From Gordonia sputi NBRC 100414 (GTDB taxonomy: Bacteria > Actinomycetota > Actinomycetes > Mycobacteriales > Mycobacteriaceae): a stretch of DNA of 64,000 nt. The translations under genes and the position numbers were made by a program. Below the pieces are notes generated by a model. It was not told where the DNA came from, did no database searches, and was given only the letters and a program-made list of their open reading frames with translations. Where the stretch lies: positions 1 through 64,000 of the forward strand of contig NZ_BAFC01000042.1 in assembly GCF_000248055.1 (NCBI RefSeq), read 5' to 3'. The stretch's first letter is position 1; each line of letters opens with the position of its first letter. Below are positions 1 through 64,000 of this stretch, piece after piece.

Positions 1-1
1 C

Positions 2-68
2 TCGATCAGCGGGGTGGGGCTCGATCGGCGGGGTGGGGCTCGATCGGCGGGGTGGGGCTTGATCAGCG
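2..68. repeat. 19-bp direct tandem repeat, 3.5 copies
   Basis: Three head-to-tail 19-bp units (2-20, 21-39, 40-58) of the form TCGATCGGCGGGGTGGGGC, then a degenerate half unit to 68. The array may begin before the window. It is intergenic as far as can be seen. Function unknown. Confidence 0.85.
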
Positions 69-184
69 CGAGGGCGCGGCGGTGTCTGGCCGTGCGGAAA
101 GTAGGGGAAAGGTCGCTGACGCGAATTTTGCCCCGCATCCGTCTACTTGCGTCCGTGGTTGCTGCGGCGTGACAGCATCGGGCC

Positions 185-898
185 ATGACCTCGCAGGCCC
201 GGCCGACCCGACGCACCCCGCGCGCCGAGTGGCGCAGAATCCTTACCAGGCGTCGAGGAGATCCGCTTCCGCCTCGACGTGCGGCGTCGAGACTGTCGGC
301 GTACGTCTACGGGAACATCATGGTGCTCGCGGCGCTGGTGACGGCGTCGGCTCACGCGGTCGAGAACGGCGAAGCGGTCTGGCTGGTGCTCGGGACCGGT
401 CTGACGACCTACATCGCCCACGTCTTCGCCGACCTGGTCGCGGGCAGCAGCATCCCGGAGGCACACGGTCACGACACACAGGCCGACGAGTCGCAGTCTG
501 ATCACCTTGACGCCCCCGACGCCCCGGAACCAGACGCCGCTGAACCCGACGCCCTGGAACCCCGCGACCCCGAACCCAACGCCCACACCCCCAAGCCCGA
601 GCGACCAGGCGACGCCGCGCGGAGGCACGTGCGACACGAGCTGCGCGATGCGACGCCCATCATCTCCTCGGCGATACTTCCCGCAATCGCGCTGGCGCTC
701 GGTTGGGCCGACGTGTTGCCGACGGCGTGGGCGCACGGGATCGCGGGAGCGGTCGTGGTGCTGCGTATCGCGAGCGTGCCGATCGTCGTCGAGCGTGTGC
801 GCGGAAACGAGGTCAGCGTGACGGTGATCGTCGCGGGCATCGTCACGGCTGCACTTGCCGCGATGGTGGTGTTGCTGAAGGTGCTTCTCGCGCACTGA
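185..898 (+). CDS. Hypothetical multi-pass membrane protein
   Basis: I do not recognise this 237-residue protein. Two hydrophobic stretches lie at about residues 40-75 and three at about 155-235, so it is probably a four- or five-pass inner-membrane protein. The middle (about residues 95-145) is a low-complexity linker rich in Pro, Glu, Asp and Ala made of short imperfect repeats, followed by a basic stretch. The start is an ATG with only a weak ribosome binding site, so the N-terminus is uncertain. It stands alone: the next gene, rpsL, begins 480 bases downstream after its own promoter region. Hydrophobicity and linker are visible; membrane location is inferred and no function can be assigned. 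Confidence 0.6.
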   Translation: MTSQARPTRRTPRAEWRRILTRRRGDPLPPRRAASRLSAYVYGNIMVLAALVTASAHAVENGEAVWLVLGTGLTTYIAHVFADLVAGSSIPEAHGHDTQADESQSDHLDAPDAPEPDAAEPDALEPRDPEPNAHTPKPERPGDAARRHVRHELRDATPIISSAILPAIALALGWADVLPTAWAHGIAGAVVVLRIASVPIVVERVRGNEVSVTVIVAGIVTAALAAMVVLLKVLLAH

Positions 899-1039
899 TC
901 GTCGGTGCAACCGCACGTATCGGGGTCCTACCAGCGACGATGCGGGGAACAAGACGTCGTCGACTGTCGTTGGGAACCCGTATACGCCACCGCCTGTTCA
1001 GCTGCTCGAGAGCTGCAGGTAGGGCTGTGGATCCGTTTT

Positions 1040-1068
1040 TTGACCTGTGGAAATCAGGTCGGTAGAGT
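1040..1068 (+). promoter_or_regulatory. Candidate main promoter of the rpsL-rpsG-fusA operon
   Basis: A -35 element TTGACC (1040-1045) is separated by exactly 17 bases from a -10 element TAGAGT (1063-1068), a good match to the actinobacterial housekeeping consensus. Transcription from about 1075 would leave a leader of roughly 300 bases before rpsL. The whole 899-1377 gap has no convincing gene; it holds this element, the second candidate promoter at 1218, and GC-rich sequence that may fold in the leader. Confidence 0.6.
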
Positions 1069-1217
1069 GGATCGTCGGTGCCCGGCTGCCCGGGCAACGT
1101 CCGCATGCCCTCGCCGGGTTACCGGTGGCGATCGGATCGAGATCATTCTCTCTCAGAGAAGGCCTCGGCACGCGCCAGGCGCGCCGGACGACACCAAGCC
1201 AGTCCGCTGTCGGGTGC

Positions 1218-1246
1218 TTGACACGCCCGACCTCGGGGTAGAAATA
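1218..1246 (+). promoter_or_regulatory. Second candidate promoter upstream of rpsL
   Basis: A perfect TTGACA (1218-1223) is followed by an A-rich -10-like region (TAGAAA at 1239, spacer 15, or GAAATA at 1241, spacer 17). It lies about 130 bases before the rpsL start and could act with the upstream promoter. The -10 match is weaker than that of the first promoter. Confidence 0.4.
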
Positions 1247-1377
1247 ACTGTACTGACCAGCACAGAAGTGCCGGTGGGGCGAGTTGTGGAAGCAACCAGA
1301 ATCGGATTTATCCGCTCTGAGCGCTTGCCCGGAGCACAAACCACGACACGACGACAACAGAGGAATGAAACTCACAA

Positions 1378-1749
1378 GTGCCAACGATTAACCAACTGGT
1401 CCGCAAGGGCCGTCACGACAAGACCGCCAAGAAGAAGACGGCGGCCCTCAAGGGAAGCCCGCAGCGTCGCGGCGTGTGCACCCGCGTCTACACCACCACC
1501 CCGAAGAAGCCGAACTCCGCGCTCCGTAAGGTCGCCCGCGTGCGCCTGACGAGCTCCGTCGAGGTCACCGCTTACATCCCGGGTGAAGGCCACAACCTCC
1601 AGGAGCACTCGATGGTGCTCGTGCGCGGCGGTCGTGTGAAGGACCTCCCCGGTGTTCGCTACCGCATCATCCGCGGCTCGCTCGACACCCAGGGTGTCAA
1701 GGACCGCAAGCAGGCTCGCAGCCGCTACGGCGCCAAGAAGGGAAGCTGA
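1378..1749 (+). CDS. rpsL: 30S ribosomal protein S12
   Basis: RpsL is the decoding-centre protein uS12 of the small ribosomal subunit. The 123-residue length is standard for Mycobacteriales. The hallmark [10 protein letters not shown] segment begins at residue 42 and the second conserved loop, GRVKDLPG, is near residue 85. Lys43 and Lys88, the positions whose substitution gives streptomycin resistance in mycobacteria, are both the wild-type lysine here. The start is a GTG preceded by GAGGAA. It is the first gene of the str operon: rpsG follows after 6 bases. Transcription is probably from the promoters near 1040 and 1218. Confidence 0.98.
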
Positions 1750-1755
1750 TAAGCG

Positions 1756-2226
1756 ATGCCACGTAAAGGACCCGCACCCAAGCGCCCCCTCGTCAACGAC
1801 CCGGTCTACGGCTCGACGCTGGTCACCCAGCTCGTGAACAAGATCCTCCTCGACGGCAAGAAGTCGACTGCCGAGCGCATCGTCTACCAGGCCCTCGAGC
1901 AGGCTCGTGAGAAGACCGGCACTGATCCGGTCGTCACCCTCAAGCGCGCGCTCGACAACGTCAAGCCGACCCTCGAGGTCAAGAGCCGCCGCGTCGGCGG
2001 TGCCACCTACCAGGTGCCCGTCGAGGTCAAGCCGAACCGCGCCAACACCCTCGCACTGCGTTGGCTGGTGACGTTCAGCCGCCAGCGTCGTGAGAAGACC
2101 ATGGTCGAGCGCCTGGCCAACGAGCTGCTCGATGCCTCCAACGGCCTCGGCGCTTCGGTCAAGCGTCGCGAGGACACCCACAAGATGGCAGAAGCCAACC
2201 GGGCGTTCGCGCACTACCGCTGGTGA
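1756..2226 (+). CDS. rpsG: 30S ribosomal protein S7
   Basis: RpsG is uS7, the primary 16S rRNA-binding protein that nucleates assembly of the 30S head. The 156-residue length matches the bacterial family, and the N-terminus [10 protein letters not shown] is typical of actinobacteria. Family blocks such as [15 protein letters not shown] near the N-terminus and the conserved C-terminal [14 protein letters not shown] are present. It follows rpsL by 6 bases and precedes fusA by about 137 bases, within the conserved rpsL-rpsG-fusA-tuf order. Confidence 0.98.
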
Positions 2227-2363
2227 CGTAACCGCCCACGGGCACTGGCCGCTCGGAGCGGAGCGAAGAGCGGCCAGTCCACCCGAGCTTGCGAGGGTGG
2301 GCTGCGCAGCCGCGGCTAGAAACAAGACAGCCTTTAGTCCCAAGATTTCCCGAAGGGAACGGA

Positions 2364-4469
<2,106 letters not shown>

Positions 4470-4643
4470 TTCGCCGGCCGGTCTCCGGCTTTGACCGCGC
4501 GCCAACGGCGCACGCGTCGTGCGGGCACGCAGTGTGTTCCGCGCGGGCACGCAATACGGGTGTTCGTACGACGCGGACAACGTAAGAGAAAACCCCTGCT
4601 GGGATCCGCCCAGTAGAGCAACACAGTCCAGGAGGACAAACAA

Positions 4644-5834
<1,191 letters not shown>

Positions 5835-5871
5835 TTTCGTTTCACCGATGATCTGACTCACTGAGTCAACG

Positions 5872-5905
5872 AAGGCGCCCGGTCACGAAAGTGACCGGGC
5901 GCCTT
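5872..5905 (+). terminator. Intrinsic terminator of the str operon
   Basis: A perfect 15-bp stem (5872-5886 with 5891-5905) is closed by a GAAA tetraloop and followed by TCATTTTCC. It lies just after the tuf stop and directly before the 3' end of the minus-strand MNIO cluster, so it may act in both directions: the same hairpin read on the minus strand also ends in a short T run. Confidence 0.85.
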
Positions 5906-6289
5906 TCATTTTCCTCGGCTCCGCCGGAGGATTCGACGCCGCGCTCGGGGTGGCGACCACAGCCCGGTGTCGATCAGGTGCGCGATGAAACCCTGTGCGT
6001 CATACGAAGATCCGGCCGGAGCTCGTCCGCGTGCCCAGGCGACGAACGCGTCGTCGAACCGCGTGCCGAGCTGTGCACGAACCTGCGGGAGCCGCCGTGC
6101 TGCTTCGCCACATCGCTTGCGCAGCAGGGCATTTTCCGTTGCCTTCAGTCGGTCGACGTCGAATCCCGGGGGAGGTGGCCCGCCCGAGACGAGCGCACTT
6201 ACGAGAGCGCTCTGGCGTTCGGCCAGCGTCGGCCTTCTGTTGGACCGCGATTCGATCGGGTGACATTCGACGGCGTCGTGCGTGTTCAT
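5906..6289 (-). CDS. SCO6045-like partner protein of the DUF692 enzyme
   Basis: This 127-residue protein is the third gene of a minus-strand unit. Its ATG overlaps the stop of the DUF692 enzyme gene (ATGA), so the two are translationally coupled. It is mostly alpha-helical by composition, with conserved-looking segments LAERQSALVSALVSGG near the N-terminus and FDDAFVAWARGR in the middle, ending in a basic tail. It resembles the small proteins encoded after DUF692 genes in actinobacteria (the SCO6044/SCO6045 arrangement). By analogy with MbnC and other MNIO partner proteins it could bind the precursor peptide and present it to the enzyme, but that role is inferred. An upstream ATG at 6316 is less likely because it lacks the coupling. 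Confidence 0.7.
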   Translation of the reverse strand: MNTHDAVECHPIESRSNRRPTLAERQSALVSALVSGGPPPPGFDVDRLKATENALLRKRCGEAARRLPQVRAQLGTRFDDAFVAWARGRAPAGSSYDAQGFIAHLIDTGLWSPPRARRRILRRSRGK

Positions 6290-7137
6290 GATGCGCACTC
6301 CCACGGGTGATTCCACATCGGCCGGTCTACGCCCGCGGCGTCGGCGATGGCATGCAGTTCGTCGACGAGTTCGGTTGCCGGCGGATAGTGCCCGTCACGC
6401 TCGAGCAGGAACGCGCCGGCCCGACCTGTTGCCGCGAGTTGCGTGACCAACGCGAGCACGTCGTCGGGCACCGGGGCGGTGTGGGTGTCGTGGTAGAGCT
6501 CGCCGTCGGATTCGCCGCCCGCCACATGGCAATATGCGATCCGCTCGAGCGGGAGTCGGGCGAGGTCTGAGGAGGGGTCGGAACCCCGATTGGCAGCGCA
6601 CGCATAGACATTCGCGACGTCGACGAGGAGATACACGCCGGTGCGCTCGGCGAGTTCGGCAAGGAACTCGCCGTCGGTGTACTCGTCGTCGGGCCACTCG
6701 ACCAGTGATGCAATGTTCTCCACCGCCAACGGCACGGGCAGGCGGTCCTGTGTGCGGCGGATGTTGTCGGTCAGTGCATCGAGGGCCTCGCGGCTACGTG
6801 GGACGGGGAGAAGATGTCCCGCCTCCACGCCGCCCGCCCGAACGAATGCGATGTGTTCGCTGACCAATGGTGCGTGGAGCGTTTCCGCGCAGCGAGTGAG
6901 TGCTGAGATCCGTTGCGAGGTAACGGGTTCTGCGCCTCCGAGTGAAAGTCCCACTCCATGCGGGATGATCGGGACGTCCAGTGCCATGAGGTCGGGAAGC
7001 CAGGAGTGGGGGTCGTCGAGTGCGGGTACCGACTCCGCGATCACCTCACAGAAGCCGAGACCCGAGAGTTGCGCGACGACCCCGGAGATCTCCGGACGCC
7101 ACCCGATGCCGATCCCGGCGGGCAAGTTGAGTGTCAT
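6286..7137 (-). CDS. DUF692 / MNIO family metalloenzyme
   Basis: This 283-residue protein belongs to the multinuclear non-heme iron oxidase family (MbnB, TglH, DUF692), TIM-barrel enzymes that modify Cys or other residues in ribosomal peptides. It starts GIGIGWRPEIS, as the family does. Likely metal ligands are visible in order: His in PHGVGLSLG, His in SEHIAF, Glu in LAVENIAS, Asp in LLVDVANVY, His in YCHVAGG, the pair in YHDTHTAPV, and Glu in FLLERDG. The ATG has AAGGAG eight bases upstream. It lies between the Cys-tailed membrane protein (49-base gap) and the partner protein (4-nt overlap). The natural substrate is inferred to be the Cys-rich tail of the neighbour. Confidence 0.88.
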   Translation of the reverse strand: MTLNLPAGIGIGWRPEISGVVAQLSGLGFCEVIAESVPALDDPHSWLPDLMALDVPIIPHGVGLSLGGAEPVTSQRISALTRCAETLHAPLVSEHIAFVRAGGVEAGHLLPVPRSREALDALTDNIRRTQDRLPVPLAVENIASLVEWPDDEYTDGEFLAELAERTGVYLLVDVANVYACAANRGSDPSSDLARLPLERIAYCHVAGGESDGELYHDTHTAPVPDDVLALVTQLAATGRAGAFLLERDGHYPPATELVDELHAIADAAGVDRPMWNHPWECAS

Positions 7138-7186
7138 GGGACTGCTCCTTGTCGTGTCGTGATGGCAGTAGGTAGGTGAGACTCGC

Positions 7187-8080
7187 TCACCCGCCGCAGC
7201 CTCCGCCGCCGCCCCCGCAGCTACTCGACGAACCGCAGCTACTCGACGAACCGCAGCTACTCGACGAACCGAAGCCGCCTCCGAAGTCGCCACCTGCACT
7301 CCACGAGCCGCCGAAGTGCCCGGTCGATGCTTTCGCGTTGGCTGCGAAGGGGGGATCGACGAGCTCGACGATGCGGATGCCGAAGAGCGCCACGCCGATC
7401 GCTGCGGCCGTCGGACCATATGTGCGTACGGCAGGCCGTAGTTCAGGTCGGAGATGTCGGTTCCTCGATCGTGCGGCGGCCAATGCCGTGTTGCCGCGGA
7501 TCGTGCGTCGTTCTTGGATGCATGCCACCAGCGGCAGGAACATCAGGTCGGCGAAGAGGAAGGCGAGCAGCAGGCCGGTCGGCTTTCCGTTGCTCAGCCC
7601 CGCGATGACCCGGATCACGCCGACGACCATGACGAGCACCAACGCGAGTCGGGCGCCTCGGGCGGAGGGCGTCGTGAGGTAGCCGCGTGCGCGTAGTTCG
7701 TTGCGTAGGTCGGTGCGGGCCCACCGGGTTGTTCTGGCCACATTGTTGGGCTTTCCCGACTGGTTGCGGAGTGCCTCGAGGATCGTGCGAGACAGTTGAT
7801 CGAGTCGGGACTTCGTGCGCGACGGCGTGGGGGTCGGCCGGCCGTCGGAATCAACGTATCCCTGCGTGAGTAGTTGTGTGAGCGCCGCGAGGTGTGCGTT
7901 GCGATCGGAGACCAGCATGCCGATCTCCGTGGGTGTCAGTCGTTCGATCGGATCGTCGAGGCGGATGCGTCGTGCGCGGTAGATGTCGCAGATCGCCCAG
8001 AGCCAGCATGCAACGGATGTTGTGGCGAAGATGACGAGGAAGACCGGCCCGGAGATTCCCCAGGTGTTCTGACTGTGCAT
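7187..8080 (-). CDS. TIGR04222-type membrane protein with Cys-repeat tail
   Basis: This 297-residue protein has a transmembrane segment at about residues 8-27, a basic cytoplasmic domain to about residue 145 containing a helical LTPTEIGMLVSDRNAHLAAL segment, then three more hydrophobic segments (two near 150-200, one near 225-245). The last 50 residues are Gly/Ser-rich and end in three identical SSSSCG hexamers followed by GGGGGCGG, giving four cysteines. By the positive-inside rule the tail faces outside. The layout matches TIGR04222 membrane proteins, which occur beside DUF692 genes. I infer that it is the substrate, with the tail as a core peptide fused to a membrane anchor. The ATG at 8080 is preferred over GTGs at 8092 and 8089 because AAGGTGG is correctly spaced from it. 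Confidence 0.78.
   Translation of the reverse strand: MHSQNTWGISGPVFLVIFATTSVACWLWAICDIYRARRIRLDDPIERLTPTEIGMLVSDRNAHLAALTQLLTQGYVDSDGRPTPTPSRTKSRLDQLSRTILEALRNQSGKPNNVARTTRWARTDLRNELRARGYLTTPSARGARLALVLVMVVGVIRVIAGLSNGKPTGLLLAFLFADLMFLPLVACIQERRTIRGNTALAAARSRNRHLRPELRPAVRTYGPTAAAIGVALFGIRIVELVDPPFAANAKASTGHFGGSWSAGGDFGGGFGSSSSCGSSSSCGSSSSCGGGGGGCGG
7217..7270 (-). repeat. Three identical 18-bp repeats encoding SSSSCG
   Basis: Three perfect copies (7217-7234, 7235-7252, 7253-7270) inside the 3' end of the membrane-protein gene. Each is six codons, so copy-number changes add or remove one Ser4-Cys-Gly unit without shifting the frame. Confidence 0.95.
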
Positions 8081-8307
8081 GTGTACCACCACCTTTCGTG
8101 AAGGGGTCGACCACAGGTCGCCGGCGGATCAGCAACGCGCCATCGCGTAGATCCTCGGTGCCGGCAGGTCGGCTGGAACGTCGATGTGTGGGTGCCCGAC
8201 GGACCCCGAGATGGGGTTGGGCGCAGGGGAGTGCGGCGTACCCGGAGGGGGCTATCAGCCTTGTCGGGAGTTGTTGCCGCGCAAGATGACCCGTGGACCA
8301 GGAAAGG

Positions 8308-8370
8308 TCAGAGCTGGGTCACGTCGAGGTGATCGTGTACGTCATCTGTTGTCTCGGTGTCGTTGTTCAT
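8308..8370 (-). CDS. Candidate 20-residue peptide upstream of the MNIO unit
   Basis: An ATG at 8370 is preceded by a near-perfect Shine-Dalgarno sequence (AAGGAGGTGG) and opens a 20-codon frame, MNNDTETTDDVHDH then LDVTQL and TGA. The peptide is acidic, with two His and no Cys. It is on the same strand as the TIGR04222/MNIO genes, 227 bases before them. It could be a leader ORF that controls the downstream genes, a small functional peptide, or a chance frame next to a purine-rich run. The rest of 8081-8543 shows no other gene. Confidence 0.4.
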   Translation of the reverse strand: MNNDTETTDDVHDHLDVTQL

Positions 8371-8487
8371 GACCACCTCCTTCTTTTTGGTATCGAAGAG
8401 CTGTGTGGCGTGGAACGTGCACCGCGCCAGGTCATCTCAGTATCGGGGCGGCGTCGCAAATAGCCACTCCCCGCCGCACTTCGTCAC

Positions 8488-8523
8488 CGATTCGTGACTG
8501 ACGACCAATGATTCGACGAATCG
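8488..8523. other. Inverted repeat CGATTCGT / ACGAATCG
   Basis: Two 8-bp arms (8488-8495 and 8516-8523) separated by 20 bases, just beyond the stop of the CDP-diacylglycerol pyrophosphatase gene and upstream of the small ORF. No T run follows on either strand, so it is more likely an operator or weak processing hairpin than an intrinsic terminator. Confidence 0.25.
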
Positions 8524-8543
8524 CTGTCGAGCGCGTGAACGAC

Positions 8544-9449
8544 TTACACGCCCCACCCGTAGACGTAGTCGGCGAGCCCGGTTCCGTGGGCCGGTGACTG
8601 TCCCGGCAGATTCGGTGTGCTGTTGAGGACGTAGTACGTGTTGGGCGTGCCGGCGTCGATGACGGCGATCGACTGCGTGTACATCGCCTCGCCCTTGGGG
8701 AGTTGCTTGTGGAGAACTCGGAACAGGTTCGGCAGCGAGCCGGTGTACTTCACGACACGGAACTGCGCGCTCGTCTTCGTTTTGTGCGGATCATTCACCG
8801 GGAGGTTGACGTTGGTCGTGGTCCACTTATCAAGGTTCCGCTGCGGATTCTTGATCGCCTTGAGCGCCGACACGGTCGCGGGATTGGCCACCGCGAGGTG
8901 GATGTGAAGCTGATCCTTCCCTCGTGCCTCGGCTGAATTCACGCCAATGGCAAGGGGTTTCGCGGGAACCTTGGTGACCCACTTCTGGGCCTCCGCCCAT
9001 GCGGAGTACCAGAGGTTCAACTGCGAGCCGTCCCACAGGTAGGAGCATTCGATGCCCTTGATGCGATTGGTCGGCACCAGCAGGTAATCGTCGCCGTGCC
9101 CGGGATGATCGCCGCCGAGGCGTATCGCGTAACGCTTGGGGTGCTTCTTGTCGGGTTGGTACTTCGCCGCGGGCGTCACGACGTCGAGGTTGCCGGGCTT
9201 GAACGGCTTGACGCCCGTCTCACCCTTCACGTCGTCCCAGAGTGTGAATCGGGGGTCCGTCTTTCCGGAGTCCGAGTCGAGTCCGCACCCTGCCGGTGGC
9301 GGCGCGACCTTGGGTGCGGCTGTGGCGATGCCGCCTCCGAATGCTGTGCTCATGGCGATCGCCGCACCGATGGCGAGTGCGGCCAGTCGTCGACCCCCGC
9401 ACGCTCGTGGTGTTGTCCGAAACGACGTCGTACGCAGTAGGGGCTTCAT
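8544..9449 (-). CDS. cdh: CDP-diacylglycerol diphosphatase, exported
   Basis: This 301-residue protein matches the CDP-diacylglycerol pyrophosphatase family (Cdh, HIT-like fold), which cleaves CDP-diacylglycerol to phosphatidate and CMP. The signature NSAEARGKDQLHIH is at residues 171-184, with the catalytic-type HIH at 182-184. Other family blocks are DYLLVPTNRIKGIEC (about 121-135) and LWYSAWAEAQ (about 146-155). An N-terminal basic and hydrophobic stretch ending around TATAAPK (residues 42-48) looks like a signal peptide, so it probably acts outside the membrane. It stands alone, divergent from the mycolyltransferase gene. Confidence 0.85.
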   Translation of the reverse strand: MKPLLRTTSFRTTPRACGGRRLAALAIGAAIAMSTAFGGGIATAAPKVAPPPAGCGLDSDSGKTDPRFTLWDDVKGETGVKPFKPGNLDVVTPAAKYQPDKKHPKRYAIRLGGDHPGHGDDYLLVPTNRIKGIECSYLWDGSQLNLWYSAWAEAQKWVTKVPAKPLAIGVNSAEARGKDQLHIHLAVANPATVSALKAIKNPQRNLDKWTTTNVNLPVNDPHKTKTSAQFRVVKYTGSLPNLFRVLHKQLPKGEAMYTQSIAVIDAGTPNTYYVLNSTPNLPGQSPAHGTGLADYVYGWGV

Positions 9450-9786
9450 CTCTGGCCTCTCGCCGATTCAGGTGGTCTTCGACGTCGATGCTGGTGGCCA
9501 TCGGCGTCGAGCGCGGCGGCTCGTGCGGGATCATCGTTCCACGTGCGGGCACGGTCACTACGTGAAAGCGGGCAATTCGTGTCCTGCGTTCGGCAGACGT
9601 AGACGGCGTGGCGCCCCTCTCGACTCGACCGCGACGGCGGCGTCCGAGCTAAGCAAACGAGTAACTCTAATTAACATGAGTCACATCTGCCACTTTGGTA
9701 ACTGCCCGGTCTCAATGTCGGAGACCTGTGGTCACGACGTCCGATTGGCCTGGCATGGGTGCGGGCGGCCGCAATACGGTTCACCG
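9450..9786. other. Divergent intergenic region, no gene seen
   Basis: This 337-base gap separates the divergent cdh and mycolyltransferase genes and should contain both promoters. The only AT-rich island is around 9660-9680 (GTAACTCTAATTAACATG), which includes a -10-like TCTAAT. A short frame-compatible extension of the mycolyltransferase through 9676 lacks signal-peptide character and was not used. No RNA gene recognised. Confidence 0.5.
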
Positions 9787-10752
9787 GTGCGTAAGAGATC
9801 GTGGTGGTCCGTCGTGTCCGTGCGGCGTGTGGTCGTTGTGGTGGTTCTGGTCGCGACGGCGTTGAGCGTCGGGTTGGTCAATGCGGGGTCGGCAAATGCT
9901 GCCTACTTCGGCCGCTTCTATGTCGGTGGCTGCGGGATGCCGGCCACCCCTGTCGACATGTGGACGCGCGCGGGCAATTACAAGACGGTCATCGCGCTCG
10001 ACGGCCTGCGTGCCACCAGCGATATGAGTGGTTGGCGCCACGAGACGCATATCCAGCGGATGGCGGATTCCGGAGTGAACGTCATCCAGCCGGTCGGCGG
10101 CCTCGCGAGCTTCTACTCCGACTGGGAGACCAAGAGCCCGGCGAGCAAGATCGCCTACCGGTACCGCTGGACGTGCCGCCTCGACGGGATCATCCGTGCG
10201 CTCGACGCACGCGGTCTCGCGGTGGGACCGAAACAGAAGTACGCCATGATGGGCATCTCGATGGGCGGCAACGCCGCGATGATCTACGGCGCCTACCACC
10301 GCAACCGCATCTCCGACATCTTCTCGATGTCGGGCTACCTCAACCTCTCCGCGCCGACCATGCGCGAGGCGATTCGCGTCGCCCTCATCGACGCCGGGGT
10401 CGAAGCGGGCGTCGGACCGCTGAGCGCGGACGCGATGTGGGGCCCGCCGTGGAATCCGCGCTGGGAGCGCAACGACCCGCTCGTGCAGCTGCCCAGAATG
10501 CGAGGGATGAAGATCCGCATCGCCTCGGGTTCGGCAACGTGGGGGCGCTACAACACCGACGCGGTCTCGTCGATCAAGGGAACGCCTCTCGAGGTCGCGG
10601 CGCTGGCGCAGACCCGCGCCTTCGAGGTCGCCGCAGCCCTCCAGAAGATCCCCGTCACCACCGACTTCCCGAGTACCGGCACCCACACGTGGGCGTACTG
10701 GGAGGACATGGTCTGGCGGGCCAAGAACAGCAGGTGGTTCCACGACAGGTGA
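9787..10752 (+). CDS. Antigen 85-type mycolyltransferase / esterase, secreted
   Basis: This 321-residue protein is an alpha/beta hydrolase of the antigen 85 (Fbp/Cmt) family, which transfers mycolic acids between trehalose monomycolate, trehalose dimycolate and arabinogalactan. The GTG start at 9787 gives a typical signal peptide: basic RKRSWW, a hydrophobic core, and a likely cut after SANA (residue 39). Ag85 landmarks are LDGLRATSDMSGW (about 71-83), QPVGGLASFYSDW (101-113), the nucleophile elbow GISMGG with Ser158, and the C-terminal HTWAYWED with the catalytic His. It stands alone. The presence of this family points to a mycolic-acid-containing envelope. Whether it is a mycolyltransferase or a diacylglycerol acyltransferase-like paralogue cannot be told. 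Confidence 0.88.
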   Translation: MRKRSWWSVVSVRRVVVVVVLVATALSVGLVNAGSANAAYFGRFYVGGCGMPATPVDMWTRAGNYKTVIALDGLRATSDMSGWRHETHIQRMADSGVNVIQPVGGLASFYSDWETKSPASKIAYRYRWTCRLDGIIRALDARGLAVGPKQKYAMMGISMGGNAAMIYGAYHRNRISDIFSMSGYLNLSAPTMREAIRVALIDAGVEAGVGPLSADAMWGPPWNPRWERNDPLVQLPRMRGMKIRIASGSATWGRYNTDAVSSIKGTPLEVAALAQTRAFEVAAALQKIPVTTDFPSTGTHTWAYWEDMVWRAKNSRWFHDR

Positions 10753-10927
10753 CCGATGTTTCCGCGCGTTTTCAGGGGATGCGACGCGCGGAACGGTCTG
10801 ACTGACGTGGACGTCCTCTGCGACGCCGATGTCACGCCCGTGACCGAGGATGGGGAGCGGTTGCCCGTCACACCAACGCGGCCGCGGGCGTGACATCGAC
10901 GATGTGCGATGTGGACGATATTCAACT

Positions 10928-11005
10928 TCGACGATCCGCGACATGGACAATTCGCGACACGGACGATTGGCAACCTCGACGATCCGCGTTACCGACGATT
11001 GGCAA
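10928..11005. repeat. Degenerate direct repeats between convergent genes
   Basis: TCGACGATCCGCG occurs at 10928-10940 and 10976-10988, and ACGATTGGCAA at 10963-10973 and 10995-11005, within a block (about 10885-11030) rich in GACGAT and GACA words. It fills the space between the 3' ends of the mycolyltransferase and the LuxR-type gene. I see no gene in 10753-11019 and no clean terminator hairpin. Confidence 0.6.
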
Positions 11006-11019
11006 TACCTATGCCCGCG

Positions 11020-11319
11020 TCACCAATCGGCGAGGTCGACGTAGCCGTCCTGGATGGCTCGGACGAACAGCGCGGCCTTCGACGGCGCGGGCCTGCCGAC
11101 CGCGCTGTACTTCGCCCGGATTCGGGAGATATGGGTGCTGACGGTCGTCGCACCCAGGAACAGCTGTCGAGCGGCTTCCTCTTTGGACTCCGAGTGCAGC
11201 CACGCCACGAGGACCTCGACCTCGCGCGCGGACAGCCGCGCGCGCAACGGCCCCTGGGTGGCGGCATCGATTCGATGGAGGGGAATCGGTCGATTCTGGA
11301 CTAGCGGTGTCTGGTGCAT
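11020..11319 (-). CDS. LuxR-type HTH single-domain regulator
   Basis: This 99-residue protein is little more than a LuxR/GerE helix-turn-helix: LSAREVEVLVAWLHSESKEE (about residues 29-48) leads into the recognition-helix region GATTVSTHISRIRAKY (56-71). There is no receiver or ligand-binding domain. The ATG at 11319 has AGGGAG upstream. It is divergent from the large STAND/WD40 gene across a 192-base gap, so it is likely to regulate that gene and itself. LuxR-type proteins of this size in Mycobacteriales are often orphan regulators; target and signal are unknown. Confidence 0.8.
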   Translation of the reverse strand: MHQTPLVQNRPIPLHRIDAATQGPLRARLSAREVEVLVAWLHSESKEEAARQLFLGATTVSTHISRIRAKYSAVGRPAPSKAALFVRAIQDGYVDLADW

Positions 11320-11511
11320 GGACTCCCTGCGTTCACGCCGAGTGCGGTTGGGGGCCGTGAGGTCGACGGTTGTGATAGTGATCGAACCTGTCGTCCCATC
11401 GGTTGAATTATCTTCACCGCAGTGCTTCCGACGCGTCGAATGTGGCGCGTCCGTACAGCAAGTCGATACGACTGTCGATACGCTGACCTGCACAAAAGAG
11501 CAGGAGGCTTG

Positions 11512-14500
11512 ATGACGCCGGAGTCGGTGACGACGCGCGAAGAACTCGGTCGCGCACTCACGGAATTGCGTGTCGGTGCAGGGCTGAGTGTGCGGGATGT
11601 CGCGGCCGATGCGGACGCATTGCTCGGGACCGTCGCCGGTTGGTTCGCGGGGCAGCACGCACCGACCCGCGCGAGCCGTCAGATGTTCGAGAGGGTTCTC
11701 GGAGTCTGCGGTGTCACCGATCCCGAGGATGTTGCCGCCTGGTGGGAGGCCGTCGAACGCAGTGCGCGGAGGACCGGCCGTCGTCGGACTCGGCCCGACT
11801 CCCCGTATCGCGGATTCGCGACGTTCGACGCTGCCGACGATCAATACTTCTTCGGACGCGACGAGCTGGTGGCCAGACTCGTCGACCTCATCGTCGCGAC
11901 ACGCAGCGCCGACCGGGAGACCAGCGGTATGGCGCGCGGCGTGATGGTCGTCGGAATGTCGGGTGTCGGAAAGTCGTCGCTCGTCCGTGCGGGCCTCCTT
12001 GCGCAGGTCGTCCACGAGGGGCCGCTCGCCGGTTGGCGGTGCGCGGTGATGACGCCGGGCGACGACGCCTTGGCGGCCCTCGACGCGGCGATGGACGAGT
12101 TGGCCGCGCACGAAAACACCGATCGGCCCGCGCTGCTCGTGATCGATCAGCTCGAGGAGATGTGGACGCAGAACTCCGACGACGTGCGCAAGCAGGCGAT
12201 CACGCGGATTCTCGACGCCGCGCAGGCGCCCGGCTCCGACATCGTCCCCGTCGGGGTGTTGCGCGCCGACTTCTACGGACGCGTCGTGCCGTGGGTGCCC
12301 AAGACGCTGGAGAACGCCCAGTTGGTGGTTCCGCCGATGCAGCGTGAGCAGTTGCGTGAAGTCATCGTCGGGCCGGCGCGCGTCGCCGACGTCGAGGTCG
12401 AGCCCGACCTCGTCGACATGCTCCTCGACGACGCCGTGCCCGCGGCGGGCTCGACGGCAGCCGGTGATCTGCCCCTGCTCTCCTACGCGCTGCTCGCGAC
12501 CTGGGAACAATCCGACGGTCGGCGGATGACCGTGCGCGACTACCTCGCGACCGGGCGCATCGGCGGTGCGGTCGAGCAGGCAGCGGAGAAGGTGTACGGA
12601 GAGCTGTCCGCGGACGAGCAACAGATCGCGCGACGCATGCTGCTCGCGATGGTCAACGTCGACGAGGACGGGGTCACCCGACGTCGGGTTCCGCTCGACG
12701 AACTGACCGCCGACGGGGACTCCCGCGCCGCGCACGTGCTGGAGAACTACGCGGCGTCCCGCCTCGTGACGGTGTCGTCGTCGCATGCGCAGGTCACCCA
12801 CGAGGCATTGCTGACCGCGTGGCCGCGGTTGCGCGGATGGATCGACGACGACCGTGAACAACTCCTGTTGCGTCGGAGATTGCGCGCGTACTCCGAACCG
12901 TGGGACGCCGACGGCAGGCCGGACGACATGCTGATCGGTGGGCCGCGATTGGAGGTCTTCGACCAACTGGCGCAGGAGTCGGACGACGACCCGATCGACC
13001 CGGTCAGCAGCGAGTTCCTGGCTGCCGCGACCGCTCGACGATCGGCAGAGGCAGACCGCGAGAAGCGTCGATCCGCTCAGTTGCGGCGCGTGGCACTGTT
13101 CGCCGCGGTGTTCGGGGTCGTCGCGGTGATCGGTGCTGTCGCCGCCGTCGCCGCGGGTGTGAACGCCGTCCATCAGCGAGAGGCCGCCGAGACTGCGAGA
13201 AACGAGGCACTGAGCCGGCAGTTGTCGGTGCAGTCGGCAGAACTCGGTGAGCGTGATCCGTTCATGGCGGCGCAGCTGGCGATGATCGCCTACGAGGCAT
13301 CACCGACGCTCGAGGCACGTTCGCGTCTGATTGACGCAACGGGCCGCGGCGTGCCGACCCGATATCTCGGCGACCCCGGCTCGGTGCTCATGTCGCGCGT
13401 CGGCTCACTGATCGCGGCGGCGGGCGCGGGCGGTCAGGTCCGTCTCTTCAAGGTCGACGATGACGGGGTGCAGTCGAGGGTCGCCGAGTTCCGTGCGCCC
13501 GGCGGTGGCGGGCGGTTGGCGGGTGTCGCACTGATGCCCGACGCCCGCACGCTGCTACTCGGCGGACGCGGAACGATCACCGCCTGGGACATCGCCGATC
13601 CCGCACATCCGTTGCGGCGCTACGACTTTCCCGATGTCAGTGGCGACATCAACAGACTCACCGTCAGCCCGGACGGCCGGTTTGTCGTGGCGTCTGTTCC
13701 GGACAGGGGTGTCGAGGCATGGGTAGCACAGGGGCAGACCTGGCGGTCGGTTCCGTTGCCCGCGAAGGTCGCGGGCGTCGCGGGGGCGGCAGCGTTCAGC
13801 TCGGACGGAAAGTCGCTGGCGACCAGCAGCGCGAACCGCCGGGTGGATCTCTGGCGGATCGACGGTGACGCGCTCGTCCCGTCGGGCGAGATACCACTCG
13901 ACGAATGGCGCGACAACGAACTCGCGCAGGGACTCGTCTACACGCGCGACGGGACGCGACTGCTCGCCGGGCTGCGGAGTCGGGTGATCCAGGAGTTCGA
14001 CGTCGCGAATCCCGCAGCACCACGCTCGGTGGCGCGTTTCGGTGGTTTCAACAGCTACGTCAATGCGGTGGCGTTGAACGGCGACGACACGAAAGTCGTC
14101 GGCGCGGGTGCCGACAACACGATTCGGGTGTTCGACCGCTCGAATCCGGCTGCGGCACCTCGGGTTCTGACCGGGTCGTCGAACTCGGTGTCGGTGGTCT
14201 TTGCGGGCGATGACATCGTCTCGTCGAGCGAGGACGGGCGGGTCCAGGACTGGCCTCCGGTTCTCGGCATGACGTCGGTCGGTACCAACAGCGTCTACCA
14301 GATACCGGCGAACCGCGACGCGACGACGATCGTCGCCGCGGACACGGGCACCGACGGTCGGATCACGCAGTGGCGCGTCGAGCCGTCAGCGATCGTGCGC
14401 GGCGGACCAGACCTGATACCTGCTGCGGGACTTGTGTACTCGGGTGCCGTGGTGATGTCTCCGTCGGGTCGCGTGGTCACCACCGGAACAGTCACCGGGA

Positions 14501-15297
14501 CAGTGCAATTTGCCGACTACTCGAATCCGCAACAGCCACGCGTCGTGGGCAGCGTCGCGGCGCAACCGACACTCAACGAGACTGTCGACTACAGCGAGAA
14601 GTCCGGTCTGGCGGTCACCGGCGCCACCGACGGCAACAACCTGACGGTCATCGACGCCACGACGCTGTCGGCCCCTCGTGTCGTCTCCACGTTCGACGCC
14701 GGCGGCGGGATCGCGTGGGCGTCTCTGAGTCCCGACGGGCGCACGGCCGCCGTCGCAACGGTGACGGGTCCGGTGCGACTGATCGATCTCTCCAATCCCG
14801 CTGCGCCGCAGGCATATCCCGATCCGATCACGTTCAAGGCCTCGGCGCTGTCGGTGCGCTTCGGCGCCAGTGGCACATCGATCGTGTCGACGTCGGAGGA
14901 ACGCAATGTCGAGGTGGCCGACATCTCCGACAAGCGGCATCCGCGCAGGACGGCCGAACTGTCCGGACCTGCCGGGCAGCTCTACAGCGCTGGATTCTCC
15001 GCGGACGGCAAGAGGGTGATCGCGGGTGGGAGCAACTCAGAGGTGTGGGTGTGGAACCTCGCTGATGCTCAGGCAGAGGTGGTGCTGCGGTCGTATCCGG
15101 GCCGCGTGTACGACGTCCGCTTCCTCCCCGGCGACCGCATCGTCGCGGCAGGGCAGGGAGGCTTCATGGAGACCTGGACACTGAGCCCGGGACAGATCAT
15201 CGACGAACAGTGCGCTCACGGCGCCGACCCGATCACGCCGGAGGAGTGGCGCACGTATATCCGCGGTCTCGACTACACCTCGCCGTGTAGGCGGTGA
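11512..15297 (+). CDS. HTH / STAND NTPase / WD40 repeat membrane protein
   Basis: This 1261-residue protein has an N-terminal Xre-like helix-turn-helix (about residues 8-65), a STAND-type P-loop NTPase with Walker A GMSGVGKSS (148-156) and Walker B LLVIDQLEE (208-216), a winged-helix and helical region to about 500, one transmembrane segment (about 523-553), then about 600 residues of WD40-type beta-propeller blades rich in SPDGR and SADGK turns. This is the nSTAND1-type organisation. STAND ATPases are signal-sensing switches that oligomerise on ligand binding; many take part in defence or stress responses. Here the propeller is probably extracytoplasmic and the NTPase cytoplasmic, so it may transmit an envelope signal. 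The start ATG has AGGAGG. The paired LuxR gene is divergent. Confidence 0.85.
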   Translation: MTPESVTTREELGRALTELRVGAGLSVRDVAADADALLGTVAGWFAGQHAPTRASRQMFERVLGVCGVTDPEDVAAWWEAVERSARRTGRRRTRPDSPYRGFATFDAADDQYFFGRDELVARLVDLIVATRSADRETSGMARGVMVVGMSGVGKSSLVRAGLLAQVVHEGPLAGWRCAVMTPGDDALAALDAAMDELAAHENTDRPALLVIDQLEEMWTQNSDDVRKQAITRILDAAQAPGSDIVPVGVLRADFYGRVVPWVPKTLENAQLVVPPMQREQLREVIVGPARVADVEVEPDLVDMLLDDAVPAAGSTAAGDLPLLSYALLATWEQSDGRRMTVRDYLATGRIGGAVEQAAEKVYGELSADEQQIARRMLLAMVNVDEDGVTRRRVPLDELTADGDSRAAHVLENYAASRLVTVSSSHAQVTHEALLTAWPRLRGWIDDDREQLLLRRRLRAYSEPWDADGRPDDMLIGGPRLEVFDQLAQESDDDPIDPVSSEFLAAATARRSAEADREKRRSAQLRRVALFAAVFGVVAVIGAVAAVAAGVNAVHQREAAETARNEALSRQLSVQSAELGERDPFMAAQLAMIAYEASPTLEARSRLIDATGRGVPTRYLGDPGSVLMSRVGSLIAAAGAGGQVRLFKVDDDGVQSRVAEFRAPGGGGRLAGVALMPDARTLLLGGRGTITAWDIADPAHPLRRYDFPDVSGDINRLTVSPDGRFVVASVPDRGVEAWVAQGQTWRSVPLPAKVAGVAGAAAFSSDGKSLATSSANRRVDLWRIDGDALVPSGEIPLDEWRDNELAQGLVYTRDGTRLLAGLRSRVIQEFDVANPAAPRSVARFGGFNSYVNAVALNGDDTKVVGAGADNTIRVFDRSNPAAAPRVLTGSSNSVSVVFAGDDIVSSSEDGRVQDWPPVLGMTSVGTNSVYQIPANRDATTIVAADTGTDGRITQWRVEPSAIVRGGPDLIPAAGLVYSGAVVMSPSGRVVTTGTVTGTVQFADYSNPQQPRVVGSVAAQPTLNETVDYSEKSGLAVTGATDGNNLTVIDATTLSAPRVVSTFDAGGGIAWASLSPDGRTAAVATVTGPVRLIDLSNPAAPQAYPDPITFKASALSVRFGASGTSIVSTSEERNVEVADISDKRHPRRTAELSGPAGQLYSAGFSADGKRVIAGGSNSEVWVWNLADAQAEVVLRSYPGRVYDVRFLPGDRIVAAGQGGFMETWTLSPGQIIDEQCAHGADPITPEEWRTYIRGLDYTSPCRR

Positions 15298-15347
15298 CCG
15301 GCCCGCCCGCAGGTCTGTGACACGCCGCGTGACTACCCTTGGTAGAC

Positions 15348-16151
15348 GTGCGTACATTCCGTCGGCCCCGCATCGACACCGATACGACGTCCGGAGCTAC
15401 GACGTCCGGACCCACGACATCCGGAGCGCAATCGCTTGCCGTCGAGGTGTCGGGGTCACTCGACGACGGCGTACCGGTGGTTCTGGTGCACGGCATGGCC
15501 TCCGACCACACCACCTGGCGGGCGTTCGCCAAGGCACTACGACGCCGCGGCCGCGCAGTTGTGTCGATGGATCTGCGCGGGCACGGAGTGAGCAGTCGCG
15601 AGAAGCGATACGGGCTCAATGATTTTCGGTCCGACGTCGCGTTCGTACTCGACGAACTCGGTCTCGATACCGTCGACCTCGCCGGCCACTCCCTCGGTGC
15701 GCACACCGCGCTGCGTGTCGCGATGGATCAACCCGGGCGAGTCCGATGCCTCGTGCTCGAGGAGGTCCCGCCGATGCCCCGCGATGACGCCGATCTCGCC
15801 GAGGAGATCGCGGTCGACGCGACACTCGGCGAACGCATACGCGGCCTGGGACAGTTGCTCGCCGATCCGCGGCCGTTCCTGCGTTACGACCGGTCGGTCA
15901 CCGATCAGGTCAATGCCGAGTTCGCGGTCGCCGCACCGCAGTGGTGGGCCGCACTCGACGACGTGCGTGCGCGCACACTGGTGATCTCCGGCGGTGAACG
16001 CAGTTTCCTTCCGCCACGGCATCTTCGGGCGCTGAGCGAGCGACTTCCCGACGGCTCATTCGAGATCATCGACGCCGGCCACTCGGTTCACCGTGATCAG
16101 GGCTCTCGGTTCGTGAGTCTGGCGGGCGACTTCCTCTCGGTGGTGACATGA
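15348..16151 (+). CDS. Alpha/beta hydrolase, possible MenH
   Basis: This 267-residue protein has an alpha/beta hydrolase fold: oxyanion-hole region VLVHGMASD (about 46-54), nucleophile elbow GHSLG (Ser115), and a C-terminal AGHSVH with the catalytic His near residue 248. Its stop overlaps the menC start (ATGA), so it is translationally coupled to menC. In Mycobacterium tuberculosis an alpha/beta hydrolase gene (bpoC) also sits beside menC. I infer a possible 2-succinyl-6-hydroxy-2,4-cyclohexadiene-1-carboxylate synthase (MenH) role, the step just before MenC, but a generic esterase is equally allowed by sequence. The GTG at 15348 is the best start seen. Residues 12-26 are a TTSG repeat encoded by a 15-bp-type DNA repeat. 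Confidence 0.8.
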   Translation: MRTFRRPRIDTDTTSGATTSGPTTSGAQSLAVEVSGSLDDGVPVVLVHGMASDHTTWRAFAKALRRRGRAVVSMDLRGHGVSSREKRYGLNDFRSDVAFVLDELGLDTVDLAGHSLGAHTALRVAMDQPGRVRCLVLEEVPPMPRDDADLAEEIAVDATLGERIRGLGQLLADPRPFLRYDRSVTDQVNAEFAVAAPQWWAALDDVRARTLVISGGERSFLPPRHLRALSERLPDGSFEIIDAGHSVHRDQGSRFVSLAGDFLSVVT

Positions 16152-17197
16152 ACGACGGGGAAATGAAGGGTGCCGACATGACGGAAACAGATGCCGCCCC
16201 GAGCGGGTCATCGCTGCCCCCGGTCGAGGAGATCCTCGAGACCGCGCGGGTCGTCGCGTTGCCGATGCGGACACGGTTCCGCGGTATCACCCGCCGCGAG
16301 GCGCTGATCTTTCGTGGTCCGGCGGGATGGGGCGAGTTCGGTCCGTTCGTCGAGTACGACGACGAGGAGTCGGCGGCGTGGTTGGCGGCCGGCATCGAAG
16401 CCGCCTACCTCGGACCGCCTGCCGCACAACGTGACTCCGTTCCGCTGAACGCGACGGTGCCTGCCGTCGCCGCCGACCAGGTCGCCGACATCCTGGCTCG
16501 TTACCCGGGAGCGACGACAGCCAAGGTGAAGGTGGCCGAGCCCGGGCAGTCGCTGTCCGACGACGTCGACCGTGTTGCGGCAGCTCGCGCCGTGATACCT
16601 CGGGTCCGGATCGACGCCAACGGGAAGTGGTCTGTGGCGCAGGCGATCTCGTCGATCCGTGCGATCGGCGACGTCGAGTACGCGGAACAGCCGTGTGCGA
16701 CCGTCGACGAGTTGGCCCAGGTGCGTCGTGCGGTCGAGGTACCGATTGCCGCCGACGAGTCGATCCGTAAAGTCGCCGACCCGATGCGGGTCGTCGCCGC
16801 GGACGCTGCCGACGTCGCGGTGCTCAAGGTGGCACCCCTCGGCGGCATGCGTGCGGTACTGCGGTTGGCCGACGAGATCGGTCTGCCCGTCGTGGTGTCC
16901 AGCGCCCTCGACACTGCGGTGGGAATGGCTGCGGGCGTGGCTGCCGCGGCGGCGCTCGACCGTCTCGACCTCGCGTGCGGACTCGGCACCGGCTCGTTGT
17001 TCGCCGTCGACGTCGCGGACCCGTTCCTGCCCGAACACGGCGTCGTCGCCCCGAGATGGTTTGGCCCCGACGCCGCACTCGTGTCCGACGACGCCGCCGC
17101 CGATCCCGAGCGGACAGCGTGGTGGCACGACCGTGTGCGCCGGTGTCACGACGTGCTGCGTCGACGCGGCGCCGAGCCGGACTTCACGAAACCATAG
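16148..17197 (+). CDS. menC: o-Succinylbenzoate synthase
   Basis: MenC dehydrates SHCHC to o-succinylbenzoate in menaquinone biosynthesis. The 349-residue protein is an enolase-superfamily member: KVKVA with the catalytic lysine near residue 126-128, metal-ligand regions RIDANGKW (154-161), EYAEQPC (177-183) and AADESIRK (201-208), and the second lysine in VLKVAPLGG. The first ATG overlaps the stop of the upstream hydrolase; a second in-frame ATG at 16178 could be the true start, since the first ten residues look non-conserved. No other men genes are in the window. Confidence 0.9.
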   Translation: MNDGEMKGADMTETDAAPSGSSLPPVEEILETARVVALPMRTRFRGITRREALIFRGPAGWGEFGPFVEYDDEESAAWLAAGIEAAYLGPPAAQRDSVPLNATVPAVAADQVADILARYPGATTAKVKVAEPGQSLSDDVDRVAAARAVIPRVRIDANGKWSVAQAISSIRAIGDVEYAEQPCATVDELAQVRRAVEVPIAADESIRKVADPMRVVAADAADVAVLKVAPLGGMRAVLRLADEIGLPVVVSSALDTAVGMAAGVAAAAALDRLDLACGLGTGSLFAVDVADPFLPEHGVVAPRWFGPDAALVSDDAAADPERTAWWHDRVRRCHDVLRRRGAEPDFTKP

Positions 17198-17339
17198 AGA
17201 CATTTGCGCCGATCTGTTCCAATGGGGTGAGAGCTGGATCACATCGACAGTGCGCTCACTTCGGGTGCGGGTCGGTTGTGTAGCTGGTCCAGCTGCTCAG
17301 ATCCACCTGCTCTGATCCACCTGGACGGAAGGCTGCGAC

Positions 17340-18674
17340 ATGACGATCATCGCTCCAGCGCCTGCGGGAAGTGGACTGCGCGCGGTCCCGTGTGCCGACC
17401 GCAACGGGATGCTCGAGGTGCTGTCGATGCGCCGCGACCCGTTCGGCTACTCGGCTGCGCGCCGCGCTGCGTACGGCCCGATCTACGGAATCAACGCGCT
17501 CGGGCTGAGGGTGGTGGTCGCATCCGGAGCCGACGCCGCCGACGAGATCCTGCGCAACCGTGACCGTGCGTTCGCCAACGGGCCCGCCTGGGGTTACTTC
17601 ATCGGTCCGTTCTTCAATCGCGGTCTGATGCTGCTCGACTTCGACGAGCACCGTCACCACCGGCTGCTCATGCAGCAGGTGTTCTCCAACACGGCACTCA
17701 AGGGTTACATGCAGGAGATGTCGCCCATGATTTTCGATCGCATGCAGCGGTTCCCCACGGAAAAGGTGCTGTTGGCCAACGAGTTCAAAGCACTGACGCT
17801 CGACGTCGCGCTCGAGGTGTTCCTCGGCGTCGAACTGCCTCGGGACGAGGCAGACCGTCTCAACAAGGCGTTCATCGAGACGGTGCGTGCGGGAGTTGCG
17901 TTGGTGCGCAAACCTGTTCCCGGTGGACGTTGGTGGAAGGGTCTGCGATCGCGTCGAGTTCTCGAAGAGTTCTTCTCCTCCGCGATCGCCGACAAACGGG
18001 CGCGGGAGACTCCCGATCTGTTCTCGGTGCTCTGCCACGCCGAAACCGAAGAGGGGCAACGCTTCACCGATGACGACGTGGTCAACCACATGATCTTCGT
18101 GTTGATGGCCGCACACGACACCTCGACGATCACCATGACTCAGATGGCATACCACCTGGCCCGCCACCCCGAGTGGCAACAGCGTGCGCGCGACGAATCA
18201 GATGAGCTGCCAAGCGAACTCGGATACGACGATCTCGGTTCGCTGAGCACTCTCGACCTCGTGATGAAGGAGTCGTTGCGGCTGTGTCCGCCGGTGCCGT
18301 CCCAGCCGCGCGCGGCGATCGCCGACACCCGCATCGGCGACTTCTTCATCCCTGAGGGCACGATGGTCTCGATCTCGCAGCTGACCAATCATCGCGACCC
18401 TGAGATCTATTCGGAGCCCGACCGATTCGACCCCGAGCGGTTCATGCCCGACCGTGCTGAGGACAAACAGCACCGGATGGCGTGGGCGCCCTTCGGTGGT
18501 GGCGTGCACAAGTGCATCGGCCTGTACTTCGGGCAGATGGAGATCAAGACGATCATGCATCAACTGCTGCGCGGCTACGAGTGGTCGGTGCCCGCCGACT
18601 ATCGAATGCCGATGGATTACAGCGCATTACCGGTTCCCAACGACCGGCTCCCCGTCACGTTGTGGCGGCGATGA
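17340..18674 (+). CDS. Cytochrome P450
   Basis: This 444-residue soluble-type P450 is a heme monooxygenase needing ferredoxin and reductase partners. The heme-binding motif FGGGVHKCIG carries the cysteine at residue 392; the I-helix oxygen-activation motif MAAHDTST is near residue 257-264; the K-helix ExxR is in KESLRLCPP. The natural substrate is not evident. A TetR regulator overlaps its stop by ATGA, so the two form a transcription unit and the regulator may control this P450. A ferredoxin reductase gene lies 3.3 kb downstream, after four Mce-associated-like genes. The ATG lies 142 bases after menC, behind a short direct repeat of GATCCACCTG. Confidence 0.93.
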   Translation: MTIIAPAPAGSGLRAVPCADRNGMLEVLSMRRDPFGYSAARRAAYGPIYGINALGLRVVVASGADAADEILRNRDRAFANGPAWGYFIGPFFNRGLMLLDFDEHRHHRLLMQQVFSNTALKGYMQEMSPMIFDRMQRFPTEKVLLANEFKALTLDVALEVFLGVELPRDEADRLNKAFIETVRAGVALVRKPVPGGRWWKGLRSRRVLEEFFSSAIADKRARETPDLFSVLCHAETEEGQRFTDDDVVNHMIFVLMAAHDTSTITMTQMAYHLARHPEWQQRARDESDELPSELGYDDLGSLSTLDLVMKESLRLCPPVPSQPRAAIADTRIGDFFIPEGTMVSISQLTNHRDPEIYSEPDRFDPERFMPDRAEDKQHRMAWAPFGGGVHKCIGLYFGQMEIKTIMHQLLRGYEWSVPADYRMPMDYSALPVPNDRLPVTLWRR

Positions 18675-19333
18675 CCGCTCGACGAGCAGCGGAACGTACT
18701 GCTGGCGCCGCACACGCTGGGGAGTCGGGGGAGCCGCCTCGCGACGTCCGACAGCGTAAGCGTCGTAACACCCGCAGTCCCGCGGACCAGGAGACGGCGA
18801 TCCTCGCCGCTGCGGCCGACGAGTTCACGGTTGCCGGGATAGCGCAGGCGAACGTCGATGCGGTGGCCGCGCGCGCCGGGGTCAGCAGAAGCACGCTGTA
18901 TCGCCGGTTCCCGAACAAAGACGCTCTGCTGCTCGCGGTCGCGGCCGACCGGTACGAGCGGGGTATGCGCACACTCGGCGCCGCGGTGGCCGGACTCGGG
19001 CCGTCGGACGCCGTCGTTGAGGCGTTCTATCGTGGCGCCCAGATGATCTCCGACGATCCGCTGCTCAACCGGTTGATTCTCGCCGATCACGGCGTGAAGC
19101 GACTCACCGCCGAACTCGGTGCGCTCTTCGTCGAGGTCGCCACGGCGCGCATCGCCGCAGTGCTGCGTGACGCGGGCGCGCAGATGCCCGCCGACGATCT
19201 CACTCAAGCTGTGGAAACTCATGTGCGACTGGTCATCTCGTATCTGGAAATGCCGGCATCGGATGATTCGCGGCGCGAGCCGAGCAGTGTGCGTCACTTC
19301 GCGGCGACGTTCCTCGCTCCGATGATCTGGTGA
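18671..19333 (+). CDS. TetR family transcriptional regulator
   Basis: This 220-residue protein has a long basic N-terminal tail (about 1-38), then a TetR DNA-binding domain: AILAAAADEFTVAGIAQANV followed by GVSRSTLYRRFPNK at about 70-83. The C-terminal ligand domain is about 130 residues. The ATG overlaps the P450 stop (ATGA). Local control of the P450 and possibly of the downstream Mce-associated genes is inferred from position only. Confidence 0.9.
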   Translation: MTARRAAERTAGAAHAGESGEPPRDVRQRKRRNTRSPADQETAILAAAADEFTVAGIAQANVDAVAARAGVSRSTLYRRFPNKDALLLAVAADRYERGMRTLGAAVAGLGPSDAVVEAFYRGAQMISDDPLLNRLILADHGVKRLTAELGALFVEVATARIAAVLRDAGAQMPADDLTQAVETHVRLVISYLEMPASDDSRREPSSVRHFAATFLAPMIW

Positions 19334-19451
19334 GAGTGCGTTCCCACGCCCTAGGGTGGATGCGAAGTCGCGTCGGTGGGTTCAGTGAACGAGGAAGTGT
19401 GCCGGTGGCGTGGCTCCTTACGCGCAGTACAAGACAGGGAGGGCGTGCGTC

Positions 19452-20084
19452 ATGATGCGGCGCGCAGGTTCGGGTTCGTCGACGGGAGGTGTGTCCGTCG
19501 ACGGGTCCGTGGCGAGCGATCGGACGCTCCTCGAGAACGAGCGCGGTGCGCGGGCGGAATTGCGCAGCGCCCTCGATGACCTGCTCGACGCCGAGGTCGA
19601 CGCAGGAATACGGCCCGGCGTGCGTCGGATCTGGTGGGTGCTCGTCGGGCTGGTGGTGATCGGTGCCGTCGTCGCGGCGGGCGTCGGAGTGGCCGCGTGG
19701 GTGCGGGCGGCGCATGCCTACACCGACGACGACTATCGGCACACCGCCACCGAGGTGGCGTCGCTGCTGCTGTCGGCCGATCCTGCAGACCCCGCCCGTG
19801 CACGGCGCATCCTCGACCGGGCCACGGGCGGATTCCACGACGAATTCGCCCAATCGGCGAGCAGCTACACCGAGTACGTGCGACGCACCGGAACCGTCGG
19901 AGATGCGACGGTCGACGCGTCGGGGGTCTCGGCGCGCTCCGGCGACGACGCGACGGTCCTCGTCGCGGCTGCAGTCAGCTATCGCGGTCAGCAGCAGACG
20001 CCGGTGCGCGAGTTCCGGTTGACGATGCTGGTCGTGCCCGACGACGGGGCGCTCAAAGTGAGCGCCGTCAAGTACCTGCCATGA
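19452..20084 (+). CDS. Mce-associated-like membrane protein 1
   Basis: This 210-residue protein has a cytoplasmic N-terminus (about 1-60) containing LENERGARAELRSALDDLLD, one transmembrane segment (about 62-88), and an extracytoplasmic domain with the pattern of Mce-associated (Mas) proteins: AHAYTDDDYRHTATEVASLL, a Phe-containing HDEFAQSASSY block, and a C-terminal beta region ending VSAVKYLP. Mas proteins accompany Mce lipid importers and are thought to stabilise or link them. The ATG at 19452 is favoured over a GTG at 19410 because AGGGAGGG lies just upstream. It is first in a chain of four such genes joined by 4-nt overlaps. Confidence 0.72.
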   Translation: MMRRAGSGSSTGGVSVDGSVASDRTLLENERGARAELRSALDDLLDAEVDAGIRPGVRRIWWVLVGLVVIGAVVAAGVGVAAWVRAAHAYTDDDYRHTATEVASLLLSADPADPARARRILDRATGGFHDEFAQSASSYTEYVRRTGTVGDATVDASGVSARSGDDATVLVAAAVSYRGQQQTPVREFRLTMLVVPDDGALKVSAVKYLP

Positions 20085-20656
20085 GTGCTGAGAAAATGAG
20101 TGCTGGGGACATGAGCCCAGCAGATTCTCGGGAGCTCACGAGTAAGGCTCGCCGACAACGGATCATCGGAACCCGGATCATCGGAACCCGCCGTGCCGTC
20201 GCCCTACTGCTGTGCGCCGCGCTCCTCCTCGCCGCGGTGGCGGCGGGCGTCGTGGTGGCGTCGCGTGCGGTGGCACGCAACGGTGCTGTCGAGCAGGCCC
20301 GCACCGAGCTGCGTGAGCAGGCGGGGGCGACGGTCGCCGCGGTCTTCACCGTGCACTCGGCGACGTGGCAGACCGATCGCGCCCGCGCCCGCAGTCTCGT
20401 CGCGGGCGACTTCGCGGAAGGCTTTGCCGCGCAACTCGGTCGCGCACCCGACGGCGGTGTTACGGCTGTCGAATGGCGACCCGGCGACGTCGCGGTGTCC
20501 AATGCGCAGACAGACAGCGGAACGGTGCTGATGACCGCGACGGTCACCACGACTCGTGCAGACGCCGCTCCGGTCACCGAGAAGCGAACGGTGAGTGCAT
20601 CATTCACCGAGATCGACGGTCGCTGGCTCGTGACCGGAGTCGAGGTGCTCGCGTGA
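20081..20656 (+). CDS. Mce-associated-like membrane protein 2
   Basis: This 191-residue protein has the same architecture as its neighbours: a basic N-terminal tail including a duplicated RIIGT motif (about residues 26-37), one transmembrane segment (about 40-60), then an extracytoplasmic domain with a VFTVHSATWQTDRARARSLV helix and a beta region ending DGRWLVTGVEVLA. The ATG overlaps the stop of the previous gene. The Mas-like assignment rests on architecture and on the run of four paralogues; no Mce protein is encoded in the window. Confidence 0.68.
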   Translation: MSAEKMSAGDMSPADSRELTSKARRQRIIGTRIIGTRRAVALLLCAALLLAAVAAGVVVASRAVARNGAVEQARTELREQAGATVAAVFTVHSATWQTDRARARSLVAGDFAEGFAAQLGRAPDGGVTAVEWRPGDVAVSNAQTDSGTVLMTATVTTTRADAAPVTEKRTVSASFTEIDGRWLVTGVEVLA

Positions 20657-21312
20657 GTGACATCGGGAAGTCCGAGAAGGCGAGATCGGACGAGTCGGGA
20701 TCGTCGGAGAACGAGCGTGTTCTGGCGGCTGCCGCTCGGGTCGACGAGGCCACTCGGACGGCGCGACGCGGGCGGATCGACGCGGCAGATGCGCTACGCG
20801 CGCGTGCCCGACGCCGGTCTCGCTCGCTGCGTATCGGATTATCCTGTGCCGCAGCCCTTGTCGTCTGCGGGCTGGTGGCGATCACAGTGCTCGCCGTGGT
20901 CGATCACAGGCAGGATGAACGCGCAGCCGGGCAACATGCCGCGCTGACCGCAGCACGCGATGCGGTGACGGCGATGCTCACCGCGACGCCGAAGGACGCG
21001 ACCGGATACGCAGACCGGATCATCGCGAACAGTACTGGCGCAGAGCATGATCGGCTCAGCAAGGCACGTGACGCACTCATCGCCGCGGTCTCCTCCGCGG
21101 AGAACGGGATGTCGGGTCGGGTGATCGCGGCCGGACTGATCAGCGACCCGACGTCGACGTCGGACGGGGCGCGTGCCGACGCGCTCGTCACCACGCAGGC
21201 CTCCGATCCAGCTCTGCTGGGCGCAGACCCGGACACCGATGTGCTCACGGTGCGCCTGTTGCTTGAACGCGTCGGCAGGACGTGGAAGACCGCCGAGGTG
21301 GTGGTGAAATGA
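20653..21312 (+). CDS. Mce-associated-like membrane protein 3
   Basis: This 219-residue protein begins at a GTG that overlaps the previous stop (GTGA). A charged N-terminal region (about 1-58) contains a putative helix, NERVLAAAARVDEATRTARR, followed by one transmembrane segment (about 60-83) and an extracytoplasmic domain with AARDAVTAMLTATPKDATGY and a C-terminal LLLERVGRTWKTAEVVVK. It resembles proteins 1, 2 and 4 of this run. Function is inferred only from the Mas-like layout. Confidence 0.68.
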   Translation: MSDIGKSEKARSDESGSSENERVLAAAARVDEATRTARRGRIDAADALRARARRRSRSLRIGLSCAAALVVCGLVAITVLAVVDHRQDERAAGQHAALTAARDAVTAMLTATPKDATGYADRIIANSTGAEHDRLSKARDALIAAVSSAENGMSGRVIAAGLISDPTSTSDGARADALVTTQASDPALLGADPDTDVLTVRLLLERVGRTWKTAEVVVK

Positions 21313-21872
21313 GCGCTGGTGCCGGCACGAGACCGCTCGTCGCCCATCACAGGCTGCCGCGTCGTGCGCGCAGAGCGCTACTCGCGGCGTCGCTGATCGT
21401 CGTCGTGGCGTTGGTTGTCGCGGCGGTGTCGTGGACCCGTGCGTACACCGACAGACCATCACCGGATGATGCGGCGCGCTCGGCGCTGCTGACGGCCACC
21501 GAACGGATCGTCGAACAGACGTTGCGTGTGGCGCCGAATGCGTCGGACAAGCAACGAGACACGGTGGCCGCCGGGCTGACCGATCCGCTCGCAACCCGCT
21601 ACGCACTCCATGGTCCCGACGCCGTATTGCCCGGCGCGGTTGCGGGCCGACTGACCGTCGGGGCCGACGTCCTCGACGCAGGTGTTGCGTCATACACCAC
21701 GTCGGCTGCGCGCGTCCTGGTCTTCGTCGACGAGACGCTCGGGAACTCGGCAGGCTCGAGCGACGAGAATTCGCCGACCAGAACCCCTATTGCTCGGTGG
21801 GCGCACATGCGTAGTGTCGACGGGAACTGGTTACTGGCCGACCTCACACCCGTCGGGGACATCACGCGCTGA
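21309..21872 (+). CDS. Mce-associated-like membrane protein 4
   Basis: This 187-residue protein is the last of the four coupled genes; its ATG overlaps the previous stop (ATGA). A short basic N-terminus is followed by a transmembrane segment (about 25-45), the aligned helix SALLTATERIVEQTLRVAPN, and a beta region ending DGNWLLADLTPVGDITR, the Trp-containing closing strand seen in the paralogues. The unit ends 84 bases before the reductase gene. Confidence 0.68.
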   Translation: MSAGAGTRPLVAHHRLPRRARRALLAASLIVVVALVVAAVSWTRAYTDRPSPDDAARSALLTATERIVEQTLRVAPNASDKQRDTVAAGLTDPLATRYALHGPDAVLPGAVAGRLTVGADVLDAGVASYTTSAARVLVFVDETLGNSAGSSDENSPTRTPIARWAHMRSVDGNWLLADLTPVGDITR

Positions 21873-21956
21873 TGGAGAGGCATCGCTTGGACGCGAGGCA
21901 TCATTCGCCGACGGCCGCCTATCGGGGAGTGTGATCGTGCCGAACGAGAGGATCTC

Positions 21957-23168
21957 ATGAGCGCAACATCGGGTGTCGTGATCGTCGGGGCGGGGCTCGG
22001 AGCGATCCGCGTGGCCGAAAACCTCCGCGCCGATGGGTACGACAAGCCGATCACGCTGATCGGTGCCGAACCGCATCCGCCGTATGATCGTCCGCCGCTG
22101 TCAAAGTCGGTGCTGCTGGGCAAGGACGACCGCGTCGACCTCAAACCGGCTGCCTTCTATACCGATTCGGATATCACGCTGCGTCTCGGTACCACCGTCG
22201 GCTCCGTCGAAACCGACGCGAAGACGGTGTCCGTGGTCGACGAGGCGGGCGAGTGCAGCGTCGTCGAATACGACACGTTGGTGCTGGCGACGGGTCTGGC
22301 GCCTCGTGCGTTCCCGGGCACCGACGCGATATCGGGTGTGCACACCCTGCGTACGTTCGCGGATGCTCTCGCGGTGCGATCGGCCATCGATGCGGCTCAG
22401 AACGCGGTGGTGATCGGCGCCGGATTCATCGGCTGCGAGGTGGCGGCGAGTCTCTCGTCGCAAGGCATCGACGTCACTATCGTCGAGCCGGCACCCACAC
22501 CGCTCGCGCTCGCGCTGGGGCCACGGATCGGAGCGCTCGTCACGCGGATGCACGAGGCCAACGGGGTCACGGTGCGTACAGGCGTCGGCGTCGCCGAGAT
22601 CGTGGCGGGCGAGGGCGGCGCAGTCCGCGAGATCACGCTCGACGACGGGTCGGTCCTGCCCGCCGACCTCGTCGTCGCCGGGATCGGATCCACACCGGTG
22701 ACCGATTACCTCGACGGGTCGAACATCGAGCTCGCGCCCCGCGAGGTCGGCGGCGGAATCGCTTGCGACGCACAGGGACGCACGTCTGTGCCGGGCGTCT
22801 ACGCCGTCGGCGACGTCGCCAACTGGCTCGACGACGCGGGCGATCCACGCCGCGTCGAGCACTGGAACCACACGGTCGAGCAGGCTGCGGTCGTGGCCGC
22901 CGACATCACCGGCGGAGAAGGCGCGACGGCCGCCGTGCCGTACTTCTGGAGCGATCAGTTCGACGTCAAGATCCAGGTGCTCGGCGATCCACGGGCAGAC
23001 GACGACGTCCACGTCGTCTCCGACGACGGCAAGAAGTTCCTCGCCTACTACAGCAGGGGCGGAATACTCACCGCGGTCGTCGGCGCGGGCAAGGTCGGCG
23101 CCGTGATGAAGACACGTCCGAAACTGCTGACACCGACGCCGATCTCGGAGCTGGTGCCCGACGCATGA
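21957..23168 (+). CDS. NAD(P)H-dependent ferredoxin/rubredoxin reductase
   Basis: This 403-residue FAD flavoenzyme reduces a ferredoxin or rubredoxin for monooxygenases. The N-terminal FAD Rossmann motif GAGLGAIRVAENL is near residue 11, the second NAD-binding GAGFIGCEVAASL near 151, and the FAD-binding VYAVGDVANW near 280. The order and C-terminal dimerisation domain (YFWSDQFDVKIQVLG) match plant-type ferredoxin reductases that serve P450s and Rieske oxygenases. The P450 about 3.3 kb upstream is one possible client. The gene begins 84 bases after the Mas-like run. Confidence 0.88.
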   Translation: MSATSGVVIVGAGLGAIRVAENLRADGYDKPITLIGAEPHPPYDRPPLSKSVLLGKDDRVDLKPAAFYTDSDITLRLGTTVGSVETDAKTVSVVDEAGECSVVEYDTLVLATGLAPRAFPGTDAISGVHTLRTFADALAVRSAIDAAQNAVVIGAGFIGCEVAASLSSQGIDVTIVEPAPTPLALALGPRIGALVTRMHEANGVTVRTGVGVAEIVAGEGGAVREITLDDGSVLPADLVVAGIGSTPVTDYLDGSNIELAPREVGGGIACDAQGRTSVPGVYAVGDVANWLDDAGDPRRVEHWNHTVEQAAVVAADITGGEGATAAVPYFWSDQFDVKIQVLGDPRADDDVHVVSDDGKKFLAYYSRGGILTAVVGAGKVGAVMKTRPKLLTPTPISELVPDA

Positions 23169-23198
23169 GGCATGCCGTCGAAGCATTGGGAGGTGCGG

Positions 23199-23927
23199 AT
23201 GGCTGATGCGGGAGGGTCCGCCGAGGACGTGATCGCCGCGGTCGACGCACTGGCCGATCCGGAGCGCGCCACGTCGATGGCGTCGTACTTTCAGGCGCAT
23301 CCGGGTGGCTACGGCGGCGGCGACGAGTTCCTCGGTGTCCGCGTGCCCCAACTGCGCGCGATCGCGAAGCGGTTCCGCGGTATCAGTCGCGGCGAGGTCC
23401 GTACTCTGTTCACCTCGCGCTACCACGAGGTGCGACTGGCCGGATTGTTCTGCGCGCGTGACGGATTCGACCGTGCAGATGCCGCGGAGGCCGACCTGTG
23501 GGTCGCGGACTACCTTGCGGCGGTGGCAGCGGGGGCGGTGAACAACTGGGACCTCGTCGACTCGTCCGCGGACCCGATACTCGGTGAATGGTCCTGGCAG
23601 CGCGGCGATGTCGATGTGCTGGTGGATTTTGCTGCGCGAGATGATCTGTGGGAGAAGCGGATCGGCATCATCGGGACCTTCGCCTGGATCAAACACGCCG
23701 ACGCACAGGCGTTGGCGGCGGTCGCGCCGCTGGTGATCGACGACCGCCGACCGCTGATCCAGAAGGCATTCGGGTGGATGCTGCGCGAGACGGGCAAGCG
23801 CGTCGACGCCACAGCACTCACGTCCTATCTCGACGACCACGCCGCCCACATGGGCCGTACCGCACTGGGATACGCCGTTGAACACCTCGATCCAGAGGCT
23901 CGGGCACACTACCGGTCACTGCGCTGA
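23199..23927 (+). CDS. DNA alkylation repair enzyme, AlkD-like
   Basis: This 242-residue protein matches the AlkD/HEAT-like DNA glycosylase family, which excises N3- and N7-alkylated purines. Family blocks are GGGDEFLGVRVPQLRAIAKR near the N-terminus, SRYHEVRLAGL, NNWDLVDSSADPILGEW in the middle (with the Trp-Asp of the active site region), DDLWEKRIGIIGTFAWI and PLIQKAFGWMLRETGKR. The ATG at 23199 has GGGAGGT upstream and is preferred over one at 23172. The gene converges on the ClC gene, with repeats covering both 3' ends. Confidence 0.9.
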   Translation: MADAGGSAEDVIAAVDALADPERATSMASYFQAHPGGYGGGDEFLGVRVPQLRAIAKRFRGISRGEVRTLFTSRYHEVRLAGLFCARDGFDRADAAEADLWVADYLAAVAAGAVNNWDLVDSSADPILGEWSWQRGDVDVLVDFAARDDLWEKRIGIIGTFAWIKHADAQALAAVAPLVIDDRRPLIQKAFGWMLRETGKRVDATALTSYLDDHAAHMGRTALGYAVEHLDPEARAHYRSLR

Positions 23928-23999
23928 GCGCACTGTTGCTGCTGCGCTGAGCGCACAGGCGGCTCCTGGGCTGAGCTCACTTTTGCTACTGCGCTGAGG
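23920..23999. repeat. Four ~23-bp repeats across convergent gene ends
   Basis: TGCGCTGAGCGCA occurs at 23920-23932 and 23943-23955, with variants whose GCTGAG core starts at 23970 and 23993, giving spacings of 23, 24 and 23 bases. The first copy contains the AlkD stop codon and the last lies inside the 3' end of the ClC gene. The units contain short palindromes and could fold in RNA, but no intrinsic terminator is visible. Confidence 0.7.
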
Positions 24000-25341
24000 G
24001 TGGGTGCTCGGCCGCTTTGTCGGCGCGCAGCATGCGTTCACGGAGGTCGTCGTAGATCGCTGGGCTGCGGAGGAGTGAGGCGATCACGACGGCGCCTGCG
24101 CCTGCAGCGAGCATCGGGACGGCGGCGCTGGTGACTGTCGTCATCTCGATCACCAGGATGATCCCGGTCAACGGAGCCCTGACGACGGAGGCGAACAGGC
24201 TCGACATGCCGACCAGTACCAGGGGTAATGCGAGCTGGGTGGCGAGCGTCGACGAGAAGAGGTTGACGAACCAGGCGAAGAGAAGTCCGGACAGTGCGCC
24301 GAGCGCGAGCATCGGCGCGAAGAGTCCTCCTGGTGTGCCTGCCGAGTAGGAGAGCGGTCCCGCGATGAACCGGATGACCAGAAATCCGACAAGTGACATG
24401 ATCGCGATGCGGTGACCGTCGAGAATGCTTTGGGTCAGTGAATCGCCGCCACCTGCCAGGTCGGGTGAGATCAGCAGCAGGGCGCCGATGAGTGCGCCGA
24501 TCATCGCGGCCTTCACCATCGCCGGAATGCGGTGCAGCGCTTCAAACCACGACAGGCACGCTCTGATCAGCCAGTTGTAGCCGACACCGAGAAGTCCGAC
24601 GAGGACGCCGAAGACCATGAAGAGCGGCAACGTACCCAGAGCCGGGGCGGCTACGTTCGAGACCTTGAAGTCGGGCATGTCACCGAGGACGACGCGCGAG
24701 CACGTGACCGCTGTCGCGACCGCTGCAAGCGTCCACACGACCTCTCGGATGCGAACCTTCTTGGCGACCTCCTCGAAGACGAACATCGCTCCGCCGATCG
24801 GAGCGTTGAACGCCACGGCGAACCCGGCGCCGGACAGAACTGTCTGCAGGCCACGGATCTCGTCCTTGCTCGCCCGACACCATCGCCCTGCTGCAGCACC
24901 GATCGCGGCGGCCATGTGCACCGTCGGGCCTTCGCGACCGAGCACGAGACCGCCGACGCCGATCGACAGCAGTCCTCCGACGAAGCGCGCAGGCACAACC
25001 ATCAACGACGGTGGCTCGGCCTGTCCACGTTCGACGGCCTCCACATGTTGGATTCCGCTGCCCGCTGCGCGTGGCACCTTGATCGCGATCCACGTCGCGG
25101 CGGCCGCAGCCGTCGCTGAGATGGCCAGCGGGATAAGCCAACCCACGGGACCGTGGTGATCAGACCAGTCGACGACGTCGACCCGCCAGGCGTCGAGTCG
25201 GGTGAGCAGCCAGCGGAACGCCCCGCCGACGAAACCCGCGACCACACCCGCCGCCGCCGCGACGAGAGTCAGCAGAACCAGCGCTCGTGCGTCGAGGCGG
25301 TCGTCGTCGATGCGGTGAAAGCTGTGGTCGTCGGTGGTCAC
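23986..25341 (-). CDS. ClC family chloride channel / H+ antiporter
   Basis: This 451-residue integral membrane protein has the ClC anion-path motifs: GSGIQHVEA (as GSGIPE), GREGPTVHM with the gating Glu, GFAVAFNAPIGG, and the C-terminal AGTPGGLFAPMLALGA with the anion-coordinating region. About 10-12 hydrophobic segments are visible and there is no CBS domain. The GTG at 25341 overlaps the DoxX stop (GTGA), so the gene is third in a kshB-doxX-clc unit. Whether it is a channel or an exchanger is not decided here. Its link to steroid metabolism is positional only. Confidence 0.9.
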   Translation of the reverse strand: MTTDDHSFHRIDDDRLDARALVLLTLVAAAAGVVAGFVGGAFRWLLTRLDAWRVDVVDWSDHHGPVGWLIPLAISATAAAAATWIAIKVPRAAGSGIQHVEAVERGQAEPPSLMVVPARFVGGLLSIGVGGLVLGREGPTVHMAAAIGAAAGRWCRASKDEIRGLQTVLSGAGFAVAFNAPIGGAMFVFEEVAKKVRIREVVWTLAAVATAVTCSRVVLGDMPDFKVSNVAAPALGTLPLFMVFGVLVGLLGVGYNWLIRACLSWFEALHRIPAMVKAAMIGALIGALLLISPDLAGGGDSLTQSILDGHRIAIMSLVGFLVIRFIAGPLSYSAGTPGGLFAPMLALGALSGLLFAWFVNLFSSTLATQLALPLVLVGMSSLFASVVRAPLTGIILVIEMTTVTSAAVPMLAAGAGAVVIASLLRSPAIYDDLRERMLRADKAAEHPPSAQ

Positions 25342-25730
25342 TTCGAGTGGCGGAAGACTTTTACGGCCGCTGCGATGAGCGGAATCTGAAGGGGGAGTCG
25401 GCCTATCGCGATCGCCTTGTACACCGTTGGCTTGTGCCACCACATGCGGACCATGTTGATGTTGGCCGGATAGACCGCGACGAAGAGTGCGGCAGCCGAT
25501 CCCGCGGCGAGTCGACGGGTCTGCGGCACAAGCAATCCGGCGCCGATGCCGACCTCGGCGACGCCCGATGCGTAGGTCAGTGTGCGGGCATCGGTGCCGA
25601 GCGCTCCGGCGATCTCGGGCGGCACGATCTCGTCGAAGGGTTTCGGTACGGCGAAGTGCAATGCGCCCATTCCGAGCAGCATGCCGCCGAGCACGCGCGC
25701 CAGACGGTTGGAGGGGACGTCTGGCGCCAT
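25338..25730 (-). CDS. DoxX-like four-helix membrane protein
   Basis: This 130-residue protein has four hydrophobic segments and DoxX-family features: GGMLLGMGALHFAVPKPFD near the N-terminus, ASGVAEVGIGAGLLVP in the middle, and AVYPANINMVRMW. Members have been linked to redox stress handling and quinone-dependent oxidation, but the biochemical role is poorly defined. It starts 1 base after the kshB stop and overlaps the ClC start by GTGA, so it belongs to the kshB transcription unit. Confidence 0.82.
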   Translation of the reverse strand: MAPDVPSNRLARVLGGMLLGMGALHFAVPKPFDEIVPPEIAGALGTDARTLTYASGVAEVGIGAGLLVPQTRRLAAGSAAALFVAVYPANINMVRMWWHKPTVYKAIAIGRLPLQIPLIAAAVKVFRHSK

Positions 25731-25731
25731 G

Positions 25732-26787
25732 TCAGAACTCGATTCGCAGTCGGTCGGATGTGGGGTGTGCCTGACAACCCAGGATGTAGCCGTCCTCGAT
25801 GTCTTCGGGGTCGAGCGCGCCGTCGTTGTCCATCTCGACGCTACCCTCGGTCAATGTGCAGGCGCACGAACCACATTCGCCCTCCTGACAGGAGTACGGG
25901 GCGTCGAGCCCGGCGTCGAGCATGATGTCGATGAGCGATCGGCTCCGTGGCCAGGTGAGTTCGTGTGTCTCGCCGTCGAGTTCGACCTCGACGGTGGCCG
26001 CTGCGGCCTGTTCGTCGGCGGAGACCTCGGCGAGCTCATGGTCGGCGAAGGGGTCGCCTGCCAGTGAGTTGTACACCTCGGTGTGAACGTCGTGGTGTGC
26101 GAATCCGGCGGTGTCGAGGGCGCGGTGCACCGCGTCCATGAACGGGCCGGGGCCACACATGTACGCGGTGTGCCCGACGTAGGGAGAGAAGATCTCGGCG
26201 AGCGCGGCGTCGGTGGGCAGACCCCTGTCGGTCTCGAGCCAGTGGACGACGGTCAGCCGATCCGCGTTGGCGCGGAGCAGTTCGTCGAGTTCCGTCGAGA
26301 AGATGACGTCGTCGACGCTGCGGTTGGCATAGAAGAAGACCACGGGGACCGTCGACGACGCGAGGGCGGTCTTGAGGATCGACATCACCGGAGTGACGCC
26401 GCTGCCCGCGGCGATGAGGAGTAGCGGGTCGTCGAGAGTGCGTGGAGTGAACACCCCCGACGGTGGGAGTACCTCGATCTGCGTGCCTGCGGCGAGGTTG
26501 TCGCACACCCAGTTCGAGCCGTAGCCGTCGACGGTGCGCTTCACCGTCACCTTGGGTAGCGCGTCGGTCGCTGGCGAGGAGGCCAGTGAATAGCAACGCG
26601 CCACCGAGCCGGTCTGCTCGCTGGGGATGCGAAGTGTGAGGAACTGGCCCGGCTTGTAGTCGGTGAACGCGTCCTTGTGTTCGTCGGGGATCTCGAACAC
26701 GATCGAACGCGCATCGGCGGTCTCGTCGATCACCTCGGCCACGGTCAGGATCACACTGCGTGATCCGTGCGGGGTCAGTTCTGCCAT
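25732..26787 (-). CDS. kshB: KshB-like reductase of 3-ketosteroid 9-alpha-hydroxylase
   Basis: This 351-residue protein has a ferredoxin-NADP reductase domain followed by a plant-type [2Fe-2S] ferredoxin domain. RCYSLASSP binds FAD (about residue 70), GSGVTPVMSIL binds NAD(P)H, and the cluster cysteines are C300, C305, C308 and C338 (C-X4-C-X2-C-X29-C). This is the arrangement of KshB, which feeds electrons from NADH to the Rieske oxygenase KshA in steroid ring opening; related PaaE- or HmtC-type reductases have the same order. A KstR-type box about 53 bases upstream supports the steroid assignment. The ATG at 26787 is chosen because the family start follows it. kshA is not in the window. Confidence 0.78.
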   Translation of the reverse strand: MAELTPHGSRSVILTVAEVIDETADARSIVFEIPDEHKDAFTDYKPGQFLTLRIPSEQTGSVARCYSLASSPATDALPKVTVKRTVDGYGSNWVCDNLAAGTQIEVLPPSGVFTPRTLDDPLLLIAAGSGVTPVMSILKTALASSTVPVVFFYANRSVDDVIFSTELDELLRANADRLTVVHWLETDRGLPTDAALAEIFSPYVGHTAYMCGPGPFMDAVHRALDTAGFAHHDVHTEVYNSLAGDPFADHELAEVSADEQAAAATVEVELDGETHELTWPRSRSLIDIMLDAGLDAPYSCQEGECGSCACTLTEGSVEMDNDGALDPEDIEDGYILGCQAHPTSDRLRIEF

Positions 26788-26839
26788 CTCGCGGAGTCTC
26801 CTGCGTACTGTCGTTCTCGCAGCCGGGTTCGGCCAAAAC

Positions 26840-26853
26840 GAGAACATGTTCTA
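26840..26853 (-). promoter_or_regulatory. KstR-type operator upstream of kshB
   Basis: On the minus strand the sequence TAGAACATGTTCTC matches the KstR consensus TNNAACNNGTTNNA at 13 of 14 positions (only the last base differs), with a perfect inner palindrome AGAACATGTTCT at 26841-26852. It is centred about 60 bases before the kshB start. KstR is the TetR repressor of cholesterol catabolism in Mycobacteriales. The rest of 26788-26945 shows no gene. Confidence 0.7.
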
Positions 26854-26945
26854 GTTCAGCCTAGCGTAGCCGATCGGCCCAGGGTAACGGCTGGACTGTG
26901 GGCTTGTCGGGGCAGGACCGTCGGGGAGCGACAGTCTGGCAAGAA

Positions 26946-28109
26946 CTAGGCGAGTGCCGTCCGCAGGAAGTCGTCCCACGCCGCCCACTGTGCTGCGTTC
27001 ATCTCGGTGTGGCTCCCGGTCCCGAGGACGGTCCGGTGGTCGACACCGTTGGCGACGAAGTCGGCTTCGAGCTTGGCATGCAGCGGCGAGGGAACCGTGA
27101 GGTCGAGTGCGTTGAAAAGCAGCAGCGTCGGCCTGGTGTAGCCCGACGTCGGCACCGACATGTACCGGTCGAGAGATGCACGCAGTTCCGGCGAACCGAG
27201 CGGCTTGGCGAGCAGGCTGCCGAACGCGGTTCCCGCCGGAACCGTCGGGGCTGGGCAGCCGTCACCGACCTTGTCGACGAGGCTGCGTCCGTACGGCGAC
27301 AGATAGCTGTTGACGTCGACGGCCGGGTCGGCGACGCGATTGCCCGCAAGGACGGCGAGCAGGTAGCCGTAGGCCTTCTCCAGCACGGCAGGCGCCGGCG
27401 GGACGTACGGCCCGAGGAAGGCCATCACCTTCTCGACGTCGGATTCGGGGTCGACAGCGATGGCACCGCGGAAATCGGTTGGCGCGCCGTAACGGCTCTG
27501 CATGTGCGCGGTGGCCAGCGCGGCCTGCCCACCCTGCGACGGACCAGCTACCACCCACTTCTTGGCAAGACTTGGTTCGACACTGCGTGCCGCGTGCAGG
27601 AGGTCGATGGTTGCCGCGCCCTCGGAGTCGTTGTTCAGGTAGGGGTGCACGCCGGTGTGAAAGCGGCCGAGGCCGACGTAGTCGGGCGCGACGACCGCGT
27701 AGCCGGACGCCAACAACCGAGAGGTGAACCTGTCCGCCTTCGCGTCCGGGCCACTCTGGCCGCCGCAGCCCGGTCCGTAACCGGAGGTGCCGTGGGTATA
27801 GGCGACGACGGGCCAGCCTCCGGCCGGCGCCTTGCCTGCGGGGAGTAGGAGGCCGCCGCTCGCAGGCACCGGCTTGCCGTCTGCTCCGCGCGTCCAGTAG
27901 TCGATCGCGAGGCCGTGGGCGGCGCCGCGCCAACCGTCGGGCCGCGCTTGCGTGTCGATAACCGTTCCGGCGGTACCGGATTCGGTCGCGGCGCGTGCAG
28001 TGGGAGCTTGAGCAGGGGGAGCGGCGTCGGCGAGCGGCGCCGTCAACGCCAGGCTCAGCGTAGCGGCGGCCGCGGCGAGTGCCGCTCTGGTGGATACGGC
28101 GACTCTCAC
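26946..28109 (-). CDS. Secreted lipase / alpha/beta hydrolase (LIP family)
   Basis: This 387-residue protein has a signal peptide (basic start, Ala/Leu core, likely cut after ADA near residue 29). The mature part is a secretory-lipase-type alpha/beta hydrolase: YTHGTSGYGPGC (oxyanion and lid region), DYVGLGRFHTGVHPYL, the nucleophile elbow GPSQGG, and a C-terminal GSHTEM with the catalytic His. Such enzymes release fatty acids from triglycerides or esters outside the cell. It lies on the same strand as the kshB unit but 158 bases away. The palindrome at 28177 is just upstream of its start. Confidence 0.82.
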   Translation of the reverse strand: MRVAVSTRAALAAAAATLSLALTAPLADAAPPAQAPTARAATESGTAGTVIDTQARPDGWRGAAHGLAIDYWTRGADGKPVPASGGLLLPAGKAPAGGWPVVAYTHGTSGYGPGCGGQSGPDAKADRFTSRLLASGYAVVAPDYVGLGRFHTGVHPYLNNDSEGAATIDLLHAARSVEPSLAKKWVVAGPSQGGQAALATAHMQSRYGAPTDFRGAIAVDPESDVEKVMAFLGPYVPPAPAVLEKAYGYLLAVLAGNRVADPAVDVNSYLSPYGRSLVDKVGDGCPAPTVPAGTAFGSLLAKPLGSPELRASLDRYMSVPTSGYTRPTLLLFNALDLTVPSPLHAKLEADFVANGVDHRTVLGTGSHTEMNAAQWAAWDDFLRTALA

Positions 28110-28176
28110 GACTGCGACCTCCGGAAGAACTGTGAATTGTTAGGCCAGCGCAGAATACGGGGCCGGCGCCGAAGAA

Positions 28177-28234
28177 ACACGTGTTTCTGACAGATGCACG
28201 CGAAGCTTTGCTCGCGTCTGTCAGAAACACGTGT
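28177..28234. promoter_or_regulatory. Long nested inverted repeat between mftR and lipase
   Basis: Perfect 18-bp arms (28177-28194 and 28217-28234, ACACGTGTTTCTGACAGA and its complement) surround a 22-base loop that itself has a 5-bp inverted repeat (CGCGA/TCGCG). Each arm begins with the palindrome ACACGTGT. It lies after the mftR stop and before the lipase start, both on the minus strand. It could be a terminator for mftR (minus-strand read-out is followed by a short T-rich stretch) or a double operator for the lipase. Confidence 0.6.
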
Positions 28235-28274
28235 ATTTGCGCAGGGGTCGGGCCGGGATCGGGTGCAGGGCCGT

Positions 28275-28961
28275 TCAGTGCAGGGCGCCCAGGCCGTCGG
28301 CGAGAGTCGCGCAGCCCGACACGATCAGCGCGGTCAGGTCGGAGTCGGGGTGTGCGAGCCACTGCTCGTACGCGGCGAGGGTGGTGCCCAGGCACATCCA
28401 GCCGATGGTCTGCGGCACGTGCTCGTCGACGTCGAGTCCCAGTCTGCGCGCACAGAATTCGGCAACCACACGACGCCACTCCGCGTACATCAGCATCGAG
28501 TATGCCTGCAGCGCAGGTACTCCCAGCAGAAGTGACATTCGACGACGGTGGTGTTCGAGGTAGTCGTCGTCGACGGCGTTGAACGACACCAGAGCGTCGG
28601 TCAGGGCCGCGGCGATCGGGAGATCCGCGGGGATAGCGGCGAGCAGCGTGCGCATGTCGTCGAGATGTGCGTCGAAGTCGCCCCAACAGATCGCGTTCTT
28701 CGACGGGTAGTAGCGGAACAGTGTGCGCCTCGCGATGCCCGCGGCGTCGGCGATGTCGTCGACGCTGGTGTTCTCGAAGCCCGACTCGGTGAACATGTCG
28801 ATCGCGATGGTGCTGATCTCGTCGCGCGTCGTGATGGGCCTGCGCCCCGGTGTCGCTGCGGCTCTGCCGCCCGAGGGCGCTGCGGCCGCGCCGTCCGGTG
28901 TCGCCGCGGCTCTGCCGTCCGGTGTCACTGCACGGATCGGCGTGGGGTCCGAAGGGTTCAT
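28275..28961 (-). CDS. mftR: Mycofactocin locus TetR regulator MftR
   Basis: This 228-residue TetR-family protein lies divergent from mftA, the usual place of MftR, the acyl-CoA-responsive repressor of the mycofactocin operon in mycobacteria. The DNA-binding domain is at about residues 44-90 (ISTIAIDMFTESGFENTSVD, then GIARRTLFRYYPSKN). A low-complexity N-terminal tail (residues 13-40) contains imperfect AAATPDG and AAAAPSG repeats, reflecting a GC-rich repeat in the DNA. The ATG at 28961 with GGACAGGTGAGG upstream is preferred over a frame-compatible codon at 29045, which would overlap the mftA promoter. Confidence 0.88.
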   Translation of the reverse strand: MNPSDPTPIRAVTPDGRAAATPDGAAAAPSGGRAAATPGRRPITTRDEISTIAIDMFTESGFENTSVDDIADAAGIARRTLFRYYPSKNAICWGDFDAHLDDMRTLLAAIPADLPIAAALTDALVSFNAVDDDYLEHHRRRMSLLLGVPALQAYSMLMYAEWRRVVAEFCARRLGLDVDEHVPQTIGWMCLGTTLAAYEQWLAHPDSDLTALIVSGCATLADGLGALH

Positions 28962-29006
28962 CCTCACCTGTCCATCCGGATAGTTTTCGCTTTCAGGTGT
29001 TTTCCT

Positions 29007-29026
29007 GCACCCGGTGCCATTATAGT
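29007..29026 (+). promoter_or_regulatory. mftA promoter with overlapping palindrome
   Basis: A -10 element TATAGT (29021-29026) lies 46 bases before the mftA start. No good -35 is visible (TGTTTT at 28998). An 11-bp palindrome GCACCCGGTGC (29007-29017) sits in the spacer and is a candidate MftR site. The stretch 28962-29071 must also hold the mftR promoter. Confidence 0.4.
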
Positions 29027-29071
29027 GTGGCGTGATCCACTTCACTTCACCAACACAAGGAGGTCTAGATC

Positions 29072-29206
29072 ATGGCAGATCAGTCAGCCAAGTCTGCACA
29101 GGATGTTGCGGCAACCACCGGCGTTCCGGCGGATGTCGACGCCGAACTCGTGGGCGAGTCGCTCGTCGAAGAGGTGTCGATCGACGGGATGTGCGGGGTC
29201 TACTGA
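29072..29206 (+). CDS. mftA: Mycofactocin precursor peptide MftA
   Basis: This 44-residue peptide ends in the diagnostic IDGMCGVY. The terminal Val43-Tyr44 is the part converted into the redox cofactor mycofactocin: MftC decarboxylates the Tyr and cross-links it to the Val, MftE releases the dipeptide, and MftD completes the core. The acidic leader ([10 protein letters not shown] region) is the part bound by MftB. The ATG is preceded by AAGGAGG (29058-29064). The stop overlaps the mftB start by one base (TGATG). Confidence 0.97.
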
Positions 29207-29565
29207 TGTCCGCACCGACATCCCTTCCGGTCACCGGGGGTCGCGACGCGGCCACCGGTGATCCGGTACCGCACGCAGAGTCGGCGCCGACGTTGCACGC
29301 GTTCGATTCGACGCAGGCGTGGCAGCTCAATCCGAAGGTGGCGCTGCGGCCCGAGCCGTTCGGTGCGCTGCTCTATCACTTCGGAACCCGCAAGCTCTCG
29401 TTCCTCAAGAACCTCGCGGTGGTCGGCATAGTCGAGTCCCTGCGCGATCACGACAGCGCCGACGACGCGCTGCACGCCGCGGGCATCGACAGCGCTTCGC
29501 GACCGCTCTACCTCCAGGCCCTCGCCGCGCTCGCGTCGTCGGAAATGATTTGTCGTCGGAAATGA
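29206..29565 (+). CDS. mftB: Mycofactocin peptide chaperone MftB
   Basis: MftB is the RiPP recognition element that binds the MftA leader and presents it to MftC. The 119-residue protein has the family core: FDSTQAWQLNPKVALRPEPF, GALLYHFGTRKLSFLKN, and the helical VVGIVESLRDHDSADDALHA segment. The ATG overlaps the mftA stop. The N-terminal 30 residues are a variable tail. The extreme C-terminus (SSEMICRRK) is shaped by a 17-bp tandem duplication; without it the frame would end almost identically (SSEMICRR). Confidence 0.95.
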   Translation: MSAPTSLPVTGGRDAATGDPVPHAESAPTLHAFDSTQAWQLNPKVALRPEPFGALLYHFGTRKLSFLKNLAVVGIVESLRDHDSADDALHAAGIDSASRPLYLQALAALASSEMICRRK

Positions 29566-29568
29566 TCT
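29535..29568 (+). repeat. 17-bp tandem duplication at the mftB stop
   Basis: Units 29535-29551 and 29552-29568 (GTCGTCGGAAATGATTT and a copy with one T-to-C change). Seventeen bases is not a multiple of three, so the duplication shifts the frame, yet both frames reach a stop after nearly the same residues. The 29566-29694 gap to mftC has further echoes (CGCTGACGTTTT and CGCTGATCTTTT) and no gene. Confidence 0.85.
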
Positions 29569-29694
29569 GTCGCCGCTGACGTTTTGGCGATGAGCTTTCC
29601 GGCGCTGATCTTTTCGGGCGTCGCCTGAACTTCAGACCGCAGAAGACCAGCCCTCTTCGTGCCTGCTCGTCCACGCATGCTTCAAGGAGTCACC

Positions 29695-30975
29695 ATGACC
29701 ACACTCGAGTTGCCGCCCAGCGCAACTGAACTCGCTGCGACCTCCGCGATCGCGACGTCGGCCCGTCCGCCGAAGGTCGGCAGGCTCGTCGACCAGTTCG
29801 AGAAAGGCCTCGACGCCCCGATCTGTCTCACCTGGGAACTCACCTACGCGTGCAACCTCGCGTGCGTGCACTGCCTCTCGTCGTCGGGCAAACGCGATCC
29901 CCGCGAACTCTCCACCGAGCAGTGCAAAGCGATCATCGACGAGTTGCAGCGCATGCAGGTGTTCTACGTCAACATCGGCGGCGGCGAACCGACTGTGCGA
30001 CCGGACTTCTGGGAACTCGTCGACTACGCCACCAGTCATCAGGTGGGAGTCAAGTTCTCTACCAACGGTTTACGTATCGACAAGGCGGTCGCACAGCGGC
30101 TGGCGGCGTCGGACTACGTCGACGTGCAGATCTCGCTCGACGGTGCCACTGCAGAGGTCAACGACGCAGTCCGCGGACCGGGCTCCTTCGACATGGCGGT
30201 ACGGGCGCTCGAGAATCTGTCCGATGCGGGCTTCCGCGACGCCAAGATCAGCGTCGTGATGACGCGGCAGAATGTCGCGCAACTCGACGAGTTCAAGGCG
30301 CTCGCCGATCGCTATGGCGCCACGCTGCGCATCACGCGGCTGCGTCCGTCGGGTCGCGGCGCCGACGTCTGGGATGACCTGCACCCGCTGCCGTCTCAGC
30401 AGCGCGAGCTCTACGAATGGCTTGTGGCACATGGTGAGAACGTGCTCACCGGCGACTCGTTCTTCCATCTGTCGGCATTCGGATCGGGCAGCGGCGGGGG
30501 TCTGCCCGGCCTGAATCTGTGCGGCGCCGGACGCGTGGTCTGCCTGATCGATCCTGTCGGCGACGTCTACGCGTGTCCCTTCGCGATTCACGAGAACTTC
30601 CTCGCGGGCAACATCGTCTCCGACGGCGGGTTCAAGGAGATCTGGCAGAACTCCGACCTCTTCACCGAACTACGCGAGCCGCAGAACGCCGGCGCCTGCA
30701 CGAAGTGCGCGCACTTCGACGCCTGTCGCGGCGGCTGCATGGCGGCCAAGTTCTTCACGGGTCTGCCGCTCGCGGGACCCGATCCCGAATGTGTGCAGGG
30801 TTTCGGTGAGGAGCTGCTCGCCGGCGAGCGATCCAAACCCACTGCGAACAAAGATCATTCGCGCGGGACACCCCTGACCCTGATGACTCGCAGGCCCGAC
30901 GGCGACTTGGCGCCGGTCGGTGGCCCGCCGTCGAAGAACTGCGACGAGAACCCGCTCGCGGGCTTCTCGCTGTAA
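29695..30975 (+). CDS. mftC: Mycofactocin radical SAM maturase MftC
   Basis: MftC is the radical SAM/SPASM enzyme that oxidatively decarboxylates the terminal Tyr of MftA and then forms the Val-Tyr carbon-carbon bond. The SAM-cluster motif C53-X3-C57-X2-C60 lies in YACNLACVHC. The C-terminal SPASM cysteines are visible in CGAGRVVC, VYACPF and CTKCAHFDACRGGC. The 426-residue length fits the family plus a C-terminal tail of about 40 residues. The ATG at 29695 has AAGGAG seven bases before it. The gene is 129 bases after mftB and 90 before mftD. Confidence 0.96.
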   Translation: MTTLELPPSATELAATSAIATSARPPKVGRLVDQFEKGLDAPICLTWELTYACNLACVHCLSSSGKRDPRELSTEQCKAIIDELQRMQVFYVNIGGGEPTVRPDFWELVDYATSHQVGVKFSTNGLRIDKAVAQRLAASDYVDVQISLDGATAEVNDAVRGPGSFDMAVRALENLSDAGFRDAKISVVMTRQNVAQLDEFKALADRYGATLRITRLRPSGRGADVWDDLHPLPSQQRELYEWLVAHGENVLTGDSFFHLSAFGSGSGGGLPGLNLCGAGRVVCLIDPVGDVYACPFAIHENFLAGNIVSDGGFKEIWQNSDLFTELREPQNAGACTKCAHFDACRGGCMAAKFFTGLPLAGPDPECVQGFGEELLAGERSKPTANKDHSRGTPLTLMTRRPDGDLAPVGGPPSKNCDENPLAGFSL

Positions 30976-31065
30976 CAACCCAGCACGAGCACGCATCCCG
31001 CTCGGTCCGACACCGGGCTCATCCGAACGTGCCCGCGGCATGATGAAATAGGTAGGAACACAACC

Positions 31066-32268
31066 ATGGTCAGCAATCCCTGGGCGCGCAACCCCTGGTT
31101 CGAGACGGTCCAAGAGGCGCAGCGTCGAGCAAAGAAGCGCTTGCCGAAGTCGGTCTACTCGTCGTTGATAGCGGGAACGCAGGGTGGGCACACCACCCAC
31201 GACAACGTCGCTGCATTCGACGAGATCGAGTACACGCCACATGTTGTCGGCGCCCAACCCGATCGTGAGTTGGCGACCACCGTCATGGGTCAGGAACTCT
31301 CGTTCCCGGTGATGATCTCCCCGACGGGCGTGCAGGCCGTCGATCCCGACGGCGAGGTCGCGGTGGCCCGGGCAGCCGCGGCCCGTGGAACCGCAATGGG
31401 GTTGAGTAGCTTCGCATCTCACCCGATCGAAGAGGTCACGGCTGTCAACGACAAGATCTTCTTCCAGATCTACTGGCTCGGCAGCCGCGACGACATCCTC
31501 GCCCGCGCCATGCGCGCGAAGGAGGCTGGCGCCAAGGGGCTCATCGTCACCACCGACTGGGTGTTCAACATCGGTCGCGACTGGGGAAGCCCCGAGATCC
31601 CGGAGAAAGTCGACTTCAAGGCGCTGCTGCGGCTGGCACCGGAGATCGCGGTCAAGCCACGCTATGCACTCGACTGGATTCAGGACGGCAAGATCATCAT
31701 CCCCGACCTGACCGCGCCGAACGTCTCAAAGGGCAAGGGACAGCCGGGGCCGACGTTCTTCGGCGCCTACGGCGAGTGGATGAACACCCCGCCGCCCACC
31801 TGGGACGACCTGCAGTGGCTGCGCGAGCAGTGGGGCGGACCGTTCATGGTCAAGGGCGTCACGAGGCTCGACGACGCCAAGCGCGCCGTCGACATCGGCG
31901 CCACAGCGCTGTCGGTCTCCAACCACGGTGGTAACAACCTCGACGGCACGCCCGCGACGATTCGCCTTCTTCCGGGCATCGCCGACGCCGTCGGAGACCA
32001 GATCGAGGTGCTGCTCGACGGCGGTATCCGACGCGGCAGCGACGTCGCCAAGGCCGTTGCCCTCGGCGCTCGCGCGGTGATGGTCGGTCGCGCTTACCTG
32101 TGGGGTCTGGCCGCGAACGGCCAGGCGGGCGTCGAGAATGTGCTCGACCTGCTGCGCATGGGACTCGACGGCGTCGTGATGGGCTTGGGCCACAAGAGCG
32201 TTCACGAACTCTCGCGCGACGACCTGATCATCCAGCCGGGCTTCGAGCGGTCCTTCGGCGACGCCTGA
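31066..32268 (+). CDS. mftD: Mycofactocin FMN-dependent dehydrogenase MftD
   Basis: MftD is an alpha-hydroxyacid-oxidase-like flavoenzyme that deaminates the released AHDP moiety to form pre-mycofactocin, the redox-active dione. The 400-residue protein has the FMN-binding TIM barrel: MISPTGVQAVDPDGE near residue 85, FFQIYWLGSRDD near 137, the active-site SVSNHGGNNLDGTPA near 285 (His and flanking residues), and LLDGGIRRGSDVAKA near 325. Length and N-terminus (NPWFETVQEAQRRAKKRLP) match MftD. A tandem-repeat region follows directly downstream. Confidence 0.95.
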   Translation: MVSNPWARNPWFETVQEAQRRAKKRLPKSVYSSLIAGTQGGHTTHDNVAAFDEIEYTPHVVGAQPDRELATTVMGQELSFPVMISPTGVQAVDPDGEVAVARAAAARGTAMGLSSFASHPIEEVTAVNDKIFFQIYWLGSRDDILARAMRAKEAGAKGLIVTTDWVFNIGRDWGSPEIPEKVDFKALLRLAPEIAVKPRYALDWIQDGKIIIPDLTAPNVSKGKGQPGPTFFGAYGEWMNTPPPTWDDLQWLREQWGGPFMVKGVTRLDDAKRAVDIGATALSVSNHGGNNLDGTPATIRLLPGIADAVGDQIEVLLDGGIRRGSDVAKAVALGARAVMVGRAYLWGLAANGQAGVENVLDLLRMGLDGVVMGLGHKSVHELSRDDLIIQPGFERSFGDA

Positions 32269-32322
32269 CCTTGCACGCGGACGCACCGTCGAGCGCACTT
32301 CTGTGCGCCGACGGTGCGTCGC

Positions 32323-32406
32323 GTCGACTGTGCGCTTGATGCTGCCGACTGTGCGCTCCGTCGCGTCGAGTGTGCGCTTCTGATCGTCGAGTGTGCGCCG
32401 GATGTG
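32323..32406. repeat. 21-bp tandem repeats, four copies (left array)
   Basis: Units start at 32323, 32344, 32365 and 32386, each with the core GTCGACTGTGCGC or GTCGAGTGTGCGC followed by eight variable bases. The core is the exact reverse complement of the motif in the right-hand array at 32482-32810. The gap between mftD and the SDR (32269-32824, 556 bases) holds these two arrays, and I see no gene in it. Confidence 0.9.
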
Positions 32407-32481
32407 GCCCTGCGTGCTGGATCGTCAAGTGGGGGAAGGTCATTCAGCGTTAACGCGTGTGTCTTCGACGCCCTGACCGGC

Positions 32482-32810
32482 GTGCACACTCGACGGTCTC
32501 GGGCGCACAGTCGACGCTCTCGGGCGCCCAGTCAACATTCTCGAGCGCACAGTGGACGCTCTCGGGCGCCCAGTCGACGGTCTGGAGCGCACAGTGGACC
32601 GCTCTCGGGCGCCCACTCGACATTCTCGAGCGCACAGTGGACGCTCTCGGGCGCCCAGTCGACGGTCTGGAGCGCACAGTGGACGCTCTCGGGCGCCCAC
32701 TCGGCATTCTCGAGCGCACAGTGGACGCTCTCGGGCGCCCAGTCGACATTCTCGAGCGCACAGTGGACGCTCTCGGGCGCCCACTCGGCATTCTCGAGCG
32801 CACAGTCGTC
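32482..32810. repeat. 42-bp (2 x 21) tandem repeat array (right array)
   Basis: Copies of GCGCACAGTGGACGCTCTCG start at 32503, 32545, 32587, 32630, 32672, 32714, 32756 and 32798, a 42-bp period with one 1-base insertion. Each alternates with a related 21-mer (GCGCCCAGTCGACATTCTCG type). A half-unit variant begins at 32482. The array ends 15 bases from the SDR stop. The motif is inverted relative to the left array. Any open frame through it is a by-product of the repeat length being divisible by three. Confidence 0.92.
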
Positions 32811-32824
32811 ACGCCCGACGCAGC

Positions 32825-33640
32825 TCAGACCTTGGAGTTGCCCATGTCGATCTGGAACTGGGCGCCGGTGACGGCGCGGGCCGACGGTGAGGTCAGGTAG
32901 AGCACGGCGTCGCTGATGTCGTCGGTGGAGGCGACGGGGAAGTGGTCCATCATCGAGATGAAATAGCGTGTGTACTCGCCCATTTCGAAGATCCGCATGG
33001 CGGAGGTGTCGGCGATGCCCATCGGGGTGTCGACCGCGTACGGGTGCACAGAGTTGACGCGAACGTTCTTGGGCGCCAACTCTTTCGCGGTGGTCTGAGC
33101 CAGGCCGGTCAGTGCATACTTCGACGCGCTGTACGCGGCTTGCATCGGCATGGCCTTGAGCCCCGCCACCGACGAGACGACCACGATCGATCGGTTGTCG
33201 GCATCGTTGTCGAGCAGTGCCGGGATGGTGGCGCGCAACGTCTTCCACGTGCCGGTGACGTTGACGTCGAGAACGTCGGCGAACTGTTGCTCCGGCAGTT
33301 CCCACGTGAAGCCCCACGACAGGATGCCCGCGTTGGCGACGACGTGGTCGAGCCGGCCGAACTGCTCGACGCCGTCGGCGACCAGCTGCTCCTGGAAGGC
33401 GAGGTCGCGCGTATCACCCTGGCGGGCAAGGATTTTGCCGCCGACTTCCTCGACAAGGCGTACGGTTTCGGCGAGGTCGGCCTCGGTCGACGGCGGATAG
33501 GTGATGTAGTCGGCGACGGTGTCGGCGATGTCGAGCCCGATGATCGACGCGCCCTCACGCGCGAAACGGATGGCGTGGTTACGACCCTGACCGCGCGCGA
33601 TACCCGTGATGTAGACGACTGTGCCGTCGAACTGTCCCAT
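32825..33640 (-). CDS. Mycofactocin-coupled SDR family oxidoreductase
   Basis: This 271-residue short-chain dehydrogenase belongs to the mycofactocin-coupled clade, whose members keep NAD tightly bound and pass electrons to mycofactocin. The cofactor motif TGIARGQGRNHAIRFA is at residues 12-27, with the clade's GQGR variation; the catalytic Ser156/157, Tyr170 and Lys174 are in VVSSVAG and YSASK; NAG follows the usual position near 103. The C-terminus ends VTGAQFQIDMGNSKV, also typical. It is downstream of the racemase gene on the same strand (52-base gap) and has its own KstR-type box. The substrate is probably a secondary alcohol, perhaps a steroid or lipid intermediate, by inference. Confidence 0.9.
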   Translation of the reverse strand: MGQFDGTVVYITGIARGQGRNHAIRFAREGASIIGLDIADTVADYITYPPSTEADLAETVRLVEEVGGKILARQGDTRDLAFQEQLVADGVEQFGRLDHVVANAGILSWGFTWELPEQQFADVLDVNVTGTWKTLRATIPALLDNDADNRSIVVVSSVAGLKAMPMQAAYSASKYALTGLAQTTAKELAPKNVRVNSVHPYAVDTPMGIADTSAMRIFEMGEYTRYFISMMDHFPVASTDDISDAVLYLTSPSARAVTGAQFQIDMGNSKV

Positions 33641-33649
33641 GGGCAGAAC

Positions 33650-33663
33650 TGTAACACGTTGTA
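33650..33663 (-). promoter_or_regulatory. Exact KstR-consensus palindrome before the SDR gene
   Basis: TGTAACACGTTGTA matches TNNAACNNGTTNNA at every fixed position, and the symmetry extends outward (AACT...AGTT, 33647-33666). It lies 10 bases upstream of the SDR start codon and overlaps a possible minus-strand -10 (TACAGT), so a bound repressor would block transcription into a nearly leaderless mRNA. Confidence 0.65.
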
Positions 33664-33692
33664 GTTATCGCGCGTGGTCGGATCTGTCGAGC

Positions 33693-34844
33693 TCAGTCCG
33701 TCCACACATCAGCGGCGTCGACGGACTCGCGGTCGGGACCACGCGGCGTCGACGGCGCGGTGCGCGAGAACCGCGGAGCGACCTGCGCCTGACGGACACC
33801 GTCGATCTCCACGAGGTTGGCGCGCGCGGCCATATGGGGATCGTCGGGCGCCTCGGCGAACGTGAGCACCGGTGACACGCAGGCATCCGTTCCGTCGAAG
33901 ACCTTTGCCCACTCGTCGCGAGTACGCGACGCGAACGTCTCGGTGAAGATCTGCCGCAGCTTCGGCCAGTTGGCGACGTCGTTCTGCCCGGGCAGGTCGG
34001 CGTCGGTCAGTCCGAGGCCGCGGAGCATCTCCGCGTAGAACTGCGGCTCGATGGCGCCGACGGCCATGTACCTGCCGTCCGACGTCTCATAGACCTCGTA
34101 GTAAGGCGCACCGGTGTCGAGCATGTTGGTGCCACGTTCATCGCTCCACAAACCCGTACCTCGAAAAGCCCAGATCATCTGTCCGAGAACGGAAGCGCCG
34201 TCGACCATCGCGGCGTCGACAACCTGCCCGCGACCCGACGACGCACGCTCAACAAGCGCCGCGAGTACACCCATCACCAAAAACATCGAACCGCCGCCGA
34301 AGTCGCCGACGAGGTTCATCGGCGGCACCGGACGCTCACCCTCCCGCCCGATGGCGTGCAACATTCCGGTCAGTGAGATGTAGTTGATGTCGTGGCCGGC
34401 CTGCGGCGCGCGCGGACCGTCTTGGCCCCAACCGGTCATGCGTCCGTAGACGAGTCGCTCATTGACCGACTCCAGATCCGACGGACCAAAGCCCAGTCGC
34501 TCCATGACGCCGGGACGGAAACCCTCGAGAAGAACGTCAGCTTTACCGATGAGCCGCAGGATCTCCTCCCGATCGGCCGGATCCTTGAGGTTGGCCTCGA
34601 CGACGCGCCTGCCCCGCAGCAGCGCGTCGGCGTTGCGCGCCGGATCGGGTAGCTGACCGGGGCGCTGGATGCGGATCACGTCGGCTCCGAGGTCGGCCAA
34701 CATCATCGCCGCGTGGGGGCCGGGACCGATACCCGCGAACTCGACAACCCGTACACCGTTCAGCGGACCACCTGTACCAACGCTTTTCGACGATGCGCCC
34801 GCGCTGGGCGCGCCTGCCGCGTCGGGCGTCGACGGTGCGTTCAT
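33693..34844 (-). CDS. mcr: Alpha-methylacyl-CoA racemase (family III CoA-transferase fold)
   Basis: This 383-residue protein matches alpha-methylacyl-CoA racemase: [20 protein letters not shown] (residues 33-52), catalytic His151 in [10 protein letters not shown] and Asp181 in [12 protein letters not shown], which correspond to the His-Asp pair of the M. tuberculosis enzyme. It interconverts (2R)- and (2S)-methylacyl-CoA, needed to degrade branched chains such as the sterol side chain and pristanate. The ATG at 34844 has a strong GGGAGGAAA. It is the upstream gene of the pair with the SDR, both reading against the mft genes. An ordinary CaiB/BaiF CoA-transferase is less likely because the racemase His is present. 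Confidence 0.88.
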
Positions 34845-34921
34845 GGATTTCCTCCCGCTCGAATTGGCGCGCCCACCGGTGTGGTGAGCGTCACGACGTC
34901 GCCCCAGAATGCCATACCGAG

Positions 34922-35001
34922 CGATCGTTCGGCAGAGCCGGGGGCGATCGTTCGGCAGAGCCGGGGGCGATCGTTCGGCAGAGCCGGGGCCGATCGTTCG
35001 G
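34922..35001. repeat. 23-bp tandem repeats, 3.5 copies
   Basis: CGATCGTTCGGCAGAGCCGG units start at 34922, 34945, 34968 and 34991 with a 23-bp period; each contains the palindrome CGATCG. The array lies between the divergent racemase and mftE genes. The rest of 34845-35109 shows no clear promoter or gene. Confidence 0.92.
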
Positions 35002-35109
35002 CCGTCGCGTGTGCCCACAGAACGCCTCGGCGCCGATTTCGAGGAAATAGGTGCACAAAGTTTTCGGCGGCGGTTACTTCGCGCGCTGCACATCGGTAAA
35101 GTCGAGCAA

Positions 35110-35820
35110 ATGACGCGTCCGGCGACTTTGAGTTCGTGCACTTGGCCGGAACTGGAGAACTCTGCGACGACGCTGCTGGTCGCGGTCGGATCGCTCGAAC
35201 AACACGGGCCGCATCTACCGCTTGACACCGACACCCGCATCGCGAGTGCCGTGGTCGCGCGTGTTCACGCGACCCTCGACGACACGTCGACACTCATCGC
35301 ACCGCCTCTCGGCTACGGAGCGAGCGGCGAGCACGAAGGATTTCCGGGCACCATCTCCCTGGGCCATGACGCGCTGCGCAGCGTACTCGTCGAGTACGGA
35401 CGCAGCGCATGCCGATGGGCGCAGCGCATCGTCTTCGTCAACGGCCACGGTGGCAACGCGCAGACGCTGGTCGACGCGATCGGTCTGCTCCGCTACGAGG
35501 GCCGCGATGTCGCGTGGTATCCGTGCGCGTTCGATGGGGCCGATGCGCACGCGGGTACGACGGAAACATCAGTGCTGCTTCACCTTTCGCCCGATGCTGT
35601 GCGTCGTGACAGCGTCGTCGTCGGTAATCGCGCACCCGTTGCGACGCTGCTACCGGCGATGCGTGACGGGGGTGTGGCCGCGGTCAGCGCCAACGGCGTG
35701 CTGGGCGATCCGACGACGGCATCTGCCGACGACGGCGCTGTGCACCTCGACCGATTGGTGAGTCGACTCGGCGCGGCGATCCAGCAATGGGACGTCGCCG
35801 AGAACGGGCGTCTGCGATGA
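35110..35820 (+). CDS. mftE: Mycofactocin peptidase MftE (creatininase fold)
   Basis: MftE cuts the modified C-terminal dipeptide from MftA. This 236-residue creatininase-family metalloenzyme has the metal-ligand region [16 protein letters not shown] (Glu30, His32, Asp41), VNGHGGN near residue 113, and [13 protein letters not shown] near 144-156. Its stop overlaps mftF (ATGA). The ATG at 35110 has no strong ribosome binding site; frame-compatible starts further upstream run through the repeat array and are unlikely. In mycobacteria mftE follows mftD directly; here 2.8 kb of reverse-strand genes and repeats intervene. Confidence 0.92.
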
Positions 35821-37265
35821 ACGCACCCACCGACGCACCTCCGGTGCCCGCACCGAGTCGCGACCTGCCGAACGGCTTCCAGGTCCAAATCGACCTGCGA
35901 TGTGCCCGACACGGTGATCTGCGCTACCTCGTCGGCGGCTCGCCGACTCGGCTGATGAGACTGTCCGACGCCGCGCTGGGGATGACGTCGGTCGACGGTC
36001 GGATCGAAGTGTGCGACGGCCCGACGCGAACACTGGCCCGCCGCCTTCTCGACGCGGGAATGGCCAATCCCCGCCCCATGCACGGACCGTCGACCGACGA
36101 CGTCACGATCGTTGTTCCGGTGCGCGACAACCAATCCGGCGTCGACCGTCTCCTGAATGCCGCCCGCGGTGTCAAGGTGATCGTCGTCGACGACGGTTCG
36201 CGCACTCCCATCGTTGCGCAGGGTCCGCAGGTTCGCGTGTTGCGTTTCGACGAGAACCGGGGACCGGCAGCCGCGCGAAATGCGGGCGCCGCAGCTGCCG
36301 ACACCGAGTTCATCGCCTTCGTCGACTCCGACGTGGTGCCGCACAGCGACTGGCTCATGATGCTGCTCGGTCACTTCTCCGATCCGGCAGTGGCAATCGC
36401 GGCGCCGCGCATCGTCGGGCTCGACCGCGACGACGAGCGAGGCGAGCACCACAAGCGGTCGCTCGCCGAGCGCTACGAGAACGGCCATTCATCACTTGAC
36501 ATGGGGCCCAGCGAGGCGGGCGTCGTCCCAGGAACTCCGATCGCGTACGTGCCGAGTGCGGCAATGTTGGTGCGCGCGAGCGCATTCGATGGATTCGACG
36601 AATCGTTACGCGTCGCCGAGGACGTCGACCTGTGCTGGCGGACGCACGAGAACGGCTGGCGTATTCGCTACGACCCGATCGCGACTGTCGCGCACGATCA
36701 CCGCACCAGCATGCGCACCGTGCTCGGACGCCGGCGGTTCTACGGCACCGGCGCGGCGTTCCTCGCCGAGCGGCATGGGGAGTCGGTGGCTCCGGTCGTG
36801 ATGTCGATGTCGATGGCCGCAGCGGTCGCGGCGTTGTTGACGCACACCAGAATCGGTCTCGCGGTGGCGATGGTGATTCTGCTCCGCGTGGGGCATCGGC
36901 TCCGCACACGACTGGGCGAACTGCCGGAGGCCACGCGGGTATCCGCACAGATGACCTCGCGGGCAACCTTCTTCGGACTACTGCAGGCCGCGGGCGCGGT
37001 GTGTCGCCACTATTGGCCCGTCGCGTTGCTGCTGGCGCTGATCTCACCGAGATTCCGACGAATCGTGATCGAGATCGCGATCGCCGAAGGCGTCGTGGAA
37101 TGGATTCGCTCCGTCGCCGCGGAACCCGCGGTGGCGCCGACCATGGGGCCGTTCGGCTACCTGCTGTGCCGACGTCTCGACGATCTCGCGTACGGTACCG
37201 GGCTCTGGCAAGGGGTGCTCTCGCACCGCGACTTCGCGGCGTTGCGCCCGGTACTGACACCGTAG
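35817..37265 (+). CDS. mftF: Mycofactocin glycosyltransferase MftF
   Basis: MftF adds the beta-1,4-glucan chain to pre-mycofactocin. The 482-residue protein has an N-terminal PqqD-like region (about 18-85, QVQIDLRCARHGDLRYLVGG), then a GT2 domain: TIVVPVRDNQ (about 98), VIVVDDGSRTP (about 122), NRGPAAARNAG (about 147), and the metal-binding FVDSDV (about 168); a further motif EDVDLCWRTHENG is near 265. Hydrophobic segments follow in the C-terminal third (about 320-430). The ATG overlaps the mftE stop; mftG follows after 22 bases. Confidence 0.93.
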   Translation: MNAPTDAPPVPAPSRDLPNGFQVQIDLRCARHGDLRYLVGGSPTRLMRLSDAALGMTSVDGRIEVCDGPTRTLARRLLDAGMANPRPMHGPSTDDVTIVVPVRDNQSGVDRLLNAARGVKVIVVDDGSRTPIVAQGPQVRVLRFDENRGPAAARNAGAAAADTEFIAFVDSDVVPHSDWLMMLLGHFSDPAVAIAAPRIVGLDRDDERGEHHKRSLAERYENGHSSLDMGPSEAGVVPGTPIAYVPSAAMLVRASAFDGFDESLRVAEDVDLCWRTHENGWRIRYDPIATVAHDHRTSMRTVLGRRRFYGTGAAFLAERHGESVAPVVMSMSMAAAVAALLTHTRIGLAVAMVILLRVGHRLRTRLGELPEATRVSAQMTSRATFFGLLQAAGAVCRHYWPVALLLALISPRFRRIVIEIAIAEGVVEWIRSVAAEPAVAPTMGPFGYLLCRRLDDLAYGTGLWQGVLSHRDFAALRPVLTP

Positions 37266-37287
37266 CGGCGTCGAATTCGACTGTGCT

Positions 37288-38595
37288 GTGCCCACATCGA
37301 CCGCAGGCTCACGCAGCGTCGACGTTGTGATCGTCGGCGCGGGCAGCGCCGGGTGTGTGCTCGCCGAGCGACTGTCGCGTCACGAGAAGCGATCGGTGCT
37401 CGTGCTGGAGCAGGGGCCGTCGGAGTGGCCGGATGCCGACGTCCTCGACCTACGCAGGTTGCCGATCTCCGACGGCGAGCGCTATGTCACCCACCATCGT
37501 GAGTCGTCGGGGTTGCCGGTGGTCCGTGGACGTGGGCTCGGCGGATCGTCGACGGTGAACGGCGGCTACTTCATGCGCTTTCATCGCGGCGATTTCGGCG
37601 CCTGGCAGGGACCGTGGACACCCGACGTCATCGACGGGGCGTACGCCGAGGTCGACGAGAAGATGGGTGCACATCCGTTTCCCGATGCCGATCTCGCCCC
37701 CGCGGCGCTGGCGTTCGAGAAGTATTGGGGAGGAACATATCCGACTCGACCGCTCGACGACCCGTGGCCGCTGGTCGGGGTCAATCGGGTGCGCTCGAAC
37801 AGCGTCGATGGAATTCGACGGACCGCCGCGGACGCCTACCTGCGTCCGCACCTCGACCGGCCGAATCTGCGAGTCCGCACGGGAGTGACGGTCGAGAGAA
37901 TTCTCCTCGCGGAGGGGAACGCTGTCGGCGTGATGTGCGACGGTCAGGACATCCGCGCACGGGAGGTGATCCTGTGCGCCGGAACCCTCGGCAGCGCCAC
38001 GGTGTTGCTGAGGTCGGGCGTCACAGCCGAGCGTATGCGTGTGCGCGAGCACCGCGAAGTACTCGTCGGATATCGCCTCCGCGAGCAACTCACGCCGGGC
38101 CCGTTGCTGCCGACGGTCGTGCACACCGACGACGGTCTCGAGATCCGCTGTTACCGAGACGATTTCGCGCGATACATAGGAGGTCTCGCGGTGACCGGGC
38201 CCGCCGTCGGAGTGGCGGCGATGACGCCGGGTGCCTCGGGAGAGGTGTATCTCGACGGCGGGGGCGTCGGCGTTCGGCTCGACCGGCCAGACGCTCGAGT
38301 GCTGCGCCATCTCTCGCGAACCGCGCGGGAGGTGGTCGAGATGTTGAGGTCGTCGTCGTTCGGCGAGCTCGTCGTCGCCGAGTCGATCGCCATCGACCCT
38401 GTGTTGCGGACGTCGCAACACGCCTGGGGATCGACGCCCATGGGTGGGCGCACCGACTGGCTCGGGGGTGTGCGCGGCGTGGGGCACCTGCGGGTCGTCG
38501 ACGGTTCCATCCTCCCGTCCGCGGGTCGTAGCGGACCCCATGCCACGACGATGATGGTAGCGGCGGTGATCGGGGACGCGCTCGCCGCGGACTGA
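37288..38595 (+). CDS. mftG: Mycofactocin system GMC oxidoreductase MftG
   Basis: MftG is an FAD enzyme of the glucose-methanol-choline family that reoxidises mycofactocinol and passes electrons toward the respiratory chain. The 435-residue protein has the FAD motif VDVVIVGAGSAGCVLAERL (11-29), the GMC signature GRGLGGSSTVNGGYFM (about 81-96), and the C-terminal active-site region SQHAWGSTPMGG and GRSGPHATTMMVAAV with the conserved His. The start is a GTG. It closes the mft gene set; a GntR/MFS pair follows after 30 bases. Confidence 0.93.
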   Translation: MPTSTAGSRSVDVVIVGAGSAGCVLAERLSRHEKRSVLVLEQGPSEWPDADVLDLRRLPISDGERYVTHHRESSGLPVVRGRGLGGSSTVNGGYFMRFHRGDFGAWQGPWTPDVIDGAYAEVDEKMGAHPFPDADLAPAALAFEKYWGGTYPTRPLDDPWPLVGVNRVRSNSVDGIRRTAADAYLRPHLDRPNLRVRTGVTVERILLAEGNAVGVMCDGQDIRAREVILCAGTLGSATVLLRSGVTAERMRVREHREVLVGYRLREQLTPGPLLPTVVHTDDGLEIRCYRDDFARYIGGLAVTGPAVGVAAMTPGASGEVYLDGGGVGVRLDRPDARVLRHLSRTAREVVEMLRSSSFGELVVAESIAIDPVLRTSQHAWGSTPMGGRTDWLGGVRGVGHLRVVDGSILPSAGRSGPHATTMMVAAVIGDALAAD

Positions 38596-38601
38596 GACAC
38601 A

Positions 38602-38614
38602 AACATGGGATGTT
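38602..38614. promoter_or_regulatory. Palindrome AACAT-GGG-ATGTT before the GntR gene
   Basis: A perfect 5-bp-arm palindrome lies 11 bases before the regulator ATG and overlaps a TAGGAT -10-like element (38614-38619). Its position suggests autoregulation by the FadR-type protein. Confidence 0.45.
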
Positions 38615-38625
38615 AGGATGTGTTC

Positions 38626-39303
38626 ATGTCTGAGGTCATCGAGCGTCCCAAGCGCACCAGCGAACTGGTCGTGGAGCGGATGGAGCGGCTCATCCGCGAC
38701 GGCGTCTGGCCGGTGGGCACGTGTATCCCGGCAGAGCCGGAGCTGGTACGCGATTTCGGAGTGGGGCGCAACACGATTCGCGAGGCTGTGCGTGCGTTGG
38801 AGCATTCGGGCATGCTCGTGCCGCGTCGTGGCGATGGCACCTATGTCCGCAGTGCCAACACATTTGCCGCTGCGATGACCCGCACGGCGACGTCGGAGAT
38901 GCTCGACCTGCTACAGGTGCGTCGTGCGCTGGAGTCGGAGGCGGCCGCGGGCGCTGCGCGCGACGCCACGGCAGATGCCAAGCGCGCACTGCGCGAGGCG
39001 CTCGATACGGCGGAGGGCATCCTCGCGACGGGCGACATCGACGCGTACGCGCGCGCCGACATCGACTTCCACACCGAACTCGTTGCGGCGTCGGGTAATC
39101 CGCTGCTCATCGAGATCTATTCGGGTGTCCTGGAAGTGATGCACCGCGCACACGCCGACATCGCAGGGTTGTCGGTGGTAGCGAACGCGCACCCGGCAGG
39201 ACATCGTGACGTGGTCGCCGCGATCGACGCGGGCGACGAGCGGGCCGCGCGGGCGGCCGTTCTCGACTACCTGGCCGAGGCGGAAGGCGGTGTGCGCCGA
39301 TGA
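38626..39303 (+). CDS. GntR family regulator, FadR subfamily
   Basis: This 225-residue protein has an N-terminal winged helix (about 8-75: RTSELVVERMERLIRDGVWP, then GVGRNTIREAVRALEHSGML) and a C-terminal FCD ligand domain (about 90-220) with the metal-type motif DIDFHTELVAASGNPLL. The ATG at 38626 is preferred over a GTG two codons earlier. Its stop overlaps the downstream transporter (ATGA), so it probably controls that transporter through the palindrome at 38602. Effector unknown. Confidence 0.9.
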   Translation: MSEVIERPKRTSELVVERMERLIRDGVWPVGTCIPAEPELVRDFGVGRNTIREAVRALEHSGMLVPRRGDGTYVRSANTFAAAMTRTATSEMLDLLQVRRALESEAAAGAARDATADAKRALREALDTAEGILATGDIDAYARADIDFHTELVAASGNPLLIEIYSGVLEVMHRAHADIAGLSVVANAHPAGHRDVVAAIDAGDERAARAAVLDYLAEAEGGVRR

Positions 39304-40547
39304 GTCGGACGTCCATCTCGCCGACCCGGGTGGCGTCCGAGACGCCCTCGGAACACTCGGTCAGACTCAATCCCGGTGAATTGCGTGGCGGCGCAGCGAT
39401 TCTCGCAGCCGTGGCGATCATGCTTGTTGCGGCCAATCTGCGGCCGCCCGTCGTGTCGGTGGCGCCGCTGATCGATGTGATCCGCGACGACCTCGGATTC
39501 TCCAGTGCGACAGCGGGTCTGCTCACCACGCTGCCGGTGCTGTTCTTCGGACTGACCGCGCCCATCGCGCCGCGGATCGCAGCCCGCTTCGGAATCGAAC
39601 GGACCATCTTCGCGTCGCTCGCATTGCTGATCGTCGGAATCCTGTTGCGCCTCATACCCTCTGTGGCGACGCTATTTCTGGGATCGGCCATCCTCGGCGC
39701 GGCGATAGGCGTGTGCAACGTCGTGTTGCCCGCGCTGATCAAGCGTGATTTCGCGCATCGCTCCGGTCTGATGACCGGCTTGTACTCGATGACCCTGTCG
39801 GGTGGGGCGGCGGTGACCGCAGCGGTCATGGTGCCGATGGACACCGCGCTCGACGAGAATTGGCGGGCGTCGTTGGCGATGTGGGCTCTGCTGGCCATCG
39901 TCGCGATGGTCGTGTGGGCGCCGCAACTGCGTCGGGTTCACACGGTCGCGGTGGGGCCGCGCGCGCCGGGCCTCTGGACCAATCCGATCGCATGGGCCAT
40001 CACGGGCTACATGGCGGCGCAGTCGTTCATCTTCTACACGTTCAGCGCGTGGTTGCCGCAGTACCTGATCGACCACGGGAGCACACCGTCGAGTGCGGGC
40101 AACGTGCTGGCGATCGGGCAGGTGGTCGCGCTGATCATGTCGCTGGTGGCTCCGATCATCGCTGGGCGGTTCGCCGATCAACGTCTGGTGACCCTCGGAT
40201 TTCTCGCGGTCTGTGCGGCGGGCTTCGTCGGGCTGGTCTTCACCGATCACGCGACGGTGCTCTGGGTCTGCATGGTGATGGCGGGTCCGGGTGCGGCCAT
40301 CAGCCTCGCGCTGCTGTTCATGGTGCTGCGCAGTTCGTCTGCCACGCAGACCGGCCAGGTGTCGGGGATGTCGCAGTCCGTCGGCTACATCCTCGCCGCG
40401 GTGGGTCCGATCGCCATCGGATGGATTCACGACGTGACGGGGTCGTGGTCGATCGCCTTCGGCGTGCTCGCGCTGGCCGTCATCCCGCAGGGGCTCGCGA
40501 CACTACTGGCCGCCAAGAACGTGCGTATGCCTTCTCATCTCGAGTGA
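39300..40547 (+). CDS. MFS transporter, CynX/NimT family
   Basis: This 415-residue membrane protein has about 12 hydrophobic segments and the CynX/NimT-type opening, AANLRPPVVSVAPLIDVIRD, seen in cyanate and 2-nitroimidazole transporters. The ATG overlaps the GntR stop, so regulator and transporter are a two-gene unit. Substrate unknown. It may be unrelated to the mycofactocin genes that precede it. Confidence 0.87.
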   Translation: MSRTSISPTRVASETPSEHSVRLNPGELRGGAAILAAVAIMLVAANLRPPVVSVAPLIDVIRDDLGFSSATAGLLTTLPVLFFGLTAPIAPRIAARFGIERTIFASLALLIVGILLRLIPSVATLFLGSAILGAAIGVCNVVLPALIKRDFAHRSGLMTGLYSMTLSGGAAVTAAVMVPMDTALDENWRASLAMWALLAIVAMVVWAPQLRRVHTVAVGPRAPGLWTNPIAWAITGYMAAQSFIFYTFSAWLPQYLIDHGSTPSSAGNVLAIGQVVALIMSLVAPIIAGRFADQRLVTLGFLAVCAAGFVGLVFTDHATVLWVCMVMAGPGAAISLALLFMVLRSSSATQTGQVSGMSQSVGYILAAVGPIAIGWIHDVTGSWSIAFGVLALAVIPQGLATLLAAKNVRMPSHLE

Positions 40548-40712
40548 CCAACCAGCCCGACAGTGCGAGAGTCCTCGGTTGACCTGCGTGTGACCCGGAC
40601 CTCCCGTGCTCGCCCGGGCAGCGGGACCCACGATGCGGGGCCGTAGACTGGCGACGACGTCAGATCAGCGAAACGTCGTACTCGCTGGTGCTCGGCGGGC
40701 AAGGAGGAAGTG

Positions 40713-42785
40713 ATGACCGCCGCCGACAGTGGAACACAGGCCGAAGGTGCAACGCAGGGCGAAGGTGCAACGCGGGCCGACGCGGCACGCATCCGGCCAA
40801 CCATGATTCTCGGCGCGGCCTTCGCCGTGGCTCTGCTGGGTGTCGCGATCTATGCGCTCGCCAGTGGAGACGCCCGCCACCTCGAAAGCGGCGACCCGTT
40901 CCCCGGTACGTTCACCGCGGCCGCGGACGTCGTCGGCTACTTCCTCGGTTTTCTCGCTGCCGCACTGACGCTCGGTGGCCTCGTCTTCATCATCACCGCG
41001 TCGAATCCGGATGATCAGGGCAGCATCGACGTGACGGGATACCGCGCGCATCTGATGCTGGGCAGACTCTCGATCGGCTGGGCAGTGCTGTCGTGGCTGA
41101 TGGTTGCCGTCGCCGCTGCCGACGCCTCCGGAACGACGCCGTGGCGACTGGTGAGTGAGGGCTTCCTCGGAGAGGGGATCGGGGTCAGCGAGGCCGCCGT
41201 CGCCTGGATCGTGATGGCGGTGTGCGCCACCGTGATCGCGGTGCTCATCAGGTTCTCGCTCGCGTGGATGATGCACGTCGTTCTCCTCATACCCGCCGTG
41301 ATCGCGATGGTCGCGCTGCCACTCGCGAGCAACGCGGGGCAGGGGCCGAACCACGACTACAACACGAGTCTCGGGATCGGGTTCGCGCTTGCCGTCGGAG
41401 TGTCACTCGGGTTCCGAGTCGCGTGGGCCGGCGCGCCGCGCATCACCTCCGACGTCGCGCGCACTGTGGTGTCCCGGCGCAGCGCGCTCATCCTCGTCAT
41501 CAGCGACGCCGTCGCGCTCGTATACGGCTTGGCGCTGACCCTCTTCCTGCTGCCAGTGCGATACGCCTTCGACACCGCCTTCGGTCTCGCCGCGATCGTC
41601 ATGATCGTGCTGGTCGCCGTGGCGCTCGCGACGAGTGTTTCCGCTTATCGCGCATGTCGACAGGCCGGCACCGATACAGACGACGCCGGTACAGACGACG
41701 CTGATACAGATGGTGACGCGGGGCGTCGGATCGTGACCCTAGGTGCTGTGCTCATGCTGGCGGCGGTCGCGTGCTGGACCGTCATGGACACCCGCGTCGC
41801 CCCCGGCCTGCTGGCGCACAAGTTCACCGGATGGGACGTCTTTCTCGGGTACGAGCTGCCCGGCCCGCCGACGACATGGACGTTGGCGACGTTCTGGCGC
41901 CCCGACCTGTTGATCGGTGTCGCGGCCGTGGTCGCAGCCATTCTCTACCTGTTCGGTGTGCGCCGTCTGCGGCGTCGTGGCGATGAGTGGCCCGTCGGCC
42001 GCACCATCTCGTGGGTGCTCGGCTGCCTGGTCGTCGTCGTGGTCACCGGGTCGGGCGTGCGCGCCTACGGCTCGGCGATGTTCAGCGTGCACATGGCAGA
42101 ACACATGGCGCTCAACATGTTCGCGCCGGTGCTGCTGGTGCTCGGTGCGCCCGCGACCCTTGCGCTGCGTGCGCTACCCGCGGCTCACGGCGACGAACCT
42201 CCCGGCCCGCGTGAATGGCTGCTGCGCGTGCTGCATTCGAAGGTGACGGCGGTGCTGTCGAATCCGATCGTGGCGCTGGTGGTTTTCGTGCTGTCGCTCT
42301 ACGTCGTCTACTTCACCGGCATCTTCGGCACGCTCACCCGGTATCACTGGGGCCACGTGTTGCTGACCGTGCACTTCATCATCGTCGGCTACCTCTTCTA
42401 CTGGGTCATCATCGGCATCGACCCGGGGCCGCGTCGAATCCCGTTCCTCGCCCGCATCGGATTGTTGTTCGCCGTCATGCCATTTCACGCGTTCTTCGGC
42501 ATCGCGTTGATGACGATGTCGACGGTGGTCGGCGACAAGTTCTACAGCGAACTGATGTTGCCGTGGGTGACCGACCGCCTCCACGACCAGTGGCTCGGTG
42601 GCGCAATCGCCTGGGGCGCAAGCGAGGTGCCCGTCGTTCTGGTCGTCGTGGCCATCGTGGCCCAGTGGGCCAAGGTCGATCGGCGCGAGGCCAACCGTGG
42701 TGATCGCCACGCCGACACCTACGAGGACACCGAGCTCGACTCCTACAACGCGATGCTCGAAGAGCTGTCGAAGTCGCGTCGATGA
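40713..42785 (+). CDS. CopD-CtaG fusion: copper transport / cytochrome oxidase assembly protein
   Basis: This 690-residue polytopic protein joins an N-terminal CopD-like domain (about residues 30-310, about 8 hydrophobic segments) to a caa3-type CtaG domain (about 380-660) with HMAEHMALNMFAPVLLVLG, LTVHFIIVGYLFYWVIIG and MPFHAFFGIALMTM, whose His and Met residues are likely copper ligands. It is expected to handle copper in the membrane and help load the Cu centre of cytochrome oxidase. A short acidic repeat linker (DTDDAGTDDADTDGD) separates the halves. The ATG at 40713, not the GTG at 40710, is spaced correctly from AAGGAGG. Confidence 0.88.
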   Translation: MTAADSGTQAEGATQGEGATRADAARIRPTMILGAAFAVALLGVAIYALASGDARHLESGDPFPGTFTAAADVVGYFLGFLAAALTLGGLVFIITASNPDDQGSIDVTGYRAHLMLGRLSIGWAVLSWLMVAVAAADASGTTPWRLVSEGFLGEGIGVSEAAVAWIVMAVCATVIAVLIRFSLAWMMHVVLLIPAVIAMVALPLASNAGQGPNHDYNTSLGIGFALAVGVSLGFRVAWAGAPRITSDVARTVVSRRSALILVISDAVALVYGLALTLFLLPVRYAFDTAFGLAAIVMIVLVAVALATSVSAYRACRQAGTDTDDAGTDDADTDGDAGRRIVTLGAVLMLAAVACWTVMDTRVAPGLLAHKFTGWDVFLGYELPGPPTTWTLATFWRPDLLIGVAAVVAAILYLFGVRRLRRRGDEWPVGRTISWVLGCLVVVVVTGSGVRAYGSAMFSVHMAEHMALNMFAPVLLVLGAPATLALRALPAAHGDEPPGPREWLLRVLHSKVTAVLSNPIVALVVFVLSLYVVYFTGIFGTLTRYHWGHVLLTVHFIIVGYLFYWVIIGIDPGPRRIPFLARIGLLFAVMPFHAFFGIALMTMSTVVGDKFYSELMLPWVTDRLHDQWLGGAIAWGASEVPVVLVVVAIVAQWAKVDRREANRGDRHADTYEDTELDSYNAMLEELSKSRR

Positions 42786-42851
42786 GCAGGCTCTATCCGG
42801 TCTGTCGGGCAGAGAGTTTCGACGGCTTGACCGCGCGAGGACAATGGCACC

Positions 42852-43397
42852 ATGCGATGTGAGGTGGCACGGGAGTCGCTGTCGGCGCGCATCGACGGCG
42901 AGCGTGAATCGGTGCCCGCTGCGCGCGTGGACGAGCACGTCGCACAGTGCCCCGCATGTCAGCGCTGGTACAGCACCGCGCAGGGCATGAACTTCGCAGC
43001 GGCCGACCTTGCGCCAGACCTCAGCGCGACGATCCTAGAGGCATCGCAGACCTCCGAACCCGACGGCATCACGCGTCGTCACAACGCCGACGGTGTTGGT
43101 CGCGCGGTGGTGGCTCTGCACGCCGCGTCCGTTGCATGTGCTGTCGCCGCAGTCGTCTTGAGCGTCGGTTATCTCACCGGCTCCGCGCCGCTCTGGTACC
43201 CCGTGGTGCAAATCGTGCTTGCCGTCGTGGCAATCGCGCTCGCCGTGGCCGCGCGGGTCAGATCACGACGTCGTGGCCGGGCGGCACATCAGATACCCAG
43301 TGCCGCAACAAGTATCGACGACGACGCTCGTGACGACGACGCCGCGTCGGACGTCACCGACCTTGCCGCGCTGCGCGCGAAGCGCAAAGCGGGATAG
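42852..43397 (+). CDS. Zinc-finger anti-sigma-like membrane protein
   Basis: This 181-residue protein starts with a zf-HC2-type domain: MRCEVARESLSARIDGERE, then the zinc ligands H-X3-C-X2-C in EHVAQCPAC (about residues 28-36). Two hydrophobic segments (about 86-108 and 115-135) and a basic then acidic tail follow. This is the form of a membrane anti-sigma factor (ZAS type). It lies 66 bases after the CtaG gene and 4.2 kb from the SigC-like gene. Mycobacterial SigC has no known linked anti-sigma, so partnership is only a possibility. Confidence 0.8.
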   Translation: MRCEVARESLSARIDGERESVPAARVDEHVAQCPACQRWYSTAQGMNFAAADLAPDLSATILEASQTSEPDGITRRHNADGVGRAVVALHAASVACAVAAVVLSVGYLTGSAPLWYPVVQIVLAVVAIALAVAARVRSRRRGRAAHQIPSAATSIDDDARDDDAASDVTDLAALRAKRKAG

Positions 43398-43420
43398 CGC
43401 TCCCCACCCGTAGACCGGCG

Positions 43421-45736
43421 CTACTTGCGTGCGCCGAAGTGCTGCAGCCGCAGGCTGTTGGAGACGACGAACAACGACGACAGGGCCATCGCGGCGCCCG
43501 CGATCAGCGGATTGAGCACGCCGGCCGCAGCGATCGGGATGGCCGCGACGTTGTAGCCGAACGCCCAGATCAGGTTGGTCCGGATCGTGCGCTGGGTGGC
43601 ACGCGCGAGGCTCAGCGCGGCGGGGGCGGCACGCAGGTCGTCGCGCACCAGCACGACGTCGGCGGCGCCGATCGCGACGTCGGTACCGCGACCGATCGCA
43701 ACGCCGAGATCCGCGGTGGCCAGTGCGGGACCGTCGTTGATGCCGTCGCCGACCATGGCCACCGAGTGCCCAGCGTCCTGCAGCTCCCGGATCGCGTCGA
43801 CCTTGGCGTCGGGAAGCACTTCTGCGATGACGTCGGTGATGCCCACCTCATCGGCGACCGCGTGTGCGGCGCCGGAGTTGTCGCCGGTCAGCAGAACGGT
43901 GCGCATGCCTGCGGCCTGTAGGGCGGCGATGGCGGGTGCGGCACTGGACTTGACGGTGTCGGCGACGGAGATCAGTCCGCTCAGTCGGCCGTCGACAGCG
44001 ACGTAGATCACGGTCTCGCCCTTGGCTTCTGCGTCTCGTCGACGGCGAGCAGTCGCCGCCGGAATCACGCCGCCCGCGTCGTCGACCGACTGCGACACCC
44101 AGCGAGGCGACCCGACGGTGACCCGATGCCCGTCGACCGTTCCGACGACGCCGCGTCCGGGTTCGGCGCGGAAGTCGGTGACCTCGAGGCGGTCCGCCTC
44201 GTCGACCGCCGCGACGATCGCCGAACCGACGGCATGCTCGGACGCGGATTCGACGGCACCCGCCAGCGCAAGCAGGCGCTCATCGGAGAGCTGCGCCTCG
44301 TCGTCGCTGTACACCTGCGTCACCGACAGCGCGCCCTCGGTGACGGTTCCGGTCTTGTCGAAGACGACGGTGTCGATGTAGCGGGAGGTATCGAGAGCCT
44401 GATAGCCCTTGAGGAAGATGCCCAGCTGGGCACCGCGGCCGGTCGCGACCATGACGGCGATCGGCGTGGCGAGACCCAGCGCGCACGGACATGCGATCAC
44501 CAGCACCGCAAGACCCGCGGCAACGGCACGTTCGACGGGACCGCCTGCGAGTAGCCACGCGCCGACTGTCACCACGGCGATCGCGACGACGACCGGTACG
44601 AAGACACCGGCGACGCGGTCGGCGAGGCGCTGGGCATTGGCCTTGCCGGTTTGAGCCTCTTCGACCAGACGCATCATCCCTGCGAATGCGGTGTCGGGTC
44701 CGACGGCCGCGGCCTCGACGATCAGACGCCCGTTGAGCGCGGTGGTGCCGCCGATCACCGGCTCACCCGGCTCGACGTCGACCGGCTTCGATTCGCCCGT
44801 CATCGCGCTCATGTCGACGGCGGCCGATCCCTCGATGACCAGGCCGTCGGTGCCGATGGTCTCACCCGGACGGACGACGAAACGCTGACCTTCCGACAGT
44901 TCACCCGCCGGGATGCGCATCTCGGTGCCGTCGCGCAGCAGGACCGAGACATCCTTGGCTCCGAGCGCGGCCAATGCCCGCAGTGCGCCGCCCGCACGGG
45001 AGCGTGCGCGCGCCTCGAAATAGCGGCCGGCCAGCACGAGGACAGTGACGCCGGTTGCCACCTCGAGGTAGATGGAGTCGGCGCTCCAGATGGCAGCCCA
45101 CACACCCTGCGAACTCGTCGAAGCGGTGTCCGTGGCGAAGAACATCGAGTAGAGCGACCACCCGGCCGCCGCGAGAACACCAAGTGTGACAAGCGTTTCC
45201 ATGGTCGCGTTGCCGGTGCGGAGATTCTTCGCGGCGACGCGGTAGAACGGCCACGCGCACCACGTCAGGATCGGCAGCGCCAGCGCGAGCAGCAGCCACT
45301 GCCATCCCGTGAACCTCGTCGACGGCACGACGGCGAACACGATCGACAGATCTGCGAGCGGGATGAAGAGGATCAGCGCGACGGCGAGTCGACGGAACAG
45401 GCGTTTTGCCTCGTCGCCGTCGGTGTCGGGAATGGGGGTGGGAGTGTCGCTGCGGACGCTCGCGCCGTAACCGCTCGCGTCGACGACCTCGCACAGCGAG
45501 TCGGCGTTCACATCGGCAACGGCGTCGATGGTCGCGACGCGCGTCGCATAGTTCACCGACGCCTTGACGCCGTCGACCTTGTTCAGCTTCCGTTCGACCC
45601 TCGCCGCGCACGCACCGCAGGTCATGCCGGTCACGTCGAGCTGGATTCGTTGCAGTGTGTTCGCGGCGTCGGCGATCCCGGTTTGGGTCGACTCGGGTTC
45701 TCCGGTCGCGCTCGTGCGGGATTCCAGCGTGGTCAC
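43421..45736 (-). CDS. Copper-type P1B ATPase
   Basis: This 771-residue protein is a heavy-metal P1B ATPase. One N-terminal metal-binding domain has GMTCGAC (Cys40, Cys43). The transmembrane metal site is CPC in [17 protein letters not shown], the phosphorylation site DKTGT, GDN and [10 protein letters not shown] are all present; these and the CPC and NTD type indicate Cu+ transport. Direction (export or loading of cuproenzymes) is not decided. The GTG at 45736 with GAGG is preferred; an ATG at 45844 in frame would add 36 residues of basic tail. It converges on the anti-sigma-like gene and follows the VKOR gene by 190 bases. Confidence 0.92.
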
Positions 45737-45855
45737 ATCGTCCTCGATCTCGTCGTCCGTATGCGCGCGCCGCAGGCGTTCGGGAATGCCCCGATCACGA
45801 GCAGATCGATCCTCGACAAGAGATCTACGACGATCCGCAGGCATTGGCCGCGCAC

Positions 45856-45869
45856 GTACTCCTACAAGT
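45856..45869. promoter_or_regulatory. Inverted repeat upstream of the copper ATPase
   Basis: TACT-CCTACA-AGTA is symmetric, and outer bases (GCACG and CGTGC) extend the symmetry imperfectly over about 45850-45877. It is the only clear operator-like element between the VKOR gene and the ATPase and could bind a copper-responsive regulator. The known mycobacterial CsoR box does not match. Confidence 0.35.
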
Positions 45870-45926
45870 ATGTCGTGCGGGGATGCCGGACAGTTCCCGG
45901 GGATTTTCCGGACGGCGCCTACCGCG

Positions 45927-46628
45927 TCAGATCAGCGTCTGCCAGTAGTCCCAGAACTCGACGAGGATGGCGACGATCACGATCGCGTACCAGACGGGCA
46001 GCAGCACCCACAGCCAGCCGCGAATCTCGCGGCCAAGCCTGCTGTCTCCGATCACGCGGTTGATGCTCAGCACCAGGATGATGGGCACGACGACCCAGAC
46101 GACCAGGCAGTATGGGCACAACGCGTGGATCTTGTACAGCGCTGAGTAGGCGAGGAAGTTGACGAAGACGAAGCCCGCGAAGCTGCCGAGTGCCATGCCG
46201 AGCCAGTACCAGCGGGGGAGGGAGATCCCGGCCAGCGCGAGCACACCTGTGACGATGACCACCGCAAACGCCGCTATACCGATCAACGGGTTGGGGAACC
46301 CGAACAGCCCCGCCTGCCAACTCTTCATGACCGAGCCGCAGGAGATAACCGGGTTGATCGAGCAACTCGGCACATAGTTGGGGTTCTGGAGGAGGTGGAT
46401 CTTCTCGATCGCGAGCGTCGACGCCGCGACGAAACCGATCACCCCGAGGATCAGGAACATCAGCGCGGTGGGCCGACTCACGTGCACGAGGCCTGTGAGA
46501 CCTCGTGAACCCGACTGCTCAGCGGTATCGGCGACGTCAGCGTCGTCGACGGTCCGCGTCGCGTCGGTTGATTCCTTCTCGGTATCGACAGGTACGTGCG
46601 CGTTGTCGTCGGCGTGTGTCGTGCTCAT
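45927..46628 (-). CDS. Vitamin K epoxide reductase family protein
   Basis: This 233-residue membrane protein is a bacterial VKOR, which reoxidises DsbA-like partners and passes electrons to menaquinone. After a hydrophilic N-terminus (about 1-48) come four or five transmembrane segments. The loop cysteines are Cys89 and Cys97 and the active-site pair is Cys171-Pro-Tyr-Cys174. It lies 43 bases after the DsbA-like gene on the same strand, giving a complete disulphide-forming pair. Confidence 0.93.
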
Positions 46629-46671
46629 CGTTGTTGCCTCGCGTATCGGGTGCGATGGTGTCGGTCGGCTA

Positions 46672-47406
46672 CTACTTGTTCGCTGCCTCGTTGACCGCTG
46701 CGATCAATGCGTCGGGCGTGCTGAGCTGGACCGGCTGCCCGTTGATCTTGATCGTCGGGGTCGCATTGACGCCGGAGTTGAGCGCCTTCTGGGTGGTGTC
46801 CTTCACAAAGCCGCTGAACTGCCCATCGCCGATGCACTGCTTGAGGTTCGTCGCCCCTACCTGCTTGGCGATCGAGTTGAGCTCATCGTTGGTGAGGCCG
46901 GGGCCGCCCTCCTCGGGCTGCTGCGCGTAGAGCGCGTTGTGGAACTTGAGCCAGGTGTCGAAGTTGCCGTCACCGGCGGTCGACTGCGCGACGCACGCCG
47001 AGGCGTTGGCCGAGCGGGAGGAGTAATTGGTGGTCGACATGCGGTCGAGGAACGCGATCGGCATGTAATCGACGGCAACCTTCGGGTTGTTGCGGATCTG
47101 ATCCATGGCACCGGCGAACTGGGTTTCGAACGCGCGGCAGGCGGGGCACTGGAAGTCCTCGACGACCGTCACCGTGACGGGCGGGGTGGTGCCCTTGGGT
47201 GCCGTGGTGATCCGATAAGCGTTGTCGGTGGCGACGGTGACGTTGCTCGACGATCCGGTGGCCGACTCGTGGGAGACCAGCACCCAGACGCCGATTCCGA
47301 CCGCCAGGGCGACCAGCACGACGGCTGCACCGATCTTTATCAGCAGGGAACGGCGCTTCTCCGCCGCTCGCGGGTCAACGATCGGCTTGCGACGCTTGTC
47401 GGCCAC
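46672..47406 (-). CDS. DsbA-like thioredoxin-fold protein, membrane-anchored
   Basis: This 244-residue protein has a cytoplasmic basic N-terminus, one transmembrane anchor (about 23-45), and an extracytoplasmic DsbA-like domain with the active site CPAC (Cys87, Cys90) in VEDFQCPACRAFE, a cis-Pro loop in NATPTIKING, and a second cysteine pair (near 147 and 201). It should oxidise exported proteins and be recycled by the VKOR encoded next. The GTG at 47406 with GAGGG upstream is preferred over an upstream in-frame codon at 47523 because the family N-terminus starts here. Confidence 0.9.
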   Translation of the reverse strand: MADKRRKPIVDPRAAEKRRSLLIKIGAAVVLVALAVGIGVWVLVSHESATGSSSNVTVATDNAYRITTAPKGTTPPVTVTVVEDFQCPACRAFETQFAGAMDQIRNNPKVAVDYMPIAFLDRMSTTNYSSRSANASACVAQSTAGDGNFDTWLKFHNALYAQQPEEGGPGLTNDELNSIAKQVGATNLKQCIGDGQFSGFVKDTTQKALNSGVNATPTIKINGQPVQLSTPDALIAAVNEAANK

Positions 47407-47576
47407 AGGTCCCTCACATCTCTTTCGCTCGTCATCTGGGGTGAGGACCGACCACATCGTCGTCGACACGAATGCGCCGACACGGCGGGATACCGGTCCA
47501 TCGCCGTTCTCAAGGGTACGCAAGCCTGCCTGAGAAAAGTCATAAGGCTTAGGTCCCCACCTGCGTCACGGGCAGG

Positions 47577-48161
47577 TCAGCTGGTGCGTTCACCCCGACG
47601 AGGAGCGTTGGCTGCTCCGATCAGCGCTTCGCGGGCACGGGCGACTCGCGAGCGCACCGTGCCGACCGGGCAGCCCGTGACCTCGGCCGCTTCCTGATAC
47701 GACAGCCCGAGGACCTGCGTCAATACCAGGGCCTCACGTCGTTCCGGAGGCAGATCGTCGAGCAGAAGATTGACGTCGACGACGTCTTCCCAACCGGTCG
47801 TGCGCGGCTGCCGGGTGTCGGCGGCGTCGATCCAGTCGACGCCTCCCGCGATACGCGGGCGCGACATCGCACGTCGTACGTCGTCGGCGCAGACGCGTCG
47901 TGCGATCGCGAGCAGCCAGGTGCGCGCCGTCGAATTGCCTGCGAAGCGGGGGAGTGAACGGATCGCCCTGAGGTAGGTCTCCTGCGTCAGGTCGTCGGCG
48001 ACGCGGGGGTCGGCGAGATGTGCGACGAATCGCCAGACGTCGCGCTGCGTCTCCCGCACGAACTGCTCGAGCGCCCGACGGTCGCCACGAGCGGCCGCGA
48101 AGGCCAGTTCGGTGACTTCAGCGTCGTGGTCGGACGCCGCGCGGTCGGCGGGGGCGGTCAT
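47577..48161 (-). CDS. sigC: ECF sigma factor, SigC-like
   Basis: This 194-residue protein has ECF regions 2 and 4 and lacks region 3. Region 2 reads RDVWRFVAHLADPRVADDLT and ETYLRAIRSLPRF; ARTWLLAIARRVCADDVRR follows; region 4 reads LPPERREALVLTQVLGLSYQ and GCPVGTVRSRVARARE. These blocks resemble M. tuberculosis SigC closely from memory. SigC has been linked to copper acquisition in mycobacteria, which suits the neighbouring copper and Dsb genes. The ATG at 48161 is used; an in-frame TTG lies 9 bases upstream. Confidence 0.85.
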   Translation of the reverse strand: MTAPADRAASDHDAEVTELAFAAARGDRRALEQFVRETQRDVWRFVAHLADPRVADDLTQETYLRAIRSLPRFAGNSTARTWLLAIARRVCADDVRRAMSRPRIAGGVDWIDAADTRQPRTTGWEDVVDVNLLLDDLPPERREALVLTQVLGLSYQEAAEVTGCPVGTVRSRVARAREALIGAANAPRRGERTS

Positions 48162-48185
48162 GGGGATCAACCCTAACCTGCGGGG

Positions 48186-48914
48186 TCATCGCGGATCGAG
48201 CTCGGGCGGTAGGCCGCGGTACTCCTTGGCCGGTGGCGAGGCGAACTCACCCGACGCGGTACCCGTGTGCAGGCCCATCGCTGCCATCGCCGAGAGCATC
48301 CCGACGCCGGCGGCGACGCCGTCGATGACGGGGACTCCGAGGTCGGCGGAGAGTTCGGCTGCGAGGTCGGCCATGCCCGCGCAGCCGAGCACGATCGCGT
48401 CGGAACCGTCCGTCGCGAGTGCTTCACGACACGCCTTCGCGAGGATCTCGGCGGTGTCGGGGTTGGTCTCGAGTTCGAGTACGGCGATCTCACATGCGTG
48501 GATGCCGCGGCACTGCGTGCTGAATCCGTAGTGCGACACCAGATCTGCGGCTCGTCCGATCGTCCGGTGCAATGTGGTGACCACCGAGAACCCTCGGCCG
48601 AGCGGCGCGGCGAGATGCATTGCCGCCTCGGCGATTCCGAGAACGGGTGCGACCGCGAGTTCACGAGCGGCGTCGAGGCCGGGGTCGCCGAAACATGCAA
48701 CCAGGTATCCGTCGGCATCGGGGTTGGCGCTGATCGCGCGGAGTAGTCCCGGAACGGACAGCGCCTCGTCGACGTGGCTCTCGATCGACGCGGGTCCGGC
48801 CTCGGAGGTGATCGCGACGATCTCGGCGTCGGGCCGTGCCACCGACCGTGCTGCCGAGGCGATCACCGCGGTCATCTCCGCGGTCGTGTTGGGGTTGATG
48901 ACGCACAACTTCAT
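48186..48914 (-). CDS. Asp/Glu/hydantoin racemase
   Basis: This 242-residue protein is a cofactor-independent racemase of the hydantoin/allantoin type: it opens MKLCVINPNTTAEMT, as HyuE-like enzymes do, and has the two catalytic cysteines in LVACFGDPGL (about residue 74) and VLGCAGMADL (about 179). The probable substrate is a 5-substituted hydantoin or allantoin, given the permease and amidases that follow. The NCS1 permease gene is upstream on the same strand, 138 bases away. Confidence 0.85.
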   Translation of the reverse strand: MKLCVINPNTTAEMTAVIASAARSVARPDAEIVAITSEAGPASIESHVDEALSVPGLLRAISANPDADGYLVACFGDPGLDAARELAVAPVLGIAEAAMHLAAPLGRGFSVVTTLHRTIGRAADLVSHYGFSTQCRGIHACEIAVLELETNPDTAEILAKACREALATDGSDAIVLGCAGMADLAAELSADLGVPVIDGVAAGVGMLSAMAAMGLHTGTASGEFASPPAKEYRGLPPELDPR

Positions 48915-49052
48915 CGGTGTGGTTGTCTCCCTTGCCTTCTCGTGTAGGGGTGTTCTCGTGGGTTCGTGCGTTGCGAGGAGTTAGACCACGGCCTCGTGGC
49001 GACATCGCGACCCACGCAGTTGCGTCGGAGCGGTATCGCCACGAGACGGGTG

Positions 49053-50723
49053 TCAGGATGCGGGCTCGGCCTCGGGACTCGACGTCGAATCCGTTGTGCC
49101 CTGTGTGCCGGCCTTGGCGTCGGCGGCAGGGCTTGCCGTCGGCGAACCGGGAAGCATGGTGCCGTCGGCGGCGACCTCCATGTCGGTGGTGATGGTTGCC
49201 GCAGGGACGTGCATGCCGTGGAGGAAGTACGGCGTGGCCAACTTCATTCCGGCGTAGTAGAAGACGAGACCTGCTGCGGCGCCCATGAACCAGGTGAAGC
49301 TGGCCTCGTACGACGTGCCCCAGATGACGAAGCAGATCGGGATGATCGACGCGAGCACCACGGAGATGACCGCGACCGGGTTCCAGCCGCCGCGATAGTG
49401 GTAGGCCCCCTCCGGGCTCATGGTGAACAGGTCGTCGACGATGATCTTCTGCTTCTTCACGAGGTAGAAGTCAGCGATGAGAATGCCGAACAGCGGTCCG
49501 ATCACGGCTCCGAGGGTGTCCATTGTGTAGTGGATCGCGCTCGCGTTGTTGAACAGATTCCACGGCGTGATGATGACCGACCCGATCGCTGCGATCATGC
49601 CGCCCATGCGCCAGGAGATCTTGGTGGGCGCGACATTCGAGAAGTCGAATGCTGGGGAGACGAAGTTGGCGACGATGTTGATGCCGATCGTGGCGATCGC
49701 GAACGTCAGCACGCCGAGGACAGCAGCGGTGGTGTTGTCGATCTTGTCGACGATGTGCACGGGGTCGGTGACGATCTTGCCGTCAGCATCGCGGCCGATC
49801 ACGGTGACGCCTGCCGAGACGGTGCACACGACGAGGATCGAGAAGAAGAGGAAGTTGACCGGGAGGCCCCAGAAGTTGCCCTTCTTGACCTCGCCGAAGG
49901 TCTTGCCGTAGCGCGAGAAATCGCCGAAGTTGAGCATCGGACCCGAGAAGTAGGAGACCACGAGGGCGAAGGCGCTGATCATCATGGTGATGGTCGGCCA
50001 CGTGCCGCTGATGCCGGAGCCCTCCGACAGGTCGAAGTGCACATTGCTCCACCCGGCCTTGGCGATCAGGTACGCCGCAAGGGCGATCATGACGACGTAG
50101 ACGGCGGGTCCGCAGAAGTCGATGAACTTGCGGATGGTGTCCATGCCGTTCCAGAAGACGAGCGCCTGCAGCACCCACATCACGACGAAACCGGCCCAGC
50201 CGAGCAGTGACAGGCCGAGGAAGGAGTGAGAACCGTTCTCGCCATACGGCTCGAGTGCCGGCCAGAACTTCAATGCCAGCAAACCGAATGCCGTCGATGC
50301 CAGGTATGTCTGAATTCCGTACCAGACAACGGCAATGGAGCCGCGGATGATCGCCGGGATGTTGGCGCCCTTGACGCCGAAGCAGATTCGCGTGGTGACC
50401 GGGTAGGGCACACCGGCCTGCTGGGAGGGCTTTGCCACCAGGTTGCACAACAGGTTGACGGCGACGATGCCCACCAACAGTGCCACGAGGACCTGCCACG
50501 ACGAGATGCCCAGTGCGAAAAGGCTTCCGGCGAACACGTAGCCGCCGACGCTGTGCACGTCCGACATCCAGAACGCGAAGATGTTGTACCAGGTCCAGCT
50601 CTGCTCTTTCAGCGGAGCGAGATCCTCGTTCGTCAATTGCTGGTCGTAGCCGACCTTGATGATGCTCTCGCCCGCCGCACTATGGTGCTCGGTGGCGATT
50701 TGCGCGTCGGGTGAAGCGCTCAT
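49053..50723 (-). CDS. NCS1 family nucleobase/hydantoin permease
   Basis: This 556-residue protein has about 12 transmembrane segments and NCS1 signatures: NEDLAPLKEQSWTWYNIFAFWMSDVHSV type opening (residues about 32-57), FGVKGANIPAIIRGSIAVVW (about 115-134), and NFGDFSRYGKTFGEVKKGNF (about 260-280). NCS1 carriers import cytosine, uracil, allantoin or hydantoins with Na+ or H+. The ATG at 50723 has an excellent GAGGAG. A C-terminal tail rich in Ala, Ser and Thr follows the last helix. An AT-rich double site lies about 100 bases upstream. Confidence 0.9.
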   Translation of the reverse strand: MSASPDAQIATEHHSAAGESIIKVGYDQQLTNEDLAPLKEQSWTWYNIFAFWMSDVHSVGGYVFAGSLFALGISSWQVLVALLVGIVAVNLLCNLVAKPSQQAGVPYPVTTRICFGVKGANIPAIIRGSIAVVWYGIQTYLASTAFGLLALKFWPALEPYGENGSHSFLGLSLLGWAGFVVMWVLQALVFWNGMDTIRKFIDFCGPAVYVVMIALAAYLIAKAGWSNVHFDLSEGSGISGTWPTITMMISAFALVVSYFSGPMLNFGDFSRYGKTFGEVKKGNFWGLPVNFLFFSILVVCTVSAGVTVIGRDADGKIVTDPVHIVDKIDNTTAAVLGVLTFAIATIGINIVANFVSPAFDFSNVAPTKISWRMGGMIAAIGSVIITPWNLFNNASAIHYTMDTLGAVIGPLFGILIADFYLVKKQKIIVDDLFTMSPEGAYHYRGGWNPVAVISVVLASIIPICFVIWGTSYEASFTWFMGAAAGLVFYYAGMKLATPYFLHGMHVPAATITTDMEVAADGTMLPGSPTASPAADAKAGTQGTTDSTSSPEAEPAS

Positions 50724-50814
50724 GATTCTCCTCGGGCCTTGGTGACATCGGAGTGGTCTCCGAAGTGCCTGAGTCGAAACTAAGAACGATTTGTTACCCG
50801 ACAATTAACGCGCA

Positions 50815-50845
50815 AATATATTCCGCGTCACACCGAATATATTCG
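50815..50845. promoter_or_regulatory. Two AATATATTC sites 21 bp apart upstream of the NCS1 gene
   Basis: AATATATTC occurs at 50815-50823 and 50836-50844; the second lies in the perfect palindrome CGAATATATTCG (50834-50845). The spacing of exactly two helical turns and the AT-richness in a GC-rich genome suggest a regulator site or promoter region for the permease gene. Confidence 0.5.
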
Positions 50846-50849
50846 CGGA

Positions 50850-51578
50850 TCAGTCCGCGATGGTCCCGGAGTGCGTCGCGGATCGGTACCTGCGACCGGT
50901 GCGCGAATCGTGAACGGCGCCGACGACGGCGACCGCCGCGATCACCACACCCGCGACGAGTAGCGCGGTGCCCATGTGGATGCGCATCAACACCACACCG
51001 AGTGCCGCGCCCGCGATCAACGAGACGACCGCGGCGGTGCGTCGACCTGTTCCGCCGCCGCGGCCCGACCCGAAGAAGGAGTCGGCGGCGAGGCCTGTGA
51101 TGGTCGAGGTCACGACGACGGTCGTCACGTCTTTGACGGCCACAGCGCGGGCCGCGGCGGCCTGAATGCCCATCGCGGTGGCCGCGATCGTCGTCACCGT
51201 GATCATCACCGCATGTTCCGGGTCGTCGCCCGAGATGAACAGGGTGATGGCCAGGGCGACCATCGTTGCCGAGACCACTGCGAACAGGATCGTGGAGCCC
51301 AGCGTCCAGCGCCGGTCGGCGCGCCGTAGTGTGCGACCGCCGATCGCGGCACCCACCATGAAGCCCGCGAGTGCCATTGCGGGTCCGAGGATCGGCAGAC
51401 CCGAACCGCCCGCGAGCGCCATGCCGAGGATCACGACGTTGCCGGTCATGTTGCCGGTGAAGACCTTGTCGAGACCGAGGTAGCCGACGGCGTCGTTGAT
51501 GCCGGTGGTGAACGTCAGAGCCAGCATCAGTGCCAGGTGCATACGTTCGGTGGGAATCGCGTAGATGCGGGTCAGCAA
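50850..51578 (-). CDS. DUF1275 (YoaK-like) membrane protein
   Basis: This 242-residue protein has six or so transmembrane segments and the DUF1275 opening LALTFTTGINDAVGYLGLDKVFTGNMTGN written in conserved pieces such as GLDKVFTGNMTGNVV (about residues 33-47). Its role is unknown; members are often near catabolic genes. I chose a TTG start at 51578 because AGGAGG lies at the right distance and because it overlaps the amidase stop (TGA at 51572-51574); the first internal ATG (51542) would remove part of the first helix region. Confidence 0.82.
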   Translation of the reverse strand: MLTRIYAIPTERMHLALMLALTFTTGINDAVGYLGLDKVFTGNMTGNVVILGMALAGGSGLPILGPAMALAGFMVGAAIGGRTLRRADRRWTLGSTILFAVVSATMVALAITLFISGDDPEHAVMITVTTIAATAMGIQAAAARAVAVKDVTTVVVTSTITGLAADSFFGSGRGGGTGRRTAAVVSLIAGAALGVVLMRIHMGTALLVAGVVIAAVAVVGAVHDSRTGRRYRSATHSGTIAD

Positions 51579-53035
51579 CGCGGGAATCCTCCTGGTTCTG
51601 GGGTGGCAACCGGACGCGCGGTCGCGAAGTCGATCGCCCGGGCGATGAGTGCGGTGTCGCTGCCGCGCGGGCCGACGAGGCTGCGTCCGATCGGGCCATC
51701 CGACGTCTCGCGGTGCGGGAACGTCACCGCGGGTCGACCTGTCGCGGCCGCGATCGCCGTCAGTTGCAGTGTGGCCGTTCGGGTCTTCTCGACCTCTGCG
51801 TCGGATGCCCACCGGCGAGGTGCGGCCGTTGCGGCCGCGGGAATGTCGAGGAGGTCATCGCCGAGTCGCTTGTCGATCTGCGCCGCGAGGGCAGCCAGGT
51901 CGTCACGTGCTCGGGCGTCGTCGTCGGCGTCGATGGCTGCCGCTGCGGCGAACCGCGCAGCTGCCGATCCCTCGAGTGCACCGGGATGCGCGGTGATCCA
52001 GTCGCCGTGGACAGACCATGCCTGGAACGCCTGGTGTACGCGGAATGCCTCGGCAAGACGGGCGAGTTCGACGTCGTCGACGTGGATGTCGTCGAGTGTT
52101 GCCACACCGGAACCGATGGCGGTCGTCGACGGGTCGTCGAGCAGTGTCGTGGTCGCCAGTGCCAGGATGTCGGGGTCGCGACTCAGGAGTCCGATGGCGT
52201 CGAAATCCGGTGCCAGCGGTAACAACCCGCGCGTGGAGACGGACCCGTGCGTCGAACGCAGGCCCCACAGACCCTGATACGACGCGGGGGTGCGGATCGA
52301 CCCGGCGGTGTCGGTCGCGAGCCCGAGGTCGGCGTCGCCGTGTGCGACGGCGCTTGCGGGGCCGCTCGACGAGCCACCGGGAAGCGCTGCCGGGACCGCG
52401 GCGTTGGGGGGTGTGCCGTGGTGCGGGTTGTCGCCCGCCATCGAGTAGGCGAACTGGTCGGTGCGGGCGATGCCGCGAATGTGTGCACCCGAGTTCAGCA
52501 GCCGCGCAACGGCTGTGGCGTGCTCAGTGGCGATCGGGGCCGATTGTTCGTAGGCGGGTACCCCGCCGCCGGTGGCGAAACCGGCCACCGCGAAAACGTC
52601 TTTGACGGCGACTGTCGTCCCGGTCAGCGGTCCCGGTGCGCTCGACGCGACGAGGGGATCGCCGACGACTCGCCACACCGTCGAATCGAATCCGCGACGC
52701 GGCGTGCTCGCGTGGACCGTGGCGAGCCGCCAGGTCGTGTCGTCGCGTCGCCACAGCTGCGACTGCACGGCCCGGCCTCCGTCGGGTACGTCGTAGACGA
52801 CGAGAGCGTCTCCGAGATCGGTTGCACGAGTGCGGATCTGAACATCACGCAAGCTGCCGATGGCGTGTGTGAGCGCGCCCGAACGCAGTGTGTCGGCGAC
52901 GCCGTGGAGCACCCCCGGTCCTGCGACGCAGGTGACGTCGGCGCACAGAAACCGGTGCAGTGCTGTGCGGTCGTCTCCTACCGCCGCCGCCCAGAAACGA
53001 CGTACGACGGCGCCGAGGTCGTCGGGTGCGGTCAC
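51572..53035 (-). CDS. AtzH-like domain fused to an amidase
   Basis: This 487-residue protein has an N-terminal SnoaL/AtzH-like domain (about 1-118) followed by an amidase-signature hydrolase. The amidase triad is visible: Lys145 in VAVKDVF, the cis-Ser in GGSSSG (220-225), and the nucleophile Ser246 in TDTAGSIRTP. AtzH-amidase pairs occur in s-triazine and related N-compound degradation, usually with allophanate hydrolase or ureido-acid amidases. The GTG at 53035 overlaps the formamidase stop (GTGA). Substrate is probably a small amide or carbamoyl compound made by the neighbouring enzymes; this is inferred. Confidence 0.85.
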   Translation of the reverse strand: MTAPDDLGAVVRRFWAAAVGDDRTALHRFLCADVTCVAGPGVLHGVADTLRSGALTHAIGSLRDVQIRTRATDLGDALVVYDVPDGGRAVQSQLWRRDDTTWRLATVHASTPRRGFDSTVWRVVGDPLVASSAPGPLTGTTVAVKDVFAVAGFATGGGVPAYEQSAPIATEHATAVARLLNSGAHIRGIARTDQFAYSMAGDNPHHGTPPNAAVPAALPGGSSSGPASAVAHGDADLGLATDTAGSIRTPASYQGLWGLRSTHGSVSTRGLLPLAPDFDAIGLLSRDPDILALATTTLLDDPSTTAIGSGVATLDDIHVDDVELARLAEAFRVHQAFQAWSVHGDWITAHPGALEGSAAARFAAAAAIDADDDARARDDLAALAAQIDKRLGDDLLDIPAAATAAPRRWASDAEVEKTRTATLQLTAIAAATGRPAVTFPHRETSDGPIGRSLVGPRGSDTALIARAIDFATARPVATPEPGGFPRC

Positions 53036-54171
53036 TGCGCGAAATCCGATCGTCGAATCCGCGCGTGCACGCCCTTCACGAGGTCGACGACCTGCGAGAT
53101 GTTGAAATCCGTTGCGGCACTGAGATAGGCGAGAGCCTGTGGGGGTTCCATGCCGTATCGCACTCCCAGCAGCGAGATCGCGGACCGGACGCAATTCTGC
53201 ACGGCCACATCGAGGTCGGGGTCGAGGCCGGTCGGGATCAAGAACTCCCGGGTCTCGGCGACCGGGGCCACGAGGCCGCCAAAGCGTGCGGCGACGTCGG
53301 AGGCGGGGATGACGTCGAATCGGATGGTTGCCCGTAGCGACGCTTCCAGCGCCGTCAGGGCGACCTCGCCGTCGCCCTGCGCGAAGTGGGGGTCACCGAC
53401 ATACGCGAGCGCACCGGGAACCTGCACCGGCAGATAGAGGGTCGCGCCCTCGGTCAGGAGCGTGAGGTCGAGGTTGCCGCCGTGCGGGCCGGGCTGAATC
53501 GAGTTGCGCCGCACGGCGCCTGCAGTGGCAACGCCCATGATGCCCAGGAACGGGGCAAGCGGAAAGCGTGCGGCCAGTTGCGGGTTCGAGGACGATAGGG
53601 GCAGAACTCCGCGGGCCTCGTCGCCCTCGCCTTCCACCGAGACGAATGCGCTGTACGTCGCACCGCCGATCGGGTACTCGCCCGGCAGCGAACCGCGACC
53701 GTGACGATTCGACACGACGCCGTAGGGGACCCGACGCCTGGTCTCCACGACGGTCATCGCGAGAAGGTCGCCGGGCTGCGCACCACGCACCTCGATGGGT
53801 CCGGTCACGACATGCGGTCCGTCGACGCCCTGGACATGCGTGCGGTCGGAGGCGCACAGGGCGACTGCCTCGTCGAGCACCATGTCGGGATCGACGCCGT
53901 GCCCGCCGAAGAAGCCACGGGGATCGCGCCCCTGGTCGGCGAGAATGCCTTCGTGGCTGAGGGTGTCGATGGTGACGCTGGTTCCCGGGTCGATCGACAT
54001 GATGGCGGTGTCGGTCGCGCAGGGCAGATCGCCCCAGAAGACGTCGTCGTGCCGGCAGGCCAGGTAGTCATCGCCGATGATCGGGCCGGAACCCGCTGGG
54101 AGGATGACGTTGTCACTTGCGGTGCGGGTGGTTCCGGAAGGCTGAGCGGTCCCGAAGTTCTGGATTGTCAC
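53032..54171 (-). CDS. Acetamidase/formamidase family protein
   Basis: This 379-residue protein matches the FmdA/AmdA family of metal-dependent amidases that hydrolyse formamide or acetamide to ammonia and acid. Landmarks are VTIDTLSHEG, GVDGPHVVTGPIEVRGAQPG, NSIQPGPHGGNLD and VGDPHFAQGDGEV, which carry the metal-binding and catalytic residues of the family. It overlaps genes at both ends (GTGA with GntR upstream and with the amidase downstream), so three proteins are made from one coupled message. Confidence 0.9.
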   Translation of the reverse strand: MTIQNFGTAQPSGTTRTASDNVILPAGSGPIIGDDYLACRHDDVFWGDLPCATDTAIMSIDPGTSVTIDTLSHEGILADQGRDPRGFFGGHGVDPDMVLDEAVALCASDRTHVQGVDGPHVVTGPIEVRGAQPGDLLAMTVVETRRRVPYGVVSNRHGRGSLPGEYPIGGATYSAFVSVEGEGDEARGVLPLSSSNPQLAARFPLAPFLGIMGVATAGAVRRNSIQPGPHGGNLDLTLLTEGATLYLPVQVPGALAYVGDPHFAQGDGEVALTALEASLRATIRFDVIPASDVAARFGGLVAPVAETREFLIPTGLDPDLDVAVQNCVRSAISLLGVRYGMEPPQALAYLSAATDFNISQVVDLVKGVHARIRRSDFAQ

Positions 54172-54839
54172 TGATTGCTCCGTTCGACGAGTCGGACGAC
54201 TTCTTCGAGGTGTGCGGTCATGGCGGCGACCGCTTGGTCATGGTCGTTGGCGCGTACGGCCTCGAGGATGTCCCGGTGGCCGTTGTAGGAGTTGCGTCGA
54301 CCTTCGCGGGTGGCGTGTGAGCGCGCGCGAACCGTCTGGACCCACCCCGCACTGAGTTGGCACAGCGACACCAGCAGTGGGTTGCGTGCGGCACGCGCGA
54401 GCTGCATGTGGAAGGCGACATCCTGGGCCAGCGATTCGGTGGGATTGAGGCCGGTGTGGGTCGACGCCAGGATGGATTCGAGCGCAACGAGATCCGATGC
54501 CGTTGCCCGGTCGGCTGCGAGGCCGGCGACCTGCGGTTCGATCAGCATGCGTAGTTCGGCGACGTGATCTTCTTCGGCGTCGGCGCTCATCGTCTCCAAC
54601 AGTGCTGTGGCGTTGGCCGAGCGGGGTGCGACGACGGTGCCGCGTCCGGGTGTGCGGGTGACGAGTCTGCGTTGCTCGAGGTCGCTGAGTGCTTCGCGGA
54701 TCGTGGTGCGGGAGACCTCGAGGTTCTCGGCGAGTACGCGCTCGGGCGGCAGCTTGTCGCCGGGGGAGAGGTCGTCGACCACCACTTTCTCCAGGTAGGC
54801 GGCAGTGCTGGCACTGAGTGTGTGTCCGCGACGCAGCAT
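54168..54839 (-). CDS. GntR family regulator, FadR subfamily (catabolic island)
   Basis: This 223-residue protein has a winged helix (about 10-72: YLEKVVVDDLSPGDKLPPER, then VSRTTIREALSDLEQRRL) and an FCD domain with DVAFHMQLARAARNPLL. It is the first gene of the minus-strand arm and is divergent from the amidohydrolase. The palindrome TTGGT-ATG-ACCAA lies 32 bases from its start and matches the FadR-type consensus, so it likely represses both arms until an intermediate binds. Confidence 0.9.
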   Translation of the reverse strand: MLRRGHTLSASTAAYLEKVVVDDLSPGDKLPPERVLAENLEVSRTTIREALSDLEQRRLVTRTPGRGTVVAPRSANATALLETMSADAEEDHVAELRMLIEPQVAGLAADRATASDLVALESILASTHTGLNPTESLAQDVAFHMQLARAARNPLLVSLCQLSAGWVQTVRARSHATREGRRNSYNGHRDILEAVRANDHDQAVAAMTAHLEEVVRLVERSNQ

Positions 54840-54870
54840 GCTCTCTCCTCGTACTTGGCGAATCTTGGTC

Positions 54871-54883
54871 TCTTGGTATGACC
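54871..54883. promoter_or_regulatory. FadR-type operator TTGGT-ATG-ACCAA
   Basis: A perfect palindrome fitting the FadR-subfamily consensus TGGTNNNACCA sits in the 158-base divergent gap between the GntR gene and the amidohydrolase gene. A TTGGT half-site precedes it at 54863. It is the likely shared operator. Confidence 0.65.
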
Positions 54884-54997
54884 AACTTTAACCGATGCGT
54901 TACGGCTCGTGCAGTGCGAGGAAACAACTCCGACCGAAGGTGAAGACAGATCTCGACGCCGTGTGACGCGGCGTCGAACCACCGAAGGAGCGACCAC

Positions 54998-56254
54998 ATG
55001 GACCTGGTTCTGCGCGACGCACGGTTGTCTGACGATGGCCCAGTCGTCGACATCGAGATCGACGACGGGCACATCCGCGACATCTGTTCGCAGAGCACGG
55101 CTGTGGCGGTCGAGACGATCGAATGTGCGGGCCGCGTGGTGATTCCGGGCCTGATCGAATCGCACATGCACCTCGACAAGGCGCTCCTCAACAAGGAGGA
55201 ACCCAACCGCGACGGCACGCTCGCGGGCGCGATCTCGGTGACCGGCGCGCTCAAACGTCGCTTCACCCCGGATGCTGTCGCCGACCGTGCACGGCAGGTG
55301 ATCGATCAGGCGATCATCAACGGCACCAGCCTGATTCGGGCTCATCCCGATGTGGACCCGATCATCGGGTTGCTCGGCGTCGAGGTACTGCTCGAGCTGC
55401 GCGACGAGTATCGCGGGCGCATCGATCTGCAGATCGTCGCCTTTCCACAAGAGGGAATTCTCAAGGCGCCCGGCACCATCGACCTGATGCGTGAGGCGCT
55501 GCGTCGCGGCGTCGACGTGGTGGGCGGGTGTACCTACAACGAAGCCGACGTCGCCGACTGCCACCGCCACATCGACATGGTCTTCGACCTCGCCGAGGAG
55601 TTCGGGGTAAGAGTCGACATGCACGCCGACTTCGCCGACGACGCGTCCGATCCGCGTTTCGGTCTGGCCGCACGGATCGCCGAGGTCACCGCAGACCGCG
55701 GTATGGCTGGGCGGGTCGCGGTGGGGCACATGACGTCGTTGGCGGGCCTGCCCGTCGGTGAGCGTCGCGCCGTGCTCGCCGACCTCGCGGCGTCGGGCGT
55801 CGCGGTGGTTCCCCTGCCTGCCACCGACATTCACCTCGGCGGGCGCACCGACACCCACAACATTCGACGAGGTGTGGTTCCGGTGCGCGATCTGTGGGAC
55901 GCGGGTGTGCAATGCGCCTTCTCGTCGAACAACGTGCGCAACGCCTTCACGCCCTACGGGAATGCCGACCTACTCGACATCGGCCTGTTTCTCGCGCAGA
56001 TCTCGCATCTGTCGGGTCCCGACGATCTCGCCAAGGTGCTGAACATGGCCACCTACTCCGCCGCCGACATCGTCGGTATCGCCGACCGGTACGGAATCGC
56101 GCCGGGCCGACGAGCGGATCTCGTTGTGCTGTCGACACACAATGTCGCCGACGCCCTACTTGATCGGCCTGACCGCTGCTTTGTCATCAAAGACGGGCGC
56201 GTCGTCGCCCGTACCACCCGATCCACCGAATTGTTGGAGGTTGTCCATGCGTGA
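54998..56254 (+). CDS. Cytosine-deaminase-like amidohydrolase
   Basis: This 418-residue amidohydrolase-superfamily protein has the metal motif HMHLDKALL (about residues 56-64), DMHADFADD (about 207-215), GHMTSLAGL (about 246), and SSNNVRNAFTPYGNAD (about 309-324), the pattern of CodA-like deaminases. It could deaminate cytosine, isoguanine-like or other N-heterocyclic rings. The ATG has AAGGAG. DUF1097 overlaps its 3' end by 8 bases. It is divergent from the GntR-formamidase-amidase arm. Confidence 0.85.
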   Translation: MDLVLRDARLSDDGPVVDIEIDDGHIRDICSQSTAVAVETIECAGRVVIPGLIESHMHLDKALLNKEEPNRDGTLAGAISVTGALKRRFTPDAVADRARQVIDQAIINGTSLIRAHPDVDPIIGLLGVEVLLELRDEYRGRIDLQIVAFPQEGILKAPGTIDLMREALRRGVDVVGGCTYNEADVADCHRHIDMVFDLAEEFGVRVDMHADFADDASDPRFGLAARIAEVTADRGMAGRVAVGHMTSLAGLPVGERRAVLADLAASGVAVVPLPATDIHLGGRTDTHNIRRGVVPVRDLWDAGVQCAFSSNNVRNAFTPYGNADLLDIGLFLAQISHLSGPDDLAKVLNMATYSAADIVGIADRYGIAPGRRADLVVLSTHNVADALLDRPDRCFVIKDGRVVARTTRSTELLEVVHA

Positions 56255-56879
56255 CCGCATTCCCCACGAGATCGTCGCGTCCATCCTCGCGGGTCTGACC
56301 GCGTTCATCGGCGGGACCGCGCTCAACCTACCGCCCTGGGCGATCTTCATCGGTTGGGCCGGAACGTTTTTGCTCGGCGGTCCGTCCTGGGCGAACGCCA
56401 GGCGCTTGTGGCTGACCATGCCGGTTGGGTCGACGTTCGCGCTCGTCATCGTGCTCATCGATACGCACATCGGCACGATCGCCGGGGAGGGGCGGTTTGC
56501 GCAGAACCTCGTGCTTGCGGTGATCATCTTCGTGGTCAACTCGGCGTTGATGTTCTCCGGGAGGATCGGGGCGCTCGCGTTGATCCCGGGCATGTTCCTC
56601 GGCTTCGCCTCGTACTTCGCGACCTTCTTCGGCGGATTCGGGTTCGACGCGGGAAATCCCTGGGCCGCGTGGGTGTCCGTGGTCGCGATGAACTTCCTGG
56701 GACCGGTGTTCGCGTATCTCTCGGTACGCCTTGCCTTTCCGCGCGCAGCCTCTTCCGGCGAAGCCGCGTCGGCAACCTCCGACATCTCCGTCGCGGCATC
56801 CGATCATGAGGCGAACCCGGATGCCGAGCCGACGTCCCGGAATGTTCCGTCAGCCGAGATCCGGTCGCACACCGAGTGA
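56247..56879 (+). CDS. DUF1097 membrane protein
   Basis: This 210-residue protein has four or five hydrophobic segments (residues about 8-170) followed by a hydrophilic, Ser/Ala/Glu-rich tail. It resembles DUF1097 proteins, which often sit next to nucleobase catabolic genes and may be transporters. The ATG overlaps the amidohydrolase gene by 8 bases, with GGAGG upstream inside that gene. Its 3' end overlaps the convergent GntR gene by 30 bases (56850-56879). Confidence 0.75.
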   Translation: MRDRIPHEIVASILAGLTAFIGGTALNLPPWAIFIGWAGTFLLGGPSWANARRLWLTMPVGSTFALVIVLIDTHIGTIAGEGRFAQNLVLAVIIFVVNSALMFSGRIGALALIPGMFLGFASYFATFFGGFGFDAGNPWAAWVSVVAMNFLGPVFAYLSVRLAFPRAASSGEAASATSDISVAASDHEANPDAEPTSRNVPSAEIRSHTE

Positions 56880-57560
56880 TTCGCTGGTCTCGATGATCGC
56901 TTCCTCGAGCCGGGCGTGATGAACACCCGCGGCGGCGAGGACGGCCGACGTGTCGCGGGCGGTGAAGGCGTCGAGCAGGTCGGCGTGGTCGGAGTTCAGC
57001 TTCGCCTGGGTCGGGGAGTCGACGGACCGCATCACCTGGAATGGTTCGGTGAGGTTCCAGGTCGCGTCGAACATGTTGAGTAGACGCGGCATCGCGCACG
57101 GGGCGGTCAGCGTGGTGTGGAACCGCCGCGACACATCGTGAAAGGCCTTGCCGTCGTTGAACTTCGTTGCGGTCAGGAGTTCCTGGTGAAACTCGGTGGC
57201 CGCAGCGATCTGCGCGTCAGTGATGTTCGAGACGGATCGGGCGAGAGCGGCCTGCTCGAGCACACCGCGAACGAAGTAGATCTCCTTGAGTTCGGCAAGG
57301 GACAGTTGGCTGACGTGATAACCGGAATTGCGCTGGTGGTCGACGAGACCTTCGCCGACAAGGGTTTTCAGTGCTTCGCGGACAGGGATCGCGCTGACAC
57401 CAAACGCGTCGGCGATGTCGGCGAGCATGATCTGAGTTCCGGGAGGCGCGCCGCCGGAGAGAATCAGTCGACGCAGTTCCTCGAGCACGTTGGCGCGATC
57501 GTTGCCCGACCGGGTCTCGGCGAGCTGGACGAGCAGGCGGTTGGTCATCTTGCTACTCAT
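56850..57560 (-). CDS. GntR family regulator, FadR subfamily (second)
   Basis: This 236-residue protein has a winged helix (about 22-85: RANVLEELRRLILSGGAPPG, then FGVSAIPVREALKTLVGEGL) and an FCD domain. The ATG lies within the last codons of the S9 peptidase gene (8-base overlap), so it is translated from the same message as the asparagine-synthase-type amidotransferase and S9 peptidase, and it may regulate that operon or the converging amidohydrolase/DUF1097 unit. Effector unknown. Confidence 0.88.
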   Translation of the reverse strand: MSSKMTNRLLVQLAETRSGNDRANVLEELRRLILSGGAPPGTQIMLADIADAFGVSAIPVREALKTLVGEGLVDHQRNSGYHVSQLSLAELKEIYFVRGVLEQAALARSVSNITDAQIAAATEFHQELLTATKFNDGKAFHDVSRRFHTTLTAPCAMPRLLNMFDATWNLTEPFQVMRSVDSPTQAKLNSDHADLLDAFTARDTSAVLAAAGVHHARLEEAIIETSESLGVRPDLG

Positions 57561-59601
57561 GGTGCACGTGCCCCTGCTTGCGGTCTCGAACTTCCCGATG
57601 TGCCGACGCAGCAGAGGGGTGACGTGTGATCCATTGCGCCACAGCCTCGGTGAGTCGCTGCTGATTGTGGCGCTTGACGATCTCGTGGCCCTCGTCGTCG
57701 AACATCAGAAGTTCGGCGATCCCGCCGCGGGCACGCAACTCGTCGACCATCTGCTGGGATTCGCTGACCGGCACGTTGGTGTCGTGTGCGCCGTGGACCA
57801 CCAGCAGCGGCGCGGTGATGTCGTCGATGCGGTGGATCGGAGAGAGATCGCGGAGTAGTTCGCGATCGGATTCGGGGTGCCCGTACTTGGTGTACGCCGC
57901 GACGGCGATCCACGGTTCGGTGTTCCGGAAGAACGACTCGAGGTCGCTCATGCCGCAGATCGCGATGCCCGCGGCGAACACTTCGGGATGAAAAGTCAAC
58001 GCCGCCAACGTGAGGTAACCGCCATAGGAGCGTCCCGAGACGTAGAGGCGGTCGGGATCGGCAACGCCGGACGAACACACATGCGCCGCACAGTCGGCCG
58101 CGTCGTCGATGCCCGCGTACCGGCCGTACCGGTCGTCGGCGTGAGAGAAGAGACGACCGTAACCCGACGACCCGCGCACATTGGGTGCGAACACCGAGAT
58201 CCCGGCGTCGACGAGTGGTCCGAACAGGAACTGGTAGTCGGGACGGGTCTCGGCCTCGGGGCCGCCGTGGAAGTACAGCAGACACGGCGGCGGGCCCACG
58301 TCGGTACTCTTCGCGCGATACAGCCAGCCGGACAAGGGCATTCCGTCGCGCGCGGAGAACTCGCGGTACTCCGGACGCAGCGCCGACGACGGGCCGGTGC
58401 CGGTGATGACGTCGTCGCGGATTGGGGTCACGGTGGATGTCGGCGTGTGCACGAGATGGACGAGCGGTGAGTGCTGTGGGCACGAAATGGTCAGTGCGAC
58501 AATGGTTCCGGCGGCACTGATCGACAGGTCCGACGCGACGTCGCCGGGCAGCGGGATCGGTTCGTGCAGGGTCTGATCCGGCAGGGTGAGGATCTGCAGT
58601 TCGCTTTGGCCGCCCACGTTCCAGAGCATCGCGACCGTCGACTGGTCGTTACTGACCGCGAACTCGTCGAGTCCCGCGCCCGCGCGCTGGGCGAGGACAC
58701 GGAAACGCTTTCCGGTCTTGGAGACCTCGACGCCGAGCAGGCGGGGGAACTTGGCATCGAAATCGCTCGTCACCAAGGCCTGCACGCTGTCTAGGTCGCG
58801 GCTGGAATCCTGTGGGGGGCCGACGAACACGAGCGATGGGTGGTCGAATCCCTGGTCGAGGATGTAGCCCTGATCGGTCACCGAGCCGGGGTCGTTGGGC
58901 AGGATGGTCGACATCGACATCTCGTCCGAGCCGGTGGCGTCGTCGGCGTCGTTGCGGCGGAGCAGCAGCATGTCGTGGTATCCGCGCGGGCCGACGCGAA
59001 GGAGCGCAGCACCCTTCCAGGAGTCGATCAACTCGCCGCCGACGCGGACGTCGAGTATCTCGGTCGCGCCCGTTCCGGGATGTGCGCGAACCGAATACGC
59101 CGTGCCGTCGGGGGTCGTCGCGGTGATCAGGACCCAGTCGGTGTCCCAGCCGACGAGCGAGACAGTGCCGAACGAACGTCGGGAACCGAGCGTCGCCCGG
59201 TTCGACCAGTCGGATTCGGTTTCCTGGCGGTTGCTCCCGATGCGATGCGACCTGTTGTCGTCGGGATCAGTGGTGACAACCCAGACCTGGTGGTGCTCAC
59301 CGCCACTCGGCGCCAACTCGACGGCGAGCCATTCGCCGTCCATCGAGTGCACGAGCTTGCGGACGGGGCCGGTTGCGGGGACGCTGACCCAGCGCAGCTC
59401 GCCGACACCCTCGGGCGACAACACGCGTTGTGCCGCACGCGGATAGCCTGCGCCGTCGTCGACGATGTAGGCGAATGCCCTGCCGTCCGGCGAGACCGAC
59501 GGCCCGTAGGTGTGCCACCCGCGATCGTCGAAGTTGACGAGAGTGGTCTCGTCGACCTGTTCGTCGACGATTCCGGTGTCGGTGATGTCGTCCGCGCTCA
59601 C
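57553..59601 (-). CDS. S9 family peptidase (prolyl oligopeptidase type)
   Basis: This 682-residue protein has an N-terminal beta-propeller (about 1-410, repeated SPDGRAF and VSNDQSTVAML type blades) and a C-terminal alpha/beta hydrolase domain with Ser525 in GRSYGGY, Asp607 in HGAHDTNVP and His639 in DEGHEI. Such enzymes cut short peptides, often acylaminoacyl or dipeptidyl types. No signal peptide is visible, so it is probably cytoplasmic. The GTG at 59601 overlaps the amidotransferase stop (GTGA). The upstream partner suggests it may turn over the amide-bearing peptide made by that enzyme; this is inference. Confidence 0.9.
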   Translation of the reverse strand: MSADDITDTGIVDEQVDETTLVNFDDRGWHTYGPSVSPDGRAFAYIVDDGAGYPRAAQRVLSPEGVGELRWVSVPATGPVRKLVHSMDGEWLAVELAPSGGEHHQVWVVTTDPDDNRSHRIGSNRQETESDWSNRATLGSRRSFGTVSLVGWDTDWVLITATTPDGTAYSVRAHPGTGATEILDVRVGGELIDSWKGAALLRVGPRGYHDMLLLRRNDADDATGSDEMSMSTILPNDPGSVTDQGYILDQGFDHPSLVFVGPPQDSSRDLDSVQALVTSDFDAKFPRLLGVEVSKTGKRFRVLAQRAGAGLDEFAVSNDQSTVAMLWNVGGQSELQILTLPDQTLHEPIPLPGDVASDLSISAAGTIVALTISCPQHSPLVHLVHTPTSTVTPIRDDVITGTGPSSALRPEYREFSARDGMPLSGWLYRAKSTDVGPPPCLLYFHGGPEAETRPDYQFLFGPLVDAGISVFAPNVRGSSGYGRLFSHADDRYGRYAGIDDAADCAAHVCSSGVADPDRLYVSGRSYGGYLTLAALTFHPEVFAAGIAICGMSDLESFFRNTEPWIAVAAYTKYGHPESDRELLRDLSPIHRIDDITAPLLVVHGAHDTNVPVSESQQMVDELRARGGIAELLMFDDEGHEIVKRHNQQRLTEAVAQWITRHPSAASAHREVRDRKQGHVHHE

Positions 59602-61400
59602 CGTGGGGTGATGTCTTCCATGGCCTGCAGCCACATTTCGAGTACGGCGAGCTGCCACAACTCGTTGGAATCGAGCGTGGTGCGTGTGCCGTTGGGATCG
59701 GCAAACAACCGGTCGAGGGTCTCGGGCCGGTACAGGGCACGGTCTTTCGCCGACTGCGCGTGCAGGGTGTCGGTGACGAGATCGAGTACGCCGCCCTCGA
59801 GGTGACGGATGCCGGGGACGGGGAAGTAGCCCTTGGTGCGGTCGATCACCGCTGCGGGCAACAACTTTCGAGATGCTTCCTTGAGCACCCCTTTGCCGCT
59901 CGGATTCAGCTTGAGGTCGGGCGGGCATGTCGCGGCGAGCTCGACGAATTGGTGGTCGAGGAACGGCACACGTGCTTCGAGGCCCCACGCCATCGTCATC
60001 GTGTCGACTCGTTTCACCGGGTCGTCGACCAGCATGACGGTGGTGTCGAGACGCAACGCGGCGTCGACGGCCGAATCCGCACCGGGGGCGGACTGGTGTG
60101 CGAGTGCGAATTCCCAACTGGGGTCGTAGTTGCTGTCGCCGAGCAGGTACTGATCGTTGAGCAGCGCCAGGATATCGGCGTGCGAGCGGTCGAAGAAGAC
60201 CTCGCGGTAGGCCTTGGTGGTCTCTTCGCGTGCGATCCCCTGCAGCGGGGGATACCACGAGTAGCCGCCGAGGATCTCGTCGGCGCCCTGCCCTGACTGC
60301 ACGACCTTGATCGACTTGCTGACCTCCTGCGACAGGAGATAGAAGGCGACGCAGTCGTGGCTGATCATGGGCTCGCTCATGGCCGCGATGGTGTCGGGGA
60401 CGGCGGGCAGGAGGCGATCGGTGCCGATGTGGATCTTGTGGTGATCGGTGCCGAACGTGTCGGCGATGAGGTCGGAGTAGGCGTACTCGTCGCCGGATTC
60501 GCCTCCCGCGGAATCGAATCCGATGCTGAACGTCGCGAGATCCTTCTGCCCCTGCTCGGCGAGCAGTGCCACGACCAACGACGAATCGATTCCGCCGGAG
60601 AGCAGCACGCCGACGGGGACGTCGGCGACCATGCGACGTCGAACCGAGGTGCGCAGCGAATCCATCAGTTCGTCCTGCCAGCGCACCGCATCCCAGTCGG
60701 CACGGCTGGGGTCGGGCGCGAAAACCGGTTCCCAGTAACGACGTTCGGTGCTGCGTCCGTCGGGCTGGATGACGCGCACGGTGGCCGGCGGCAACTTGCG
60801 CACGCCGTTGTAGATGGTGTGGGGTGCGGGAACCACGGCGTGGAAGCTGAAATAGTGATGCAGCGCAACACGATCGAGCGTCGTGTCGACATCGCCCGCG
60901 CGCAGGAGCGCCTGCAACGACGACGCGAAGCGCAGCCGTCCGGGAGTCTCCGAGAGATAGAGCGGTTTGATTCCCAGCCGGTCGCGCGCGAGGGTCACCA
61001 CACCGGAGTCGGTGTCGACGACGGCGAACGCGAACATCCCGATGAGGTGATCGACGCAGTCGGTGCCCCACGCGTGGAACGCCTTGATGATCACTTCACT
61101 GTCGGCGTGGGAGAAGAAGCGGTAGCCCTTGCCCTCGAGTTCTGCGCGCAGTTCCTTGTAGTTGTAGATGCAGCCGTTGAACACCATCGCGAGACCGAGT
61201 TCGGAGTCGACCATCGGCTGCGCGCCGCGTTCGGACAGGTCGATGATCTTGAGCCGTCGATGCCCGAGTGCCACCGACCCCTTCACGAACAGTCCTGAAC
61301 CGTCGGGACCGCGACGGGTCATCGAGCAGGTCATGGTGTCGACCGCAGAGGCGTCGGGCGCCGAGCCGTCGAACCGGATTTCACCGCAGATGCCACACAT
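59598..61400 (-). CDS. Asparagine-synthase-type amidotransferase, NAGGN-like
   Basis: This 600-residue protein has a class II glutamine amidotransferase domain with catalytic Cys2 (MCGICGEIRFDG) and an asparagine synthetase domain with the ATP-binding SGGIDSS (about residue 262). Its N-terminus and length resemble N-acetylglutaminylglutamine amidotransferase, which makes the osmoprotectant N-acetylglutaminylglutamine amide. The partner synthetase gene is not in the window, so a plain AsnB paralogue remains possible. It overlaps the S9 peptidase gene by GTGA. Confidence 0.85.
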   Translation of the reverse strand: MCGICGEIRFDGSAPDASAVDTMTCSMTRRGPDGSGLFVKGSVALGHRRLKIIDLSERGAQPMVDSELGLAMVFNGCIYNYKELRAELEGKGYRFFSHADSEVIIKAFHAWGTDCVDHLIGMFAFAVVDTDSGVVTLARDRLGIKPLYLSETPGRLRFASSLQALLRAGDVDTTLDRVALHHYFSFHAVVPAPHTIYNGVRKLPPATVRVIQPDGRSTERRYWEPVFAPDPSRADWDAVRWQDELMDSLRTSVRRRMVADVPVGVLLSGGIDSSLVVALLAEQGQKDLATFSIGFDSAGGESGDEYAYSDLIADTFGTDHHKIHIGTDRLLPAVPDTIAAMSEPMISHDCVAFYLLSQEVSKSIKVVQSGQGADEILGGYSWYPPLQGIAREETTKAYREVFFDRSHADILALLNDQYLLGDSNYDPSWEFALAHQSAPGADSAVDAALRLDTTVMLVDDPVKRVDTMTMAWGLEARVPFLDHQFVELAATCPPDLKLNPSGKGVLKEASRKLLPAAVIDRTKGYFPVPGIRHLEGGVLDLVTDTLHAQSAKDRALYRPETLDRLFADPNGTRTTLDSNELWQLAVLEMWLQAMEDITPR

Positions 61401-61479
61401 GTAGTCAGTCCTCTCGGTTGCTTGACTTGTTCAGCCTAGGAGTTTCGCCAGGGCCCGGCAGGGCGAGTGGTGCGCCAGG

Positions 61480-62001
61480 TCACGCGGTCGGCGTGACCCA
61501 GGTGGTGATCTCGCAGTGGACGACCTCGACGCCCCGCGTGTCGGTGATCGAAATCGACACCACCACATCGCGTCCGGAGTCGATGTCGGCGAAGTCGACG
61601 GGTTCTGCGAGCGTGGCGACGGCCGACAGGCGGGTGGTCGCCTTGGTCAGGTAGTCGGCGGTCATTCCCTTCGGAATCCACCGATGCGTCGTCGGTGTTG
61701 TCGCCTCCATCAGCATGCCCATCGCAACCTCGGCGAGGTTGCAGGCAGCGATGGCGTGGAAGGTGTGGATGTGGTTGTAGACGCCGAACCACTTGGGTGC
61801 GGTGACCTTGCAGTATCCGGGCTGCATCTCGTCGACGAACGGCAGGATCGTGCCGAAGTACGGCACGCGCACCGACATCCCGAGGGAGAAGAGCGTCTTT
61901 CCGAGCGCGTTGTCGGGAAGTTTTCGGCGCAATGCGTAGGTGGGCGAGAGAGCAGCGCGGGTCACGGGCGTTGGCGTTGATGACGATTTGGCGTCGGACA
62001 T
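61480..62001 (-). CDS. Hotdog-fold DUF4442 protein, possible thioesterase
   Basis: This 173-residue protein has the hotdog/DUF4442 features: NALGKTLFSLGMSVRVPYFG, PKWFGVYNHIHTFHAIAACN with a conserved Asn-His pair, and GMTADYLTKATTRLSA. Proteins of this kind are related to acyl-CoA thioesterases; activity is not established for this one. It is on the same strand as the amidotransferase gene, 79 bases upstream of it, and tightly divergent (36 bases) from the DASS transporter. Confidence 0.8.
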   Translation of the reverse strand: MSDAKSSSTPTPVTRAALSPTYALRRKLPDNALGKTLFSLGMSVRVPYFGTILPFVDEMQPGYCKVTAPKWFGVYNHIHTFHAIAACNLAEVAMGMLMEATTPTTHRWIPKGMTADYLTKATTRLSAVATLAEPVDFADIDSGRDVVVSISITDTRGVEVVHCEITTWVTPTA

Positions 62002-62037
62002 TGCCCGGATGCTACTCGGGCGAGGAACCTTGATGGG

Positions 62038-63600
62038 GTGACGCCTCCTTCCGAGAAGGACCCACCGCCCTCAGATCACCCGGATTCGACCGACCAGCCC
62101 AGTTCGACCGAGCAGTCCGATGCGACCGATCACGGCGATTCGGACAGCCCGACGTCGAGCGCCGACCACGCCGAACACCCGCACCACTTCCATCTCAGCC
62201 CCACGTGGTGGCGCGGTGGCATTCCGCTGATCGTCGGCGTGATCATCTACTTCATCCCGGCTCCGGCAGGCGTCGACGCCAACGGCATGCACATGCTCGG
62301 GATCTTCGTCGCGACGATCCTGGGACTCATCCTGCAGCCGCTGCCGACGGGTTCGGTGGCGATCATCGGGCTCGCGCTGGCGATGGTCACCAAGACGATG
62401 ACGCCCAAAGAGGCGCTCGCGGGCTTCTCGAACACGACCATCTGGCTCATCGTCGCGTCGTTCTTCATCGCCGAGGCGTTCATCGTCACGGGTCTCGGGC
62501 GTCGGGTTGCGCTGATCTTCGTGCGCGCGATCGGCAAGTCGAGTCTCGGGTTGGCGTACGGGATGGGGATCGCCGATCTCATCCTCGCCCCCGCGACGCC
62601 GTCGAACACCGCACGCGCGGGCGGAGTGATCTACCCGATCGTGCGATCGCTCGCCGAACTCGTCGACTCGACGCCGAAGACCGACGCCTCGCGGCGCAAG
62701 CTCGGCGCCTACCTGATGCTGACGGCGCTGCAGGTCAACGTGGTCACCTCCGCCATGTTCCTCACCGCGATGGCGGGAAATCCGCTGGCCCAGGAGGCCG
62801 CGGAGAAGATGAAGATCGAGATCACCTGGGGCAATTGGGCTCTCGCCGCGATCGTTCCCGGTCTCGTCAGCCTCGTCGCGACGCCGTGGGTGATGTCGAA
62901 GATCTACGCGCCGACGCTCAAGAAGACACCGGAGGCCCCCGCCCTCGCGCGCGACGAACTGAAGAAGAGTGGCTCGATGTCGCGCAACGAGTGGATTCTC
63001 GCCGCCACGTTCGTGCTGCTGCTCGTCCTCTGGTGTCTTGGCAAACAACTGAACGTCGACGCCACGACCACCGCCTTCGCGGGCATCGCGATTCTTCTCG
63101 TCACCGGGGTGCTGACGTGGAAGGACATCGTCACCGACACCGGAGCGTGGCAGACGCTGATCTTCTTCGGTGTGCTTGTCGCGATGGCCGACGAACTCCG
63201 CAAGCTCAAGGTGATCGACTGGGTCGGCGACAAGGTGGCCTCCAGCGTCGACGGCCTGCCGTGGCTGGTTGCGTTCGCCGTCCTCACGCTCGTCTACTTC
63301 TACGTGCACTATCTGTTCGCGTCGAACACCGCGCAGATCGTCGCGATGTATGCCGTGTTCCTCGGTGCGGCGGTCGCCACCGGAGCGCCGCCGCTGTTCA
63401 GTGCGCTGGTCTTCGGTTTCATCGGCAGCCTGTTCGGCGGATTGGCGCACTACTCGTCCGGTCCGGCCGGTGTCATGTACGGGTCGGGCTACATCAAGAC
63501 CAGTGAGTGGTTCCGCGTCGGCTTCCTGATGTCGGTGGTCAACATCATCATCTGGACCGCGATCGGCGCGCCGTGGATGAAACTCATCGGGATCTGGTGA
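62038..63600 (+). CDS. DASS family anion (dicarboxylate) transporter
   Basis: This 520-residue protein has an acidic, Ser/Asp-rich N-terminus (about 1-50) and then about 12 hydrophobic segments with DASS/SLC13 signatures: NTTIWLIVASFFIAEAFIVTG, the Na+/substrate motif ATPSNTARAGG (about residue 185-195), and a second half with FASNTAQIVAMYAVFLGAAV. It likely imports or exchanges dicarboxylates or other organic anions; the second family motif SNT is present twice. The start is a GTG. It converges on the sdhB gene with a 3-base gap. Confidence 0.9.
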   Translation: MTPPSEKDPPPSDHPDSTDQPSSTEQSDATDHGDSDSPTSSADHAEHPHHFHLSPTWWRGGIPLIVGVIIYFIPAPAGVDANGMHMLGIFVATILGLILQPLPTGSVAIIGLALAMVTKTMTPKEALAGFSNTTIWLIVASFFIAEAFIVTGLGRRVALIFVRAIGKSSLGLAYGMGIADLILAPATPSNTARAGGVIYPIVRSLAELVDSTPKTDASRRKLGAYLMLTALQVNVVTSAMFLTAMAGNPLAQEAAEKMKIEITWGNWALAAIVPGLVSLVATPWVMSKIYAPTLKKTPEAPALARDELKKSGSMSRNEWILAATFVLLLVLWCLGKQLNVDATTTAFAGIAILLVTGVLTWKDIVTDTGAWQTLIFFGVLVAMADELRKLKVIDWVGDKVASSVDGLPWLVAFAVLTLVYFYVHYLFASNTAQIVAMYAVFLGAAVATGAPPLFSALVFGFIGSLFGGLAHYSSGPAGVMYGSGYIKTSEWFRVGFLMSVVNIIIWTAIGAPWMKLIGIW

Positions 63601-63603
63601 CGC

Positions 63604-64000
63604 TCAATTCGCCTTGCGGCGCAATCCGAATCGCAACGCCTCGCGGTTGACCCCGGCGACGGCGTCGAGCGGAATCCCGGCCGGACAGACGTCGGCGCAC
63701 TCCCCGTAGGTGGAGCACGGGCCGAAGTCCTGTTCCATCTGCCCGGTGATCGCGTGCGCCCGCCTGCCACGCTCCTGTTTGCTCTGGGTCAGTGCGGCCA
63801 GATGGAGCAGTTTGGCGCCCGCGAACAGGTGCGCGGCACCGTTGGGGCAGGCGGCGACACATGCGCCGCAGCCGATGCAGGCCGCGTAATCGAGGGCCTT
63901 CTCGCTGGTGTTGTGGTCGACGAGTTCGGCGTCGGCATCGGGGGCCTGACCCGCCGCAACCGCGACGTGCCCGCCGGCTTCGATCACCCTGTCGAGTGCG
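63604..64000 (-). CDS. sdhB: Succinate dehydrogenase iron-sulfur subunit (C-terminal part)
   Basis: The gene runs off the end of the window; only the C-terminal 131 residues are present. Visible motifs are CIGCGACVAACP (a [4Fe-4S]-type CX2CX2CX3CP cluster site) and CSTYGECADVCP for the second, as in SdhB/FrdB; the upstream stretch ALDRVIEAGGHVAVAAGQAP fits the family. It is the type found in Actinobacteria with a menaquinone-linked dehydrogenase. The ferredoxin-like N-terminal [2Fe-2S] domain is outside. Confidence 0.85.
   Translation of the reverse strand, partial: ALDRVIEAGGHVAVAAGQAPDADAELVDHNTSEKALDYAACIGCGACVAACPNGAAHLFAGAKLLHLAALTQSKQERGRRAHAITGQMEQDFGPCSTYGECADVCPAGIPLDAVAGVNREALRFGLRRKAN

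Follow-up and report, generated by a model that had tools for sequence, protein, structure and literature searches.

A recurrent actinobacterial cassette of a cysteine-tailed TIGR04222 membrane protein, an MNIO enzyme and a DUF2063-type partner: a predicted membrane-anchored MNIO substrate

In the MNIO literature cited here, the products described are peptides and the modification of proteins is only suggested. The closest described system is that of Antoine et al. 2025 (PMC12452194), in which MNIO-linked TIGR04222 proteins were named as putative precursors with extracytoplasmic tails; that study found a loose link at the genome level, with 490 of 1372 genomes without an MNIO, and noted PME-type 2 partners. 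Earlier, a 2016 Pseudonocardia paper had mentioned a TIGR04222 peptide as belonging to a gene cluster labeled 'bacteriocin' (PMC5183585). The MNIO FonBC shows a preference for Cys-Gly and forms 5-thiooxazole (PMC13097082), and HvfB and HvfC joined artificially gave an active fused enzyme (PMC13419390). The first-pass annotation of the DNA described below had implied that the arrangement was new. One section of PMC12452194 is devoted to it, and with PMC5183585 this rules out the reading as an undescribed arrangement; the remark that no product had been described is in line with our search of the open-access literature. We therefore present the cassette as a further case of an arrangement predicted in print (PMC12452194), with supporting comparisons added here.

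The window, which is the whole stretch of 64,000 nucleotides of Gordonia sputi NBRC 100414 that was analyzed, carries a three-gene cassette on the minus strand (5906..8080) in the order TIGR04222 gene, MNIO gene, partner gene (Table 1). The three genes had been annotated as coupled, the last encoding a small partner, and rechecking the coordinates upheld this: the gap between the TIGR04222 and MNIO genes is 49 bp, and the MNIO and partner genes overlap by 4 bp. The PF00756 esterase near the cassette is, we presume, mycolyltransferase-like. Profile searches of the genome yielded one TIGR04222 match and one MNIO match, and the closest relative of the MNIO, from G. jacobaea, shows 91% identity. 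The cassette is present in five named Gordonia species, and none of the other five Gordonia genomes in our sample of the order has TIGR04222 or MNIO (0/5), which together indicate a patchy distribution in the genus. An Rfam scan of the window at gathering thresholds gave no match.

Table 1. Features of the cassette and its immediate surroundings in the window
Feature	Position	Strand	Evidence
TIGR04222 membrane protein, putative MNIO substrate, 297 aa	7187..8080	-	NCBIfam TIGR04222.1
Predicted extracytoplasmic Gly/Ser/Cys tail, residues 242-297	7190..7357	-	Alignment, AF2 disorder, charge pattern
18-bp tandem repeat encoding SSSSCG units	7215..7275	-	Tandem Repeats Finder
MNIO (DUF692) enzyme, 283 aa	6286..7137	-	PF05114, nine TglH-type ligands
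Partner, DUF2063-type domain, 127 aa	5906..6289	-	hhalign, AF2, fusion in relatives
GATACT, -10-like element upstream of cassette	8439..8444	-	Recurs before first gene in Gordonia and Nocardia loci
Upstream ORF, 20 codons, MNNDTETTDDVHDHLDVTQL	8308-8370	-	Kept in 3/6 Gordonia loci
tuf	4644-5834	+	Named by eye; flanks cassette on one side
CDP-diacylglycerol pyrophosphatase-like gene	8544-9449	-	PF02611; flanks cassette on other side
PF00756 esterase, near cassette	9781-10752	+	PF00756

The membrane protein scored 100 bits against TIGR04222.1 of NCBIfam, where the curated cut-off is 43, and so belongs to this family. An AlphaFold2 model built from a 43-sequence alignment (mean pLDDT, 83.7) contains candidate membrane helices at residues 11-37, 141-164, 169-188 and about 218-241, a largely helical region separating helices one and two, and a disordered stretch at residues 259-293 (pLDDT below 50). 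We take the first of these helices to span the membrane. Lysine plus arginine counts are 0 for the N terminus, 19, 1 and 9 for loops 1 to 3, and 1 for the tail, and because of these counts both the N terminus and the tail are placed outside. The earlier description of a four-helix membrane protein with SSSSCG repeats thus stands, the helices and topology being predictions. The tail holds cysteines 276, 282, 288 and 295 and ends in CGG; three further cysteines lie within the membrane helices. Its three SSSSCG units correspond to a tandem repeat in the DNA with a period of 18 bp (3.4 copies, 97% matches, score of 115). Among the 43 aligned sequences, G293, G294, C295, G296 and G297 are invariant and C288 is at least 90% conserved. 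A distant relationship links the body to DUF2207_C, which 30 of the 43 members match at E values up to 1 (best, 1e-7). Longer proteins with TIGR04222 matches below the cut-off end in Gly/Ser stretches without cysteine, mostly in SW or similar, and are taken to be DUF2207. At E values up to 1, no bufferin-family match such as DUF2282 was found for the membrane protein in Pfam or NCBIfam, and at 297 aa it is not the small bufferin-family precursor that marks bufferins and captophorins. A structure search against the PDB gave no match at E values up to 0.001.

The enzyme matches PF05114 with an E value of 6.6e-78 (262 bits against a cut-off of 25). Across 141 aligned MNIO sequences, H60, H95, E140, D173, N176, H204, D217, H219 and E246 are invariant, and these correspond, position by position, to the iron ligands of TglH (His71, His107, Glu151, Asp184, Asn187, His216, Asp229, His231 and Glu258; PMC10880893). 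With 9/9 positions conserved, the full set of metal ligands noted at first reading is borne out. The nearest NCBIfam model is BufB, yet the score is below its cut-off (187 versus 310 bits). Some genomes of the order also hold further MNIO genes that have neither a TIGR04222 gene nor a partner gene as a neighbor (L033, L034, L035 and L045).

Searches of Pfam and NCBIfam at E values up to 1 returned nothing for the window partner, and 7 of 59 aligned partners, the window's own not among them, touched DUF2063 (E values up to 10; best, 5.2e-4). When a profile of the 59 partners was compared by hhalign with a set of 23 DUF2063 proteins, taken from the phylum to which the Enterobacter locus among our MNIO loci belongs, the two aligned over 93 collinear columns with a probability of 95 and an E value of 4e-8; two reversed controls gave 0.1 each, and two unrelated pairs gave 0.4 and 0.5. 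The partner aligns to the DUF2063 part only and at 127 aa is too short for an added RRE, so it does not combine DUF2063 with an RRE as PME-type 1 proteins do. It agrees with PME-type 2 in that its gene directly follows the MNIO gene, no Pfam DUF2063 match is found, and hhalign relates it to DUF2063. The AlphaFold2 model of the partner is all-helical (pLDDT, 87); a Foldseek search of the PDB returned nothing at E values up to 0.001, and 3dee (NGO1945) was not among the 44 matches listed. Q26, P40, G42 and K58 are invariant in the aligned partners.

Shortened and fused forms of the partner occur in relatives. The gene is 60 to 74 codons long in 17 Mycolicibacterium or Mycobacterium loci and 8 Tsukamurella loci. 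In a Streptomyces-like genus (g87; this label, like Micromonospora-like for g25 and Pseudonocardiaceae-like for f14, belongs to this analysis), the partner domain is fused to the MNIO protein as its C-terminal portion in all six loci (L235-L240; E values of 2e-23 to 1e-25), which stem from the genus's six MNIO genomes in our sample of the phylum. These fusions were absent from the training set of the partner profile. A natural fusion of this kind is strong evidence that enzyme and partner function jointly. From the trimmed Mycolicibacterium and Tsukamurella forms (60 to 74 aa) and the fused Streptomyces-like forms, a more speculative reading is that DUF2063's first helical hairpin might be all that a minimal partner needs.

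The order of the three genes recurs widely. We compared 150 MNIO loci, excluding two from the window's own genome (L001 and L002); 30 were obtained from TIGR04222 matches, 30 from MNIO matches, 75 by MNIO similarity and 14 by hand, and 1 is the window, a collection that is not random and in which some loci come from the same species and so are not independent. A TIGR04222 gene lies directly upstream of the MNIO gene in 143 of the 150, and 142 of these 143 have a partner downstream, a fraction that is partly circular because the partner profile was built iteratively on the same loci. The full order is therefore found in 142 of 150 loci, which is not chance, and the reading as chance or artifact is ruled out by this conservation. 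Of the named loci retrieved by similarity to the window MNIO alone, 74 of 75 have the three genes; the 74 are all actinobacterial, and the exception is the Enterobacter locus. Five of the 150 have neither TIGR04222 nor partner, and two, L058 (at a contig end) and L193, have a partner and no TIGR04222 match in range. The sole partner-less locus among the 143, L023, has a long run of C and then other sequence after the MNIO gene; by eye, the sequence after this run (L023, 3190-3687) resembles an insertion-element gene. At some loci two, three or four TIGR04222 genes form an array next to a single MNIO gene, and some of these arrays mix tailed and tail-less copies (L192-L195, L036, L049, L057, L060 and L061).

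Among the loci examined (set L063-L137), GATACT precedes the first gene in 5 of the 6 from Gordonia and 27 of the 28 from Nocardia. Its distance to the called start is 196 to 364 bases in the five Gordonia loci, 44 to 75 bases in 26 of the 28 Nocardia loci and 202 in one more. As a -10-like element it is a candidate proposed from its sequence. Between GATACT and the membrane protein gene, in the window and in L063 and L064, sits an ORF of 20 codons that follows a strong ribosome-site-like sequence; it possibly encodes a leader peptide. No palindrome among the top five of each group, taken as potential upstream operators, was shared with another group. In a blastp comparison of neighbors within 5 kb on each side, none beyond the three genes was common to more than three genera, antisense shadows aside. 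The clusters that did span more than three genera overlie the cassette genes on the complementary strand and were taken as such shadows from their strand and position, and one cluster of three genera overlaps the MNIO gene in another frame. Nothing near the cassette was indicative of copper, and a reading as a copper cassette thus receives no support from neighboring genes.

The cysteine tail and the enzyme go together closely at these loci. All 143 TIGR04222 proteins adjacent to an MNIO have two to eight cysteines in their last 60 residues, a count made without a filter on short domain matches or start codons and comprising 134 distinct ends with no exception. In a set of 132 distinct adjacent proteins, which leaves out those with a short domain match or without a usable start codon, CGG at the extreme C terminus is the commonest end (117/132), glycine follows 567 of 641 tail cysteines, and 80 proteins have no cysteine outside the tail, compared with three in the window's protein. 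Paralogs located far from the MNIO gene in the same genomes of one genus keep the body and have a short end without cysteine in 15 of 15 cases; these are the second copies among the matches listed for that genus, with G189's second copy and all third copies falling outside the set. The same was found for the proteins of G203 and G337 (2/2), two genomes of the window's family without an MNIO match. In a midpoint-rooted tree of 131 of 179 sequences, with at most 12 adjacent proteins per group, the G203 and G337 proteins group with 12 MNIO-linked proteins (support, 99/95), and the tail-less proteins require at least two further label changes.

The first-pass annotation had proposed the tail as the substrate of the enzyme. 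The 143 tailed adjacent proteins and the 17 tail-less proteins among 17 checked relatives speak for this proposal, which is drawn from sequence comparison, and the frequent presence of a tail on non-adjacent TIGR04222 copies in the Pseudonocardiaceae-like family f14 speaks against it. Of 45 distinct TIGR04222 proteins not adjacent to an MNIO, 23 are tailed and 22 are not; their genomes hold an MNIO, and the tailed copies could possibly be modified in trans.

Among 397 sampled genomes of the order, counted by hand, TIGR04222 exceeds the cut-off in 174. Of these, 139 also hold an MNIO, another 33 come from family f16, in which the matches are partial, and the other 2 are G203 and G337; with f16 excluded, an MNIO is found in 139 of 141 TIGR04222 genomes. 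Conversely, 7 of the 147 MNIO genomes of the order are without a TIGR04222 match, again by hand count. In the sample of the phylum, which shares four genomes with that of the order (G000, G015, G021 and G060), TIGR04222 exceeds the cut-off in 10 of 246 genomes, and 9 of these 10 have an MNIO, versus 14 of 246 overall. The MNIO-free family f16 is the divergent case: its proteins match the TIGR04222 model only within about positions 9 to 145, and 8 of 28 proteins (L140-L167, from 28 of the 33 genomes) carry two or three cysteines within their final 60 residues, in Gly-rich ends, with the qualification that the ends of L163, possibly cut at a contig end, and L165, with a stop inside the match, may be unreal. 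Such a cysteine tail does not, then, need an MNIO. A tailed protein in genomes without an MNIO had been named beforehand as an observation that would count against the substrate proposal; it is not seen in the near full-length relatives (0/2) and is seen in divergent f16 (8/28).

We infer modification of the tail, its timing, its chemistry and its metal binding as follows. The TIGR04222 protein would insert with its last helix running outward, so that the flexible Gly/Ser tail with its four Cys-Gly units comes to lie outside. The tail would be synthesized last, after the fourth helix, and the MNIO and its DUF2063-type partner, which are taken as cytoplasmic, would act before or during its passage, since cytoplasmic proteins must reach the tail before it crosses unless the tail waits inside. 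The tail cysteines would be oxidized, with 5-thiooxazole or a related heterocycle as the most likely result, and the product would remain attached in the cell envelope, where it would probably bind copper or another soft metal. Modified MNIO peptides have been linked to copper binding in the literature. That the MNIO modifies the tail and that the product stays anchored in the membrane we consider probable from the sequence evidence. Thiooxazole in particular is given somewhat less than an even chance, and copper as the main ligand a slightly lower one. The Cys-Gly dyad of the tails is the one preferred by thiooxazole-forming FonBC, which by analogy would count for modification; the partners in known thiooxazole systems have an RRE and this one does not, which would count against the explanation. 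The cassette could also represent a RiPP class with a polytopic membrane protein as leader and an unreleased product, in which the TIGR04222 body presents the tail, passage follows modification and a brush of metal-binding heterocycles faces outward, a generalization that we regard as unlikely.

Other explanations account for part of these observations. The membrane protein might be a mere carrier, its domain an oversized leader from which the MNIO-modified tail is cut off and released as a peptide. RiPP leaders are usually removed, and the tail does behave as a separable module that is present or absent on the same body, both of which favor release; conservation within 5 kb extends to no gene for a protease or an exporter, and most of the proteins have CGG as their very last residues (117/132), which makes release improbable in our judgment. 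It is likewise quite unlikely that the MNIO and partner act on something else, such as a noncysteine residue or another peptide, and leave the tail cysteines as plain thiols that bind metal or form disulfides. The cysteines in Gly-rich ends of MNIO-free f16 (8/28) fit this explanation, as do the Streptomyces-like loci, where the fusion stands beside a tail-less TIGR04222 protein or none in 5 of 6 cases; it is opposed by the Cys-Gly context of the tail cysteines and by the coupling of tail to enzyme, present in 143 of 143 adjacent proteins versus 0 of 17 that are distant (in one genus) or MNIO-free.

Of those six Streptomyces-like loci, one has a cysteine-tailed TIGR04222 protein, three have a tail-less TIGR04222 neighbor and two have no TIGR04222 match. 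By eye, a cysteine-poor protein of about 250 to 280 aa with a Pro-rich end stands beside the fusion in five of them (L235-L237, L239 and L240), and it might be the substrate there. A Cys-tail frame on the opposite strand in L239, which came up in a screen of L235-L244 for such tails, was taken as chance. Coupling of tail and enzyme would also be accounted for if the tail were a metallochaperone, an iron-delivery or a redox accessory of the MNIO instead of its substrate. The tail is predicted to lie outside, and the MNIO is taken as cytoplasmic from its family, and we know of no precedent for such an accessory; we hold this to be very improbable.

Modification of this tail would mean that integral membrane proteins, too, are substrates of MNIO enzymes, and that a modified cysteine tail is displayed in roughly one-third of the sampled genomes of the order (139/397 by hand count, with an MNIO and an above-cut-off TIGR04222 protein). 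The natural tail-less, enzyme-less relatives offer controls, and the natural enzyme-partner fusion offers a single-protein catalyst. In these respects, the comparisons sharpen the published suggestion into a testable form.

The cassette shares with the clusters described in PMC12452194 the protein families, a precursor gene usually placed before the MNIO gene, Ser/Gly tails with cysteines predicted to be extracytoplasmic, PME-type 2 partners and a mostly actinomycetotal distribution. It differs in partner frequency, predicted there for at least 10% of TIGR04222 clusters, with many seemingly lacking one; here, 142 of the 143 loci, all from a single order, have it. An MNIO-partner fusion occurs here in the Streptomyces-like genus, whereas the main-text passages of PMC12452194 on fusions name none, and tail presence was compared here with enzyme presence, a test not found in that paper's passages on this arrangement. 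The oxazolin and fontiphorin (captophorin) MNIO-PME1 clusters HvfABC and FonABC (PMC13419390 and PMC13097082) likewise have repeated Cys-Gly units and an MNIO with a required partner of the DUF2063 kind. Their precursors, however, are peptides with EGKCG repeats, with a signal peptide in HvfA, unlike the TIGR04222 protein, and their partners carry an RRE domain, which the cassette partner does not, with DoxX genes often nearby. DUF2207 membrane proteins (PF20990) have a distantly related body and, judging from the longer proteins taken to be DUF2207, Gly/Ser ends that differ in being free of cysteine. The MerC-bufferin fusions described in PMC12452194 are likewise polytopic membrane proteins with a C-terminal MNIO-target domain predicted to be periplasmic, but are made of Bufferin and MerC domains rather than TIGR04222.
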